Origin: Bacillota bacterium
Lineage (GTDB): Bacteria > Bacillota > Sulfobacillia > JAJYWN01
Reading direction: 5' to 3'
Assembly: GCA_021791495.1 (NCBI GenBank)
Contig: JAJYWN010000006.1
Location: 1 to 53,588, forward strand
DNA length: 53,588 nucleotides
Shown here: in pieces, positions 1 through 53,588 of the stretch
How the letters are laid out: each line of letters starts with the position of its first letter
Numbering within the stretch: the first letter of the stretch is position 1
Translations under genes and position numbers: made by a program
Notes under the pieces: generated by a model
Database searches by the model: none
What the model was told of the DNA's origin: nothing
Seen by the model: only the letters and a program-made list of their open reading frames with translations

Positions 1-30
1 TACCCAGTAGCCGCGGCGCCGGGGTGAGCC

Positions 31-123
31 GGGTGGACGGCTTCCCGCCGGAACAGGTGGACGCTTTCACTCGGAACAGCCGGACGGCTTCCGCCGGAAC
101 GGGTGGACGGATTCAGCGGAATA
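31..123. repeat. Four tandem ~23-bp repeats, IS21-like terminal repeats
   Basis: Four imperfect copies of a 23-24 bp unit with the core GGTGGACGG(C)TTC..CGGAA lie head to tail at 31-54, 55-77, 78-100 and 101-123. From memory, multiple GTGGACGG-type repeats are typical of the ends of IS21-family elements. No transposase is visible because the window begins here. An open reading frame runs directly out of the repeats, so an insertion or rearrangement probably broke the adjacent gene. The family assignment is by recall only. Confidence 0.55.
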
Positions 124-271
124 CGCAGGGAAGGTCATTCACTTCCTGACAAGAGTCTACGGTATTCACTACCGAGATCGGGAGGGCTGGAATGAGCTTG
201 AGGATAGGCTTGACCATAACGGACGAGTCCTAAGTGAACTGGAGTCAACTGACCCAGACCTGTATACCCAG

Positions 272-1030
272 TTGCGCAAGTACATGCCCGACCTTCGCCA
301 GTTCTTTGACCTGGCTAGCCAGAAGGAACTGGTTTCAGGTAAGACAGACTTGAACGGAGAACCCATCTTCTTTGCTAGTGCGACGAAACTAGGCAAAGTG
401 CTGTCCAGAGACCCTGGCTACCTCAACAGAGTCATAAATCGGCTGGTCTACTTGGGCCTGCTAGACAAGCCTCAGAACGCAGTCATCCCCAAAGAAGTGC
501 TGAGGGAGTCCTGGAGGTATGCACAGGCTGCCGGGCACAACCTTCACATAAGCTACTTCTCAATCCCTTTGTATGGTGCCAAGCGGTTAGCAGAAATGCG
601 TGACCGGCTAGCAAGATGGAAGGCGAATCACTACTCAATGAGGGGGTTTAGCCGTGAGATGATTCTACGGATGGAGGGGCCGGACGAGGCCAACAGAGTG
701 TTCCCTCAGTTGAGGAACTGGAAACTCTCAGGGCAGTCTGTGGAGATGGCGGGGCTATTCGATAAGGTTGTGCTGGAACTTGTAAGACTGAATGGTTATA
801 GCACTGAAGAGCAGGTAATCGGGGCGGTAAGCCTTATGTCTGGAAAGAGCCCAAACCGCACCAAGACCTACCTGAAGCGTATGCTGGGGGACATTCTGGA
901 GAAGCACGGCCTGACTGTGATAAGGGCAACGAAGGAGTTGAAGGCCCGATATGGGATTGGTGGAAGGGGCTATCCCAACCTTATTCTAGGCGGTGAAGGA
1001 GCGTCCAATGGAAAGGCACCTGCAGCCTGA
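272..1030 (+). CDS. 5'-truncated protein of unknown function (winged-helix-like)
   Basis: The first possible start codon is TTG at 272, but the same frame is open and protein-like upstream through about 125 and into the IS21-like repeats, with no ATG, GTG or TTG in that stretch. The true N-terminus therefore seems to have been removed at the repeat junction. The segment around residues 30-75 (FASATKLGKVLSRDPGYLNR and the following leucine-rich helix) looks like a winged-helix or replication-protein DNA-binding domain. A second helical basic segment follows near the C-terminus (SPNRTKTYLKRMLGDILEKH). I do not recognise the family. It converges on the TIR gene, with 57 bp between the two stops. 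Probably a non-functional remnant of an island gene. Confidence 0.6.
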   Translation: MRKYMPDLRQFFDLASQKELVSGKTDLNGEPIFFASATKLGKVLSRDPGYLNRVINRLVYLGLLDKPQNAVIPKEVLRESWRYAQAAGHNLHISYFSIPLYGAKRLAEMRDRLARWKANHYSMRGFSREMILRMEGPDEANRVFPQLRNWKLSGQSVEMAGLFDKVVLELVRLNGYSTEEQVIGAVSLMSGKSPNRTKTYLKRMLGDILEKHGLTVIRATKELKARYGIGGRGYPNLILGGEGASNGKAPAA

Positions 1031-1087
1031 CCCAGGAGTGCACGGCAGAATAGGCTGGCCTGGCGTAGGGCCGCATGCCCTCGCTGT

Positions 1088-1942
1088 TCAGAAGGGCTTG
1101 TGGTATTCCACTTCATTTACCACTGCCTTGTTCATGTCAACAGGTATGCCAGCTGCTTTCATCTCCCTGACCAAATCGAACTTCCAGTCGCCATCCATCT
1201 GGACGTAGCCTACGCCCTGCAAGTCAGAGGGTATTTCCACCTCCTTTTCGACAAGAGCACAGACCTTAGCACGTCCAAGCTTGGAGGCAAAATACCCAAA
1301 CTCAAACCAGACGTTTTGCCTGGCTCTTTGGACGAGAGGTGACTGCGAGTCCTTGCCCCGGCCTTCATCATCGGCTGTTAGCATAACGATTGCGAACTGG
1401 ACATTGCTGTATCGTTCAAGCTTTTCAATAATGGTCTTGCCTTCATTGGCTTGTTCATCCAGGATTATGGGCCCTACCTCAAGCTTCTCCATAAACCGTG
1501 CTACCTCAAACTTGAGTGCCTTATTATGACCGTGGACGATGAAGATTCCAGCCGGCGAGGGCTGTGCAGAGTCCCTGTCAGAGGCCGGGGTTTCGTTATC
1601 CTGGAGGAACGGAAGTCTGACGCAAAGTTGTCTGAGATACTGGATGCAGGCGCTAATCCTATTGTCCTGCATTCTGGCCTTCACTCTTAGACCTGCACCA
1701 AGTTGAAGGGCCGTAATCCGCTTTGCATTGGTAAATTCCTCAGAGAACTCGTCTGTGGTGAAAAGGCTTCGCAGTAGCTCTTTTACATACGTAGCCCATA
1801 GGTCAAAGTCATCAGTCTGTCGCCTGTAAGACTCATCCGTTACGTCCTGGGATAGAAGCTTTTCGGCCTTGCCTATTTCGGTCTCTATGAGTGCTTTTGC
1901 CGATTCTACCGTATGCCCCTTGAGGGTACCTGACAATGCCAC
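1088..1942 (-). CDS. CAP12/Pycsar-effector-type TIR domain protein (putative anti-phage NADase)
   Basis: This 284-residue protein has a helical N-terminal region (about 1-125) followed by a TIR-like domain. Visible motifs are IFIVHGHN (133-140), the NEGKTIIEKLE segment (about 166-176), LTADDEGRGKD, and RARQNVWFEFGYFASKLGR, with Asn210 and Glu214 in the last. These match the predicted nucleotide-binding TIR family used as effectors in CBASS and Pycsar systems, where activated TIR domains degrade NAD+. No cyclic-nucleotide synthase lies next to it, so the trigger is unknown and a standalone sensor role for the N-terminal helices is an inference. The start is GTG at 1942, preceded by GGGGGAAGG. 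It lies among nuclease, methyltransferase and recombinase genes, consistent with a defence island. Confidence 0.85.
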   Translation of the reverse strand: MALSGTLKGHTVESAKALIETEIGKAEKLLSQDVTDESYRRQTDDFDLWATYVKELLRSLFTTDEFSEEFTNAKRITALQLGAGLRVKARMQDNRISACIQYLRQLCVRLPFLQDNETPASDRDSAQPSPAGIFIVHGHNKALKFEVARFMEKLEVGPIILDEQANEGKTIIEKLERYSNVQFAIVMLTADDEGRGKDSQSPLVQRARQNVWFEFGYFASKLGRAKVCALVEKEVEIPSDLQGVGYVQMDGDWKFDLVREMKAAGIPVDMNKAVVNEVEYHKPF

Positions 1943-2015
1943 TCACCTTCCCCCAGTGATTCTTTCCACCGGTCAAGGCGTAAGACCTGCAAGGAATTTA
2001 CACGCACGAACATGC

Positions 2016-2045
2016 TTGTAGATACAGTCTCGTAAGAGGTACAAT
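2016..2045 (+). promoter_or_regulatory. Candidate sigma-A promoter of the serine recombinase
   Basis: A TTGTAG hexamer at 2016-2021 and a TACAAT hexamer at 2040-2045 are separated by 18 bp. They lie 33 bp upstream of the TTG start of the recombinase, with a GGGAGGAG ribosome binding site between. Sequence match only. Confidence 0.5.
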
Positions 2046-2078
2046 GGGGTCAACCCCTATTTCGGGAGGAGTGACCTC

Positions 2079-2816
2079 TTGGGTCGAAAGAGGAAGACAA
2101 GTCCGATGGAACTAACGGCATCGAAAAAGGCTGTGGCATACATCCGTGTGAGTACGGAAGACCAAGCCAATGAGGGAGTCAGCTTAGCCGCTCAAGACGC
2201 TAGGGTGAAGGCATATTGCACCTCTCAGGGCCTTGACCTGGTGGGTGTTCTTAGAGACGAGGGAGTCAGCGCCGGCACTCCCCTTGAGAAGAGACCCAAG
2301 GGGGCCGAGTTACTCAAGGTGCTGGCCACAGGAGGGGCTTCCCACGTTGTAGCTGTGAAGCTGGACCGTCTCTTCCGTAACACTCTGGATTGCTTGGCAA
2401 ACGTCGAGAAGTGGGACAAGGCCGGGGTCGGCCTTCACCTTCTGGATCTATCAGTAAACACCTCAACGGCTGCTGGGAAAGCGTTCCTCCAAATGGCCGC
2501 TGCTTTTGCTGAGATGGAGAGAAACCTCATTCGGGAGCGAACGGAAGCAGCGCTATCCCACAAGAAGGCCCACCTGGAGGTATACAACCATCTCCCCTAC
2601 GGTTTCGACCGGAGGGGCAAGCTAATGGTGCCAAACCTCACCGAAGAGGCAATTGTCGAGAGAATCAAGTCCCTGGACGCTACGGGTGTCCCCATGCTGA
2701 GAATAGCTCAGCTTCTCAATCGAGAGTCTGTCCCCACGAAACGTGGAGGCAAATGGTATGCTAGCACGATTCGGGCTATCCTCCTAAACAGGCTTCACCA
2801 CGACGTGATTCTTTGA
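2079..2816 (+). CDS. Serine site-specific recombinase (resolvase/invertase family)
   Basis: A 245-residue recombinase. The N-terminal resolvase domain opens with AYIRVSTEDQANEGVSL, whose Ser25 is the expected nucleophile. It continues with VAVKLDRLFRN, which carries the conserved arginines, and ends with FLQMAAAFAEMERNLIRERT at the dimer helix. The C-terminal part (about 165-245, with TKRGGKWYASTIRAILLN) is the start of a recombinase DNA-binding domain. The protein is about half the length of classical large serine integrases, so it is closer to short resolvases, or it may be trimmed at the C-terminus. The TTG start at 2079 is supported by GGGAGGAG; ATG at 2106 is an alternative. It may move or invert DNA within the island, and its target is not visible. 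Confidence 0.85.
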   Translation: MGRKRKTSPMELTASKKAVAYIRVSTEDQANEGVSLAAQDARVKAYCTSQGLDLVGVLRDEGVSAGTPLEKRPKGAELLKVLATGGASHVVAVKLDRLFRNTLDCLANVEKWDKAGVGLHLLDLSVNTSTAAGKAFLQMAAAFAEMERNLIRERTEAALSHKKAHLEVYNHLPYGFDRRGKLMVPNLTEEAIVERIKSLDATGVPMLRIAQLLNRESVPTKRGGKWYASTIRAILLNRLHHDVIL

Positions 2817-2921
2817 CGAGTAGTCACAAGGCTAGAGTCTAGATCTGACGAACTAGGTTACACGTTGTGTGTGAAAGGCGGCCTTCCACCGCAAGTGCTT
2901 AACCTGAAAGGAAGAATTGGC

Positions 2922-4442
2922 GTGGCTAAGTCTCCATTGGATGAAGGCTCTGCAATACTTGCATCCCGGTTCAGGAAGGACATCGAAACGAAGCTCAGTA
3001 GAGTCTCGCCTCGAACGTACCTGCCTCAAGCCTCTGCACTCTTGGCGAGTGTCTATGAGGCTAGGGATGTCTGGCCCCTGTGGCCGCCCCACATGATTCT
3101 ACACTCCATGGAAGCGTGTTGCTCCTACCATGGGACGCATGATGATCCAGTCGACCAGGCTTTCTTGGCTGAACTGATTGACATCTATAAAGCCTATCCA
3201 GACCCCGTAATCGTGAGGAGCCTCGAAAAAGGCACCCCAAAGGACCGGGAGTTTGCGATAATGCAGATGATCCGGACACAGTATCCGATTCAGCGGAGAT
3301 GGAACCAGTATGACTTCGCCAGGGCAATATGCCTGTTCATCCAGAGCCCTTACCCAACTATCCTGCCTAAGTTCGTGTCACTGCATGGATTCGACTTTGC
3401 CTCGTGGATAGAACTGACGTTCTGTGTGGCCGCTGTGAAATCCCCAGTAATGAACGAGGCTTACTTGTTCAGATCTGAAGCCCTAACCTATCCCGAGGAT
3501 GTAGTTAGGAAAGTCCTCAAAGAGTTGTCCCGGAGCGTTCAGGAACTTAAGGAAGGCTTCGACGAAGCACGAAAGAGCTACGGCCCTCACATGGAATGGA
3601 ACATCCCATCGCAGCTCGTAAGAACCCCCCTCATAGACCTAGGAGGAGGGGACTACGTAGTGTCGCATAGGCCATTTGTTCTCGGACGTGCGTGCCAAGG
3701 ACTCTACGACATGTGCAGACAGAATGGGCTCAACGAATTCGGCGAGGAGTATGGGAGCGCTTTTGAAACCTACGTGGGAAGAGTCCTGGGGGCTTTTCCC
3801 AACGTGGTGAACCTATTGACCGAAGACCAAATGAAGGAACTGGTTTCGGGGAAAGTCTGCGATTACTTGGTGGAGTTCCCCACCTGCATCTTGCTCGTTG
3901 ACTGCAAGGCAGTCGAATACACCGCTACGTACCTTTCGGAATCGGCAATTGCCGGCAATAACTCCACAACAAAGGTAGCCAAGGCAGTATCTCAGGTGTG
4001 GAATGTGGCGGGCGCCTTGAAACGAGGGGTTCTAGAGCCACTCATCGGCGACGGAAAGGGCAAGTTCGTGGTCGGAGCCGTCATAACTTTCAGGGAGATT
4101 CCGAGAATAGGCGGGTCTGTCTACTGGGGAATAGTCTCTCCCCTCGTTGAGGTGCCTGAAGGTGCACCGTCTCTAGATGAGGTTTTTACGTTCAGGCCAC
4201 AGATCATGGATGTGGCAAGTTTGGAGGCTCTCGGCATAAAGCTGCTCTCCGGCGCTACTTTGGAAGAGGTCATATCCTCCAAAGGCGAAGAGTCAGATTG
4301 GGGTCCGTACTTGGCCCATGACACTTCAGTTAACGAACACGCCTTCCCACTCCTGGACGAAGTCTTCGGGACCTATGCCCATGACATCATGGAGAAAATC
4401 ATTGCGGCTGAGACGGCTCACGGCAAGCACCTGAGCAGGTGA
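2922..4442 (+). CDS. Uncharacterised protein with a PD-(D/E)XK nuclease-like C-terminal domain
   Basis: I chose GTG at 2922 because AAAGGAAG precedes it; an upstream TTG at 2865 would add 19 residues and has no good binding site. The roughly 506-residue product has a helical N-terminal half with no recognised motif. From about residue 280 it shows the layout of a restriction-endonuclease fold: Glu282 in AFETYV, Asp314 in VCDYLVE, and Asp327-Cys-Lys329 in LLVDCKAVEY. This fits a metal-dependent nuclease in which Asp replaces the usual Glu of ExK. It follows the recombinase by about 100 bp and ends far from the next gene. A role in restriction or phage defence is inferred from the motif and neighbours; no specific family is claimed. 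Confidence 0.65.
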   Translation: MAKSPLDEGSAILASRFRKDIETKLSRVSPRTYLPQASALLASVYEARDVWPLWPPHMILHSMEACCSYHGTHDDPVDQAFLAELIDIYKAYPDPVIVRSLEKGTPKDREFAIMQMIRTQYPIQRRWNQYDFARAICLFIQSPYPTILPKFVSLHGFDFASWIELTFCVAAVKSPVMNEAYLFRSEALTYPEDVVRKVLKELSRSVQELKEGFDEARKSYGPHMEWNIPSQLVRTPLIDLGGGDYVVSHRPFVLGRACQGLYDMCRQNGLNEFGEEYGSAFETYVGRVLGAFPNVVNLLTEDQMKELVSGKVCDYLVEFPTCILLVDCKAVEYTATYLSESAIAGNNSTTKVAKAVSQVWNVAGALKRGVLEPLIGDGKGKFVVGAVITFREIPRIGGSVYWGIVSPLVEVPEGAPSLDEVFTFRPQIMDVASLEALGIKLLSGATLEEVISSKGEESDWGPYLAHDTSVNEHAFPLLDEVFGTYAHDIMEKIIAAETAHGKHLSR

Positions 4443-4609
4443 AACAACCTTGCCTACGAGCTGTGAGAAGCGCCCAGGCTCTTGTGATGCAAAGACACTG
4501 GGTATTGACGGGATAGTGGACTGAAAAAGAACCCAATGCCAGAAGAGGGAAGCTGAACTCCAGACCCAACCTTTTCACGGAATGAGGAATCAACAGCAGA
4601 CCTTAAGGT

Positions 4610-4906
4610 CTATCTGTTTCGTAGCCGGCCGCCGCCCCTGAATGAACCGCTGTTTGACCAGTAGGCAGCCTTTCGGTCCAGCCAATTATCGATATCTGCC
4701 GACTTCTTGGGCCGATTGTCATTGTTGTTGTTTGTAGAGGGCCTGATTTCTTTCTCCCTCTCTTTGAACCAATGCCTTGCCTCTTCAAGGTTTGGGCTGC
4801 TAAAGACAACCTTGCTTGCTTCGACCACATGGTACTGTCCGTCCTGGGGAACAGCGAATGTGTCTTTCTGTATGGAGAGCTTCCCGTACGGGCTGACTTC
4901 TATCAC
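4610..4906 (-). CDS. Small hydrophilic protein downstream of the DNA methyltransferase
   Basis: A 98-residue protein of unknown function. It starts at GTG (4906), seven bases after a near-perfect AAAGGAGG, which makes it a credible gene despite its size. It lies 21 bp downstream of the methyltransferase stop and is probably cotranscribed with it. The N-terminal 60 residues look compact, with FSSPNLEEARHWFKEREKEI; the tail is low-complexity (an Asn-rich NNNNDN run, then Gly/Arg-rich). No domain recognised. Confidence 0.6.
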   Translation of the reverse strand: MIEVSPYGKLSIQKDTFAVPQDGQYHVVEASKVVFSSPNLEEARHWFKEREKEIRPSTNNNNDNRPKKSADIDNWLDRKAAYWSNSGSFRGGGRLRNR

Positions 4907-4927
4907 GTGATGCCTCCTTTTGGTCTA

Positions 4928-6787
4928 TTACCCCACATTCCTTAAGAAGAGGATGGTCTCGTAATAGTCATCCAGTGAACGGGGTCTGGCATTCATATTA
5001 GACTTCACAAGCTTAACGTCCCGAAGCTCCTCAACCTTCAGGCCCGAGAACTGAGCTTCCTCTGCTAGGACTTCAGCTGCAGGCACTACAAACAGCGGCT
5101 CTCGTGTTGAGAATCGATAGAAGGTGTTCTGCTTGCCACTGATTACCATGGCCACGCCATTTGGGGCCAAGACCCTTCGCATTTCGGCGAAGGCCTTACG
5201 CATATCCAAGAAGTAACGGGCAGTCGGCTCTGCTTTGATGGACCGTAACTCGTCCCCACGAAGAAACTCCACAACACCAGCCTCACGAGCAGTCAAACCT
5301 CTGGAGGATTCGGCGCCTCCGTTCATCGCTCCGACCGACTCGCCTACCAAGTTGTCGACACTGGCCTTATCCCTGAAACCGAGGGCGATCAAAGATAAGA
5401 CCCTTGCCTGAGCATAGCTCTCTCTACCGCTTGAAGAAGGCAGGTAAGGCGGAGATGTCACGATTACGTCGGGACTTCTGTGAAGACAGGGCAGTGAGCG
5501 GGCATCACCTTCGAGTACTTCGGTTGAAGCAGGTTGAAGCCTCAGAGTATCCCTAAGGTACTCCCATGAGGCCAACACAATGACATATCTTTCGAGTGCC
5601 CGCACAAATACCTGGATAGCTGTCCTCGCAGAGAACGTGAGGGCGAATCTCCCCACGCCGGTCCCCATGAACCGCATTCGAAGTCGCTTAGACAGCGCAT
5701 CCGAAACTAAGACTCTTACGAAAGGACGTATTGCGGGGTCCGATTGAGCTATGACCTCTCTAAGAGCGCCAACCTCCCGAGAGATGGTCTCAACCATCTC
5801 GGGGGTCATGTTACGGTTCTTAAGTAACCACGGTGGGAGGACAAGGCGTTCGGGGGACTCATTGGTTGGAGCCTGCAGGGAATTGGTCCAAGGCATATCC
5901 CAGTTAAAGCTCGGCTGGCCAACCCATGATCTTTGAGCTAGTTCTCGCAGTCTCGGCACTTCATTAGCCAAGGCGCTGCTTGCAAGGCCTAACACTCCTG
6001 TCTTGGCTTCAGAAATCAGAACAGAAAGAGGGTCAATATCGACGCCAATGCTGGGTAATCCCAACAAACTTGCTTCCAGGAGTGCCGTCCCGCTCCCGGC
6101 AAACCCATCCAGAACAACGTGATCCCTTGACGGAACGTTCTCTACTCCAACGTTTATAAGACATCTAGCCAAACGGGGGAAGAACTTGGCCTTGTAGTAA
6201 TGGATATCATGGGACAGGTGAGACGTACACTGCCTGGGCGCAAAGATGCTTGCAGTGGTGTCTTCGGCAGCATAGGTCGAGTTCAATGATCCTAGGAGGC
6301 CCTTAAGATTGTCCTGGACTTCCTTCGAGCTTCTAGATCCGCTCACAATATGCTCTGAGAGTTCCAACAGCGCATAGTGCGGTATTGCGACGAACACAAC
6401 GCCGTTTTCGAATGATGCAGCCCGAACAACCGGCCCGTGATCGTTCTGCAAGGCCTGAAAATGGGCCAGGACATCGCAGGTAGCATGTATGACACCCGAG
6501 ATACTCTGAATAAAGGATAGCCGTCGAATTAGGACAGGCAACAGACTGAGAGAGCCAGAAAAACAGAAACCTTGCTGCCCCACTCCCCGTCTATGCTCCA
6601 GCAGGCTCCAGGGGCCGCCAAGGTTTGCGAGCGACGGGTAAGCTTGAGTGACGCTTGACAGGTCTTTGATGTCTTCTGCCTGGCAATGCGTAACCGCCTC
6701 AAGCTCCAGCTTTGCCAAGCGGACATCGTCCTCAAGTTCGATGTTATTTCGAAGTTTGAGATAGTAAGTGGCCTGGGGCTGAGTCAA
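4928..6787 (-). CDS. Site-specific DNA methyltransferase (amino-MTase, FxGxG then TSPPY order)
   Basis: A 619-residue S-adenosylmethionine-dependent DNA methyltransferase. The AdoMet motif LDGFAGSGTALLEA lies at about 226-239 (FAGSGT 229-234), followed by GVDIDPLSVLISEAKTG. The catalytic motif IV is VTSPPY at 443-448. The region between the two (about 265-440) is long enough to hold a target-recognition domain, giving an alpha-type layout. TSPPY is typical of N4-cytosine or N6-adenine enzymes. The N-terminal 200 residues have no assigned role. The start is TTG at 6787 behind GGAGGGAACGGTAA. The upstream gene's stop (6804-6806) abuts this binding site, so expression is probably coupled to the preceding putative restriction enzyme, as expected for a type II restriction-modification pair. 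Confidence 0.85.
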   Translation of the reverse strand: MTQPQATYYLKLRNNIELEDDVRLAKLELEAVTHCQAEDIKDLSSVTQAYPSLANLGGPWSLLEHRRGVGQQGFCFSGSLSLLPVLIRRLSFIQSISGVIHATCDVLAHFQALQNDHGPVVRAASFENGVVFVAIPHYALLELSEHIVSGSRSSKEVQDNLKGLLGSLNSTYAAEDTTASIFAPRQCTSHLSHDIHYYKAKFFPRLARCLINVGVENVPSRDHVVLDGFAGSGTALLEASLLGLPSIGVDIDPLSVLISEAKTGVLGLASSALANEVPRLRELAQRSWVGQPSFNWDMPWTNSLQAPTNESPERLVLPPWLLKNRNMTPEMVETISREVGALREVIAQSDPAIRPFVRVLVSDALSKRLRMRFMGTGVGRFALTFSARTAIQVFVRALERYVIVLASWEYLRDTLRLQPASTEVLEGDARSLPCLHRSPDVIVTSPPYLPSSSGRESYAQARVLSLIALGFRDKASVDNLVGESVGAMNGGAESSRGLTAREAGVVEFLRGDELRSIKAEPTARYFLDMRKAFAEMRRVLAPNGVAMVISGKQNTFYRFSTREPLFVVPAAEVLAEEAQFSGLKVEELRDVKLVKSNMNARPRSLDDYYETILFLRNVG

Positions 6788-6803
6788 TTACCGTTCCCTC
6801 CGA

Positions 6804-8042
6804 CTAAGGCTGCCAGTCAAAGACCTGTCCAATCTTGGCGTCTCCAACGACATTCCCTGTTAAGCAGACGATTCCATCATAGAGGTTAAAAACGCCATCT
6901 TTCTGGAATGCCACCAGACTGCTGTCAAGCGATTCAGCCTCTCTTCGGTACTTTGGCTTCGTCCAGAGGACATCCTGAACGTCCGCAAGATAGCGAACCC
7001 AGGACTTAACAGGCTTGAGGTTCGAAACAAGTAAGGCCCTTACCAGACGTTTGGTACACGGTTCCTTATAGCTAGTACCATACTTAAGTACCTGATATGT
7101 ACCTTTCTTAATGTCGTCGGTCCTGTCCAGGCCAGGCAAGTTCTTGGAATCGTCGACCTTTCCCCCGCAGCCGGCGGTCATCCATCTATTACGTGCAGCA
7201 CTGCCTGCCCATTCGGATACGTAACCGTCGTAGACTTCCTTCCAAGCCTCAAGGATTACTTCAAGATTCGCTAAGTCTGCAACGTATTCGGAAAGCTCCT
7301 TGAAAGGCCAGGACTCATGCGACTTTGGGCCTATGGAAATGTGACGGTTCCTGTTGGCCACATACATCGTCATTGGGGCTGACTCTACGGACTGGATGGT
7401 GGCCGGGGAATGGTCAGCCTTGGCTACTTTCTCTCCATCGACTACATCCTCCATCTTGTCTTTGAGTTGCAGCCCTATGGCATAGAGAACAAGAGGGGAA
7501 GCCTTTACTTCGGCCAGGGCTAGGAATGCCTCATCATAGACGGCAAAATCGACGTCTCCCTGGCGATTGGTGCTCTTGGCAAGCCTAACACTGAGGCCTT
7601 TGAGTCTGAACACTTCCGAGAAGATCGCCAGGATGGTCTCTCCACATATCTGCCCAATGGGATCGGAATTGGGTTTGTGCCCCTTTATCCCCAAGACTGG
7701 TCTGATCTGGCCAATGCTGCACTTGGGGCATGTATCAAGGAAGGGGAAGTAGAGGCTTGGACCTGAGGCGCAATAGATCCAACCCCCATTCGCAACCATC
7801 CGTTCGGCGTATCCCGCTGATACAGCGAGATCAAAAAGAGCCGGTAATGCGATCTCCGGTGGGAAAGCTTGCCGACAACCTGGTTTTGCTGCAATGAGGG
7901 CGTTGTAAGACTTCAGGAATGCCTCCACAAGCATCTTGACTGGACCGATTCTGGGAGGCTCTAAGTCAGCGGCAAGACCCCTCATCTTCGTCTTGATTCC
8001 GCAGTCGGCACAGGTGAAAGCACAAGGAAGGCTAACAGTCAT
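6804..8042 (-). CDS. Putative restriction endonuclease with zinc-binding cysteines
   Basis: Counting from the ATG at 8042, the protein has two CxxC pairs (CADC at 11-14 and CPKC at 105-108), which could bind one zinc ion. A nuclease-like core follows: Asp163 and Asp165 in GDVDFAVYDE, then Glu178-Val-Lys180 in LALAEVKAS, matching PD-(D/E)XK. I prefer this start over GTG at 8228 because the extra 62 residues look unlike the rest and lack a good binding site, whereas GGAG lies 11 bases before 8042. The gene ends 17 bp before the DNA methyltransferase starts, which strongly suggests a restriction-modification pair. The recognition sequence cannot be read from this. Confidence 0.7.
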   Translation of the reverse strand: MTVSLPCAFTCADCGIKTKMRGLAADLEPPRIGPVKMLVEAFLKSYNALIAAKPGCRQAFPPEIALPALFDLAVSAGYAERMVANGGWIYCASGPSLYFPFLDTCPKCSIGQIRPVLGIKGHKPNSDPIGQICGETILAIFSEVFRLKGLSVRLAKSTNRQGDVDFAVYDEAFLALAEVKASPLVLYAIGLQLKDKMEDVVDGEKVAKADHSPATIQSVESAPMTMYVANRNRHISIGPKSHESWPFKELSEYVADLANLEVILEAWKEVYDGYVSEWAGSAARNRWMTAGCGGKVDDSKNLPGLDRTDDIKKGTYQVLKYGTSYKEPCTKRLVRALLVSNLKPVKSWVRYLADVQDVLWTKPKYRREAESLDSSLVAFQKDGVFNLYDGIVCLTGNVVGDAKIGQVFDWQP

Positions 8043-8331
8043 GGCTCTTTCACTCCATATGGCACGTAGATGAAACGAGGCTAAATAGTTCGTTGGTTCG
8101 GCGTCTCTATCCTGCCCCAAGAGAAGCCGTGCCGGAAACAGCCGCTGGTGTCTCTGGCGTGCCCTGGCCGTCACCCCATCCCGCAGGGTCGTTTTCGAGA
8201 AGGGGGCGAGGTGTGTCCCATCAGCCACGTCACCTGCGCCAGACCCATGTCCACTACCTCGCCACTCCTTAACGTCCGCTAACGGAAGGAAGGCATAAGC
8301 TTCTGCTTCTCGGTGAAGGAGAGCTCCTCAA

Positions 8332-8787
8332 CTATGAGCTCTGCCTCCAGAGTAGCTCCCAACGGTTAAGGTAATCGCCAAGGTTCGTGACGCTGAGCAT
8401 GAGCGGCTGCTTGGGGTTTACATGAGGGTGGCGTGCCAAATACCGGTCTCTTTCTTCGTTGGCGAGTCTGGAGACGTCTCTTCCTGGAACCACATAGTAC
8501 TCCACATCCTCGCCCCGAATGTAGACAAACACGAATGGGACTTGCTGTTCCTTCTCGGGGATGTAGTACTCACGACCTCTGCGTTTGGTCTTTACCTGAA
8601 TCGCCACCTGCTCCTTCGTGGCAGGGTCTAGACAGAAGATGTCCACCTCCGGGTAGTTCTTAAGGGTCAGGGATGCCACATATCCCTTTAGGCACAGTTG
8701 CCCGGCGACAAGAAACTCTCCGGCGAGGGCTGTCAAAGTCTTTTCAAGCTGCGGGCTGGCCAATATCCCCCAACTCCTTCTCCACAT
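8332..8787 (-). CDS. Small Mrr-like PD-(D/E)XK nuclease-fold protein
   Basis: A 151-residue protein with the signature of a minimal restriction-like fold: Glu24 in LAGEFLVAGQ, Asp49 in YPEVDIFCLD, and Gln64-Val-Lys66 in VAIQVKTKRRG. The QxK form occurs in the Mrr group of nucleases. The C-terminal part has an aromatic-rich strand (VPFVFVYIRGEDVEYYVV). The start is ATG at 8787 behind GGGAG. It is on the same strand as, and upstream of, the restriction-modification pair, separated by about 290 bp, and may be an accessory nuclease or a restriction subunit. Whether it is active cannot be judged from sequence. Confidence 0.65.
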   Translation of the reverse strand: MWRRSWGILASPQLEKTLTALAGEFLVAGQLCLKGYVASLTLKNYPEVDIFCLDPATKEQVAIQVKTKRRGREYYIPEKEQQVPFVFVYIRGEDVEYYVVPGRDVSRLANEERDRYLARHPHVNPKQPLMLSVTNLGDYLNRWELLWRQSS

Positions 8788-9257
8788 TCTCTCCCGTTAG
8801 ATCAACGAAACCAAGCCCAGCTATCATTGGTCGAACTGGGCTGTTGGCCAAGCCATGGTTGAGCTTGGGACAGATAGCCGAGCGCAAGGTGGAAACCCCA
8901 CTGAAGGCAAAGGCAACCCAAAGGAGGCCAGTCCTGCAAGGTGTGAGCCCTTGCCTCAGCAGGGTTCCCGTAGCTCTTCCTGCTCACTTAGCGACTATCC
9001 TCCTTCAGTCCCCAGTCGAAGGCTAGCAACTGTCCAATTGCCCCCCCCCTCCCCCCGGGGGGTCTTTTTCTTGGAAGGGGGGTGGGGTGCTCACGGGGGA
9101 TATCGCCCGAGAGCGTTGAGGTATTCCGCCCACTAAGGCCGGATGGCAAACCGTTGGCCGTGGTCCCTACGATCTTGCGAACGTTTGCTTATAGAGTTGA
9201 TGAGTGGACCCAATGACCGGGAATACAAATGGGAGCCCTCAGAAAGGGATGCAATAA
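8788..9257. other. Non-coding gap with a C/G homopolymer hairpin
   Basis: No convincing gene is seen in these 470 bp. At 9041-9069 a run of nine C, T and six C is followed directly by six G and TCTTTTT, and a second G-rich block follows at about 9076-9088. The C and G blocks can fold into a strong hairpin followed by T residues, which could act as a terminator on the plus strand, but no plus-strand gene lies upstream. Homopolymer runs of this kind are also prone to slippage and assembly error. Confidence 0.4.
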
Positions 9258-9839
9258 ATGGAATTCGAGGATGAACTAATGAGTGAGGCACTGAGACTGA
9301 GGAAGCTTGGGTACGCTGTGGCACCCATACCAAGAAACACGCAGGCCTATGAGGAGGGGAAATGGAGGAAGGACTTTGACAAGACGGGACTGGTGAACCT
9401 CTTTCAGACAGTGGAGATCGAGCGGCTGGAGGTCACGATTAAGTCCCTGGCGGGGCTGGCCGTTCTAAACGTGGAGCGTGACTGGTTAGGGCGAAAGGGC
9501 TTCAAGGAATTAGAGAGCCGCTTTGGCCCATTCCCCAAGACTGTAGAGATGCAGGATGAAAGCCTGAGGACAATGCTCTTTAGCAGGATGGGAGTGGACT
9601 TTCCGAGCTTCATTCCCCTTGCACCTGAAGTAGACCTGGTGAACTACCACATATATGTCATGGTTCCGCCAGGCACCAAGGACTATAGGCTTTCATGGGC
9701 TGATGGACGGGCTCTAGGGGAGACACCAATAGCCCCCCTTCCGAAAAAGCTGATGGAGTTCCTGAAAAGCCAATATCCTCAAGAACCAGGCAGGTTCGAC
9801 CTCCTTGGTACCGAGGATCATCAAGGTTACAGAGCCTAA
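9258..9839 (+). CDS. Primase-polymerase (PrimPol)-like protein with degenerate catalytic motifs
   Basis: The 193-residue product follows the outline of the N-terminal bifunctional primase/polymerase domain: an initial helix with LGYAVAPIPRNT, a GLAVLNVERDWLGRKGFKEL block where active members have an Asp-x-Asp metal site, a PFPKTVEM strand, and a VDLVNYHIYVMVPPGTKDYR block matching the usual region around the PPS loop. The acidic pair and the conserved Gly-Gly-x-His are not apparent: Asn-Val-Glu and TMLFSR stand in their places. No helicase domain follows, although island replicases usually fuse one. It may therefore be an inactive remnant or a repurposed binding protein. ATG at 9258 has AAAGGG about ten bases upstream. 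The family call is moderate. Confidence 0.55.
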   Translation: MEFEDELMSEALRLRKLGYAVAPIPRNTQAYEEGKWRKDFDKTGLVNLFQTVEIERLEVTIKSLAGLAVLNVERDWLGRKGFKELESRFGPFPKTVEMQDESLRTMLFSRMGVDFPSFIPLAPEVDLVNYHIYVMVPPGTKDYRLSWADGRALGETPIAPLPKKLMEFLKSQYPQEPGRFDLLGTEDHQGYRA

Positions 9840-9865
9840 CTTCGTCTTGCGCACCGGTAGGGCGA

Positions 9866-9909
9866 GGCGGGAAGGGGGGTCACGCTTATGCAAGTGCCCC
9901 CCTCCCGTC
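9866..9909. terminator. Hairpin between convergent genes
   Basis: GGCGGGAAGGGGGGTCAC and GTGCCCCCCTCCCGTC form a long GC-rich stem around a short loop, between the stop of the PrimPol-like gene and that of the membrane-anchored gene. There is no clear T-run on either strand, so it is a structural candidate for bidirectional termination rather than a canonical intrinsic terminator. Confidence 0.45.
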
Positions 9910-9933
9910 TCCCCGTCCCACTAGCCAAATGAC

Positions 9934-10584
9934 TCATGGAACAACGGTGACAGTCCCTATGGCCTCTACCCTCTTGCTATCTGCCGTGGTCAGACTTGCC
10001 CCTGCGGAAATGGCTGTGAAGTCGAATTCGTAGTAGCCGGGTTTTGTGGGATAGGCGACTATCATGAAGCCCCAACGTCCCCCGGCTTGGATCTCAACAT
10101 CACCATCTCCAAACCAAGCAAGATTCCCGTTCGTTGTTAGCCGTCCCCCGGTAACGTGCGCTATGGTGACATCACGCCAGCCACTGGAATCCAGGACAAG
10201 ACCCTTTAGGGTTTGGTCGCTTAGGTTCTCCACCTCTAGCGCAACGGTAAGCTTCTCGCCCACCCGCAAGGTCTTAGAGTTGAACTTCGGCCCGTTTAGA
10301 GCTACCTTTATCACCGGTTTGGCGGGGGCGGGGCTATTAAACGAGCCAGTCTGAGAGTTAGTCTGAGGTGGAACAGGTGGGTTTCTGGAAGTAGATGACT
10401 GAGACGTTGAAGAGCTAGGAGCCACATTCTTGTAGGGCTCGGCCGTCATATTCCCCCACGGTAGTTTGGACAGGACCCAGCCGACTACCACCATCACTGC
10501 TGCTATAGAGGCCACAATCCCGAGGCAGCCCATAAAACCTCTTGCTTCTTGCAGTTTCTGTTCATCTTCCGATGTGTCAGGCAT
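9934..10584 (-). CDS. Membrane-anchored protein with an extracytoplasmic beta-rich domain
   Basis: From ATG at 10584 (GGAGG 11 bases upstream; an ATG at 10602 is the alternative) the roughly 216-residue protein has a short acidic cytoplasmic head and one hydrophobic helix (about 17-40, GCLGIVASIAAVMVVVGWVL). A Ser/Thr/Pro/Gln-rich linker (about 55-88) follows, then a beta-rich domain of about 120 residues containing KPVIKVALNGPKFNSKTLRV and a GYYEFDFTA strand. The last part resembles immunoglobulin-like or DUF11-like domains of surface proteins. There is no lipobox and no sortase signal. It sits 41 bp downstream of the integrase. The function is unknown; a surface or phage-exclusion role is only a guess. 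Confidence 0.6.
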   Translation of the reverse strand: MPDTSEDEQKLQEARGFMGCLGIVASIAAVMVVVGWVLSKLPWGNMTAEPYKNVAPSSSTSQSSTSRNPPVPPQTNSQTGSFNSPAPAKPVIKVALNGPKFNSKTLRVGEKLTVALEVENLSDQTLKGLVLDSSGWRDVTIAHVTGGRLTTNGNLAWFGDGDVEIQAGGRWGFMIVAYPTKPGYYEFDFTAISAGASLTTADSKRVEAIGTVTVVP

Positions 10585-10625
10585 GTTTTGTGCATCCTCC
10601 ATTCATTGTTGTTTGACCGCAAGCC

Positions 10626-11561
10626 TTAGCTAACACGTGGGCCTCTGCGTCTTTCACCTGTAACCCCACCCAGCTTGGGCCAAGCCTTAACAGGAGTGAA
10701 CTCGTCATGCTTGGCTCTTGCACTATCGAAGCTCTCATGTAGGTACCGTGCCGTGGTGGAAAGGGACTCGTGCCCCAATTGGTGCTGTAGCGTGACCAGG
10801 TCTCCGCCCGCTTCGGCCCACATAGTCCCGTGATAGTGCCTGAGCCCATGGGGCGAGATCTTAACTCCTGAACGTAGACAGGCACGTCTCAGGGCTTGCT
10901 GGTAAGCGTGGACGGTCATGTCCTGAGAACGCTCTCCCGGAAACACATAGGGGTTGTCATCCTTGGTGTGCATGCCCCGCTCTCGAAGGTACCTCACTAA
11001 GTCCGGGAGGAGCGTCGACGATAGGGCAACCAACCTGGACTTGTTGCCTTTTCCTTTTCTGACCAGAACCGCCCTGGCCCTAAGGTCAACGTCTTCGAGG
11101 GTAAGAGCACAGGCCTCCCCTATCCTTAGTCCGGTGTCGGCCAAGAAGCGGGTGAGGAACTGGTTTCGGCAGGTAATGAACGGGGATTTCCCATCTGGGA
11201 ATGAGGAGAGTAACTTGGAGAAGTCTTTGGGAGACGGAAACTGGCGTACCCTGGGCCATTCCTTACGCATGCGCAGCTTGAGGACGGTGGTAACATAGCC
11301 CTCTTCGCTAAGGAAGCGGAACAGGGTCTTTAGCCTGCGAATGTAGCTGTTGACCGTGGCGACAGTCCGCCCAGGCTCACTATCTACAAAGCCGTAGACT
11401 TGGGCAGCTGTCACCTTATCAGCGGATTCAGTGCCTTGCGACTTGAGGTATTCCGAGAACTGCCTCAGGGTCTTGTCATACGTCACCAGCGTTGCTGGGC
11501 TGTGCCCTGCCTGCCTACACCTGACCAGGAATAGCTCACTTGCAGTCTCAATGGGTAACAA
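10626..11561 (-). CDS. Tyrosine recombinase/integrase
   Basis: A 311-residue Xer-type integrase with a SAM-like N-terminal domain (about 5-95) and a catalytic domain. The catalytic set is visible: Arg146 in DTGLRIGEA, a lysine in the KGKGNKSRL hairpin, His238 and Arg241 in SPHGLRHYH, His264 in QLGHESLSTT, and the nucleophile Tyr273 in ARYLHE. It starts at TTG 11561 behind GGGAGGGG. Its 5' end lies about 80 bp from a disrupted tRNA-Arg gene, the classical arrangement of an integrase beside its attachment site. It is the likely agent that inserted the lower-GC island occupying the first 11.6 kb. Confidence 0.92.
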   Translation of the reverse strand: MLPIETASELFLVRCRQAGHSPATLVTYDKTLRQFSEYLKSQGTESADKVTAAQVYGFVDSEPGRTVATVNSYIRRLKTLFRFLSEEGYVTTVLKLRMRKEWPRVRQFPSPKDFSKLLSSFPDGKSPFITCRNQFLTRFLADTGLRIGEACALTLEDVDLRARAVLVRKGKGNKSRLVALSSTLLPDLVRYLRERGMHTKDDNPYVFPGERSQDMTVHAYQQALRRACLRSGVKISPHGLRHYHGTMWAEAGGDLVTLQHQLGHESLSTTARYLHESFDSARAKHDEFTPVKAWPKLGGVTGERRRGPRVS

Positions 11562-11640
11562 AAAGGCCCCTCCCTTTGCCAGGAAGAGGCACCTTCTCTA
11601 TCGGAGTGTCTGCGCCCTAAGCCCTGCTAGAAAGCGGATA

Positions 11641-11691
11641 TGCGGCCAGCTGCTTAGAAGGCAGCTGCTCTATCCACTGAGCTACAGGCGC
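11641..11691 (-). tRNA. tRNA-Arg(TCT), 3' half missing
   Basis: Read on the minus strand from 11691, the sequence gives a 7-nt acceptor strand (GCGCCTG), a D arm (GCTC..GAGC), and an anticodon arm with stem GCTGC/GCAGC and loop CTTCTAA, so the anticodon is TCT. The variable region follows (TGGCCGCA). After 11641 the tRNA signature stops: there is no T-loop (GTTCGAAT) and no proper 3' acceptor strand. A normal promoter remains upstream. The break is on the integrase side, so the island most likely inserted here and did not restore the 3' end. The gene is presumably non-functional. Confidence 0.7.
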
Positions 11692-11733
11692 ATCCCCTGA
11701 GTTCACGAGTCGGCCTGCATCGCGCCAACCATC

Positions 11734-11763
11734 ATTTTACCGTCAGCCTGAGCCTCAAGTCAA
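11734..11763 (-). promoter_or_regulatory. Sigma-A-type promoter of the disrupted tRNA-Arg gene
   Basis: On the minus strand TTGACT (11758-11763) and TAAAAT (11734-11739) are separated by 18 bp and lie about 42 bp before the 5' end of the tRNA. The fit to the consensus is good. If still active it would now transcribe through the tRNA fragment towards the integrase. Confidence 0.65.
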
Positions 11764-11907
11764 ACCGGCGGATTGGCCAGGTCGGTCAATAATTGCCGCC
11801 AAACTTGTCGCCTGACATTATAACACGAGAAGCAGGCAGATGACCCGCATAATCTGATAGCGAATGTATGTTCGGTGTCAACTCCGGATGGTGAGGTGCG
11901 TTGCGCT

Positions 11908-12624
11908 ATGGCGGTCCTGCAGGTGTACGCAGAGGTAGGCGAGGACGGCGGTTGTCTCTTGTTCACCAGTGATCCGCCCGGGCTCCTCTGCCGTGGCCAG
12001 AACGTCGCCGGGGCCTTGGCCGCCGGCTCGAGCGAGGCGTCGCAACTGCGGCACTTCCTGGCCGAGTGCGACTGCCTCGGGCTTCTGAAAGACCAGTGGT
12101 CTCCCGTCGAGACGCCTCAAATTGACATAATCGAAACGATCTCTCGCCGCGGGGTGGTCGCCAATGGCAATACCCGGGCTACTTTCAGGCGCGACCTGGA
12201 ACCGGTGATCCCAAATGAACTGCCCGGTTTCCTGACCATCCTGGAACACCTGCGTGACACCCTGTGGACGCTGAAAGGGCGCATCCCGTTGGATGCTTAC
12301 GATTTCCGCTCCCTTCCCCGGCGGATGACCATCGGTGAACAGTTGAAGCACATAGCGGCCTGTGACCGCTGGTACCTGAGCCGTTTCTGGACGGACCTGC
12401 CCAGGCTCCGTAACTCTACGGATGTATGGGACAGACTTGCCCTCAACCGTAACCTGGCTTTGGAACGGTTGGGCAACCTGACTGCGGAAGAAAGGGCAGC
12501 CGTCAGGACCGCGGACAGGGAGGTTTGGACGCCCCGTAAGCTGTTTCGCCGGTTCATGTACCACGAGAGATTCCACCGTGATACGATCGTACGCGACCTC
12601 GAGCTATTCCGGTCTGGGCGGTAG
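11908..12624 (+). CDS. HicB-like/DinB-like two-domain protein
   Basis: From ATG at 11908 (GAGGTG upstream; a GTG at 11875 is possible) the 238-residue protein has two parts. The first 55 residues (MAVLQVYAEVGEDGGCLLF, then a PPGLLCRGQNVAGAL helix) resemble the HicB antitoxin-like fold. The C-terminal part (about 105-238) resembles the DinB four-helix metal-binding fold, with the histidine of EQLKHIAACDRWYL and the His-x3-His of MYHERFHRDTI. Other DinB members are metal-dependent thiol or damage-induced enzymes of varied function. No partner toxin lies next to it. It converges on the chemotaxis receptor with 46 bp between stops. The specific function is not known. Confidence 0.65.
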   Translation: MAVLQVYAEVGEDGGCLLFTSDPPGLLCRGQNVAGALAAGSSEASQLRHFLAECDCLGLLKDQWSPVETPQIDIIETISRRGVVANGNTRATFRRDLEPVIPNELPGFLTILEHLRDTLWTLKGRIPLDAYDFRSLPRRMTIGEQLKHIAACDRWYLSRFWTDLPRLRNSTDVWDRLALNRNLALERLGNLTAEERAAVRTADREVWTPRKLFRRFMYHERFHRDTIVRDLELFRSGR

Positions 12625-12670
12625 AACGACACCTGCGCCGTGCCGCCGGCGACCGGCCGGCCGAGCGTTT

Positions 12671-14554
12671 CTACAGGCGGAACTTGCTCACGTTCTCTTC
12701 CAGCCGTTGCGCTACTTCGGCCAGCCCGTGGGCCGACCCCGCCACGTTCTCGGTCGTGGAGTGCAATCCACCTACCGTGGCCGTGGCCTCCTGCAAGGCG
12801 CCGGCGTTGTCCCTGGTCATGTTGGCGATGTGTTCGACAGCGGTGGTCACCTGAGTAGCACCGGCGGACATCTCCTCAGCCGCCGCCGTGTTCTCCTCGG
12901 CCACTGCCGCCACCGTATCGAAAGCGTGAGCCAGTGTCTCTGCGCTGGCGCGCAGTTGCTGGGCCGCGGCGGAGATGCCATGCACGTCCTCCGCGGTTCT
13001 CTCCACCACTCCCAGGATCTTCTGGAGGGCGCCTCCAGCGTCCCCGGCCATGGCGACACCCGCCTCGACCTCGGCGGTGCCCACTTCCATGGCCTCCACC
13101 GCTTCAGAGGTGCCACTCTGGATTTGACCGATGAGGTCGACGATCTCCTTGGCTGAGACCGACGACCGCTCGGCCAGTTTGCGGACTTCGTCGGCCACCA
13201 CCGCGAAGCCGCGCCCCTGCTCGCCGGCTCTGGCCGCCTCGATGGCCGCGTTCAGCGCCAGGAGATTGGTCTGTTCGGCGATGCCGGATATGGCCTGGGT
13301 CAATTCGCCGATCTGGGCGGAGAGGGTACGCAGTCTCCGCATGTGGTCGGCGGACTTACCCACCGCGTCCTTGATTCGTCCCATACTGGCCATGGCCCGC
13401 GAGACCACCTCGGCGCCATTCTTGGCCACCGCGGCCGCCTTGGTAGTGTTGGTCGACACGGCGCCTGCACTTTCGGCCACTTCTTCCACCGCTGCCACCA
13501 TCTCGGTCAGTTGCTGTGACGTCTGCTGGACTTCCCCAGCCGTCTTCTGGGCGCCGACGGCGATCTGGGAGATGGCCTGCTGCAACCGCTCTGTGGTGGC
13601 TAGGACTTCGCCGGCCACGCGAGCCTGTTCCGAAGCGCTGTTGGCCAGTTGGGTCAGGGCATCGCTGGCGCCAAGGGCTCCGGTGGCGGACTCACCGGCC
13701 ATCGACGACAACTCCTCCGACGAGGAAAGTACAGTTTGCGCCGCTTCTCCCACCTGGCGGATGAGACTCCGCAGGTTACCGGCCATCTGGTTGAAGGCCG
13801 CGGCCATCCGCCCGGTTTCATCGTTCCCAGAGACCTTCAGTTCTTCAATGGTCAAGTTGCCGCCGGCGATCTCTTGCGCGGTGGCGACGGCCTGTACCAC
13901 CGGCATGACCGTGCGGTCCATGTCCGCGGCCAGCTTGAGGGCCATGAAGACGGCTATCCCAACGGCGCCCAGCAAGGCGAAGAGACCGACGAGGAGAGCG
14001 TTTTTTGAACTCCTCTGGGCAGCGGCGATGGTGGCCTGGGCGTCCTTTTCCAGGGCGGCGACGGTCTGGTCAAGGAGGTCGGTGGGCGCCCGGTCGATCC
14101 CTTTCACGGCGGAGTCGCCGACCGCGGGGACGTAACCACCCGCCTTGAAAGCGTCAAGGCCTTTCCGGTAGCCCGTGCCCAGTTGCTGATGAGCCGAACT
14201 GAACTGCCGGAGGAGGTCGCGCGCCGCGGGAGTGGTGACGCTCTTGGCCAGCGCGGCGGCCAATTCCGCCGTCTTGGTCTCTTCATCCTGGAAGGCCTTC
14301 CAGTACTTGTCCAGGCTGGCGGGATCGGCGCCCCTCAGGAGGACATCCTTCCACTCCTGAACTTGGGTCTTGAAGGTCGTTTTCAGCATGAGGACCTTCT
14401 CCTCGTTGGCCAACTGCGTCGATACTAGGCGATCGTACCGGCTCACGCTTCCCAGGAGTAGGTAGTATCCTGTCCCTACGACAACGGCCAATAGGACGAA
14501 GGAGACAACCACAGTCACCATTACTCTGCTTCTCAGCCCGCGACTTTTGGACAT
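12671..14554 (-). CDS. Methyl-accepting chemotaxis protein
   Basis: A 627-residue transmembrane chemoreceptor. The first hydrophobic helix spans about 11-33. An extracytoplasmic four-helix-type sensor region follows to about 195, and the second membrane helix is [20 protein letters not shown] (about 186-205). A HAMP linker comes next, then a long methylation/signalling coiled coil whose hairpin tip is [20 protein letters not shown], followed by [18 protein letters not shown]. It would pass ligand signals to CheA/CheW; no che genes lie in the window. A sigma-D-like promoter lies upstream, so it is probably expressed with the flagellar regulon. The ligand cannot be inferred. It ends convergently with the DinB-like gene. 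Confidence 0.95.
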
Positions 14555-14640
14555 CGCACACCACTGCCTTTCGCGCTTAATGCACAGGGCGCGCCTGGAA
14601 ATGAACGCCTATTTCCCAGTGTAAGTGAAATCCAAAATAT

Positions 14641-14668
14641 CTATCGGCCGCGTAATATCAAACCTTTA
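14641..14668 (-). promoter_or_regulatory. Sigma-28/sigma-D-like flagellar promoter of the chemoreceptor
   Basis: On the minus strand TAAA (14665-14668) is followed after 16 bp by GCCGATAG (14641-14648), close to the known flagellar consensus TAAA-N15-GCCGATAA. It lies about 87 bp upstream of the chemoreceptor ATG. The exact -10 and the gene it precedes support the call; the spacer is one base longer than the optimum. Confidence 0.7.
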
Positions 14669-14710
14669 CATCCTTTTGGATGCATCTGGGTATCACTTTG
14701 TGTTTCCTAA

Positions 14711-14764
14711 AGGGGGGGCGCGGAAAGGAGAGGAGAGGAGCGGAGAGGAGAGGATGGTGGGAGG
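14711..14764. repeat. Purine-rich low-complexity tract
   Basis: A G7 run is followed by an almost pure A/G tract built of GGAGA and GGAGC units (about 14722-14763) just past the stop of the MFS gene. It may contribute to transcript ending or be simple slippage-generated sequence. Confidence 0.6.
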
Positions 14765-14769
14765 ACGCT

Positions 14770-16227
14770 CTAAGCCCTGGGCGTGGCCGCCGAGCCACCG
14801 ACCGCCGCCGCCGGCGGCACTCCTTGTCGTCGGGCCTGCGCCCGTTCGATACGGTGCACGATGTCGAAGATGAAGCTCCCGATGAAACGCAGGGCGGCGC
14901 AGAGAATGAAGGCCCACTTGAAGTCCAGCCAGTTCAGGAAAGCTACACCCACCAGCGGGGCGATGATCGAAGCGATGTTCACGGTGGTGTTGTAGTAGGC
15001 GATGTAGGTGGTCCGGCGGTGCTCGGGAGTGACCTCTAGCAAGTAGTTGAAAAGCGAGAGGTTCACGCCGGAGAAGATGGCCCCGGTCATCAGGTTCACC
15101 GCGGCCACCATGGCCAGGCTGTGCGAGAAGGCGTAGGCCAGCGGCACTAGGAAGATGCCCAAGCTGGCCACAAACAGAGTGCGCAGATGCCCGTGGTGGT
15201 CGGCGAAGTCGGCCCAGAAGCCATATCCGACGATGGAACCGCCCGTGTTGGCCAGATTCAGCAGGCTCACCCAGGTGTTGTTGGCGCCGAGGACCCGGAC
15301 CTGATACAGCGTGAACAAGGGCCACGGGATCTGCCACATAAGGTAGAAGAGCATGGAAGCAGCGGTGTAGCGCAAGAACCGCGGGTGGGCCATGATCCCG
15401 GCAGCCGCCTGGCGTAGGCCGCTCCACAGCCCGGGTGCCTCGTTGGGTGTGGCCGCGGTTGCGGAGACTGGCTCGCTATTGCCGGTAGCGGTAGCCGCGG
15501 CAGCGCTCCGGGCTTGCCATTCGGCAGTCTGCGCCGGATCGGGCTCGGAGAGGTGGTTGAAAACCCAGATTTCCAGCAGCGCCATGACGAAAGCGCCGGC
15601 GAAAACGACTTGATAGCCTAAGGGAAAACTGAGCCAGTCCAAGACTCGCCCAACGGCCAAGACGGTTACCGTACCGACGACATTCATCAGCCGGTTCCGC
15701 GCCGCAAAGGCGGTCGCCCTCATCTCCGGGGGGATGATGCCGCCGACGAAGGCCTGCCAGGCCACATTACTGATGGCGCCGGGCAGGTTCATGATGGCGA
15801 TGGCGCCGACGAGCAAGGCCGCCCTCCGGTCTGGGGTGAAGAAAGGAATGAAGGCCATCAGCAAGTAGAAAACGCGGTGGCCCAGCATGAAGAGGGCCGT
15901 GATTCTCTTCTTCCTTGGGAAGCGGTCGACATAACGAGCCCCGGGAATCATGGCGATCAGGCTGACGACCGCCGGCGCCGAGGACAGTAGGCCGACCTGG
16001 AAGTTGGAAGCATTGTATTTCACGGCCAGTATCCCGATGAAGGGCTGGACCATGTTTAGAGTTAGAATTGACGCCACTCCGTGCAGGACGTTCAGGCGGA
16101 TATTGCGTCCGTCGCGGGTGCGGTCCATGCGCCCGGTGTACCGGCCCAGCCAGTTCATGACCCAACTGGTCCAACTGGCGCCCAAAGCATCGAACAGGCC
16201 GGTGCGGCGCGAAGGTCTGCTATTCAT
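14770..16227 (-). CDS. Major facilitator superfamily transporter
   Basis: A 485-residue integral membrane protein with about 12 hydrophobic segments in two groups, separated by a polar Ala/Glu-rich loop (about residues 231-270). The loop after the second helix carries the family signature GARYVDRFPRKKR (the usual GxLaDrxgrkr). The N-terminus has an unusually long, Arg-rich cytoplasmic extension of about 45 residues. The substrate is unknown; the fold is typical of drug or sugar exporters with an extended C-terminal half. It starts at ATG 16227 behind GGATGGGG and appears to be a single-gene unit between the chemoreceptor and tRNA-Gly. Confidence 0.88.
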   Translation of the reverse strand: MNSRPSRRTGLFDALGASWTSWVMNWLGRYTGRMDRTRDGRNIRLNVLHGVASILTLNMVQPFIGILAVKYNASNFQVGLLSSAPAVVSLIAMIPGARYVDRFPRKKRITALFMLGHRVFYLLMAFIPFFTPDRRAALLVGAIAIMNLPGAISNVAWQAFVGGIIPPEMRATAFAARNRLMNVVGTVTVLAVGRVLDWLSFPLGYQVVFAGAFVMALLEIWVFNHLSEPDPAQTAEWQARSAAAATATGNSEPVSATAATPNEAPGLWSGLRQAAAGIMAHPRFLRYTAASMLFYLMWQIPWPLFTLYQVRVLGANNTWVSLLNLANTGGSIVGYGFWADFADHHGHLRTLFVASLGIFLVPLAYAFSHSLAMVAAVNLMTGAIFSGVNLSLFNYLLEVTPEHRRTTYIAYYNTTVNIASIIAPLVGVAFLNWLDFKWAFILCAALRFIGSFIFDIVHRIERAQARRQGVPPAAAVGGSAATPRA

Positions 16228-16350
16228 AGGTAGTGCCCCATCCCTGCTGCTCGGGAAGACTGTTGTTGTCTTTGCCGCAAACAGGCAACATTATAACACA
16301 ACAGTAAGAATACGGCGCCTCACCCTTTGTTTCTGCCTGTTAACCTCTGG

Positions 16351-16396
16351 AAAAAGACGAACCGCGGCGCCGCTCCAGGGCGGGACCGCGGTTCTT
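16351..16396 (-). terminator. Intrinsic terminator of tRNA-Gly
   Basis: On the minus strand GAACCGCGG and CCGCGGTTC form a 9-bp perfect outer stem with further GC pairing inside, followed by GTCTTTTTCC. It lies directly downstream of the tRNA-Gly gene. Confidence 0.8.
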
Positions 16397-16434
16397 CAAA
16401 CGTTGCGCTCTTCCGGCGCGTTCATCATCTTCTG

Positions 16435-16505
16435 AGCGGGTGATGGGAATCGAACCCACGTATCAAGCTTGGAAGGCTCGCGCTCTACCATTGAGCTACA
16501 CCCGC
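16435..16505 (-). tRNA. tRNA-Gly(TCC)
   Basis: A complete cloverleaf on the minus strand: acceptor GCGGGTG/CACCCGC, D arm GCTC-AATGGTA-GAGC, anticodon stem CGAGC/GCTTG with loop CTTCCAA (anticodon TCC), T arm with GGTTCGATTCC, and discriminator T. CCA is not encoded. An intrinsic terminator follows. Confidence 0.95.
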
Positions 16506-16631
16506 GTTGGCGGAAGTCCCCGTCGTTACATAATGTCGGCGAACTTGACGAGAGCCGCGCAAACAATTCTAGCACAGAACCGTCGTGCACGTCAAAACGA
16601 TGACTCGGGGCGCGCCACTACTCCCCCGCCC

Positions 16632-17237
16632 TCACGAGCTTGACCTCAAGCGCAGGAGTTGCCACACCGCGAAGCACGCCACAGCGACAATTCCCGCCAG
16701 CCCGGCCGCACGAAAGGCTACACTCCACCCCGGAGCCTTTCTCCACAGCTCACCGAACTTCGCGCCGGCGAGCACCAAGGCCACCGTCCAAGGGATGATG
16801 CCCGCCAGGGAATACGGCAAGAACCGGTTCCAAGGCATACGCGCAAAACCCGCGGGAACGGAGATCACCCCACGGACGCCCGGCAGAAGGCGGCAGACGA
16901 AGACGGCTAACTCTCCGTGGTGATCAAACCATCTCTCCGCGGATGCGAGGGCCGCTTTTCCCAGCCGGCCGTGCCCGCTCACCCAGAACGCTCCGCCGTA
17001 TTTTCCGAGGCCATAGGTCAACAGAGCGCCCGCCAGTTGCCCCAGGCTGGCCCAGAGCACCACCGGCCAAAAGGCCAGGAGTTTGCTGGACACCATGATG
17101 CCGGCGAAGGGGAGAACCACTTCACTTGGAATGGGGAGGCCGGCGCCCTCCAGCGCCATAGTGACAAAGAGCCCAGGCATGCCACTGGAAACCACAAACG
17201 AAGTCAGACGTTGGAGCAGTACGGATTCCATATTCAC
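16632..17237 (-). CDS. DedA-family (VTT domain) membrane protein
   Basis: A 201-residue inner-membrane protein of the DedA/SNARE-associated family, implicated in lipid scrambling and envelope homeostasis. Recognisable elements are the EGAGLPIPSEVVLPFAGIMV block (about 30-49), the re-entrant Gly-rich helix GQLAGALLTYGLGKYGG, and the FVCRLLPGVRGVISVPAGFARM motif (about 113-134) with its conserved arginines and proline. The GTG start overlaps the TGA stop of the histidine kinase gene (GTGA), so the two are translationally coupled. The operon order is regulator, kinase, DedA, which suggests that the two-component system senses or controls an envelope state. Confidence 0.92.
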   Translation of the reverse strand: MNMESVLLQRLTSFVVSSGMPGLFVTMALEGAGLPIPSEVVLPFAGIMVSSKLLAFWPVVLWASLGQLAGALLTYGLGKYGGAFWVSGHGRLGKAALASAERWFDHHGELAVFVCRLLPGVRGVISVPAGFARMPWNRFLPYSLAGIIPWTVALVLAGAKFGELWRKAPGWSVAFRAAGLAGIVAVACFAVWQLLRLRSSS

Positions 17238-18655
17238 TGAGCCTTCCCCCGTGATTCCCTCGGTGGCCGGGCCGCTCCCTCTTGGCCGCCGCTCCAGGCG
17301 AGGGGCAACAAGATTGTGAAGCGAGTTCCTTGGCCGGGTCCGCTTTGCGCCTCTATCCGTCCTCCGTGGGCCTCAACGATAGCCCGCGCCGTGGGAAGGC
17401 CCAGCCCAAAACCCTTACCTTTCGTGCGGGCCCGGTCGGCCCGGTAAAAACGTTCGAAGATCCGCGACAGTTCTTCGGGCGTAAGACCGGGCCCGTTGTC
17501 CGTGACGCTCAGAAAAGCCTCAGTCCCCAGCAGACCGGTGGAGACCTCCACTTTGGGCCCGCCGTGTTTCAGGGCGTTATCCACCAGGGCCCATACGGCG
17601 CGACGGATGTAGGCTTCGTCCGCCAGTACTTCCACAGGTAGTGTCGCTTTCTCCGCCACCTCGACATCCGGGGCGATCGCTCGGGCCTCTTTCACCGTCT
17701 CCGCCGCCAGTTCATCCAGCCGCAGCCGGGTGGTTTCCATTTTCGGCTTGATGTCCAGGTGGGCCAAGAGAAGAAGGTCCTGGACCAAGCGCTCCATGGT
17801 GAAGGCCGCTCCACCGATGGCCCGGGAGGACTCGGCCACGACCTCCGGGTTCGAAGCGCCCCACCTTTCCAGCAGGTCGCTGTAGCTCCGGATGACCGTA
17901 AGCGGAGTACGCAGATCGTGGGAGGCCGCGGCCACGAATTCCTTTTGGCGGCGGAAGCCGTCGTCCAGCCGCTGCAGCATCCCGTTGACTGTTTCTCCTA
18001 ACACGTGCAGTTCGTCCCGGGGCCCGGCGAGAGGGATCCGCCGGCCGAGATCGCTCACGGTGATGCCCCGCGTGGTCCGGGTCAAGGTTTCAATGGGACG
18101 CAGCGCCCGATGGGCGATAGCCCGGCCGCCGACGACAGCGGGTACCAGGCCGGCCAAGCCCACCAGGAGAAGGACCTGGGCCAGGGAAGATAGGAACTCG
18201 TCCTCGCGCTCCAGGGACCGGGCTATCTGCAGGGTGGCTCCGGGCGCCAGGTATCCGCCCGTCAGCAGAAAGTCGTTCTCCCCGATCTTCATTCGGGTAG
18301 CCGGCCCGACATAGGTGGGGAGGGCGATCCCCTTGTCCAAGGTCCGTGAACGGTTCAGCACCTTTCCATCCGGAGTCGCGATCTGCACCCAAACGGGGCC
18401 ACCCCCCAAGGCTGCGGTGATGGCCGGATCCTCCAAGTCCACATGGTTGTAGTCCCCTTCCTGGTCCGCACCGGTCTCGGTCAGGCCTGTCACTGTGATG
18501 CGGGTAGCCTCGATCTGGCGGGCCGCCGCCGAGAACAGAACGTAGCGGACCCCGAAGTAAGCTACCAGGCCGAAGACCAGCAGCACGGCGGTGACTAGAG
18601 CCGTATAGGCCATAGTCAGGCGCCAGGAGAGAGAATGGATCGACGGCAACCGCAT
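17234..18655 (-). CDS. Two-component sensor histidine kinase
   Basis: From ATG at 18655 the kinase has 473 residues. It has a first membrane helix (about 15-38), an extracytoplasmic sensor of about 115 residues, a second helix (about 157-178, AQVLLLVGLAGLVPAVVGG), a HAMP domain, then the HisKA domain with AASHDLRTPLTVIRSYSDLL carrying the phospho-accepting His. The HATPase domain carries LVDNALKHG, a VTDNGPGL G1 box and GFGLGLPTARAIVEAHGG. The start overlaps the regulator's stop as TGATG, and the stop overlaps the DedA start. The layout is that of an OmpR-partner kinase. The signal is unknown; the downstream DedA and divergent PepSY genes suggest envelope stress. Confidence 0.95.
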   Translation of the reverse strand: MRLPSIHSLSWRLTMAYTALVTAVLLVFGLVAYFGVRYVLFSAAARQIEATRITVTGLTETGADQEGDYNHVDLEDPAITAALGGGPVWVQIATPDGKVLNRSRTLDKGIALPTYVGPATRMKIGENDFLLTGGYLAPGATLQIARSLEREDEFLSSLAQVLLLVGLAGLVPAVVGGRAIAHRALRPIETLTRTTRGITVSDLGRRIPLAGPRDELHVLGETVNGMLQRLDDGFRRQKEFVAAASHDLRTPLTVIRSYSDLLERWGASNPEVVAESSRAIGGAAFTMERLVQDLLLLAHLDIKPKMETTRLRLDELAAETVKEARAIAPDVEVAEKATLPVEVLADEAYIRRAVWALVDNALKHGGPKVEVSTGLLGTEAFLSVTDNGPGLTPEELSRIFERFYRADRARTKGKGFGLGLPTARAIVEAHGGRIEAQSGPGQGTRFTILLPLAWSGGQEGAARPPRESRGKAQ

Positions 18656-19350
18656 CAGCTTTCCCTCAGGGTGTAACCGACGCCTCTGACCGTTTGCAGG
18701 AGTTTGACCGGGAACGGTTCGTCGACCTTCACTCTCAGGTACCTGATGTAGACTTCGACAATATTCGTCTCGCCGTAATAGTCGAATCCCCACACACGGT
18801 TGAGGATGGCGTCGCGGGTCAGCACCAATCCAGCGTTCTCGGCCAGATAGGCCAGGAGGTCAAACTCCCGCCTGGTCAAGGCAATGGGGCGACCACCTCG
18901 CGAAACCGTATGCGTGTCGCGGCATACCACCAAGTCACCGACGACTAGCCGGTCGCCGTCCTGGTGGGCGGCGCCCGACCGGCGCAGCCGAGCCCTGATA
19001 CGCGCCAACAGCTCTTGGATGGCGAAGGGTTTGGCCACGTAGTCGTCGGCCCCGGCGTCAAGGCCGGTGATCTTATCCCCTAGAGCCTCCCGGGCGGTCA
19101 AGATCACGATAGGTACCGCGGAGCGCTTACGTACCTGACGGCAGACTTCGAATCCGTCCAGACCGGGGAGCATGACGTCGAGCAGGATCAAGTCCCACTT
19201 GCCTTCCGACGCCCGGGCGACCGCCTCGTAGCCGTTGCCGGCCACTTGGACCTGATACCCCTCATGTTCGAGTTCCAGTTGAAGAGCTCGGGCGAGGCTC
19301 GCCTCGTCTTCAACCACCAGGATGCGCTGCATATCGGTCCGCTCGTCCAC
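18655..19350 (-). CDS. OmpR/PhoB-family response regulator
   Basis: The 231-residue regulator has a receiver domain with the acidic VVEDEAS pair, the phospho-acceptor Asp in LILLDVMLPGLDGFEVC (about residue 58), a Thr in ILTAREA and the Lys in DDYVAKPFA. A winged-helix output domain follows, with RREFDLLAYLAENAG and TNIVEVYIRYLRVKVD. The start may be GTG at 19350 or ATG at 19332; neither binding site is decisive. It is followed by its kinase with a TGATG overlap. The adjacent direct repeats at 19432-19451 have the 11-bp period expected for this family's dimer binding and lie between this gene and the divergent PepSY gene. Confidence 0.95.
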   Translation of the reverse strand: MDERTDMQRILVVEDEASLARALQLELEHEGYQVQVAGNGYEAVARASEGKWDLILLDVMLPGLDGFEVCRQVRKRSAVPIVILTAREALGDKITGLDAGADDYVAKPFAIQELLARIRARLRRSGAAHQDGDRLVVGDLVVCRDTHTVSRGGRPIALTRREFDLLAYLAENAGLVLTRDAILNRVWGFDYYGETNIVEVYIRYLRVKVDEPFPVKLLQTVRGVGYTLRES

Positions 19351-19431
19351 GCCGTCACCCCACTCCGGCCGCCGTGAAGCTATCGTGATAATGATTGTAG
19401 ACGCTCACGATTAGAGCGACCTTAGATTCGG

Positions 19432-19451
19432 TTCTAATGATTTTCTAATGA
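19432..19451. promoter_or_regulatory. Direct-repeat operator candidate for the OmpR-type regulator
   Basis: TTCTAATGA occurs at 19432-19440 and again at 19443-19451, exactly one helical turn (11 bp) apart. Degenerate copies (TTAGATTC, CTCTAAGG) flank them. Tandem half-sites with this spacing are how PhoB/OmpR-type dimers bind. The site lies between the divergent regulator and PepSY genes and could control both. Confidence 0.55.
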
Positions 19452-19550
19452 GACTCTAAGGCCTCTCTCAAGGGCGGTTGTTATATTGTCTACGGAAGCG
19501 ATACCCAAGTGACTGTCAAGCCAATCCTAACAAATGTGAGGAGGAAAATC

Positions 19551-20129
19551 ATGAAAAGCAAGATCCTAGCCTCGGCCACCATCGGGATGCTCCTGTTTGG
19601 AGGCGTCGTCGGCCTGGGAGTGCTGGCAGGGTACACCACCTCCGTACGGGCGGCCGCGGCGGCCCAGACCGCGACCCAAGCCACCGCCCAGGCCGCCGAC
19701 CAGCAGCAGGGCGGTCAGCCAGTCTATACGTCCAGCGTCCAGGCTCCGAACCCGCAGGATGCGGCGGACAAGGGGACCGAGGACAATGGCGCGGCCAAAG
19801 GCGAAGACGGCACCGATGCCGCGCTTCAGGCTCTAGCCAAGATCACGCCGGAGCAGGCCAAGGCCGCCGCCCTGGCAGCGGTGCCGGGCACCGTGGTCAA
19901 GGTCGATCTGGACAACGAGAACGGGAATGTGGTCTACAGCGTGGAAGTCCAAACCGCCAACAGCGCCACTGAAGTGAAGGTCGACGCCGGTAACGGGAAA
20001 GTCCTATCCCAAGATAGCCAGGGTGCGGATGAGGAGAAGGCCACCAAAGCCGAGCCGGGCGAGAAAGAGGCCAAAGGTGGGCCCGACCTCGACCAAGTGC
20101 AGGAGGAAGTCCAGTCCGAGACCCGCTAG
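19551..20129 (+). CDS. Secreted PepSY-domain protein
   Basis: From ATG at 19551, behind GAGGAGGAAAATC, the protein has 192 residues: a signal peptide (MKSKILAS, then a hydrophobic core to about 27, with an AxA-rich cleavage region), an Ala/Gln-rich linker, and a PepSY domain (about 100-155) containing ITPEQAKAAALAAVPGTVVK and VVYSVEVQ. A charged Glu/Lys/Gln tail follows. PepSY domains are often linked to protease inhibition or signalling at the envelope. It is divergent from the two-component operon and separated from it by the direct-repeat site, which makes it a likely direct target of that regulator. A strong terminator follows. Confidence 0.85.
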   Translation: MKSKILASATIGMLLFGGVVGLGVLAGYTTSVRAAAAAQTATQATAQAADQQQGGQPVYTSSVQAPNPQDAADKGTEDNGAAKGEDGTDAALQALAKITPEQAKAAALAAVPGTVVKVDLDNENGNVVYSVEVQTANSATEVKVDAGNGKVLSQDSQGADEEKATKAEPGEKEAKGGPDLDQVQEEVQSETR

Positions 20130-20194
20130 TCGCTGATGGCCAAGGCCCTACATGGCCACCGACGGCCTGTGGATCAACTGGCCGATCACGGCCG

Positions 20195-20233
20195 GACCTG
20201 TGGGAGCCCGACGGGCTCCCACAGGTCTTTTGG
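20195..20233 (+). terminator. Strong intrinsic terminator after the PepSY gene
   Basis: GACCTGTGGGAGCCCG and CGGGCTCCCACAGGTC form a 16-bp perfect stem (20195-20210 and 20212-20227) followed by TTTT. It lies between convergent genes, so it may end transcription from both sides. Confidence 0.85.
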
Positions 20234-20294
20234 CAGACGGAGGCCGCAGGTCCGACTCCCCCTTGATCGAGGGATGGCGGCCCGCTTCCATTCT

Positions 20295-20915
20295 TCATTT
20301 GATCGCGTGCAGCCAATCCCCGAGAAGAAACTGCAGTCTGCCCAGGAACAAGGACATGCGCGCCATGATCGTGTTGCCGAAGGCGGTGCCGAAAGCGACC
20401 ATCATGGCCCAACGGCCGATGTTGGCCGGGATGGCCACCACCGGGTTCTTCTCCTGCCGGATCGTGAAGAGAAAATACGTCAGCGTGCACACCAGGGTGA
20501 GGAAGGTAATCGTGTTGTTGATCCCGCTGGGTGCCAGACTGAGCTTGTAGAAGCTACCGGTCAGCTGCCCCACGAGGACGGCGGGGCTGTACCCCAGCAT
20601 GTATCCGCCCCAGTAGCCCACCGTCATGGCGATGGCGCACCTGGTAAGCCAGGCCCCACCCTTGAAGTAGCGGGCATAGAAGAACAGCCCCACCACCACG
20701 GCTGTTAGGAGGTAGTACTTGCCATCCTTCAGGATATCTTTCGTGATCGTGGGCTTGATCCAGTTGTCCCAAGTCATGACCACGCCATGGGCCACGGCCA
20801 TGGCGACGAAGGTGTGCTCCGCCCAACGGTAGACGGGGTTTTCCCTATAGAGGAACGAGAACACCGCCAGAGTCGAGAGAGCGGCGATCCAGACCTGCGC
20901 CGTATGCGAATCCAC
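20295..20915 (-). CDS. Polytopic membrane protein, fourth gene of an uncharacterised operon
   Basis: A 206-residue protein with about six hydrophobic helices (around 8-25, 33-48, 66-82, 92-112, 133-153 and 168-190). It has no signal peptide and no motif I know. The start is at 20915, 13 bp downstream of the preceding stop, so it is the last gene of a tight four-gene unit. Aromatic and charged residues at helix ends (RENPVYRWAEHTF, TWDNWIKPTITKDILKDGKY) look conserved-type rather than random. It probably forms the membrane part of a complex with its operon partners. Function unknown. Confidence 0.75.
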   Translation of the reverse strand: MDSHTAQVWIAALSTLAVFSFLYRENPVYRWAEHTFVAMAVAHGVVMTWDNWIKPTITKDILKDGKYYLLTAVVVGLFFYARYFKGGAWLTRCAIAMTVGYWGGYMLGYSPAVLVGQLTGSFYKLSLAPSGINNTITFLTLVCTLTYFLFTIRQEKNPVVAIPANIGRWAMMVAFGTAFGNTIMARMSLFLGRLQFLLGDWLHAIK

Positions 20916-20928
20916 GTTTACTCACCCC

Positions 20929-21765
20929 CTAAGGCTGCGCGGCCTTGGCGCGCCGCTGAACCCAGTAACCGACGTTCCCGAGGATGATCAGGACGATGAC
21001 CAGCAGATGGGACGCCGACTGCGCGTCCATCCCGGCCACGGCCTTGTCCGGGGCGCCCACTAACATCTCGTATTCCGCCGCCCCGCGCAGACCCATCAGG
21101 ATGCCCTTGAACTGCCCGGAGTTCACATACGGCATATAACCGGGCACCATCACCGACACGGCGCCACCGGTTATGGGCACGCCGTTGGGCTGGCCGAGAT
21201 ACTCCAGCCAGAACTGCATCCCGCTGCCGCCCACAGTGCAAGAAAAGACAACGGCGATGTCGGTGAGCTTCCGTATCTTGCTCATGATGGGCAGGCTCGC
21301 CAGTGAATTCCCTTTGATGTCCACATTCGCGGCGCCGTCCCAGAGGTCGTCCACCATCCGGCGTATGGTTACCGAGCCCCCTGGCTTGTAACCCAGGTTC
21401 ACCCAATCCTTGCCATACTCTTTGCCCATTTTCTTGGCGATGGGTTCAGCCAGGTCTTGGGCCAGCATGGGGCCTTGGGTCCAGTTCCCGAAGAGGACCA
21501 ACCGGTAGTTTTTCTTGAAAGCGTGGATGATGGCCGCCCGGCCCATGGGCAAGAGTTCAGGAATGGCGCTGGGGTCGAAGTCGAAGGAAACCATAACCGC
21601 CGACCCCGGAGGCAACCGGTCCATGGTCTCGAAGACGGTCCTGGTTTCCGGTACCACGTCGATGGGCAGCCCGAGGGGCTTGATCAAGGGTACCACCATA
21701 ACGACCGCGAGGAGGAGGTATATCCACCGACGGTCGATGTTCTCAAGGGATCGCCAGATACTCAT
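20929..21765 (-). CDS. Membrane-anchored protein with a large soluble domain, third gene of the operon
   Basis: From ATG at 21765, behind GAGGGGG, the roughly 278-residue protein has an N-terminal helix (IYLLLAVVMVVPLIKPLGL), a soluble domain of about 200 residues and a C-terminal helix (LLVIVLIILGNVGYWV). The soluble part contains alternating strands and helices (GSAVMVSFDFDPSAIPELLP, then YRLVLFGNWTQGPMLAQDL and GVPITGGAVSVMVPGYMP), suggestive of a Rossmann-like fold. It starts just after the stop of gene two (13 bp gap). I do not recognise a characterised family. Confidence 0.75.
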   Translation of the reverse strand: MSIWRSLENIDRRWIYLLLAVVMVVPLIKPLGLPIDVVPETRTVFETMDRLPPGSAVMVSFDFDPSAIPELLPMGRAAIIHAFKKNYRLVLFGNWTQGPMLAQDLAEPIAKKMGKEYGKDWVNLGYKPGGSVTIRRMVDDLWDGAANVDIKGNSLASLPIMSKIRKLTDIAVVFSCTVGGSGMQFWLEYLGQPNGVPITGGAVSVMVPGYMPYVNSGQFKGILMGLRGAAEYEMLVGAPDKAVAGMDAQSASHLLVIVLIILGNVGYWVQRRAKAAQP

Positions 21766-21778
21766 CGCTGTCGCCCCC

Positions 21779-22405
21779 TCACCGCTCACCCAAGTAGGCC
21801 CGCTCAAGTCCCATGATGATCCGGATCATGGTCGCGTACCCGCCCAGGTAGACCCCAAGCAGGATGCCACGCATGGCGCCGGTGTTCGGGACATTGAGGA
21901 ACCACTGGGATATGTCGGGTATTTGTGACCAGATGATCTTGCCGACCGGTACCCGTCCGAGCATGGCCAGGACGGCGCAGCCCATAAGTACGGTAGCTTC
22001 GACGGTCCGCACGCGGAAGCTGCGAAAAGCGGCGGACACGATATAGAAGGCGAGGATGGAGTACATGGTGGCGACCATTGGGTTATAGAAAGCATTAAAG
22101 AGCCACCGGTAGGCGACGCCCTGATTCGTCTGGATGATCCCCAGGGCCGAATAGCCCCACATCACGACCAGGGCGTAGAGAGAGAACATCCAGTTTGTCC
22201 TTTTCTTCCGGACCTGACTCACGTACACGATGGAAAGGTTGATGGCCCCCAGCAGCCAGGCGAAGTTCGACGCGGTCTGAAACCATTTGGCGGTCCCGGT
22301 CAGGAGGGACGGAAAGGGGCCCACCGCGACATAGCGTCCCAGGATCGGGATCAAGGCCGTGACGAAAACCAGGACCAGCGGCAGTTGCTTCTTCAGCGCA
22401 CCCAC
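21779..22405 (-). CDS. Polytopic membrane protein, second gene of the operon
   Basis: The start is GTG at 22405, supported by AAAGGGGGA seven bases upstream; an in-frame extension to 22471 would overlap the upstream gene and look unnatural. The 208-residue product has about six membrane helices, beginning with KKQLPLVLVFVTALIPILG and including WLLGAINLSIVYVSQVRKKR and a ATVLMGCAVLAMLG segment. Its size and helix number parallel the fourth gene of the operon, so the two could be distant homologues forming a membrane heterodimer. Function unknown. Confidence 0.75.
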   Translation of the reverse strand: MGALKKQLPLVLVFVTALIPILGRYVAVGPFPSLLTGTAKWFQTASNFAWLLGAINLSIVYVSQVRKKRTNWMFSLYALVVMWGYSALGIIQTNQGVAYRWLFNAFYNPMVATMYSILAFYIVSAAFRSFRVRTVEATVLMGCAVLAMLGRVPVGKIIWSQIPDISQWFLNVPNTGAMRGILLGVYLGGYATMIRIIMGLERAYLGER

Positions 22406-22424
22406 GAGCGATTCCCCCTTTCCC

Positions 22425-23252
22425 CTACTTGGCCAGGAGGTTGCGGAGCCACTTGCTCCCAACCGTCTCAAGGATCGTGCCCAGAACCACTATAGCCAGA
22501 AGAAGCATCTTGCCCCAGTCTTGGGCGCCCACCGTACCGGTGAGGGTCGGTTCCTTGGCCAGATAGGCGCCGGCCGCGTACATCTCCTCGCCGATGAGGG
22601 TGTAGTCGCAGACCACGAAGAAGAAGGGCAGTTGAAAGGTGTTGGTGCTGGCCGCGATCTGGACCGCGCCGACTTGATGCCCAGCTTCAGCCAAGAGCAG
22701 GGCCTCGGCGGCGAAAACTCCGACCATGATGTTGGCCGCCGACTTTTCCCGGTGCATGATACCGATAACGGCCGACGTCCAAGCGAACTGGTCCCCGGAC
22801 AGATATCTCACGTCTTCTGGATTGTAGGCCTCCGGCCGACCGGCCTCGAGGTAGGACTGCCGGACGATCTCCTCGGTCACAGGCTGAGCCAGGTAACTCG
22901 CATTCGTAACGATCATCCGCGTGTCGTACCGGGCGCAGGCTTTGGCCGTGTGGGATAACACAGCGAAGGCGGCGTACGTCTGAGCATCGCTGAGGTCGCC
23001 GATACCGGGAATGAACATGAGCGGCCTCCCCATCTCGGTCGCCCGGCCCACCGATTCCTCCAAGGCCTCCAACCCTGGAATCTTCCGGATGGGCGGCACC
23101 GGCAGGCCCGCGCGGGCCCGTCTTACCAAGATGTAGACGGCCAGGGCATAGGCCACCACCAGAAGGAACTGGAAGGCCATCTTGCTGGTTACCAAGCCGA
23201 ACAGGCCCGGTGTGGGCGCGGTTGCGGCCGCCGCCAGAAAAAGGGTACCCAA
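22425..23252 (-). CDS. DUF6754-like membrane protein, first gene of the operon
   Basis: I prefer TTG at 23252, with GGAGG eight bases upstream, giving about 275 residues. A first helix (about 1-20) and a second (MAFQFLLVVAYALAVYILV) are followed by a large soluble domain. This contains GRPLMFIPGIGDLSDAQTYA, AACARYDT-like and NASYLAQPVTEEIV segments, LLLAEAGHQVGAVQIAASTN and LPFFFVVCDYTLIGEEMYAA. A C-terminal membrane helix (LLLAIVVLGTILETVG) ends the protein. The GAVQIA...CDYTLIGEE pattern is what I recall of the DUF6754 family, whose function is unknown. It heads a four-gene minus-strand operon and is the most characteristic member. Confidence 0.75.
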   Translation of the reverse strand: MGTLFLAAAATAPTPGLFGLVTSKMAFQFLLVVAYALAVYILVRRARAGLPVPPIRKIPGLEALEESVGRATEMGRPLMFIPGIGDLSDAQTYAAFAVLSHTAKACARYDTRMIVTNASYLAQPVTEEIVRQSYLEAGRPEAYNPEDVRYLSGDQFAWTSAVIGIMHREKSAANIMVGVFAAEALLLAEAGHQVGAVQIAASTNTFQLPFFFVVCDYTLIGEEMYAAGAYLAKEPTLTGTVGAQDWGKMLLLAIVVLGTILETVGSKWLRNLLAK

Positions 23253-23695
23253 GGCACTCACCTCCAAGAAGTGTCGATTCGGACAGCGTTGCAGCCGGAT
23301 GCGTGAAGGGAACCGATCTACTCGGGAGAGCCCCACCCCCTTGGTCTTGTCTTCCCGCCGTGTTCCGCCCGTGACCGGGGGAGCGGGGCACGGCACAACA
23401 GCGCTGTCGGTCGATACTGCCAGACTGCTTCACGGGGTACAGACAGGGCGTGAACTGAAGACGGTTGGGTGCGAAGAACACGGGGGCGATTCGAGAGTAC
23501 ATTTCACTTAATTATCTTAAAATTCTACGCGCACCGGTAGAATCCTGCCGGAGGGCACCTACCGGCCGACGATCATGGGGGATCTTCAGCTGACAAACAA
23601 ACTGAAAGGGAGCCGGATCTCCGGCCCCCCGTGACGCTACGATGCGCTCTTCCTCTTGCGGACACCGCCCGCCAGGACCTTCCTGTCCCTGACGA
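23253..23695. other. Intergenic region between the DUF6754-like operon and the M14/creatininase locus
   Basis: No gene is seen in these 440 bp. An inverted repeat (CCGGTAG at 23534-23540, CTACCGG at 23559-23565) lies near the middle, and a terminator-like hairpin lies towards the upstream gene. The region should hold the promoter of the DUF6754-like operon, but I could not place a convincing one. Confidence 0.5.
23604..23630 (-). terminator. Terminator of the creatininase/M14 locus
   Basis: On the minus strand GGGGGGCCGGA and TCCGGCTCCC form a stem with one mismatch, followed by CTTTCAGTTTGTTTG. It lies about 65 bp downstream of the second M14 gene, the last of the long minus-strand locus. 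Confidence 0.6.
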
Positions 23696-24664
23696 CTACC
23701 CGATAGCGAACATCGGGCTGGTGGGGCTGGTGGCCGGCGAGCTCACCATGAACAAGATGACGCCGCCGACCGGTGCCTTGATGGTGGCCATGAGTTTCCC
23801 GAAGTAGTCGCGGACTTCGCCCACGACCTGGCCTTCCTTCACCGTGGCCCCGACCTTCACAAAGCTGTAGAAGAGACCAGTCCATTCCGACCGCGTCCAG
23901 TTGAACTGGGTCAGCCAGGTGATCTCCCCAGGTTCACCGAGAGTGGACAGTTTGAAGGAGGGGTCCACCATCTTCAAGAGCTTCAGGACCCGCTCCAGGC
24001 CGCGCAGGTGGAGCTGCACCGATGGTTCGTCCAGCTGCCCCACGGCACCCGATTCCGCCAGCATGCAGGGGATCCCGGCGTCCGACGCCGCGCCGGTGGT
24101 CCCGTTGCCGCCCGCGGTCCGCGACGGGGCGACGTAGGAAATGCCGTAGGCGTTGGCCAGATCACGGCATTTAGCGAGGTAGCTCTCCTCGCCGACGCCC
24201 GGGACGATGCTGAAGGGGATCAAGTCTTCGATCATGTCCCCGCCGTGCAGGTCGATGTAAGCGTCCGACCCCTTCATCACATTACTGAACAAGGTATGGG
24301 CGATCCTCTCCGAGGACGTCCCATCGGGGTTTCCGGGGAAGACGCGGTTCAGGTTCTTGCCGTCCTGGGGGTTGATATAGACGGTCCGGGCGTGAAAGGC
24401 CGGCGGGTTGCAGATGTGCACCACGACCACGGTGCCCGAGACGTCCGCCGGGTCGAGCTTGGCGGCCAGCCGGATGGCGGCCTCGATACCAGGGTATTCC
24501 GCACCGTGGATGCCGCCGGTGACCGAGAGACGCGGCCCGTCCTTGGCGCCGTTGACGAGTGTGACTGGGAGCTGGACATCGGTGCCGGGCACCGGCAGGA
24601 AACCGGTGACCTTGGTGCCGGGGGCAGCCACGAGGCCGCCTACCACTAAGTCCTTCTTGGCCAT
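23696..24664 (-). CDS. M14-family AstE/AspA-type deacylase (second copy)
   Basis: A 322-residue zinc hydrolase of the succinylglutamate desuccinylase/aspartoacylase group. The metal site is visible: His53 and Glu56 in GGIHGAEYPGIEAA, and His140 in YIDLHGGDMIED. Arg and Asn of KNLNRVFPGNPDG belong to the substrate pocket, and LAESGAVGQL carries the likely catalytic Glu. A beta-rich C-terminal region (EITWLTQFNWTRSEWTGLFY) closes the fold. Related enzymes remove acyl groups from N-acyl amino acids. It is about 20 bp downstream of a creatininase-family gene and ends the locus. A paralogue (37063-38022) opens the same locus, so both probably act on the imported substrate or its products. Confidence 0.9.
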   Translation of the reverse strand: MAKKDLVVGGLVAAPGTKVTGFLPVPGTDVQLPVTLVNGAKDGPRLSVTGGIHGAEYPGIEAAIRLAAKLDPADVSGTVVVVHICNPPAFHARTVYINPQDGKNLNRVFPGNPDGTSSERIAHTLFSNVMKGSDAYIDLHGGDMIEDLIPFSIVPGVGEESYLAKCRDLANAYGISYVAPSRTAGGNGTTGAASDAGIPCMLAESGAVGQLDEPSVQLHLRGLERVLKLLKMVDPSFKLSTLGEPGEITWLTQFNWTRSEWTGLFYSFVKVGATVKEGQVVGEVRDYFGKLMATIKAPVGGVILFMVSSPATSPTSPMFAIG

Positions 24665-24684
24665 GATTCTTCTCCTTCGTACCG

Positions 24685-25491
24685 CTACTTGATGGGCTGA
24701 AACTTGATCTGCTTGAACTCTTCGGTGAAGTCGGCCAGGTACTGGGCCACCGCGGCGAAGATCCGCTGCCCATTCTCGGCCGTGGCTTTGGCGGGAGACA
24801 GCGCGTAGTCGGCTTCGGTGGAATGTCCGATCTCCAGCATGTCGCCGGTATCCGAGGTGTCACCCGTCCGCAGTCCGAACCGGATCACACCGCCCTTGAA
24901 CTTGGCGGCCGATCCGTCCAAAATCTGGGTGTTCGGCGCCAGCTTCTTATTGACGGGGACGTTGGCCCGGTCCAGGTGCACGGCTTCCGGAGCCAGGGCC
25001 AGCATCATGGAGGTCTCCACGATATCGCCGTGGCCGATCATAGCCCATTCCTTGCTGAGGCCGCCGGCGATGTCCCACCACTGGGTGTAGGCCGCCGTGA
25101 TGCCGCGCTCGCGCAGGTTCCGGCAGATGCTGGAGAGAGCACCGCCGTTGCCACCGTGACCATTGATGAAAAGGATGTGGGTGGCGCCGTAGTTCACCAG
25201 GCAGTCGATGAACCCCTGGTAGTAAGGGGCCAGCGCCGCCGCGGTGGTGGACAGTGTTCCCGGGAAGTCGGTGTGGTACATGGCGTAGCCGATGGGGATG
25301 ACAGGGGTGATGATGGCGTCCACCTTTTCCCCAACCAGCTTGGCCAGGTGGTCGGCGATCAGATAATCGGTCCCAAGGGGCATATGCGGTCCGTGCTGCT
25401 CCACGCTACCGGTAGGCACTAAGACGAGTTTGGTGGTTTTGAAAGCTTCTTTGGCCTGTTCCCAGGTCATGTACGCGAGAGTTTTGCCCAT
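24685..25491 (-). CDS. Creatininase-family amidohydrolase, copy C
   Basis: A 268-residue member of the creatininase/MftE family of metal-dependent amidohydrolases. Metal-site motifs are VPTGSVEQHGPHMPLGTD (Glu and His of the ExH pair, then the Asp), INGHGGNGGAL, and a late Glu in GDIVETSMMLA. It diverges from the other four copies: QHGPHMPLG replaces HNPLG, and its C-terminal half carries RFGLRTGDTSDTGDMLEIGH, which they lack. That suggests a different substrate or step. It lies between aspartate kinase and the M14 deacylase. The ATG start is at 25491. Confidence 0.92.
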   Translation of the reverse strand: MGKTLAYMTWEQAKEAFKTTKLVLVPTGSVEQHGPHMPLGTDYLIADHLAKLVGEKVDAIITPVIPIGYAMYHTDFPGTLSTTAAALAPYYQGFIDCLVNYGATHILFINGHGGNGGALSSICRNLRERGITAAYTQWWDIAGGLSKEWAMIGHGDIVETSMMLALAPEAVHLDRANVPVNKKLAPNTQILDGSAAKFKGGVIRFGLRTGDTSDTGDMLEIGHSTEADYALSPAKATAENGQRIFAAVAQYLADFTEEFKQIKFQPIK

Positions 25492-25590
25492 GTTTCTAAG
25501 AGCCTCCCTTTCTCAATCTATCAAGGACTATCGGTCGCTCGCCTCTCCGTCAATGACGCTCCTCTTCCAGAGATCAGGCGCGCCGCGGCT

Positions 25591-26919
25591 TCAACCGACC
25601 TGTTGTTGCCCCGGCTTGGGTTTGGTCGGCGTGGCAGCGCCCATCACTCCGGTCGCCGCCGGCTTCTCCACCAGGGCGTGCATGGCCCGGGCCGCCTCAC
25701 CGGCTTTGGCCCCATCCACCCACACGGCGATGACATCAGGCCGGGACACCATGGCCAGCACCTCCAGGCCCGCTTTCGCCAGTACCGCCAGGACCTCGGC
25801 GGTCAGGCGCGGCGAGGAAGTGAGGTCCTCTCCCACCAGGCTGACCTTCGAGGCACCGGTGGTGCGGGCCGCGGACAGACCGGCCCCTTTCAGTACGGCC
25901 TCCGCTGCGTCCGCTGCGCGGTCCTCCGTCACCAGGAGCAGGGCTCCCGGCTCGGGATGGATGTCCGCCGCCGGTACGCCGGCCTCTTCCAGCCGTCGCA
26001 GGATGTCCGACTTGCCCAGATGCCCTCCGCCTGCTCCCGACACATCCGCGGCGACGTCTGTCGCCGGCTTCTCTTCAACCTTGAGAACAGTCTGGCCGCC
26101 CAAGACGGCCACGCCCACGGCGCCACCCCGGCCCGGACGGTCGGCCCCGCCCGCCAGGTGTCGCGTGGGGCTGCAGATGAGCGTGCCGGGATCGTCGCTG
26201 AAGGTGGACCGTACCCACAGGGGGATATTCGGCTTCTGCGAGGCGATCTCCACCGCCCGCGGGTGCATCACCTTGGCGCCCTGGTAGGCCATCTGACAGC
26301 AGTCGCCGTAGGTGATCTCGCGGAGCAGCGCCGCCTCGGGGACCACGCGCGGGTCGGCCGTCATGACTCCGGTGACGTCGGTGTAGATCTCGATGGCTTC
26401 GGCCTCCAACGCGACACCCAAAGCCGTCCCGGTGGTGTCGCTCCCACCCCGGCCCAGCGTGGTCACTTCTCCCTCCGCCGTGGCCCCCTGGCCGCCGGCC
26501 ACCACGACGATGTGGCCCTTCTCCAGCAGCCCGCGGACGCGCGCCGTCCGGATCTCCAGGATCCGGGCGTCGCCGTGGTCGGCCGAGGTAACGATGCCGG
26601 CCTGCCCGCCCGTCAGGTACGTGGCCGCATGGCCCCGCCTCTGCAGGTTCGCCGTGACCACCACGCCGGAGATGATCTCCCCGCAGACGAAGATGAGGTC
26701 CATCTCCCGCGCCGCGGTCCCCGGGCAGTCCAGCCGCACCAGGTCCAGCAACGTGTCGGTGGCGTAGGGGGCACCCTTGCGGCCCATGGCCGAGATGACG
26801 GCCACCACGCCGTAGCCCTTGACCTTGGCCGCCTCGATCTTCCGGTAGACCATCTCGCGCGACTCCGGTGTGGCCACCGAGGTCCCGCCGAACTTCTGTA
26901 CCAGGATCTTCGTGGCCAT
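25591..26919 (-). CDS. Aspartate kinase
   Basis: A 442-residue enzyme that phosphorylates aspartate in the first step of lysine, threonine and methionine synthesis (and of dipicolinate in sporeformers). The N-terminal KFGGTS nucleotide motif (9-14) and TTLGRGGSDTTGTALGVALE identify the amino-acid kinase domain. TDVTGVMTADPRVVP and the GAKVMHPRAVEIA motif follow. The last 130 residues form ACT regulatory domains, so feedback inhibition is likely. It starts immediately after the asd stop (26920) and must be cotranscribed with it. Its place inside a creatininase and deacylase locus, rather than a lysine operon, is unusual. Confidence 0.96.
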   Translation of the reverse strand: MATKILVQKFGGTSVATPESREMVYRKIEAAKVKGYGVVAVISAMGRKGAPYATDTLLDLVRLDCPGTAAREMDLIFVCGEIISGVVVTANLQRRGHAATYLTGGQAGIVTSADHGDARILEIRTARVRGLLEKGHIVVVAGGQGATAEGEVTTLGRGGSDTTGTALGVALEAEAIEIYTDVTGVMTADPRVVPEAALLREITYGDCCQMAYQGAKVMHPRAVEIASQKPNIPLWVRSTFSDDPGTLICSPTRHLAGGADRPGRGGAVGVAVLGGQTVLKVEEKPATDVAADVSGAGGGHLGKSDILRRLEEAGVPAADIHPEPGALLLVTEDRAADAAEAVLKGAGLSAARTTGASKVSLVGEDLTSSPRLTAEVLAVLAKAGLEVLAMVSRPDVIAVWVDGAKAGEAARAMHALVEKPAATGVMGAATPTKPKPGQQQVG

Positions 26920-27936
26920 CTACTTGACCAGGCCTTCCTTTACCACCAGTTCCGCGATCTGCACCGCGTTGGTGGCGGCGCCCTTGCGCACCTGATCGCC
27001 GCAGGACCACAAGACCAGGGAGTTCGGGGCGCTGATGTCCTCCCGGACGCGGCCCACCCAGATAAGGTCCTGGTCCGATGTGTCGACCGGCATGGGGTAG
27101 GCGTTATGTGCCGGGTCGTCGACGACCTTGATTCCCGGCGCGGCCGCCAACAGTTCCCGGGCCTTCTCGGGAGTCAGCTTCTTCTCCGTCTCGATGGTGA
27201 TGGCCTCGGAGTGGCTACGGTAGACCGGCACCCGCACGCAGGTGCAGCTCACCTGGAGGTTCGGGTGGTGCATGATCTTCCGCCCCTCGTGCACCATCTT
27301 CATCTCTTCCTTGGTGTAGTCGTTCTCCTGGAAGGTGTCGATGTGCGGGATGACGTTATAGGCGATCTGGTGCTGGAACACCTTGGGCTGGATGGGACGG
27401 CCCTCCAGAATCTGGAGAGACTGCTCGTTCAGCTCAAGGATGCCCATACGCCCGGCGCCGCTGACCGCCTGGTAAGTGGAAACCACCATGCGCTTGACCT
27501 TGGCGTAATTATGGAGCGGCGCCACCGCCACCAGGGCGATGATGGTGGAGCAGTTGGGGTTGGCGATGATGCCCTTGTTCCACCGGATGTCCTCCGGGTT
27601 CACTTCGGGGATCACCAGGGGGACGTCGGGGTCCAGCCGGTAAGCGCTGCTGTTATCAATGACCACGTGGCCCCGTTTCACCGCTTCCGGCGAGAACATG
27701 AGGCTGACATCGTTGCCGACGGCCACCAAGGTGATGCCGCCGCCTTCGAACGACTGCGGCGTGGCCAGTTCGACGGTGTATTCCTTGCCTCTCCAGATGA
27801 TCTTCTTCCCGGCGTCGTTCGGATCCGCCAGGAGCTTCAGACCGGCCACGGGGAAGGACCGTTCGGCGAGGACTTTCAGCATTTCTTGCCCCACGGCGCC
27901 GGTGGCGCCGAGGATGGTGACGTTCACTGGTTTCAT
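26920..27936 (-). CDS. asd: Aspartate-semialdehyde dehydrogenase
   Basis: A 338-residue NADPH-dependent enzyme that reduces aspartyl phosphate. The Rossmann motif ILGATGAVGQEML opens the protein, NPNCSTIIALVAVAPL carries the catalytic Cys, and QAVSGAGRMGILELNEQ and the CVRVPVYRSHSEAI block hold substrate residues. It is directly followed by aspartate kinase with no gap, giving a metabolically coherent pair. A strong hairpin (28010-28048) precedes it, so the pair may be set apart from the upstream creatininase genes or attenuated. Confidence 0.97.
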   Translation of the reverse strand: MKPVNVTILGATGAVGQEMLKVLAERSFPVAGLKLLADPNDAGKKIIWRGKEYTVELATPQSFEGGGITLVAVGNDVSLMFSPEAVKRGHVVIDNSSAYRLDPDVPLVIPEVNPEDIRWNKGIIANPNCSTIIALVAVAPLHNYAKVKRMVVSTYQAVSGAGRMGILELNEQSLQILEGRPIQPKVFQHQIAYNVIPHIDTFQENDYTKEEMKMVHEGRKIMHHPNLQVSCTCVRVPVYRSHSEAITIETEKKLTPEKARELLAAAPGIKVVDDPAHNAYPMPVDTSDQDLIWVGRVREDISAPNSLVLWSCGDQVRKGAATNAVQIAELVVKEGLVK

Positions 27937-27989
27937 TCTGTCGTATCCCCCTTCGACCGTCTAAAACCAAACGCGACAGGTCTTCAAGA

Positions 27990-28050
27990 CCCAAAACCAC
28001 TCACCACGTCCGCGCGGACCGCCTCACTGAACGGGGCGGCCCGCGCGGCG
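27990..28050 (-). terminator. Hairpin between the creatininase pairs and asd
   Basis: CCGCGCGGACCGCC (28010-28023) and GGCGGCCCGCGCGG (28035-28048) form a 14-bp stem with one wobble pair, extended by CCAC/GTGG pairs. On the minus strand it is followed by GTGGTGAGTGGTTTTGGG. It could terminate or attenuate transcription from the creatininase genes before asd. Confidence 0.6.
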
Positions 28051-28066
28051 CGGTGGTTAACAGTCT

Positions 28067-28819
28067 CTACAGCTTGATCTTCCGCAGTTCGGCGCAGAGG
28101 CCAACATTGTACTCGATATACGCGTCCATCATAGCCTGGCCCAGCTCTTTATTGGCCCCAAAGGGCGGCCGGCCCATGTTCCCCACCTTCTGGCGCTTGT
28201 CCAGTGGGATGGGGAGGCCGATGCGCACGCCGCGGTAACCGGTGGCGGTAATCCCGTCGGTCAGGTCACTGACGGTGGCGGCGCGGGCCTTGGTCATGTC
28301 CACGGTATCGGCGTTCACGGCCATCATGACCGAGGTCTCGAAGTGGCCGCCGTGATCGTCGCAGGGCCAGTCTTCATTGATCTGGGCCAGGGTGGTCCAC
28401 CACTCGGTGTGGGAGCCGACTACCCCGTACTTCTCGTACAGGTCGCCCATGACCATGCCCAGGATAGGCACGTTGCCGCCGTGTCCGTTCACCCACAGGA
28501 AGCGGCGGGCGCCGTGCTTGATGTAGCTCTCGGCGTAGGAGACCAGGATCTTCCGGTAGAGTTCCGGGTCCAGGGTGACCGTGCCAGGAAAACCGGCGAT
28601 GCCCGCCGCCCAGCCGAAGGGCATGACCGGGGCCACAGGGGCGCCCGCCTTCGCACCGATACGCTCGGCGCACCAGGCGGCTACCAGCATGTCTACTCCC
28701 AGGGGGTTGTGGCGGCCGTGTTCTTCGATGCTGCCGACGGGGATGATGACCAGGTCGTTGCCGACCATGGCTTCTTTGAACTCAGACCAGGACATTTCCT
28801 CTATGAGCACTTTCATCAT
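28067..28819 (-). CDS. Creatininase-family amidohydrolase, copy A2
   Basis: A 250-residue copy. Motifs: IPVGSIEEHGRHNPLGVDML (ExH pair and Asp), WVNGHGGNVPILG, a YEKYG segment, and CDDHGGHFETSVMMAVN with the late His and Glu. Known family members hydrolyse cyclic or peptide amides with two bound metals. It is closest by eye to copy A1 (29709-30470), sharing HGRHNPLGVD, NVPILG and EDWPCDDHGGHFETS. It begins with ATGATG behind GGAGGG and lies 31 bp after copy B2. Probably part of a heteromeric or sequential pair with B2. Confidence 0.93.
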   Translation of the reverse strand: MMKVLIEEMSWSEFKEAMVGNDLVIIPVGSIEEHGRHNPLGVDMLVAAWCAERIGAKAGAPVAPVMPFGWAAGIAGFPGTVTLDPELYRKILVSYAESYIKHGARRFLWVNGHGGNVPILGMVMGDLYEKYGVVGSHTEWWTTLAQINEDWPCDDHGGHFETSVMMAVNADTVDMTKARAATVSDLTDGITATGYRGVRIGLPIPLDKRQKVGNMGRPPFGANKELGQAMMDAYIEYNVGLCAELRKIKL

Positions 28820-28850
28820 TTTCTTTTCGGCCCTCCTCTGGAAGTGATCC

Positions 28851-29609
28851 CTAGACGACGAGCTTGCGCAGTTCCTGGGCCAATCCGACGCAGAAGTCCA
28901 CGTAGGCGGAGTACATCTTTTCGCCCAGAGCCTTGTTGGCCTTTTCGGCCGGGGCGCCGTAGTTGCCCTGCGGGGTCAGCTTATCGAGGGGGATGGGAAT
29001 GGGGACGGAAGCCCCCGCGAACTTCAGGCCTTCCTCCCACTCCAGCTTGTCGGTGAGTTGTTTGCGCGGGAGGGTCTTGGCCTTCGACATATCGACGATC
29101 TTCTCGTTCACGGCCATCATCATCGAGGTTTCGTAGTGGCCGCCGTGATCGTTGCACGGGATGTCGGCTATGTGCGGCAGCACGGTCCACCATTCGGAGT
29201 TGGTGGAGATAACCCCGTACTTCTCGTAGAGGTCGTTGGCGACGAACCTCAGGGCCGTCACGTTCCCGCCATGGCCATTGATGAACAGGAACCGCTTGGC
29301 GCCGGCCCGGATGAAGGCCTCGCACACCTGGACCATCACTTGGCGCAGGATCTCCGGATCGATGTGGGCCGTGCCGGGGAAGCCCATGAGGTTACGGGCG
29401 TTGCCGATGGGCATGACCGGGGCCACCGGGGCTCCGACCTTCTCGCCCACGTCCTTGGCCACGGCACGGGCGATTAGCATGTCCGTGCCCAGGGGGTTAT
29501 GCATGCCGTGCTCTTCGATGCTGCCGACCGGCACGATGACCAGGTCGTTGGAGGACATGGCTTCGCCAAAATCGCTCCAGGACATTTCCTCGATCATTAC
29601 CGTCTTCAA
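28851..29609 (-). CDS. Creatininase-family amidohydrolase, copy B2
   Basis: A 252-residue copy from TTG at 29609 (GGAGGTAGCCAC directly upstream); an upstream start at 29648 would add 13 residues without homology. Motifs are [41 protein letters not shown] and CNDHGGHYETSMMMAVNE. B-type features shared with B1 are the [14 protein letters not shown] opening, [10 protein letters not shown] or [10 protein letters not shown], and a C-terminal DKLTPQGNYG segment; A-type copies lack the last two. The short gap to A1 holds a GC-rich hairpin (about 29655-29708), possibly marking the junction of the duplicated units. Confidence 0.93.
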   Translation of the reverse strand: MKTVMIEEMSWSDFGEAMSSNDLVIVPVGSIEEHGMHNPLGTDMLIARAVAKDVGEKVGAPVAPVMPIGNARNLMGFPGTAHIDPEILRQVMVQVCEAFIRAGAKRFLFINGHGGNVTALRFVANDLYEKYGVISTNSEWWTVLPHIADIPCNDHGGHYETSMMMAVNEKIVDMSKAKTLPRKQLTDKLEWEEGLKFAGASVPIPIPLDKLTPQGNYGAPAEKANKALGEKMYSAYVDFCVGLAQELRKLVV

Positions 29610-29708
29610 GTGGCTACCTCCAGTTTCTGCTGCGCTGTCCGTTGCCATGTCTGTGTAGCCCGGCTGGGGGCACGCCCCGGCCGGCGGCCCCGGCCAAGCC
29701 CGGGCCGG

Positions 29709-30470
29709 CTAGACCTTCATCTTCCGCAGTTCCGCCGCCAGACCCACGCAGTAATCCACATAGGTCTGGATCATGGCCTTGCCCAGTTCCGCGTTGGCGC
29801 CCCACGGCTCACGGCCGCGGTTCGCCACTTTCTGCCCGGCCTGGCGCTTGTGGGACGGGATGGGCAGGGTCACGGAGACGCCCCGGTAGCCGCCCGCGGC
29901 CAGACCCTCAGACAGAAAGCTGGTGGGAGCCACGCGGGCTTTGGCCATGTCGACGATGTCGGGATTCACGGCCATCATCACGGAAGTCTCGAAGTGGCCG
30001 CCGTGATCGTCGCAGGGCCAATCCTCCTTCAGCTGTTTCAGGGTGGTCCACCACTCCGTGAAGGAACTGATGGTCCCGTACTTTTCGTAGAGGTCGCCGG
30101 CCACGTTGCCAAGGATCGGGACGTTGCCACCGTGACCGTTAATCCACAGGAACCGCTTGGCGCCGTGCTTGATGTAGCTTTCGGCGTAAGAGAAGAGGAC
30201 CTTTCGGTAGAGCTCCGGGTCCAGGGAGACGGTGCCCGGATACCCGGCCAGGCTGGCGGCCCAGCCGAAGGGCATCACCGGGGCCACCGGGGCGCCGACC
30301 TTCTCGCCGATGAGTTTCGCGCAATAGGCGGCCACCAGGAGGTCCACACCCAGGGGATTATGGCGTCCGTGCGCTTCCAGGCTGCCGACCGGCATGATGA
30401 TGAGGTCGTTGCCGGCCATGGCCTCCTTGAATTCGCTCCAAGACATTTCCTCGATCAGGACTTTCTTCAC
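29709..30470 (-). CDS. Creatininase-family amidohydrolase, copy A1
   Basis: A 253-residue copy starting with GTG at 30470, 12 bp after the stop of B1. Motifs are MPVGSLEAHGRHNPLGVDLL, INGHGGNVPILGNVAGDLYE and CDDHGGHFETSVMMAVNP, so all expected metal residues are present. The closest relative is A2, with the same GRHNPLGVD and HFETSVMM signatures. The C-terminal segment has KRQAGQKVANRGREPWGANAEL, slightly longer than in A2. No divergence suggesting inactivation is seen. Confidence 0.93.
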   Translation of the reverse strand: MKKVLIEEMSWSEFKEAMAGNDLIIMPVGSLEAHGRHNPLGVDLLVAAYCAKLIGEKVGAPVAPVMPFGWAASLAGYPGTVSLDPELYRKVLFSYAESYIKHGAKRFLWINGHGGNVPILGNVAGDLYEKYGTISSFTEWWTTLKQLKEDWPCDDHGGHFETSVMMAVNPDIVDMAKARVAPTSFLSEGLAAGGYRGVSVTLPIPSHKRQAGQKVANRGREPWGANAELGKAMIQTYVDYCVGLAAELRKMKV

Positions 30471-30482
30471 TCCCAGCCCCCC

Positions 30483-31241
30483 TTAGATGAGAATCTTCCG
30501 GAGCTCGGCGCAGAGGCCCACGCAGAAGTCCACGTAGGTGTCGAAGAGCCGGTCGCCAATCTCCTTGCTGGCGCCTTCCACGTCCTCGCCGTAGCTCCCC
30601 TGCGGCGTGAGCTTGTCCACGGGAAGCGGGAGGGGCACCGAGGCGCCGCGGAACTTGACCCCTTCGTCCACGGTGAACCCGTCGGCGGGCGGCGTGCGCG
30701 GGACGGTCTTGGCCTTCTTCATGTCGACAATGCGGTGGTTTGCTGCCATCATGAAGGAGGTTTCATGCTTTCCGCCGTGCTCCGAGACGTTCAGACCGAT
30801 GAGCTGATGGAGGGTGGTCCACCATTCGCTGTTGGTCGCGATGACGCCGTACTTCTCATAGAGGTCGTTGGCCACGAAACGCAAAGCGTTGGCGTTGCCA
30901 CCGTGGCCGTTGATGAAGAGGATCCGCTTGGCGCCGTGGCGGATGAAGGCTTCGCAGACCTGCACCATTACCTGGCGCAGTAATTCGCCGTCAAGGTTTA
31001 CGGTCCCAGGGAAACCCATGAGGTTGCGGGCAAAACCGATGGGCATGACCGGCGCCACAGGCACGCCCATTTTCTCTCCGACCGCCTTGGCTACGGCCAG
31101 GGCGATGTGCGTGTCCGTCCCCAGAGGGTTGTGGGGGCCGTGGGACTCGGTGCTGCCAACAGGGACAATAATGAGGTCGTTGGAGGACATGGCTTCCTGG
31201 AAATCAGACCAGGACATTTCCTCGATCATCACCGTCTTCAA
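30483..31241 (-). CDS. Creatininase-family amidohydrolase, copy B1
   Basis: From TTG at 31241, supported by GGGAGGG, the protein has 252 residues; the frame extends upstream to 31325 but that part shows no similarity to B2. Motifs are [40 protein letters not shown] and [17 protein letters not shown]. Thr and Ser around the ExH pair differ from the other copies and may tune the substrate. It is the first of the four-gene array and lies 157 bp after the DppF-type ATPase; a GC-rich hairpin (31351-31381) sits in that gap. Confidence 0.92.
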
Positions 31242-31398
31242 TTGATGGTTCCCTCCCGTCTGACGAGACAACTGCCACCTTGCGCCTGAACGTCCAGCTC
31301 TTTCACTTTCGTCGAATCCTGCCAAGGTCCGACTTCCCGACTAGCAGAGCGGCGGGCCGCCCGGGAGGGCGGCCGGCGGCGGAAGACCTGAGAATGAC

Positions 31399-32400
31399 CT
31401 ATTGCCCCCAGAAGTGGCAGGCCACGGTGCGTCCCGGCGCTACCTCTTGCAGCTCGGGCTCGCTGGCTTTGCAGATATCTCTGGCCCTGACGCAACGCGG
31501 ATGGAACCGGCAGCCCGTCGGGATGTGGATGGGGCTCGGCGGCTCTCCCTCGATGGCGTACTCGCGGTGCCGCACCCGCGGGTCGAGGACGGGTGCCGCG
31601 GCGGCCAAAACCTTGGTGTAGGGGTGGAGGGGGCGTTCGAAGAGTTCCTGGGTGGGGGCCAACTCCACCACCTTCCCCAGATACATGACGGCCACGCGGT
31701 GCGTGATGTGCCGAATGACACGCAGGTCGTGAGACACGAAGAGGAGCGTGAGATGGAGGTTCTCCTGCAAGTCCTGCAGGAGGTTGATGACCTGAGCCTG
31801 GATGGAAACGTCCAGGGCCGAAACCGGCTCGTCGGCGATGATGAAGAGCGGGTCCACCGCCAGAGCGCGCGCGATGCCCAGGCGCTGGCGCTGGCCGCCC
31901 GAGAACTCACCCGGGAAGCGGTCGGCGGCGGCGATGTTCATGCCGACCATGGCCATGAGTTCAGCCACGCGCGCCTCGGCGTCCTTGGGAGCGCAGACCT
32001 TATGGACGGTCATGGCCTCAATCAACATTTCGCGGACGGACAACCGCGGGTTCAGTGAAGAGTACGGGTCCTGGAAGACCATCTGCATGTGCCGGCGATG
32101 GCCCCGGAACTCCTGGCGGCTGATGTGGGTGATGTCCTTGCCGTTGAACAAGACCGTGCCCTTGTCGGGCTCCTCCAGCCGGAGGATGGCCTTGGCCAGC
32201 GTACTTTTCCCGCAGCCGCTCTCGCCCACCAGACCTAGGGTTTCACCCTGTTTGATGACCAGGCTGACTCCATCCACGGCCCTCACCGACAGCGCCGGCT
32301 TGCGGGCGATGACGTCAAGAATGGCCTGCTTCAGTGGAAAGTGCTTGTAAAGGTCCTTGATGACCACCAAGGGCTGCTCGCCAATGGATGCCACGGCCAT
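31399..32400 (-). CDS. dppF: Dipeptide/oligopeptide ABC transporter ATPase (DppF/OppF type)
   Basis: A 333-residue ATP-binding subunit with Walker [18 protein letters not shown], signature [16 protein letters not shown], Walker [13 protein letters not shown] and the C-terminal oligopeptide extension that includes [14 protein letters not shown], which can bind an iron-sulphur or zinc centre in this family. The [16 protein letters not shown]-loop is typical of OppF. It starts three bases after the DppD stop. With the partner ATPase it drives import through DppB and DppC. Confidence 0.95.
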
Positions 32401-32403
32401 GCT

Positions 32404-33441
32404 CTATCGCCTCCCTTCGGCGACGTTGCCCAGATCGATGATGCCGGACTGCCCGTCCAGCTTGGCGATGAAGTGGCAACGGGAGAAGTGCCCGGGGCCC
32501 ACCTGGACCATCTCCGGATATGTCTCCGTGCAGATGGATTCCGCGAAACGGCAGCGGGGTGCAAAGGGACATCCGGGCGGCAAGTTAGCCAGGTTCGGCG
32601 GCTGGCCCGTGATGGGTTGCAGACGCGAACCGCGCGCCCCGTGAGGCAGCGATCCCATCAGGCCCAGGGTATAGGGATGCCGCGGCGCTCCGAACAAGGT
32701 CAGCGTATCGGTGATTTCCACGATGCGCCCGGCGTACATGACGGCCACACGATCGCACATCTGAGCCACGATCCCCAGGTCGTGCGTGACCATGATGACG
32801 CTCATGCCGAGCCGCTCCTTCAGGCTGACGATGAGCTTCAGGATCTGGTCCTGGATGGTCACGTCCAGGGCGGTGGTGGGCTCGTCGGCCAGGAGGATTT
32901 TGGGCTCCGCCGCCAGAGTGATGGCGATCATGGCGCGTTGACGCATGCCCCCGCTGAACTGGTGAGCGTATTCCTCGATGCGGCGCTCGGGCGACGGCAC
33001 GCCCACCAGGCGCAGCAGTTCGACGGCCCGGGCGTTCTTCTGGTCGGTGGTCAGACCTTTGTTCTCCAGGGACTCGAAGATCTGCTCGCGGATGCGGATG
33101 ACCGGGTTCAGGGCGGTCATCGGTTCCTGGAAGATCATGCCGATCTCACTGCCGCGGTACTTGCGCATTTCGCCCAGGGGGACCTTCAGCAGGTCCTGGC
33201 CCTTATAGCGGACGCTACCGCTGATGATCCTCCCCGGCGGCGCGATGAGACGCAGGATGGAGCGGAGGGTCTGGCTCTTCCCGCTGCCGCTTTCGCCCAC
33301 CAGCCCGAAGGTCTCGCCGGCGGCCAGGCTGAAACTGACGCCGTCGACGGCTTTCACGGTGGCGTCCTTCATGAAGAAGTATGTCTTGAGGTCCTCGACC
33401 TCCAGAAGGTTCTGTCCGCTCTTGACTACCTCAAGTGGCAT
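32404..33441 (-). CDS. dppD: Dipeptide/oligopeptide ABC transporter ATPase (DppD/OppD type)
   Basis: A 345-residue ATPase with Walker A GLVGESGSGKSQTLRSI, GMIFQEPMTALNPV, signature FSGGMRQRAMIAITLA, Walker B ILLADEPTTALDVTIQ and the family C-terminal CPFAPRCRFAESIC motif. In Walker A the residue after GKS is Gln where Thr or Ser is usual, a small variation. The N-terminal segment TYFFMKDATVKAVDGVSF is the usual peptide-transporter opening. It follows DppC by 6 bp. The substrate class is peptide-like, though the neighbours suggest a modified amino acid or cyclic amide. Confidence 0.95.
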   Translation of the reverse strand: MPLEVVKSGQNLLEVEDLKTYFFMKDATVKAVDGVSFSLAAGETFGLVGESGSGKSQTLRSILRLIAPPGRIISGSVRYKGQDLLKVPLGEMRKYRGSEIGMIFQEPMTALNPVIRIREQIFESLENKGLTTDQKNARAVELLRLVGVPSPERRIEEYAHQFSGGMRQRAMIAITLAAEPKILLADEPTTALDVTIQDQILKLIVSLKERLGMSVIMVTHDLGIVAQMCDRVAVMYAGRIVEITDTLTLFGAPRHPYTLGLMGSLPHGARGSRLQPITGQPPNLANLPPGCPFAPRCRFAESICTETYPEMVQVGPGHFSRCHFIAKLDGQSGIIDLGNVAEGRR

Positions 33442-33447
33442 CTCTCG

Positions 33448-34362
33448 TCACCGTCCTTTGGTCCGCAGTAGGTCGGACAGTCCGTCGCCCAGGAGGCTGA
33501 AACCGGTCCCCACGAAGACCAGGGCGAAGCCGGGGAAGGTCGACAGCCACCAGGCACGGGCGATGAACACCCGGCCCTCGGAGATGGCCTGGCCCCACTC
33601 GGGAGTGGGGGGCTGGACGCCCAGACCCAGGAAGCCCATGGAGGCGCCGGCCAGCATGCAGAAAACTACGTCGGCGGCGGTGTAGACGATGGACGAGGAG
33701 AGGACGTTCGGAAGGATATGGCGCAGGATGATGCGCCAGTCGCTATAGCCGAGGACCCGCGCGGCGGACACATAGTCCAGGTTCTTCGCCACCAGGACCT
33801 CGCCCCGGATGATTCTGGCGTACGGCACCCACCCGACCAGGCTGATGGCCATGTACAGGTTATAGATGCCGGGGCCCAGGAAGGCGATGATGGCGATGAC
33901 CAGAACGATGAAGGGGAACGCCACCACGATATCGACCAGGCGCATCAGGATCTGGTCGATGACCCCGCCGTAATAGCCGGCCAAAAGTCCCACCAGAGTA
34001 CCAAAGACGAAGGGGATGGCCGTGCCGATGAGTCCGATCTGCAGGTCGGCTCGGGTGGCCCAGATGACACGGGACAAGATGTCCCGGCCGTAGTTGTCGG
34101 TACCCAGGATGTGTGCGGCGCTGGGGGCCTGCAGCATCAGGTCGGCGTTCTGGGTGTTCGGGTTGTACGGGGCGATGAGCCCCGGGAAAAAGCCGACGAA
34201 GAAGACGAAGGCCACGATGATGATGCCAAGATTCAAGGCCAGGCTCTTCCTCCAGAACGGAATGCTCTTCCTTTTCACTCTGGCCGACGCGGTGGCCGGC
34301 GCCGGCGCCGGGGCGAGATCGCCGGCGGCGTTGGGTGCAGTCGCGGGTTCCAATGGGCTCAC
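33448..34362 (-). CDS. dppC: Dipeptide ABC transporter permease (DppC type)
   Basis: A 304-residue inner-membrane permease with about six helices. An Ala/Pro-rich cytoplasmic head of about 35 residues precedes the first helix (LGIIIVAFVFFVGFFPGLIA). The extracytoplasmic loop contains the DppC hallmark HILGTDNYGRDILSRVIWATR, and the cytoplasmic EAA-like coupling loop is YVSAARVLGYSDWRIILRHI. It lies 4 bp after the DppB stop. Its channel partner is DppB. Confidence 0.95.
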   Translation of the reverse strand: MSPLEPATAPNAAGDLAPAPAPATASARVKRKSIPFWRKSLALNLGIIIVAFVFFVGFFPGLIAPYNPNTQNADLMLQAPSAAHILGTDNYGRDILSRVIWATRADLQIGLIGTAIPFVFGTLVGLLAGYYGGVIDQILMRLVDIVVAFPFIVLVIAIIAFLGPGIYNLYMAISLVGWVPYARIIRGEVLVAKNLDYVSAARVLGYSDWRIILRHILPNVLSSSIVYTAADVVFCMLAGASMGFLGLGVQPPTPEWGQAISEGRVFIARAWWLSTFPGFALVFVGTGFSLLGDGLSDLLRTKGR

Positions 34363-34366
34363 CTCC

Positions 34367-35308
34367 CTACTCCAATTTGACCCTGGGATCCAGGAACGAG
34401 TAAGAGATATCCGTTGCGAGGTTCATGACCATGACCAATAAGGCGAAGATGAAGGTGATGGCCTGGATGATCCCGTAGTCGCGGGCGAAGATCGAATCGA
34501 CCATGAGCTTGCCGACGCCGGGGAGCGCGAAGACCGTCTCGGTGATGACGCTGCCACCCAGCATGCGGGTGAAACTCATGGCCATCAAGGTGACCGTGGA
34601 GATCAAGGCGTTTCGCAGGACGTGGCGGACGATGACTACTCGGTCACGCAAACCTTTGCTCTTCGCGAAATCCACGTAGTCCATGCGCAGCACGTCGACC
34701 ACGTTATTCCGCAAGTTCCGCGTCCACAGGGCGGAGAGTCCCAGAGCTTGAGTGAACGCGGGTAAAATCAGGCTGTAGAATTTCCCGAACAGGCCCTCCC
34801 CCAGACCTCCGACCGGAAACCAGTGGAGCTTCAGGCCGAACAGCAGCATCAACAGGAGGGCGATCCAGAACCCCGGCATGGTCAGGGCGATCAGTGTCCA
34901 GACTCGGACTCCCTGATCGAAGGCCCGGTCCTTGTTGAAGGCGGCAAAATAGCCCATGGGAAAGGCGATCAAGGCCCCGAAGATAGTTGACATAATCGTC
35001 AAGGCGATGGTTACCGGGACGCGGTTCGCCAGAAGGTCGGTGACCGGGACGTGATAGATGAACGAATCCCCCAGGTTCAGGGTGCCGAGATTCTTGAGAA
35101 ATAGGAGGTACTGCTCGACGAGGGGCCGGTCCAGTCCCATCTGATGCCGTAGAATTGTCAGTTGTTCGACGGTGGCCTTGTCGCCGAGGATCGTTTCGGC
35201 CGGGTCTCCCGGGATGAGGTGGATCATCATGAAAATTAGTACCGTGACGAAAAAGAGGACCGGGATGATCTGAAGCAAGCGTCCGACGATGTAGTTTAGC
35301 TGCTTCAA
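34367..35308 (-). CDS. dppB: Dipeptide ABC transporter permease (DppB type)
   Basis: A 313-residue permease with six helices and the DppB-specific signature VTVLIFMMIHLIPGDPAETI near the N-terminus (about 20-39). It also has the coupling loop DYVDFAKSKGLRDRVVIVRHVLRNAL and the periplasmic PGVGKLMVDSIFARDYG motif. It is the first of the four membrane and ATPase genes and is separated from the binding-protein gene by an intercistronic hairpin, which probably sets its lower expression. Confidence 0.95.
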   Translation of the reverse strand: MKQLNYIVGRLLQIIPVLFFVTVLIFMMIHLIPGDPAETILGDKATVEQLTILRHQMGLDRPLVEQYLLFLKNLGTLNLGDSFIYHVPVTDLLANRVPVTIALTIMSTIFGALIAFPMGYFAAFNKDRAFDQGVRVWTLIALTMPGFWIALLLMLLFGLKLHWFPVGGLGEGLFGKFYSLILPAFTQALGLSALWTRNLRNNVVDVLRMDYVDFAKSKGLRDRVVIVRHVLRNALISTVTLMAMSFTRMLGGSVITETVFALPGVGKLMVDSIFARDYGIIQAITFIFALLVMVMNLATDISYSFLDPRVKLE

Positions 35309-35353
35309 GGTCTCACTTCCCTCGGCTCTGGATTACCTTCGGATGGTTGCCAG

Positions 35354-35388
35354 AAGGGGGGCTTGAGGGCACGCCTCAAGCCCCCCTT
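35354..35388 (-). terminator. Intercistronic hairpin between the binding protein and permease genes
   Basis: AAGGGGGGCTTGAGG (35354-35368) and CCTCAAGCCCCCCTT (35374-35388) form a perfect 15-bp stem with a 5-nt loop. No T-run follows on the minus strand, so it more likely stabilises the upstream mRNA or partially attenuates read-through. This is a common design behind abundant binding-protein genes. Confidence 0.75.
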
Positions 35389-35412
35389 TGCCATTACATC
35401 ACGACTATGTGG

Positions 35413-36975
35413 TTACTTCGTCTTGTCGAGGTTCTGGAACAGGTAGTTCCCCAGCGGAGTCTGAACGAACCCAGTGATCTTCTTGCTGGTCGCGAAGGTG
35501 TAAGGCGTGTGGTACAGGGAGATGCGGGGCATCTGCTGATCGATGTACTCCTGCAACTCGTTGTACTCCTGAGTCCTCTTGGCCGCGTCGGTTTCGTACT
35601 CGGCCTTACGGGCCAGGTCCTCAGCCTTCTTGGCGCCCGCCGGATCGGCGATGGCCCAACCGGTCCAGAAGTTCTTGGACGTATCCGGGTAGGTCATGTA
35701 GGCCGCGATCTCGGACGGGTCGACGATGTCGTTGGTCCAGCCGGCGATGATGATCTGGTGGTTCAGAGCCTTGTAGGTCGAGCGCAGAGTGGCATTATCC
35801 ATCTGCTTCACCTGCAGGTCGATGCCGATCCTGGCCCACTGGTCCTTCAGGACCGTGGCGATCTGGACCTGGGTCACGTTGGCGGAGTTGATGGAGAGCT
35901 CCAGCTTGGTGCCGGGGGCCACGCCCGCGTCCTTCAACATGGCCTTGGCCTTATCAGGATCGTAGGGACGGCTCTTGATGGTGGCGTCCCAGTTCGGGCC
36001 GGACTTCGGCATGAACGAAGTCGCTTCGTAGCCGGCCCCGAAGACCACGGTCTTGATGAGGGCGGCCTTGTCCGTGCCATAGGCCAGGGCTTCGCGGACC
36101 TTCAGGTTGTCGAAAGGCTTCTTGGTCAAGTTGAAGCCCAGGTAGTAGGTCATGGTGGACGGAACGAGGATCATGTTCAGGTTCGGGTCTTTCTGGATGT
36201 CGGCGATTCGGCTGAAGGGGATGTTCTCCACCATGTCCACGGCGCCGCTCTGGAGCTGCATGATCCTGGTGTTATCGTCGGGGACCACGGTGATCTTAAT
36301 CTGGTCGACCAACGGCTTCCCCTTTTCCCAATAGTACGGGTTCCTCTTCAGGAGGATGTACTCGCCCTTTTTCCATTCGGCGATGTAGAACGGACCGGTG
36401 CCGAGCGGTTTCTGAGAGTAACCCTGCGCTCCCACCTTATCGAAATAGGCCTTCGAGGTGATGACCGCATTGAACATGGCCAGGCCGGCCATGGCCGCCG
36501 GGGCGGGCTGCTTCAGGCTGACTTTCACGTGGTCGGCATCGACCTTCTCAACCTTGCTGATGGCGTCCAGCGCGAACTGCCACGGAGAGTCTTTGGTCTG
36601 GTAGGCGCGATTCAGGGAGAAGACCACGTCGTCGGCGGTCATGTTCGTGCCATCGGAGAACTTCACGCCCTTGCGGAGAGTAAAGGTAATGGCTTTCTTG
36701 TCGTCGGACCACTTATATTCGGTCGCCAACGCGGGCAGGTCGTTCTTCGTGCCCTCGTTATCTGTCTTCACCAAACCCTCCATGGCCAGGTTGAACACCC
36801 AGATGTTGACGTTGCCGTCCTGCATAACCGGGTCGAGGTTATCGGAGTCGGCGGGGCGGGCCATGATGATGGTCTTGCCGGTGTTCTTGGCCTTGCCGCT
36901 GCAGCCGGCCAGCGTCAGCGTGACCGCCAAGACGGCGATCAGGACGAGGCCGATGATCACTCTAGACTTCCGCAT
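35413..36975 (-). CDS. Dipeptide-type substrate-binding lipoprotein (SBP family 5)
   Basis: I chose ATG at 36975 because of AAAGGAGG upstream and the textbook lipoprotein signal that follows; an extension to 37059 is open but lacks a binding site. The 520-residue protein has a lipobox LAGC with Cys25, so it is anchored on the outside of the membrane. The family 5 motif is TFTLRKGVKFSDGTNMTADDVVFSLNR-like (about 105-130), then LGTGPFYIAEWKKGEYILLKRN and VREALAYGTDKAALIK. It should capture the locus substrate and hand it to DppB/DppC. Confidence 0.95.
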   Translation of the reverse strand: MRKSRVIIGLVLIAVLAVTLTLAGCSGKAKNTGKTIIMARPADSDNLDPVMQDGNVNIWVFNLAMEGLVKTDNEGTKNDLPALATEYKWSDDKKAITFTLRKGVKFSDGTNMTADDVVFSLNRAYQTKDSPWQFALDAISKVEKVDADHVKVSLKQPAPAAMAGLAMFNAVITSKAYFDKVGAQGYSQKPLGTGPFYIAEWKKGEYILLKRNPYYWEKGKPLVDQIKITVVPDDNTRIMQLQSGAVDMVENIPFSRIADIQKDPNLNMILVPSTMTYYLGFNLTKKPFDNLKVREALAYGTDKAALIKTVVFGAGYEATSFMPKSGPNWDATIKSRPYDPDKAKAMLKDAGVAPGTKLELSINSANVTQVQIATVLKDQWARIGIDLQVKQMDNATLRSTYKALNHQIIIAGWTNDIVDPSEIAAYMTYPDTSKNFWTGWAIADPAGAKKAEDLARKAEYETDAAKRTQEYNELQEYIDQQMPRISLYHTPYTFATSKKITGFVQTPLGNYLFQNLDKTK

Positions 36976-37062
36976 GCACTTGCCTCCTTTGTTTGGATGT
37001 TCAAAAACACGTTGAAGCCGCTTACCTTTGCACGTTTCCTGCGACTCTTGAGCGTGCATGAC

Positions 37063-38022
37063 CTACTCGTGCCGAACGATGGAATGAAGCTCCACCAAGA
37101 CGTTGCCGACCCCTACCGACGGGCTGGTCCGGACCACCGTGACGAGGGCATCGTCCGGCATCCGGATCTCCATAAGACGGGCACCGAAGTAATCTCTGAT
37201 CTCGCCTACCACCTCATCCTTCGCGACCTTCTGATTAAGATGGACGAATGGGACCCAGTACCCCGCAATGGGACTGCGGATGGCGGCCCGGGCATCAAGG
37301 TAGGTGCGACGGACGGTGTTCATGATCTGTCCGTCCATCATCCCCAGCTTGATGAGGATGTTCTTCAGACCGGTCAGGTGCACTTTCGCGTCGTCCATGT
37401 TCAAGATCCCTTGCTGGCCGGATTCGGTCAGGATGGCCGGTACGCCGCGCAAGGCTACCTTCGTGAAGCCGCTGGCCGGCTTGTCGGAAGCCTGAACCGG
37501 CCGGTGGATGATGAGGGGGATGTTGTAGACTTCCGCCATTTCATCGATCTTCTGGTCCACCTCGGCGTTCCCGGTCAACGGGCACATAACAAAGGGTGTC
37601 AGGGATTCAGGGATGTCGCCGCCGTGCAGTTCCACATAGTAATCGGCCTGGGAAAGGACGTGTTCGTTCAGGTGGTGCGCCATGACCTCGGAGAAGGTGC
37701 CGTTCAGCTTACCCGGGAAAGTCCCGCCCGGGTTCCGGCCGTCCTGGGGGACGACGAAGCCCATGTGATTCTGGAAGGCGGGAAGGTTGTAGATGGTGCA
37801 AATAACGAGGGTGCCGCGGAGGTTGACCGGATCGACTTCGTTGAAAAGGTCGATGGCCGCCTGAATCCCACAGAACTCGCTGCCATGCATGCCCCCCACC
37901 ACCACCATGGTGGGTCCGGGGTTCTTGCCGTAGATGGTCCCGACTGGGAAGCGGATGGCCTCTCCGGTGTTCTGGAAAGTGAACTCCAGCCACTCCCGTT
38001 TCTTCAGATTACGCGTATCCAC
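37063..38022 (-). CDS. M14-family AstE/AspA-type deacylase (first copy)
   Basis: A 319-residue zinc hydrolase with the metal triad His46 and Glu49 in GGMHGSEFCGIQAA and His133 in VELHGGDIPES. GRNPGGTFPGKLNG lies at the substrate pocket and TESGQQGIL carries the probable catalytic Glu. A beta-rich C-terminal domain follows. The GTG start at 38022 is preceded by GGAGGAG. It opens the minus-strand locus and lies just upstream of the binding lipoprotein gene. It is similar in layout to the second copy (23696-24664), but by eye the GRNPGG region of this copy lacks the KNLNR motif seen there, so specificity may differ. Confidence 0.92.
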   Translation of the reverse strand: MDTRNLKKREWLEFTFQNTGEAIRFPVGTIYGKNPGPTMVVVGGMHGSEFCGIQAAIDLFNEVDPVNLRGTLVICTIYNLPAFQNHMGFVVPQDGRNPGGTFPGKLNGTFSEVMAHHLNEHVLSQADYYVELHGGDIPESLTPFVMCPLTGNAEVDQKIDEMAEVYNIPLIIHRPVQASDKPASGFTKVALRGVPAILTESGQQGILNMDDAKVHLTGLKNILIKLGMMDGQIMNTVRRTYLDARAAIRSPIAGYWVPFVHLNQKVAKDEVVGEIRDYFGARLMEIRMPDDALVTVVRTSPSVGVGNVLVELHSIVRHE

Positions 38023-38330
38023 GATTGCATCTCCTCCGGTGAATTCGGTACAATTGTTGCGCGAGGGAAAACAGCATGCAAAGGCTTACTAATCCGACGG
38101 CTTTTCGGCATGGGATGGCGTCTTCCCTTTCAGATTAGAAGCTTCTGGCTTTCTTTCCTTCCAGGAAAAGATGGGCCCTCTGGGCGGTCTTGGCCGAGCA
38201 GGTGAAACGTAGAAAGCGGCTAATACCAAGTGGTTGTCAACGGGCCGGGAGCGGGCCGTTTTGTTTTGCGCCCGGCGGCCCGTCCGCTGAAGAGAATAAC
38301 GGGTAGCCCCAGAACGGAAGAGTACGGGTA
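38023..38330. promoter_or_regulatory. Divergent promoter region, M14/Dpp locus versus typA
   Basis: About 300 bp lie between divergent genes. On the minus strand TTGCAT (38077-38082) and AACAAT (38054-38059) are 17 bp apart and could start the M14/Dpp transcript. On the plus strand a GC-rich near-hairpin (about 38239-38258) followed by TTTTGTTTTG lies in the typA leader and could act as an attenuator or as a terminator of a short upstream transcript. Both calls are weak. Confidence 0.35.
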
Positions 38331-40223
38331 ATGAGCATCGAAACACCACTTAACACAGCAGATGTCCGGAATGTGGCCATCATCGCCCATGTCGACCACG
38401 GGAAAACTACGTTGGTGGACGCGATGTTGCGTCAGACCGGCGTTTTTCGGTCTAACGAGCGCGTGGTGGAACGGGTCATGGACTCCAACGACCTGGAGCG
38501 CGAGCGAGGCATAACCATCCTCGCGAAGAATACGTCCATCCGCTACGAGGGCAAGAAGATAAACATCGTGGACACCCCGGGTCATGCCGATTTCGGCGGC
38601 GAGGTGGAACGCATCCTATCCATGGTGGACGGCGCCCTGGTCGTCGTGGACGCCTTCGAAGGTGTCATGCCTCAGACCCGTTTCGTCCTGTCGAAGGCCA
38701 TGTCCCAGAAGCTAAAGCCCGTGGTGGTCATTAACAAGGTGGACCGCCCCGACGCCCGTCCCACCGAAGTGGTGGACGAAGTCCTCGACCTCTTCATTTC
38801 CCTGGGGGCCGATGATGACCAGATCGATTTTCCGGTGGTCTACACCGACGCGCGCCACGGCACAGCCACGAAGGAACTCGGCCAACCCGGCACGGGCATC
38901 CACCCGCTACTCGATACCATCGTGGCCACGGTCCCGCCGCCGCCCGGCGACCCGGACGGGCCGCTGCAGATGGTCATTTCGAACCTCGACTACGATGACT
39001 ATGTGGGCCGCATCGTCATCGGGCGCGTGGCCCGCGGGACGGTGCACCCCGGAATGACAGTCGTCATCTGCCGCGATGAGCCGCAGGCCACCTCCCGCCA
39101 GGCCAAGGTGGCCAAGGTCTTCGTCTTCGAAGGCCTGAAGCGGGTGGAAACCACCGGAGCTTCGGCCGGCGAAATCGTGGCCCTCGTCGGCCTCGAAGGC
39201 GTCGGGATCGGAGACACCGTGGCCGACCCCGAGCACCCCGACGCCTTGCCGCCCATCACCGTCGAGGAACCGACCTTGTCCATGACGTTTCGGGTGAACG
39301 ACAGCCCCCTGGCCGGCCAGGATGGGACTTATCTCACGTCCCGCCACCTACGCGACCGACTGTTCCGCGAATTGGAATCGAACGTAGCTCTGCGTGTGGA
39401 GGAGACGGACAGTCCCGACACCTTCAAGGTCAGCGGCCGTGGTGAGCTCCACCTTTCCATCCTGATCGAAAACATGCGGCGCGAAGGCTATGAGATGGGA
39501 GTCTCCAAGCCCCAGGTCATTTTCCGGCAGACCACCGGGCCCGAGGGCAAGAAGGTGCTCTTGGAGCCGCTGGAAGACCTGGTCATCGATGTGCCCGAGG
39601 AGCACCTGGGCCGGACCATGGAGCACATGGGGACGCGGCGGGCCGACCTGAAGAACATGACCACCCGCGCCGGACGGGTCCGCCTGGAAGCCATCATCCC
39701 GGCGCGCGGCCTCATCGGCTTTCGTTCGGAGTTTTTGACCTACACCAAGGGGTACGGTCTGATGTACCACACTTTCCACGGGTACGGCGAGCACCGCGGC
39801 CCCATCCCCGAACGGGGGACCGGTTCCCTGGTGGCCTGGGAGCGCGGGACAGCCACGGCCTACGCCCTGCACGCTCTGGAGGACCGGGGCGAGTACTTCA
39901 TCGCTCCCGGCGAGGAAGTCTACGAGGGCATGGTCGTGGGCGAATGCCCGAAGAACAAGGAGATCGACCTAAACGTCTGCAAGAAGAAGCACATGACCAA
40001 CATGCGCGCTTCCACCAGCGATGAGTCCATCCGCCTGGCCCCGCCGCGCCGCCTGTCGCTGGAGCAGGCGCTGGAGTTCATAAACGAGGACGAACTGGTT
40101 GAAGTCACTCCGAAGGCGATCCGGATGCGCAAGAAGATCCTGGACCGCCAGGCGCGCCGGGCGGCTAAGTACGGGGCGGGTGCCGCCCTGGCCGACGAGA
40201 ATGACGACGAGGAAGCCCGGTAA
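38331..40223 (+). CDS. typA: TypA/BipA ribosome-associated translational GTPase
   Basis: A 630-residue GTPase of the EF-G family that binds 70S ribosomes and acts in stress and cold adaptation. G1 is [17 protein letters not shown] (about 17-33), the switch region is [11 protein letters not shown]3 is [14 protein letters not shown], and G4 is [11 protein letters not shown] domain 2 barrel, EF-G-like domains III and V, and a C-terminal basic domain ([20 protein letters not shown]) follow. The length is slightly above the usual 605-615, with an acidic tail (ADENDDEEA). ATG at 38331 has only a weak ribosome binding site (GGAAGAG). It is transcribed opposite to the transporter locus. Confidence 0.97.
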
Positions 40224-40258
40224 GGGGCATCCGTGGCGCTCAAACCGTCATATCGTAA

Positions 40259-40284
40259 GCGGCCGTCCTCGGGGCGGCCGTTCC
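40259..40284 (+). terminator. Terminator after typA
   Basis: GCGGCCGTCC and GGGGCGGCCG pair around a short TC loop and are followed by TTCCTATTCC. It lies between the convergent typA and aminotransferase genes. Confidence 0.6.
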
Positions 40285-41441
40285 TATTCCTCCAGCAGAG
40301 ACAGTTCGGCCGCTTTCAGCCCTTCTCCCAGCTTGACCGGTCCACCCAGCTCAGATAGGGTCATTTCGATGGCGCCCAGGATGGCCAGGACCTCGGGCGC
40401 GCCGATTTGACCCATGTGGCCGATGCGGAAGATCTTCCCTTCCAGCTTCTGAAGGCCGCCGCCGATGACGACACCGTATTTCTGGCGCAAGACATTATTC
40501 ATGGTCTTCTGATCTACCCCGTCCGGTTGGATGACGGCGGTCACCGAGGGAGAGGCCGCGGCCTCTTCGGGCAGGACGGAAAGGCCCATTCCCCGGACGC
40601 CGGCACGTACCGCCCGCGCCAGGCGGCGGTGCCGCTCGAAGACGTTAGGAAGTCCCTCTTCAGCGATCATGTCCAGCGCTTCCTTCAGCCCGAACATCAG
40701 GGACGTGACCGGCGTCACGGGGGCGCGACCGGCGTCCATGGCCGTCTTCAGTTGCCGCCAATCCCAGTACCAGCGGGGCATGGTGGCCTTGGTGGCAGCC
40801 TCCCAGGCCCGGGGGCTCACCGCCAGAATGGCCATGCCAGGGGGCAGCATCAAGCCCTTCTGGGAGCCGGTGACCGCCACATCCACGTGCCACGCGTCGG
40901 TCTGCAGGTCCGCCAGCGCCAAGGAGCTGACGGCGTCGACGACGAAGACGGCCGGGTGACGCAGCCGGGCTTTCCCCAGGCCCACGCTCTTGACGTCGTT
41001 CAAGACGCCGGTGGAGGTCTCGTTATGGGACATGAACACCATCTTGTAAGAGCTACCCTCGTCGCGCCGCAGGCGGTCCACCATCTGGGCGGGATCCACG
41101 CCCCTTCCCCAGTCGAATTCCACCCGCTCCACCGCCGCGCCGTGTTTGGCGGCGATCTGGACGAAACGCTCGCTGAAGACGCCCTGGACTGCGGCCAGAA
41201 CCCTGTCGCCCGGAGAGAGGACGTTGACGATGGCGGCCTCCAGTCCGCCACTGCCCGACGAAGGAAACAGGAGGATGTCGCCTGTGGTCTGGAAGACGCT
41301 TTTCAGTCCGGATACGCAGTCGGCCAGGAGGCGGGCGAATTCCGGCCCGCGGTGGTTCACCAGGGGCTGGCCCATAGCCCGGAAGACACGTTCTGGCACG
41401 TTGGCCGGCCCCGGGATCTGAAGGAATTGCCGTCCTCGCAT
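40284..41441 (-). CDS. Class V PLP aminotransferase (alanine-glyoxylate/serine-pyruvate type)
   Basis: A 385-residue pyridoxal-phosphate enzyme. The opening is PGPANVPERVFRAMGQPLVNHRGPEF, typical of alanine-glyoxylate, serine-glyoxylate and related transaminases. SSGSGGLEAAI and FVVDAVSSLALADLQTD lie at the cofactor site, and the Schiff-base lysine is in TGSQKGLMLPPG. RIGHMGQIGAPEVL near the end carries the substrate arginine. ATG at 41441 follows AGAGGAGG. It lies 30 bp after the diguanylate cyclase on the same strand, so the two may be cotranscribed. Its role could be serine/glyoxylate metabolism. Confidence 0.92.
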   Translation of the reverse strand: MRGRQFLQIPGPANVPERVFRAMGQPLVNHRGPEFARLLADCVSGLKSVFQTTGDILLFPSSGSGGLEAAIVNVLSPGDRVLAAVQGVFSERFVQIAAKHGAAVERVEFDWGRGVDPAQMVDRLRRDEGSSYKMVFMSHNETSTGVLNDVKSVGLGKARLRHPAVFVVDAVSSLALADLQTDAWHVDVAVTGSQKGLMLPPGMAILAVSPRAWEAATKATMPRWYWDWRQLKTAMDAGRAPVTPVTSLMFGLKEALDMIAEEGLPNVFERHRRLARAVRAGVRGMGLSVLPEEAAASPSVTAVIQPDGVDQKTMNNVLRQKYGVVIGGGLQKLEGKIFRIGHMGQIGAPEVLAILGAIEMTLSELGGPVKLGEGLKAAELSLLEE

Positions 41442-41471
41442 CGGATTTGCTTCCTCCTCTATTGTCGCCTG

Positions 41472-42371
41472 CTATCGCCGCGAGGCGGGGACGCCGGCTT
41501 CGGTGGCCGCGGCCGGGTAGTCCTCAAAGCAGACGGCGCTCTTTCCGTTCCGCTTGGCGCGGTACATCAGCATGTCCGCCCGGTGGATCATCTGGTCCAC
41601 CGATTCATCGAAAGCGTGGAACGTCACGGCTCCGACGCTAAGGGTGACACTGCAAGGGGCCTGGGACGCTGCCGCCTCCAAGTTCCTCACCAGACGTCGG
41701 GTCGCCGTCGCGGCTTCCTCCGAGCCGGCGTCGGGAAGGAGCAGGACGAATTCGTCCCCTCCCAGGCGCGCCACCACGTCCGTGGCCCGTACGGAATTCT
41801 CCATTGCCTGCGCCAGGGTCCGCAGGATGCCGTCCCCGGCCGAGTGGCCCAGACGGTCGTTGACGGCCTTAAAATCGTCGATGTCCACGAAGGCCAAGGT
41901 GAAAGGGCGCCCATCACGGCGCGCCAGACCAAGCCTCCAGTCAGACAGTTCGTAGAAGGCGCGTACATTCAGGATTCCCGTCACCGGGTCCAGCCTGGAC
42001 AGCTGCCGCTCACGCTCCAAAGCCGATCGTAGCGCCGCTAAAGATGACGCCATGGCCAGGAAGATGACGAACCGTACCGCCGAGTTCCAGTAGTGGACGG
42101 TGTATCCCGCGTGGTGCGTCCCGAAGGCCAGCTCTAGGACGAGGCTGCCGATGCCGGCCGCCAAAGCCAGAGCCACCCCCGCGCGGTTATTACCGTAGAG
42201 AAAGGCCATGGCCACGGGGATAACGTAGAAAATGGAGAGAGCGAACTCCGGACCGGTGGCGTGGTCGAACCAGAAAACCAGGCCCAGCACCAGGAGGGTC
42301 AGGATCATCATAAACCGCCGCGGTTCCGGCGGCCGGCGCGTCACGTTCAACAGCTTCACCATCCATACCAT
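41472..42371 (-). CDS. Membrane-bound diguanylate cyclase (GGDEF)
   Basis: From ATG at 42371, behind GGGGAAG, the roughly 299-residue protein has four to five N-terminal membrane helices (about 20-115) and a cytoplasmic GGDEF domain. The active site GGDEF lies at about 204-208 and is intact, with FVDIDDFKAVND upstream. An inhibitory I-site RATD occurs five residues before it, so product feedback by cyclic di-GMP is expected. The membrane portion resembles short sensor bundles with an unknown signal. It is divergent from an HD-domain hydrolase (42473-42967). Confidence 0.92.
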   Translation of the reverse strand: MVWMVKLLNVTRRPPEPRRFMMILTLLVLGLVFWFDHATGPEFALSIFYVIPVAMAFLYGNNRAGVALALAAGIGSLVLELAFGTHHAGYTVHYWNSAVRFVIFLAMASSLAALRSALERERQLSRLDPVTGILNVRAFYELSDWRLGLARRDGRPFTLAFVDIDDFKAVNDRLGHSAGDGILRTLAQAMENSVRATDVVARLGGDEFVLLLPDAGSEEAATATRRLVRNLEAAASQAPCSVTLSVGAVTFHAFDESVDQMIHRADMLMYRAKRNGKSAVCFEDYPAAATEAGVPASRR

Positions 42372-42472
42372 TTCTTCCCCGTTCCGGGCGGAGCGCCTTC
42401 CGGCGGTGAAGGTGTTGGCGCGAAAAGCCAAGAAAACCTGGGCCAAACAACGAATGAGGTGGGACTGCCACG

Positions 42473-42967
42473 ATGCGAACGGAAGCCATAGCCGCCATGA
42501 GAACGTACTACGGAGCGCGTCAGCGCAGCGTGGACCACACCCTGGCGGTCTTGGGATACGCCGAGAAGATCCTCGAAGGAGAGGGCATCACCGGCCCTTA
42601 CGAGAGACAGGTCGTGGTGCTGGCGGCCATTATGCATGACGTGGGCATACCGGCGGCGCTGGCCAAGTATGGCTCGGTCACCCACCGTCAGCAGGAAGAA
42701 GAGGGCGTGCCCGTCACCCGCGAGATCCTCACCGGGCTCGGCGTCCGTCCCGACATCCTCGAAAGGGTCTGTTACATCGTTGGGCATCACCACACCGCCG
42801 AGGCGGTGGATGGTCCCGACTTCCAGGTAGTGTGGGAGGCGGACGCTCTGGTCAACATCCCCGCCAAGAACCCCACTCCCGATGCGGCACAAGTGGAGGA
42901 CTTGATCCGGCCGGTCTTCAAGACGCCTACCGGCACCAGTCTGATCCATGAAGTCTTAGGGCGCTGA
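42473..42967 (+). CDS. HD-domain phosphohydrolase
   Basis: A 164-residue metal-dependent phosphohydrolase. The metal-binding His comes from RSVDHTLAVLGYAE, the signature HD from AAIMHDVGIPAALAKYG, then VGHHHT and an Asp in WEADALVNIP complete the site. The family hydrolyses nucleotides or cyclic nucleotides. It is divergent from the diguanylate cyclase with about 100 bp between starts, which hints at linked signalling, but it lacks the HD-GYP extension that would degrade cyclic di-GMP. Substrate unknown. Confidence 0.85.
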   Translation: MRTEAIAAMRTYYGARQRSVDHTLAVLGYAEKILEGEGITGPYERQVVVLAAIMHDVGIPAALAKYGSVTHRQQEEEGVPVTREILTGLGVRPDILERVCYIVGHHHTAEAVDGPDFQVVWEADALVNIPAKNPTPDAAQVEDLIRPVFKTPTGTSLIHEVLGR

Positions 42968-43232
42968 GTGGCCAACATTGCAGGTACGCGGGGACAGCGG
43001 CTCCTAGCCAACTCTGGTGGCCGGCAACGCCACGACTAAACCCCCGGCCGGAGATCCCTTATGCCGCCGCGTTACCCAAGCCGAACTGAACGCCGGACGC
43101 CCGCCCCCGGCGGGCCTGGAGATTGTTGACAAACACGGACAACTGACCCTGAGTGCTATTCCCCCCGTGGTTTGTGCCGAGGCGCGGCAGAAACCACCGG
43201 AGGAAGTAAATCCCAGACACCTTTGGCGAATG

Positions 43233-43513
43233 GACAGGGTATCTTGGGTTTACCCCCGTCGCGGGAAGATACCCCCAGGGGGTATTGGAGAGCCTTTTCG
43301 GACCTCCGCCGCCGCGGCGCCGCCATGGGAGCCGCCATCAGCACTGCCTACCGCCCCGCGGACAGGGGTGCCATGGGGGCAACGCGAATCTGGACCCGTG
43401 CTCTCTAGCAGCAGAAAGGAAAACAAGGCCGCACGTTCCTCACTTCGAGAGGTGTGCTGCCGCCTTGTGAAAGCCAGCTCAATCGCCGGGGGGTAAACCC
43501 AAGATACCCTGTC
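43233..43513. repeat. Perfect 25-bp inverted repeat bounding a 281-bp non-coding segment
   Basis: The 25 bases at 43233-43257 (GACAGGGTATCTTGGG..) occur again in exact reverse complement at 43489-43513. The enclosed 231 bp have no convincing coding frame. A shorter palindrome, ATACCCCC-A-GGGGGTAT, lies at about 43270-43286. No target duplication is obvious outside the arms. This may be a miniature inverted-repeat element, a remnant insertion sequence, or a long-range RNA structure. The surrounding gap (42968-43806) holds no gene I can support. Confidence 0.8.
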
Positions 43514-43806
43514 GGTCCCGGAATCGTATCCCGAATTGACTCCCGCGACCCCATGGCGGCGGATACCCCCCACCCCCGATACGGACTACGCACGCACCTT
43601 CCCGGTAGCCGCAAACACCGTTCAGATGAGGTGGTTTTCGCCGCGGCACACCTCTTGGTCAAGAACCTGCGGGCCCGCCTCGCGGCGGCCCCGTGTCTTT
43701 TCCCTTTCCATTTCAGGTTGACGCCCGATGAAGCCTCGCTTAGCTCCTGGAGACCTCCCTCAGTTCCTGGGACTTCCCGCGTTTCCCAGGGGCCGCCTTA
43801 GACCGT

Positions 43807-45777
43807 TCAGGCATCACTCTCGTCATAAGTCTCTTTCAGCTTGGCGATGACCGACGGGTCGGCCAAGGTAGTGGTGTCGCCCAGGACCTTCCCTTCGGCG
43901 ATGTCGCGGAGCAGGCGACGCATGATCTTGCCGCTCCGCGTCTTCGGGAGATCGCCGGTGAAGAAGATCTCCTCCGGGCGGGCCAGGGCACCGATCTTGT
44001 GGACCACGTGGTCCTTTAGCTCGCTTTTCAGGGCCGGGGTGGCTTCGATACCCAGCTTCAAGGTGACGAAAGCCGCCACTGCCTGCCCCTTGATCTCGTG
44101 GGGGCGCCCAATGACGGCGGCCTCCGCCACGGCCGCATGGTTCACCAGGGCCGACTCCACTTCCATGGTGCCGATGCGGTGTCCGGAGACGTTAATGACG
44201 TCGTCCACGCGTCCCATGAGCCAGAAGTAACCGTCTCCGTCTTTCTTCGCCCCGTCGCCGGTGAAGTAGACGCCGGGGAAACGGCTCCAATACGTCTGGC
44301 GATAGCGCTCAGGGTCGCCGAAGATGGTGCGGAGCATGCCGGGCCAGGGCGATTTGATGACCAGGTATCCGGCGCCGCCCACGGGCACGGGATTGCCGTT
44401 ACTGTCTACCACGTCGGCCTCGATGCCCGGGAAGGGGAAGGTGGCCGAACCGGGTTTGGTCGCCACGTAACCGGGCAGCGGCGTGATCAGGATGCCGCCG
44501 GTCTCCGTCTGCCACCAGGTGTCCACGATGGGGCAGCGTTCCTTACCGATATGCTCGTGGTACCACATCCAAGCCTCAGGGTTGATGGGCTCGCCCACCG
44601 TCCCCAGGAGGCGCAAGCTGGAAAGGTCGAACTTCTGGGGCCACTCCGGCCCCCACCGCATGAAGGTGCGGATGGCCGTGGGCGCCGTGTACATGATGGA
44701 GACGCTGTGCTTCTCAATAATCTCCCAGTTCCGTCCCCGGTGCGGCCAGTCGGGAGCGCCTTCGTACATCAGGCTGGTGGCGCCGTTGGCCAGGGGCCCG
44801 TAAACGATGTAGCTGTGGCCGGTGACCCATCCGATGTCGGCCGTGCACCAGTAAGTGTCATCTTCCTTGACGTCAAAAATCCAGTCATGAGTGGTGGTCA
44901 CGTGAGTCATGTACCCGCCCGTAGTGTGCAGCACACCCTTGGGTTTGCCCGTACTCCCCGAAGTGTACAGGATGAACAGCGGGTCCTCGGCGTCCATGGA
45001 CTCGGGGTCGCACTTAGAAGAGGCGTCCTGCATCAGGCGGTGCCACCAATGATCGCGCCCTTCATGGATATGGATGTTTGCGGCGTCGCCCACACGGCGG
45101 ACGACGACCACATGCTTCACACTGGGGCACTGGGCCACGGCGTCATCGGTGTTCTGCTTCAAGGGTACGATGCCGCCCTTGCGCCAGCCGCCGTCGGCCG
45201 TCACTACCACTTCTGACTGGGCGTCGTTGATCCGGTCGCGCAGCGCTTCCGAGGAGAATCCACCGAAGACCACGCTATGAGGAGCACCGATGCGGGCACA
45301 GGCCAGCATGGCGATGGGCAGTTCGGGGATCATCGGGAGGTAGAGGGTCACGCGGTCGCCTTTCTTCACGCCCAGGCTTTTCAGCACGTTGGCGAAACGA
45401 CCGACTTCCCGGTGCAGGTCATTGTAGGTGAGGATCCGGTGGTCTCCCGGCTCGCCTTCCCAGATGAGGGCGGCTTTGTTCCGGCGCCAGGTGGTCAGAT
45501 GCCGGTCAATGCAGTTGAATGATACGTTTAGCCGCCCACCGGTGAACCACTTGGGGAATGGCGCGGCCGACCAGTCCAGGACTTTGTCCCACTTCTGGTA
45601 CCAAGTCAGTCTCTTTTCGGCCTGCTCGGCCCAGAAGGCGAGCCTGTCTTGAGCGGCTTGGCGGTACGGTTCGTCGCTGTTCACGTGCGCCTGGGAGGCG
45701 AATTCCGGCGACGGAGGAAAGACCCGCTCTTCCTGCAATAACGCTTCCAGGGCTTCTGCAGTTTCCCCATTGTCCAT
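43807..45777 (-). CDS. acsA: Acetyl-CoA synthetase (AMP-forming)
   Basis: A 656-residue enzyme that activates acetate. The ATP motif is [18 protein letters not shown], followed by [20 protein letters not shown] and [19 protein letters not shown]. The hinge aspartate region is [20 protein letters not shown]. The C-terminal [14 protein letters not shown] holds the lysine whose acetylation regulates the family. Length matches the usual 650. It is a single-gene unit transcribed opposite to the downstream response regulator. Confidence 0.97.
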
Positions 45778-46153
45778 GAACCGCCGTCAACTCCTTGGGA
45801 ATGGTTTGGCCCGCCGAGAAGAAACCGTGTGGCGGGATTCTGCTGGTTTACAGCAATATTCGCGTAATTCCTGCTATAGGCGCTATTAGCTAAAATCCGC
45901 ACTATCTCAATCTGCCAGAAAACCGCATGGGCGGCCCTCAATGGCAGCTTGACCCCAGCGGTGTCGGAATGTGGGGGGTAGTGTCAAACGGTTATGCCCG
46001 GCAGGATGTAGGATGGGCGCAGAGGGTGTAGAAATGGGAGGGCTGTTGTGCCTCGTGCCGGAAGCCGGTGACTTGGGGGACGGCCCTGTATAGCTCGCAT
46101 TTTGAGGAGGTACGACACCACAGTTCAAGATCTCTGGCGGTAGGTGACGGGTA
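45778..46153. other. Intergenic region between acsA and the response regulator
   Basis: No gene is evident in 376 bp. The first part (to about 45900) is AT-richer than the surroundings and should hold the acsA promoter on the minus strand. I see no strong consensus hexamers, operator palindrome or riboswitch. Confidence 0.4.
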
Positions 46154-46588
46154 TTGGCGCGGATCATTGTGGCTGACGACGAACGGAACATCGCGATGGT
46201 CTTGGAGGCGGTTCTGGAGCAGGATGGGCACACCGTGGAGAAGGCTCATGACGGCCGTGCAGCCCTTAACCTCATGAGGTCCGGCCCGGTGCTACCGGAC
46301 TTGGTGCTCTTGGACTTGTTCATGCCCTGCATGAGCGGGAAAGCAGTAGTCGAGACCATGCGCGACGACTCGTACCTCCGCCACATCCCGGTGGTTATCA
46401 TCACCGGCTCAACGCTGAACGGCCGTGGGTTCCCGGCGGCCGGTTCCTATCAGGCCCTCATCACCAAGCCGTTTGACCTGTCCCAGGTACTGGAATGCGT
46501 CCGTGGGCTCCTTTCGCCCCGGCGCATGGCGGAAAACGGCGGCGGAGACTGCGGGTACCGGATCCCGCAGGCGGCGGAATCGGCCTAG
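46154..46588 (+). CDS. Single-domain response regulator receiver
   Basis: A 144-residue receiver domain without an output domain. The acidic pair is in IIVADDERN, the phospho-acceptor Asp lies in LVLLDLFMPCMSGKAVVE (about residue 54), the Thr is in VIITGST, and the conserved Lys is in LITKPFDLSQ. Starts at TTG 46154 with a modest AGGTGA upstream. No kinase lies next to it, so it is probably phosphorylated by a distant sensor or acts through a partner protein, in the manner of CheY or Spo0F. Confidence 0.85.
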   Translation: MARIIVADDERNIAMVLEAVLEQDGHTVEKAHDGRAALNLMRSGPVLPDLVLLDLFMPCMSGKAVVETMRDDSYLRHIPVVIITGSTLNGRGFPAAGSYQALITKPFDLSQVLECVRGLLSPRRMAENGGGDCGYRIPQAAESA

Positions 46589-46748
46589 AGACCACCGGCA
46601 GCGCAAGATTCCCTATCCTCTGCCACTTGCTCATGGAGCGGTGGCTCTTATGTTACCTGGCGGCGCTTCCTGGTTCTGGTTCAAGCGCCTATACCCGCTC
46701 CCCCTTTGGGCAGATATCCCATTCTTCAGGTGTTTTGCCTGTGGAGTG

Positions 46749-46776
46749 ACACCTGCGGGGTTTCGGCCATATGATG
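46749..46776 (+). promoter_or_regulatory. Possible sporulation-type (sigma-K/E-like) promoter
   Basis: ACACC at 46749-46753 is followed by CATATGATG at 46768-46776, resembling the mother-cell pattern AC-N16-CATAnnnTA. It lies about 70 bp upstream of the cysteine-rich coat-like gene. The match is partial and the call depends on the gene being a spore protein. Confidence 0.25.
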
Positions 46777-46845
46777 CTGTGGTTATGTAAAGGAACACTC
46801 GGGTCAGCTCCTCGGCTGGCCTAGCCCAAAGAAAGGAGATGCCTC

Positions 46846-47466
46846 ATGGCCGACCCCATCATCCCCGGCCCATGCCCGCCGGGAGGTTGCCCTCCACCAA
46901 CCGAGATCGTATGTATTGAGACGACTAAGGTCTATGATTTCTGCTTCCAGGTCGAGCGCCGGGACAACGTTTGTTTTGCTCTTCCGGAAAGCTGTAATCC
47001 AGATCCCGGGGCGACCGTCGTCTGCACCGTGACCAACGTGACCTGCACCGAGGTGCCGCCGCGCGTGCCGCTGACCACCCCTGGGTTCTTCAACGTGACC
47101 CTGCTTATTACCGTGTCCGCGAACATCAAGATCTACAACCCCAGCGCAACCACGCCGACCTGCGACTTCGACGTGACGTTCTCCTTCACCAAGACCGTGA
47201 CTCTATGCGCGCCGGACGGGACCGATGTGGACTGCACTGTCCCCGCGTACAGCTGCGGCCCATGCATCCTGACCCCGGCAGACCAGGTCTGCTGCACTTT
47301 CCTGCTCTGCGTTCTCGTCGAAACCGAGGCTATAGTGAAACTCCTGGTCCCGGCCTACGGTTTCTGCGTGCCGGCCGAGTGCGTGCAAGTCTCCCCGGAG
47401 TTCCCGGAGTGCCCGCCGACAGGCCTGTTCCCGCCGCAGTGCATACCGCCGACCTCGACCTCGTAG
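46846..47466 (+). CDS. Cysteine-rich (20 Cys in 206 residues) spore-coat-like protein
   Basis: A 206-residue protein with 20 cysteines, several in pairs (CPPGGC, CGPC, CC) and spread over the whole length. The N-terminus is Pro/Gly/Cys-rich (GPCPPGGCPPPTEIVC) and the end is Pro/Cys/Thr-rich. The middle is beta-rich with many Val and Thr (GFFNVTLLITVSANIKIYN). There is no signal peptide or membrane helix. It has the look of a disulphide-linked surface or spore-coat protein of endospore formers; no specific family is certain. ATG at 46846 is preceded by AAAGGAG, and a strong terminator follows, so it is a monocistronic unit. Confidence 0.8.
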   Translation: MADPIIPGPCPPGGCPPPTEIVCIETTKVYDFCFQVERRDNVCFALPESCNPDPGATVVCTVTNVTCTEVPPRVPLTTPGFFNVTLLITVSANIKIYNPSATTPTCDFDVTFSFTKTVTLCAPDGTDVDCTVPAYSCGPCILTPADQVCCTFLLCVLVETEAIVKLLVPAYGFCVPAECVQVSPEFPECPPTGLFPPQCIPPTSTS

Positions 47467-47516
47467 TCAATCCCTTTCCAGAATCTCACCTTTCCCCGGT
47501 GCCGTCAAAAAGCAGA

Positions 47517-47554
47517 CCGCAAGCGTCGCCCGCCAGGGCGGCGCTTGTGGTTTT
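47517..47554 (+). terminator. Intrinsic terminator after the cysteine-rich gene
   Basis: CCGCAAGCGTCGCCC (47517-47531) and GGGCGGCGCTTGTGG (47536-47550) form a 15-bp stem with two wobble pairs and a 4-nt loop, followed by TTTT. Confidence 0.9.
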
Positions 47555-47605
47555 GCGGTAGGAAAATTAATTCGATCCTCGAAATAAGCGTTGAGGTGGC
47601 GTAGC

Positions 47606-49438
47606 ATGCGTGGTGGTTTTGGAGGTATGGGACCCGCGGGAGTGGGGCGGGTTTGGACGCCGGGCGGGGACGGCCCGCAGGCGGGGTTGAAGGATGTGCC
47701 CGTACGGCGCATCCTGGTCTTGTTCAACCCCTACCGGTTGCTCCTTCTGGCTGTGCTGGCACTGGTGTTGGCCGGCACGGGCCTGGACCTTGCCCCGCCG
47801 CTTATCATGCGGACCATCATCGACCGGGCACTGCCGCACGGTGACCGGAGCCTTCTGCTAAAAGAGATTGCTTTGATGGTGGCCCTGCCAACGTTGAGCG
47901 GCCTTCTCGGTGTCCTGCGGAACCACCTGAATGTCAAGGCCGGTCAGGCCATCATGAGGGACCTGCGGCAGGGGCTGTTTCGTAACCTGCAACGCCAGTC
48001 CATGGCCTTCTTCACCCATGCCCGGGCCGGCGAGATCATTCAGCGGTTGACCAACGACGTCTTCGCCATCCAGGACGTGGTGACCCAGACCGTGGTCTCG
48101 GCCGTGACACAGACGGTCACGGTGGTGGCTACCGTGGCCGTGATCTTCGCCTTGGACTGGAGGCTCGCCATCCTGTCCTTGATCTTCCTACCTCTGTTCG
48201 TGCTCCCGGTGAGAGCCGTGGCCCGCTTGCGGCGGAACCTGAGGCGTGAGACCCAGCGCGCCCAGGGGGAAATGGCCGTCCACCTGGGCGAGGTCTTCGG
48301 AGTCTCCGGGGCCATGTTGACCAAGATCTTCGGGCGGGAAGCCCTTCAGGAGAGCCGCTTCACCGCCCTGAACCGGAAAGTGATGGACTTGGAGGTCCGC
48401 GGGAACCTCATCGGACGTTGGTTCATGATGATGGCCGGGCTTTTGGCGCCGCTGGGGTCGGCCTTGATCTATTGGTACGGAGGTTTCGGCGTGCTGCAGG
48501 GGCGCATGACCATCGGTGACGTGGTGGCCTTCGCCGCCTACCTCGGGCGCTTATACGGGCCGGTGTCCGGCCTGCTTAATCTGGGCGTGACCTTCGGCAC
48601 CGCCCTGGGAGTGTTTCAGCGGATCTTCGAGTATCAGGACCTGGTGCCGGACGTGGAAGAGGCACCCGACGCCGTGGCCATGCCGGCGGCCCAAGGTCAC
48701 ATAGCGGTGAAGGGAGTAGCCTTCTCCTACCGGCCGGACATCTACGCCTTGAAGGACGTTGGTTTCCAGGTCCGGCCCGGTGAAATGGTCGCCCTGGTGG
48801 GGCCCAGCGGTGCGGGCAAGACGACGTTGATAGGCCTCTTGACAAGGCTTTACGACCCGGTGGCCGGGAGCATTGAAATCGACGGTTACGATCTGCGCCA
48901 CGTCACTCAAGCCTCGCTGCGGGCGAATGTGGCCGTGGTGACGCAGGACCCCTTCCTGTTCCACGCCAGCGTGTGGGAAAACCTCCTGTTCGCACGGCCT
49001 GAAGCCAGCCAGGAAGAGGTGGAGCAGGCCTGCCGGAAGGCCCACATCCACGATCAGATCGCCGCTCTGCCGGATGGCTATGCGACGTTGGCCGGAGAAC
49101 GCGGATACAGGTTTTCGGGCGGCGAGCGGCAGCGCCTGGCCATCGCCCGGGCCATCCTCCGCGACCCGCGCATCCTTATTCTGGATGAGGCCACTTCCCA
49201 CCTGGACACGCAGTCCGAGGCCTACGTCCAAGCCGCCTTGGAGCACCTGATGAAAGGGCGGACCACCATCGTCATCGCCCACCGGCTTTCCACGGTGCTG
49301 GCCGCCGACCGGATCATCGTTCTCGACGGGGGACGACTGGTGGAGGAAGGCACACATCTGGAGTTGCTGGACCGGGACGGCCTCTACGCCCACCTGTACC
49401 GGACGCAGTTCGCTCGGGTGACGGCAGCACGAGAATGA
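47606..49438 (+). CDS. ABC exporter, fused permease and ATPase
   Basis: The ATG at 47606 is supported by GAGGTGG; the frame also offers TTG at 47591. The roughly 610-residue half-transporter has a Gly-rich head, six membrane helices (about 35-320), then a nucleotide-binding domain: Walker A GPSGAGKTTLIGLLTR, the Q-loop VTQDPFLFHAS, signature FSGGERQRLAIARAIL and Walker B ILILDEATSHLDTQ with H-loop IVIAHRLST. It works as a homodimer or with another half-transporter. The family exports drugs, lipids or peptides; no substrate gene is adjacent. Confidence 0.95.
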   Translation: MRGGFGGMGPAGVGRVWTPGGDGPQAGLKDVPVRRILVLFNPYRLLLLAVLALVLAGTGLDLAPPLIMRTIIDRALPHGDRSLLLKEIALMVALPTLSGLLGVLRNHLNVKAGQAIMRDLRQGLFRNLQRQSMAFFTHARAGEIIQRLTNDVFAIQDVVTQTVVSAVTQTVTVVATVAVIFALDWRLAILSLIFLPLFVLPVRAVARLRRNLRRETQRAQGEMAVHLGEVFGVSGAMLTKIFGREALQESRFTALNRKVMDLEVRGNLIGRWFMMMAGLLAPLGSALIYWYGGFGVLQGRMTIGDVVAFAAYLGRLYGPVSGLLNLGVTFGTALGVFQRIFEYQDLVPDVEEAPDAVAMPAAQGHIAVKGVAFSYRPDIYALKDVGFQVRPGEMVALVGPSGAGKTTLIGLLTRLYDPVAGSIEIDGYDLRHVTQASLRANVAVVTQDPFLFHASVWENLLFARPEASQEEVEQACRKAHIHDQIAALPDGYATLAGERGYRFSGGERQRLAIARAILRDPRILILDEATSHLDTQSEAYVQAALEHLMKGRTTIVIAHRLSTVLAADRIIVLDGGRLVEEGTHLELLDRDGLYAHLYRTQFARVTAARE

Positions 49439-49451
49439 GTCGGTAGGGATT

Positions 49452-50648
49452 TCAGAGCACCTGTCGTCCCTCGATGAAGACCTTCTCCACCTTCGAGCGG
49501 ACCTTGAACGGATGGCCTCTCCAGATGACGAAGTCGGCGTCCTTGCCCACTTCCAGGCTGCCCACCCGGTCCCCCACTCCCACCGTGATGGCCGGGTTGA
49601 TGGTGACGGCCTTCAAGGCCTCCTCCTCCGGCAACCCCGCGGCACAGGACAGTGCGGCGCAGGCTACCAGGTACTGAATGGCCACGAAGGGGTGGTCGGT
49701 GATGATACTGACGTGGCAGCCGGCCGCCTGCAGGACAGCGGCGTTGGTGAAGCTGAGGGCACGGGTCTCGACCTTGCCGCGAGAACCGAGGGACGGGCCC
49801 AGGTTCACCTTGGCATGGCGGCTGCCGAGGAATTCGGCCACTGCCGCCCCATCCGTGCAATGCTCGATGGAGTAGTCCACCGCGAACTCCTCGGCCAGGC
49901 GCACGGCGGTGACGATGTCGTCGGCTCGGTGGGCGTGGATGCGCAAGGGCATCTCGTGGTTCAAGACCTTGATGAGGTTCAGCATCTGGAGGTCGGTGTC
50001 GGGCAGCTTCGTGGGGTCGTCTTTCGCCGCCGCCAACTTCCGCTGGTAGTCCTGGGCCTTGTAGAAGGCTTGCCGGATGATGGCGGCCGTGCCCATGCGG
50101 GTCGAGGGCGCCCGGTGCTGCACGAGGCCGTGGAAACGTTTCGGGTTTTCGCCCAGCGCGGCCTTCATCCCGGATGGGTTACGTACCACCATCTGATCGA
50201 CGACGCGGCCGTGGCCATTCGTCTTCAGGACCAGCATCTCGCCCCCGAGGGCGTTGCCGGACCCTGGGGTGGTCTGGGCTGTGGTGACGCCACCGGAGAC
50301 GGCGTCCTTGAAGCTGGTGTGCTCGGGGTAGATGGCGTCAATGGCCCGGACCTCGGCGGTGTTAGCGGAACTGCTCTCGTTACCGTCCTGACCGGCCCAG
50401 CCGTACCACTCTCCCCAGAGGCCGAGGTGGGCGTGGGCGTCGACGAAACCGGGGAGGACGTAGCCCCCACCGGCGTCGACAACCTGAATATCCGGGGGGA
50501 TCGGCACGCCGGAGACGGACGTGGGCGACGCGGAGGGCCCGGCGGACGCGCCGATGGCCACAATCTTGCCGCCGTCCACCAGGAGCGCCCCGTTTTCGAT
50601 GGGTCTACTCGTGATCGGATAGAGCCGCGCGTTGACTACTGCCAGCAT
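49452..50648 (-). CDS. Amidohydrolase (imidazolonepropionase-like), second of a pair
   Basis: From ATG at 50648, overlapping the upstream stop as TGATG, the roughly 398-residue metal-dependent amidohydrolase has the small N-terminal beta-sandwich (ENGALLVDGGKIVAIGAS) and the barrel. Metal motifs are VLPGFVDAHAHLGLWGEW (HxH type), RIHAHRADDIVTAVRLAEEF, the DYSIEHCTDG histidine and SIITDHPFVAIQYL with the final Asp. The end KDADFVIWRGHPF closes the composite site. It is similar throughout to the upstream gene, indicating gene duplication. Substrate unknown; family members act on cyclic amides and dipeptides. Confidence 0.92.
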   Translation of the reverse strand: MLAVVNARLYPITSRPIENGALLVDGGKIVAIGASAGPSASPTSVSGVPIPPDIQVVDAGGGYVLPGFVDAHAHLGLWGEWYGWAGQDGNESSSANTAEVRAIDAIYPEHTSFKDAVSGGVTTAQTTPGSGNALGGEMLVLKTNGHGRVVDQMVVRNPSGMKAALGENPKRFHGLVQHRAPSTRMGTAAIIRQAFYKAQDYQRKLAAAKDDPTKLPDTDLQMLNLIKVLNHEMPLRIHAHRADDIVTAVRLAEEFAVDYSIEHCTDGAAVAEFLGSRHAKVNLGPSLGSRGKVETRALSFTNAAVLQAAGCHVSIITDHPFVAIQYLVACAALSCAAGLPEEEALKAVTINPAITVGVGDRVGSLEVGKDADFVIWRGHPFKVRSKVEKVFIEGRQVL

Positions 50649-51850
50649 CAGCGGCACCCCCTTTCTTCACCGTTCCGGTAAACCACTTTCCCGTCAATGA
50701 TGGTGCAGACCGCGTGGGTGAGCCATTCGAAGGGGTCGCCGTCCCAGAGGACGATGTCGGCGTCTTTGCCCGGCTCGATGGACCCGAGGCGGTCGCCCAC
50801 CCCGGCGTGCTCGGCGCCGTGCCGCGTCATGGCCGCCAGGGCCGTCTCCTCGGGCATCCCTTCGCGCACGCATAGCCCGGCGATGAAGCGGAGGTATTGG
50901 AGAGGGACCACGGGATGGTCGCTGGTGAGGGCCACGTGGACGCCGGCTTTGGCCAGGGCCACAGGCGTGGATACGCTGAGGTCCTTGACCTCCTGTTTGC
51001 CCCGCTGGTACATGGAGGGGCCCACGGCGGCCATGATCCCCCTGGCGGCGATGAGGTCGGCCACCTGGTCCCCTTCGGTGCAGTGTTCAAGGGTTATCTT
51101 GATGCCAAACTCGTCGGCGATGCGGATGGCCGTGACGATATCGTCGGCGCGGTGGGCATGGACACGCAGGGGCATCTCCCCACGGAGTACCGGCGCCAAG
51201 GCCTCGTGCTTGAGGTTGACGTCCGGCGCCTTATCCGGTTTCTCCTTGGCCATCTCCTGCTTCCGCATATAGTCGCGGGCCGCGGTCAACGCGCCGCGCA
51301 TCACGGCCGCCGTGCCCATGCGGGTGGCCGGCTTCTTATGCTGGTTTCCGTATACGCGTTTGGGGTTCTCCCCCATGGCCGCCTTCATCCCGGTCGGGTT
51401 CTTGATGACCATCTCGTCCACCACGGACCCGTAACACTTGACCGCCAAGGATGTGCCACCGATGACGTTAGCGCTGCCCGGGGCGATGTTCACCGTAGTC
51501 ACGCCGTGGCGGCGGACCTCTTCGAAGGCCTCGTCGGCCGGGTTTATCCCATCAAGGGCGCGACACTCGGCCGTCACCGGGTCGGTGGCCTCGTTACCAT
51601 CGCTCCCCTCCCAGCCGACGCCGTCCTCAACGATGCCGATGTGGCTGTGGGGATCGACGATGCCGGGAGTGACGTAGAGGCCGGTGGCGTCAATGAACTC
51701 GGCGCCGGGCGGGATGTCTGGGACTCCTACGGCGACCACGACCTTGATCTTCGTCCCCTCGACGACCACCGTCCCACCCTCGATGACCTGCGGCACGCCC
51801 GAGCCGGGGGCTGCCGCTGTGCGAATCCGGCCGTTCCTGATGACTAGCAA
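50648..51850 (-). CDS. Amidohydrolase (imidazolonepropionase-like), first of a pair
   Basis: I chose TTG at 51850, behind GGGGAG, because the product is then 400 residues, equal to its paralogue; the open frame runs further upstream but is unlike the family. Metal motifs are YVTPGIVDPHSHIGIVEDG, LRVHAHRADDIVTAIRIADEF, ITLEHCTEGDQVADL and HVALTSDHPVVPLQYL. The end is PGKDADIVLWDGDPFEWL. The stop overlaps the start of the second copy as TGATG, so both are made in a coupled way and may form a heteromer. It lies 106 bp from the IS630 element. Confidence 0.92.
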   Translation of the reverse strand: MLVIRNGRIRTAAAPGSGVPQVIEGGTVVVEGTKIKVVVAVGVPDIPPGAEFIDATGLYVTPGIVDPHSHIGIVEDGVGWEGSDGNEATDPVTAECRALDGINPADEAFEEVRRHGVTTVNIAPGSANVIGGTSLAVKCYGSVVDEMVIKNPTGMKAAMGENPKRVYGNQHKKPATRMGTAAVMRGALTAARDYMRKQEMAKEKPDKAPDVNLKHEALAPVLRGEMPLRVHAHRADDIVTAIRIADEFGIKITLEHCTEGDQVADLIAARGIMAAVGPSMYQRGKQEVKDLSVSTPVALAKAGVHVALTSDHPVVPLQYLRFIAGLCVREGMPEETALAAMTRHGAEHAGVGDRLGSIEPGKDADIVLWDGDPFEWLTHAVCTIIDGKVVYRNGEERGCR

Positions 51851-51956
51851 GGACCCATCTCCCCTTCCTCTTCCATCCGGCGTATGGGGTTTATTTAGGT
51901 ACCCGCAGGAAATGTCCTGCCCGGCTTGGCCTGGATAGGGACAGAGGGGCGACAGC

Positions 51957-53201
51957 CTAGTAGATTGATTCCTAAGTCTTGACATGTCCTTCCAGGTGTG
52001 GCATGCTTGGTGTAACCTACAAACGGGAGAGATGCCGATGACCGCCCGTCGCGCCAAGCCCAGCCTCACCGATGACGACCGCAAATACTTGGAACAGCTC
52101 AGGGACTCCCGAACCGAGGAAATCCGACGCGTGGAGCGGGCCAAGATCCTCCTCGCGTATGACGAGGGATTGCCCATCGTCCGCATCGCCGAGACGGCGG
52201 GGGTTTCGAACCCCACAGTCCACCGGTGTATCAGAAAAGCCCTGGCTATTGGCCCGCGGGCCGCGCTGGACGACATTCAGCGGACTGGACGGCCGACCCA
52301 AATCACCCCCGAAGCCCGCGCCTGGGTCGTGGGACTGGCGTGCCAGAAGCCTACGGACTTTGGCTACTCTTATGAGGTTTGGACGGAGCGGCTTTTGGCC
52401 AGCCACATCCACCGGGAGGCCCTCTCCCAGGGTCACCCATCTCTCGTCAAGCTTAGCCCTGGCACGGTATCCAAGATTCTCGCGGCGCAGGACCTGCAAC
52501 CCCATAAAGTCCGGTACTACTGTGAGCGGCGCGACCCCGATTTCGAACCCAAAATGGTCCAGGTGCTGCACGTCTACCAGCAGGTGGAATGGGACTTTGC
52601 CCATCCGGAATCCGCCGACCCCCTTGTCGCGCGCGTCAGCTACAACGAGAAGCCGGGGATTCAGGCCATCGGCCCCACGACGCCCGACCGGCCGCCCGCG
52701 CCGGGAGAACATCCCACGTGGAACCGGGACTACGAATACGTCCGTCACGGCACGGTTACCCTCCTCGCCGGGCTCGACCTGGCCACGGGCGAGGTGATCG
52801 GGCTGGTCCGAGACCGGCACCGCAGCCATGAGTTCATTGAGTTCCTGCGGGCGTTGGACGTCAAGTACCCGAAGGAGGTGCGAATCCAAGTGATCCTGGA
52901 CAACCATTCGGCGCACACCTCCAAGGAAACCCGTGCCTACCTGGCCACGGTGCCCAACCGGTTCGAGTTTGTCTTCACGCCGTTCCATGGGTCGTGGCTG
53001 AACCTGGTCGAAACCTTCTTCGCCAAGATGACCCACCAGGTGCTCCGCCACATCCAAGTCGCATCCAAGGAGGAACTGGTGAGGCGCCTGGAACAATACC
53101 TGAGGGAAGTGAACGAACAGCACGTGCGGTTCCGATGGACTCACTTCACTCCTCTGCAGGTTACGTCAGACCAGAAAGCTATTTAGGAACCATTATACTA
53201 G
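51957..53201 (+). mobile_element. IS630-family insertion sequence with inverted ends and TA target
   Basis: The element runs between related 19-bp inverted ends, CTAGTAGATTGATTCCTAA at 51957-51975 and the complement of TTAGGAACCATTATACTAG at 53183-53201, matching at 16 of 19 positions. Each terminus includes a CTAG with TA, consistent with IS630 insertion at TA (TA at 51958-51959 and 53199-53200). The element is about 1.24 kb and carries one transposase gene. Both ends are intact, but the transposase has a substituted catalytic residue. Confidence 0.8.
52038..53186 (+). CDS. IS630-family transposase, first catalytic Asp replaced by Asn
   Basis: From ATG at 52038, behind GGGAG, the transposase has 382 residues. 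It has an N-terminal helix-turn-helix (RIAETAGVSNPTVHRCIRKA), a linker with GYSYEVWTERLLASHI, and a DDE domain. The second Asp is Asp288 in VILDNHSAHTSKETRA and the Glu is Glu325 in SWLNLVETFFAKM. The first acidic residue is expected in the SYDEKPGIQAI motif of this group but reads SYNEKPGIQAI (Asn203, codon AAC). That single G to A change should abolish metal binding, so the element is probably immobile unless helped in trans. Confidence 0.93.
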   Translation: MTARRAKPSLTDDDRKYLEQLRDSRTEEIRRVERAKILLAYDEGLPIVRIAETAGVSNPTVHRCIRKALAIGPRAALDDIQRTGRPTQITPEARAWVVGLACQKPTDFGYSYEVWTERLLASHIHREALSQGHPSLVKLSPGTVSKILAAQDLQPHKVRYYCERRDPDFEPKMVQVLHVYQQVEWDFAHPESADPLVARVSYNEKPGIQAIGPTTPDRPPAPGEHPTWNRDYEYVRHGTVTLLAGLDLATGEVIGLVRDRHRSHEFIEFLRALDVKYPKEVRIQVILDNHSAHTSKETRAYLATVPNRFEFVFTPFHGSWLNLVETFFAKMTHQVLRHIQVASKEELVRRLEQYLREVNEQHVRFRWTHFTPLQVTSDQKAI

Positions 53202-53588
53202 ATCTACATAAAGACCCAAGGTGGCCGCGTGACCGCCACGCGGCCTGTGGAGGCCGGGGGCGCCGGAGACACCTGAGATGCCGGTGGCGCTTCCACTGGC
53301 CAGTTTCCCAACGAAGCAGGTCGCGAAGTAGGTCGCTCCCCAGCGTCATCCTGGGCGATAGTGGGAATTGGAACTACAGTGTAGGCTCAGGACACATTTC
53401 CGGGGAATCGCGTGTGTCCTGAGTACACACTTCATCACCGGAGCCGTCGGCGGGCTATCGATGAGCCCTTGTTCGGGGTCGGGAGTTCGTCCGGCGGGGT
53501 AGGAGAAGCAAGGCCGGCCCGTCGGTGCATCGCGCCAGGATATGCCGCCGACCGAGACTACCCTCATTTACCTGCGGTAATTCGTGTC
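53202..53588. other. Non-coding right edge with an 11-bp inverted repeat
   Basis: No gene is supported here. CTCAGGACACA (53386-53396) and TGTGTCCTGAG (53413-53423) are exact inverted copies 16 bp apart. Such paired TGTCCTGAG sequences recall the ends of IS481-type elements, but no transposase is present in the window. A short minus-strand frame (53346-53567) has no recognisable domain. Confidence 0.4.

What the first reader, a model, noticed from the sequence alone, without database searches (positions are those of the whole stretch)
20295..23252. Uncharacterised four-gene membrane complex operon
Four tightly spaced genes encode a DUF6754-like protein with a large soluble domain, a six-helix protein, a bitopic protein with a Rossmann-like soluble domain, and a second six-helix protein. 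The alternation of soluble-domain and polytopic subunits suggests two pairs assembling into one membrane machine. No enzyme in the window explains it.
Basis: inference. Interest (0 to 1): 0.65.

Follow-up and report, generated by a model that had tools for sequence, protein, structure and literature searches.

The report
Unknown four-part membrane machine with ATPase
Four neighbouring genes of unknown function always travel together across a dozen or more groups of little-studied microbes and almost always occur with a separate two-gene ATPase unit, so they very probably encode an undescribed membrane machine, most likely a family of nutrient transporters.

Summary
Only g1 has a Pfam family; none matches a known complex. 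The set is far more than a local curiosity. The window's genome has seven copies, one relative has 27, and 169 complete g1-g2-g3-g4 modules in fixed order were collected from Bacillota, many candidate phyla and one archaeal genome bin. Genomes with the module almost always also encode a long MutL-type ASKHA ATPase and a barrel-sandwich protein (c4): 23 of 25 among 299 phylum genomes; for c4 alone, 30 of 31 DUF6754 genomes in other phyla. These partners are often in the same operon, and MutL and c4 are fused in three genomes. g1 puts a Rossmann-like domain in the cytoplasm, g3 one outside; g2 and g4 have about six helices each. Sequence homology between the proposed pairs (g1/g3, g2/g4) was tested and not found. 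In Bacillota, operon neighbours are enriched in hydrolases of amide bonds and peptides; elsewhere they are not. Best reading: a new family of multi-subunit transporters served by a shared MutL/c4 unit. Existence and partnership are strongly supported; the transport function is inference.

The parts
22425..23252 (-). g1, DUF6754 protein: TM helix, cytoplasmic Rossmann-like domain, TM helix (275 aa, TTG start after a GGAGGTGA site)
   Evidence: PF20539 E 2.8e-93; model pLDDT 93
21779..22408 (-). g2, six-TM protein, N-in/C-in by the positive-inside rule, invariant R180 and several other conserved Arg
   Evidence: no family above a cut-off in Pfam, NCBIfam or PHROGs
20929..21765 (-). g3, TM helix, extracytoplasmic Rossmann-like domain, TM helix (278 aa)
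   Evidence: (model pLDDT 96.5); no family (9, 10, 105)
20295..20915 (-). g4, polytopic protein with about six TM helices plus a C-terminal amphipathic or seventh helix, probably N-out
   Evidence: no family above a cut-off
23607..23630 (-). terminator-like hairpin (10 pairs, 8 GC) between the AstE/AspA-type gene and g1, so g1-g4 are probably a separate transcription unit
   Evidence: consensus match only; 4 found against 2.8 expected in the region

Best explanation
g1-g4 encode one membrane complex, a substrate-specific permease of a family not yet described. g2 and g4 form the membrane path. The extracytoplasmic Rossmann-like domain of g3 meets the substrate outside. The cytoplasmic Rossmann-like domain of g1 is the coupling or gating part. 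A soluble unit encoded elsewhere, the long MutL-type ASKHA ATPase plus the barrel-sandwich protein c4, serves all the modules of a cell, much as one energising module serves many substrate units in group-II ECF transporters. In Bacillota the modules have multiplied and probably import amino-acid derivatives and small peptides (N-acyl-D-amino acids, gamma-glutamyl and cyclic amides, dipeptides) for the hydrolases encoded beside them. Shown here: the conserved module, the co-occurrence with MutL/c4, the MutL-c4 fusions, and the neighbour enrichment in Bacillota. Predicted: topology and folds. Inferred: physical assembly, transport, direction, substrate class and ATP coupling.
For: Fixed order g1-g2-g3-g4 in 47 Bacillota-phylum loci and nearly all of 80 named genome loci; 169 complete modules with gaps of 15-27 bases. 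Transporter-like expansion: 7 copies in this genome, 27 in G311, 9 in G322. Distances between paralogous modules correlate among subunits within one genome (G311 all pairs p<=0.01; not all pairs in the smaller sets). c4 and MutL-long occur in the same 24 of 299 genomes, 23 of which have DUF6754 (25 do in all; Fisher p 5e-31); 30 of 31 DUF6754 genomes of other phyla have c4. Shared operons with MutL, c4, c6 and c8 across phyla; MutL-c4 fusion genes in L264, L265 and L266. In Bacillota 33 of 101 operon-adjacent genes against 17 of 334 distant genes are amide or peptide hydrolases (p 5e-12; without G311 p 2e-7). Opposite-sided soluble domains by positive-inside counts and by signal peptide plus FN3-like region before the first TM helix of g1 in other phyla.
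Against: Outside Bacillota the operon neighbours are not hydrolases but lipoate ligase, sulfatases, PTS enzyme I, dehydroquinate synthase and others. Modules next to D-aminoacylases do not group together in the subunit distances. No ABC-type or other recognised transport domain is present in g1-g4. Known MutL/GlmL proteins are accessory to B12 mutases, not known transport ATPases. MutL/c4 also sit beside ABC export genes (L249, L252, L256), so they are not exclusive to g1-g4. G009 has c4 and a partial MutL without DUF6754; G350 has DUF6754 without c4. In this window the module is separated from the nearest hydrolase gene by a terminator-like hairpin.
Confidence: 0.42

Rival explanations
1. The complex is a secondary (ion-driven) transporter or channel, and MutL/c4 is only an assembly or reactivation factor, as GlmL is thought to be for glutamate mutase. 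The ATPase keeps the membrane complex functional instead of driving transport.
For: The partner belongs to the MutL/GlmL family (PF13941 E 2e-126; NCBIfam GlmL 217 bits, below its cut-off of 475), whose known members are mutase accessories. MutL/c4 also appear next to ABC transporters that have their own ATPase (L249, L256). One MutL/c4 set per genome is common while modules vary from 1 to 7.
Against: No test here separates this from the main reading; the extreme phyletic coupling fits either. c4 and c6 have no counterpart in known mutase operons that I know of (own knowledge).
Confidence: 0.22
2. The complex works outward: it exports or flips an envelope component or metabolite, or takes part in cell-envelope turnover; the hydrolase neighbours reflect peptidoglycan-peptide recycling.
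For: Several neighbours act on D-amino-acid or gamma-glutamyl peptides or resemble penicillin-binding/beta-lactamase enzymes. MutL/c4 pair with MacB/FtsX-type genes in some loci. In some diderm genomes g1 carries up to about 700 residues of FN3-like sequence outside the membrane.
Against: The same hydrolases are ordinary catabolic enzymes, and outside Bacillota the neighbours do not point to the envelope. Expansion to 27 paralogues is more typical of uptake systems (own knowledge).
Confidence: 0.15
3. The complex is not a transporter but a membrane-bound enzyme, redox or sensory complex whose Rossmann-like domains bind a nucleotide or other ligand.
For: Both soluble domains are Rossmann-like; the nearest solved folds are enzymes and ligand-binding domains (g1: Sir2 Z 12.0, PGK 10.6, MthK RCK 10.1; g3: MT0777 Z 10.6, then SDRs and TrkA about 8.5). 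c4 has an RnfC_N-like barrel-sandwich region (E 4e-7).
Against: No Foldseek match at E<=0.001 for either model. The conserved positions of g2, g3 and g4 include no cysteine that would suggest a redox centre; g1 has one conserved Cys, C215.
Confidence: 0.15

Closest known systems
Pfam PF20539 (DUF6754)
   Same: g1 is a full-length member (312 bits, cut-off 27).
   Different: The family is an annotation without a function; no paper in the held library names it. It says nothing of g2-g4 or of MutL/c4.
Group-II ECF transporters (shared energising module, many substrate units)
   Same: Many paralogous membrane modules per genome and fewer copies of a soluble ATPase unit encoded elsewhere in several genomes.
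   Different: The ATPase is ASKHA-fold MutL, not ABC; no ABC domain in g1-g4; four-gene permease; sharing is inferred from gene counts, not shown.
GlmL/MutL accessory proteins (PF13941) of glutamate and ornithine aminomutase operons
   Same: The partner ATPase belongs to the same superfamily over about 475 residues.
   Different: The partner is about 610 aa against about 460, scores below the equivalog cut-offs (217 of 475; 206 of 600), and forms its own class: >500 bits in 24 genomes, while other PF13941 proteins reach at most 212. It sits with c4, c6 and DUF6754 modules.
Rnf/Nqr complexes
   Same: Architecture only: two polytopic six-helix-type subunits of probably opposite topology, plus a soluble subunit with a barrel-sandwich domain (c4 matches RnfC_N).
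   Different: No Rnf-Nqr family hit in g2 or g4, and no conserved cysteines in g2-g4 for clusters or flavins.
RCK/TrkA gating domains of ion channels
   Same: The cytoplasmic domain of g1 resembles RCK/TrkA Rossmann domains (VIA Z about 9-10, rmsd about 3-4, 113-138 residues).
   Different: Not distinguishable from other Rossmann folds (Sir2 scores higher); g2 and g4 have no channel family hit.

Membership tests
DUF6754 (PF20539) | full-domain match above the curated cut-off | tested here: met
   g1 312 bits against 27, residues 24-272
DUF6754-MutL-c4 system (defined here) | fixed g1-g2-g3-g4 order on one strand | tested here: met
   exceptions L138, L162 and one extra lone g1 in L116
DUF6754-MutL-c4 system (defined here) | genome also encodes MutL-long and c4 | tested here: met
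   own genome; 23 of 25 DUF6754 genomes in the Bacillota set; c4 in 30 of 31 elsewhere
ABC transporters (including ECF) | ABC ATPase domain within the module | tested here: not met
   no ABC_tran or ECF family among g1-g4 hits at E<=1
TRAP or tripartite tricarboxylate transporters | DctM/DctQ or TctA/TctB membrane families | tested here: not met
   no such Pfam or NCBIfam hit for g2 or g4
Rnf/Nqr | Rnf-Nqr membrane family and redox ligands | tested here: not met
   no Pfam hit; no conserved Cys in g2 or g4
MutL/GlmL (partner protein) | PF13941 domain | tested here: met
   E 2e-126 for L102:14082-15950
GlmL equivalog (partner protein) | score above the NCBIfam equivalog cut-off | tested here: not met
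   217 bits against 475
Inverted homologous subunit pairs (g1/g3, g2/g4) | detectable sequence homology within a pair | tested here: not met
Inverted homologous subunit pairs (g1/g3, g2/g4) | same fold with opposite membrane orientation | tested here: inconclusive
   g1 and g3 share element order and opposite sidedness; models could not be superposed, and g2/g4 were not predicted
Any solved-structure family for g1 or g3 | fold match clearly above background | tested here: inconclusive
   best VIA Z 12.0 (Sir2) for g1 and 10.6 (MT0777) for g3 among many Rossmann folds
Transporter | substrate movement across the membrane | not testable with these tools
   needs uptake assays

The most novel reading that the evidence does not exclude
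A new class of primary-active transporter in which an ASKHA-fold ATPase (MutL-long) with the barrel-sandwich adaptor c4 drives many interchangeable four-subunit permeases, spread over at least a dozen phyla.
Probability: 0.2. Interest if true: 0.93.

Novelty: categorically new. Interest (0 to 1): 0.7.

Why it matters
An unstudied membrane complex is present in many uncultured phyla and up to 27 times in one genome, so it must matter to how these cells feed or maintain themselves, yet three of its four subunits and most of its partners have no family name. If it is a transporter, a whole class is missing from metabolic reconstructions of anaerobic Bacillota and candidate phyla, and an ASKHA ATPase would have a new role. 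The phyletic coupling to MutL/c4 turns an anonymous DUF into a directly testable system.

Tried and rejected
Homology g1/g3 and g2/g4: hhalign local and global and ungapped profile scans gave nothing beyond controls; a C-terminal motif match seen by eye (g1 VGAQDWGK..., g3 MDAQSASH...) was the best diagonal at two window lengths but not significant. Solved relatives by sequence: none for g1-g4 or MutL, only weak barrel and KOW matches for c4. Fold searches: generic Rossmann matches only, no Foldseek E<=0.001; absence of a family from those lists is not evidence against it. Defence role: no PADLOC hit. Phage origin: no PHROGs hit. Literature: no paper on DUF6754, PF20539 or PF13941 in the held library; other paper searches gave nothing relevant. 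Module type tracking hydrolase type: not seen for D-aminoacylase-linked modules in G311. Hydrolase link as a universal clue: fails outside Bacillota. A first simple gene caller mis-called antisense ORFs and was replaced.

Full report
WHAT IS THERE. The four genes exist as described. On the minus strand, in order of transcription: g1 22425-23252, g2 21779-22408, g3 20929-21765, g4 20295-20915, with 13-16 bases between them. g1 is a full member of Pfam PF20539, DUF6754 (E 2.8e-93); g2, g3 and g4 match no family above a cut-off in Pfam, NCBIfam or PHROGs. A terminator-like hairpin at 23607-23630 lies between the preceding AstE/AspA-type gene and g1, so the four genes are probably their own transcription unit.

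HOW CONSERVED IT IS. The window's genome (4.2 Mb, 81 contigs) holds seven copies of g1 and seven of g3, next to each other each time. Among 299 genomes drawn evenly from the same phylum, 25 hold DUF6754; among 31 near relatives, 15 do, with 27 copies in genome G311 and 9 in G322. A scan of named genomes found at least 569 loci, and the best 80 come from Bacillota (Fermentithermobacillaceae, Symbiobacterium), Zixibacteria, WOR-3/Stahlbacteria, Cloacimonadota, Eisenbacteria, Poribacteria, Planctomycetota, Armatimonadota, Coatesbacteria, Sumerlaeota, Latescibacterota, Fermentibacteria and one archaeal bin. Gene order g1-g2-g3-g4 on one strand holds in all 47 first loci apart from contig edges and in nearly all of the 80. 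After a six-frame check of 15 incomplete cases, only L138 and L162 have g1 with room but no g2-g4 next to it, and L116 carries an extra lone g1. In 169 complete modules the median gaps are 27, 21 and 15 bases, and distances between paralogous modules of one genome correlate between subunits (G311: all six pairs p<=0.01; smaller genomes: some pairs). Tandem double and triple modules occur.

TOPOLOGY AND FOLD. Family-averaged hydropathy gives two TM helices around a soluble domain in g1 and g3, six TM helices in g2 and about six in g4. Positive-inside counts place the g1 domain in the cytoplasm (K+R 3.7 after TM1 against 1.6 before) and the g3 domain outside (3.1 before TM1, 0.9 after; 0.8 before TM2, 4.0 after). 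In diderm phyla g1 has a signal peptide and an FN3-like region (a weak Pfam match, below cut-off) before TM1, reaching about 700 residues in three genomes, which independently places the N-terminus outside and the DUF6754 domain inside. g2 is N-in/C-in (K+R 10.1 on even loops against 4.0 on odd loops); g4 is probably N-out, and its C-terminal helix is unclear. AlphaFold models are confident (g1 pLDDT 93.0, g3 96.5) and show Rossmann-like domains with nearly the same order of elements. Fold searches give only generic Rossmann neighbours: g1 Sir2 Z 12.0 and MthK RCK Z about 10; g3 MT0777 Z 10.6.

THE MISSING PARTNERS. Clustering of neighbours revealed recurring companions in about 30 loci from several phyla: a MutL-type ASKHA protein of about 610 aa (PF13941 E 2e-126), c4 (about 375-440 aa, barrel-sandwich region matching RnfC_N, KOW-like end), c6 (about 120 aa) and c8 (about 150 aa, membrane). 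Where they are not adjacent they are still in the genome. Among the 299 phylum genomes, strong c4 hits occur in 24 and strong MutL-long hits in the same 24, and 23 of these hold DUF6754 (Fisher p 5e-31 for c4 against DUF6754). The DUF6754 genomes without c4 are G019 (78% complete) and G095 (a weak, divergent DUF6754 hit); G009 has c4 and a partial MutL without DUF6754. Other PF13941 proteins score at most 212 bits, so the long class is distinct. In 31 DUF6754 genomes of other phyla, 30 hold c4, usually one copy against 1-7 modules. MutL and c4 are fused in one ORF in L264, L265 and L266. In the window's own genome, MutL/c4 sets lie on other contigs; the loci at the end of C56 and the start of C7 (L255, L253) look like two halves of the conserved c8-MutL-c4-c6-c6-MutL-c4 locus without g1-g4 between (contig joining is inference). 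So the phyletic link goes well beyond simple operon conservation.

WHAT IT MAY DO. In Bacillota the operon-adjacent genes are enriched in hydrolases of amide bonds and peptides: 33 of 101 against 17 of 334 distant genes of the same loci (p 5e-12; 21 of 78 against 17 of 326, p 2e-7, without G311). They include D-aminoacylases and other amidohydrolases, M20, M24 and C26 peptidases and beta-lactamase-like enzymes; single cases are a creatininase, a dipeptidase and a LamB/YcsF protein. Caveat: the representatives used for counting were picked from the adjacent set, though Pfam counts agree (13 amidohydrolase members of 99 adjacent genes; one seen, and not among families with two or more members, in the 90 controls). 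Many paralogous membrane modules, each next to a different small-molecule hydrolase and rarely next to another transporter, is the pattern of substrate-specific uptake systems. Against this, outside Bacillota the neighbours are mixed housekeeping and other genes, and module relatedness does not follow hydrolase type in G311.

MECHANISM PROPOSED. g2 and g4 form the membrane path, g3 meets substrate outside, g1 couples inside, and MutL/c4 energise or maintain all modules of the cell. Shown: module conservation, phyletic link, fusions, neighbour enrichment. Predicted: topology, folds. Inferred: assembly, transport, direction, substrate class and ATP coupling. I put about 0.98 on a real conserved module, 0.9 on a functional link to MutL/c4, 0.5 on a transport role of some kind beyond the rivals' share, 0.35 on import of amide or peptide substrates in Bacillota and 0.2-0.3 on ATP-driven transport by MutL.

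KNOWN OR NEW. No paper in the held library mentions DUF6754, PF20539 or PF13941, no solved structure is a sequence relative, and no ABC, TRAP, TTT or Rnf/Nqr signature is met. The only known pieces are the DUF label and the MutL superfamily.

LIMITS. Gene calls outside the window come from a script of mine. Most genomes are metagenome bins. The copy counts of MutL/c4 and of modules are approximate in fragmented bins. Only g1 and g3 could be modelled, and complexes could not be predicted.

Noticed in passing
window 24685-25491, 28067-28819, 28851-29609, 29709-30470, 30483-31241 (all -): Five creatininase-family genes in one region with aspartokinase and aspartate-semialdehyde dehydrogenase between them, two AstE/AspA-type genes (23696-24664, 37063-38022) and a five-gene oligopeptide ABC transporter (31399-36975); an unusual possible amide or peptide degradation island.
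   Followed up: partly
L264:4957-7863, L265:3196-6009, L266:7844-10825: MutL-type ATPase and c4 fused in a single gene of 937-993 aa, probably in Cloacimonadota-type genomes.
   Followed up: yes
L249, L252, L256: MutL and/or c4 encoded beside ABC export genes, MacB/FtsX-type in L249 and L256 and ABC-2-type in L252, suggesting that the MutL/c4 unit also serves other membrane machines.
   Followed up: no
L260:1285-4233, L261:1380-4373, L262:1380-4397: DUF6754 proteins of about 1000 aa with a signal peptide and a very long FN3-like extracytoplasmic part.
   Followed up: partly
L269, L270, L271 (genome G342): A 1.4 Mb Methanomethylicota (archaeal) bin carries four DUF6754 copies plus c4 and MutL; neighbouring genes look archaeal, but bin contamination is not excluded.
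   Followed up: partly
L252:7822-10388 (genome G009): c4 plus a shortened MutL-long without any DUF6754 in a 98% complete genome; possibly a remnant after loss of the module.
   Followed up: partly
L071, L069, L073 (and L068 for part): In one Bacillota group the module, MutL and c4 sit beside the tRNA threonylcarbamoyladenosine genes (tsaE, tsaB, rimI, tsaD).
   Followed up: no
L113, L122, L123, L127, L129, L134, L175, L177: In Eisenbacteria-like genomes the operon lies near glycine cleavage genes and a lipoate ligase.
   Followed up: no
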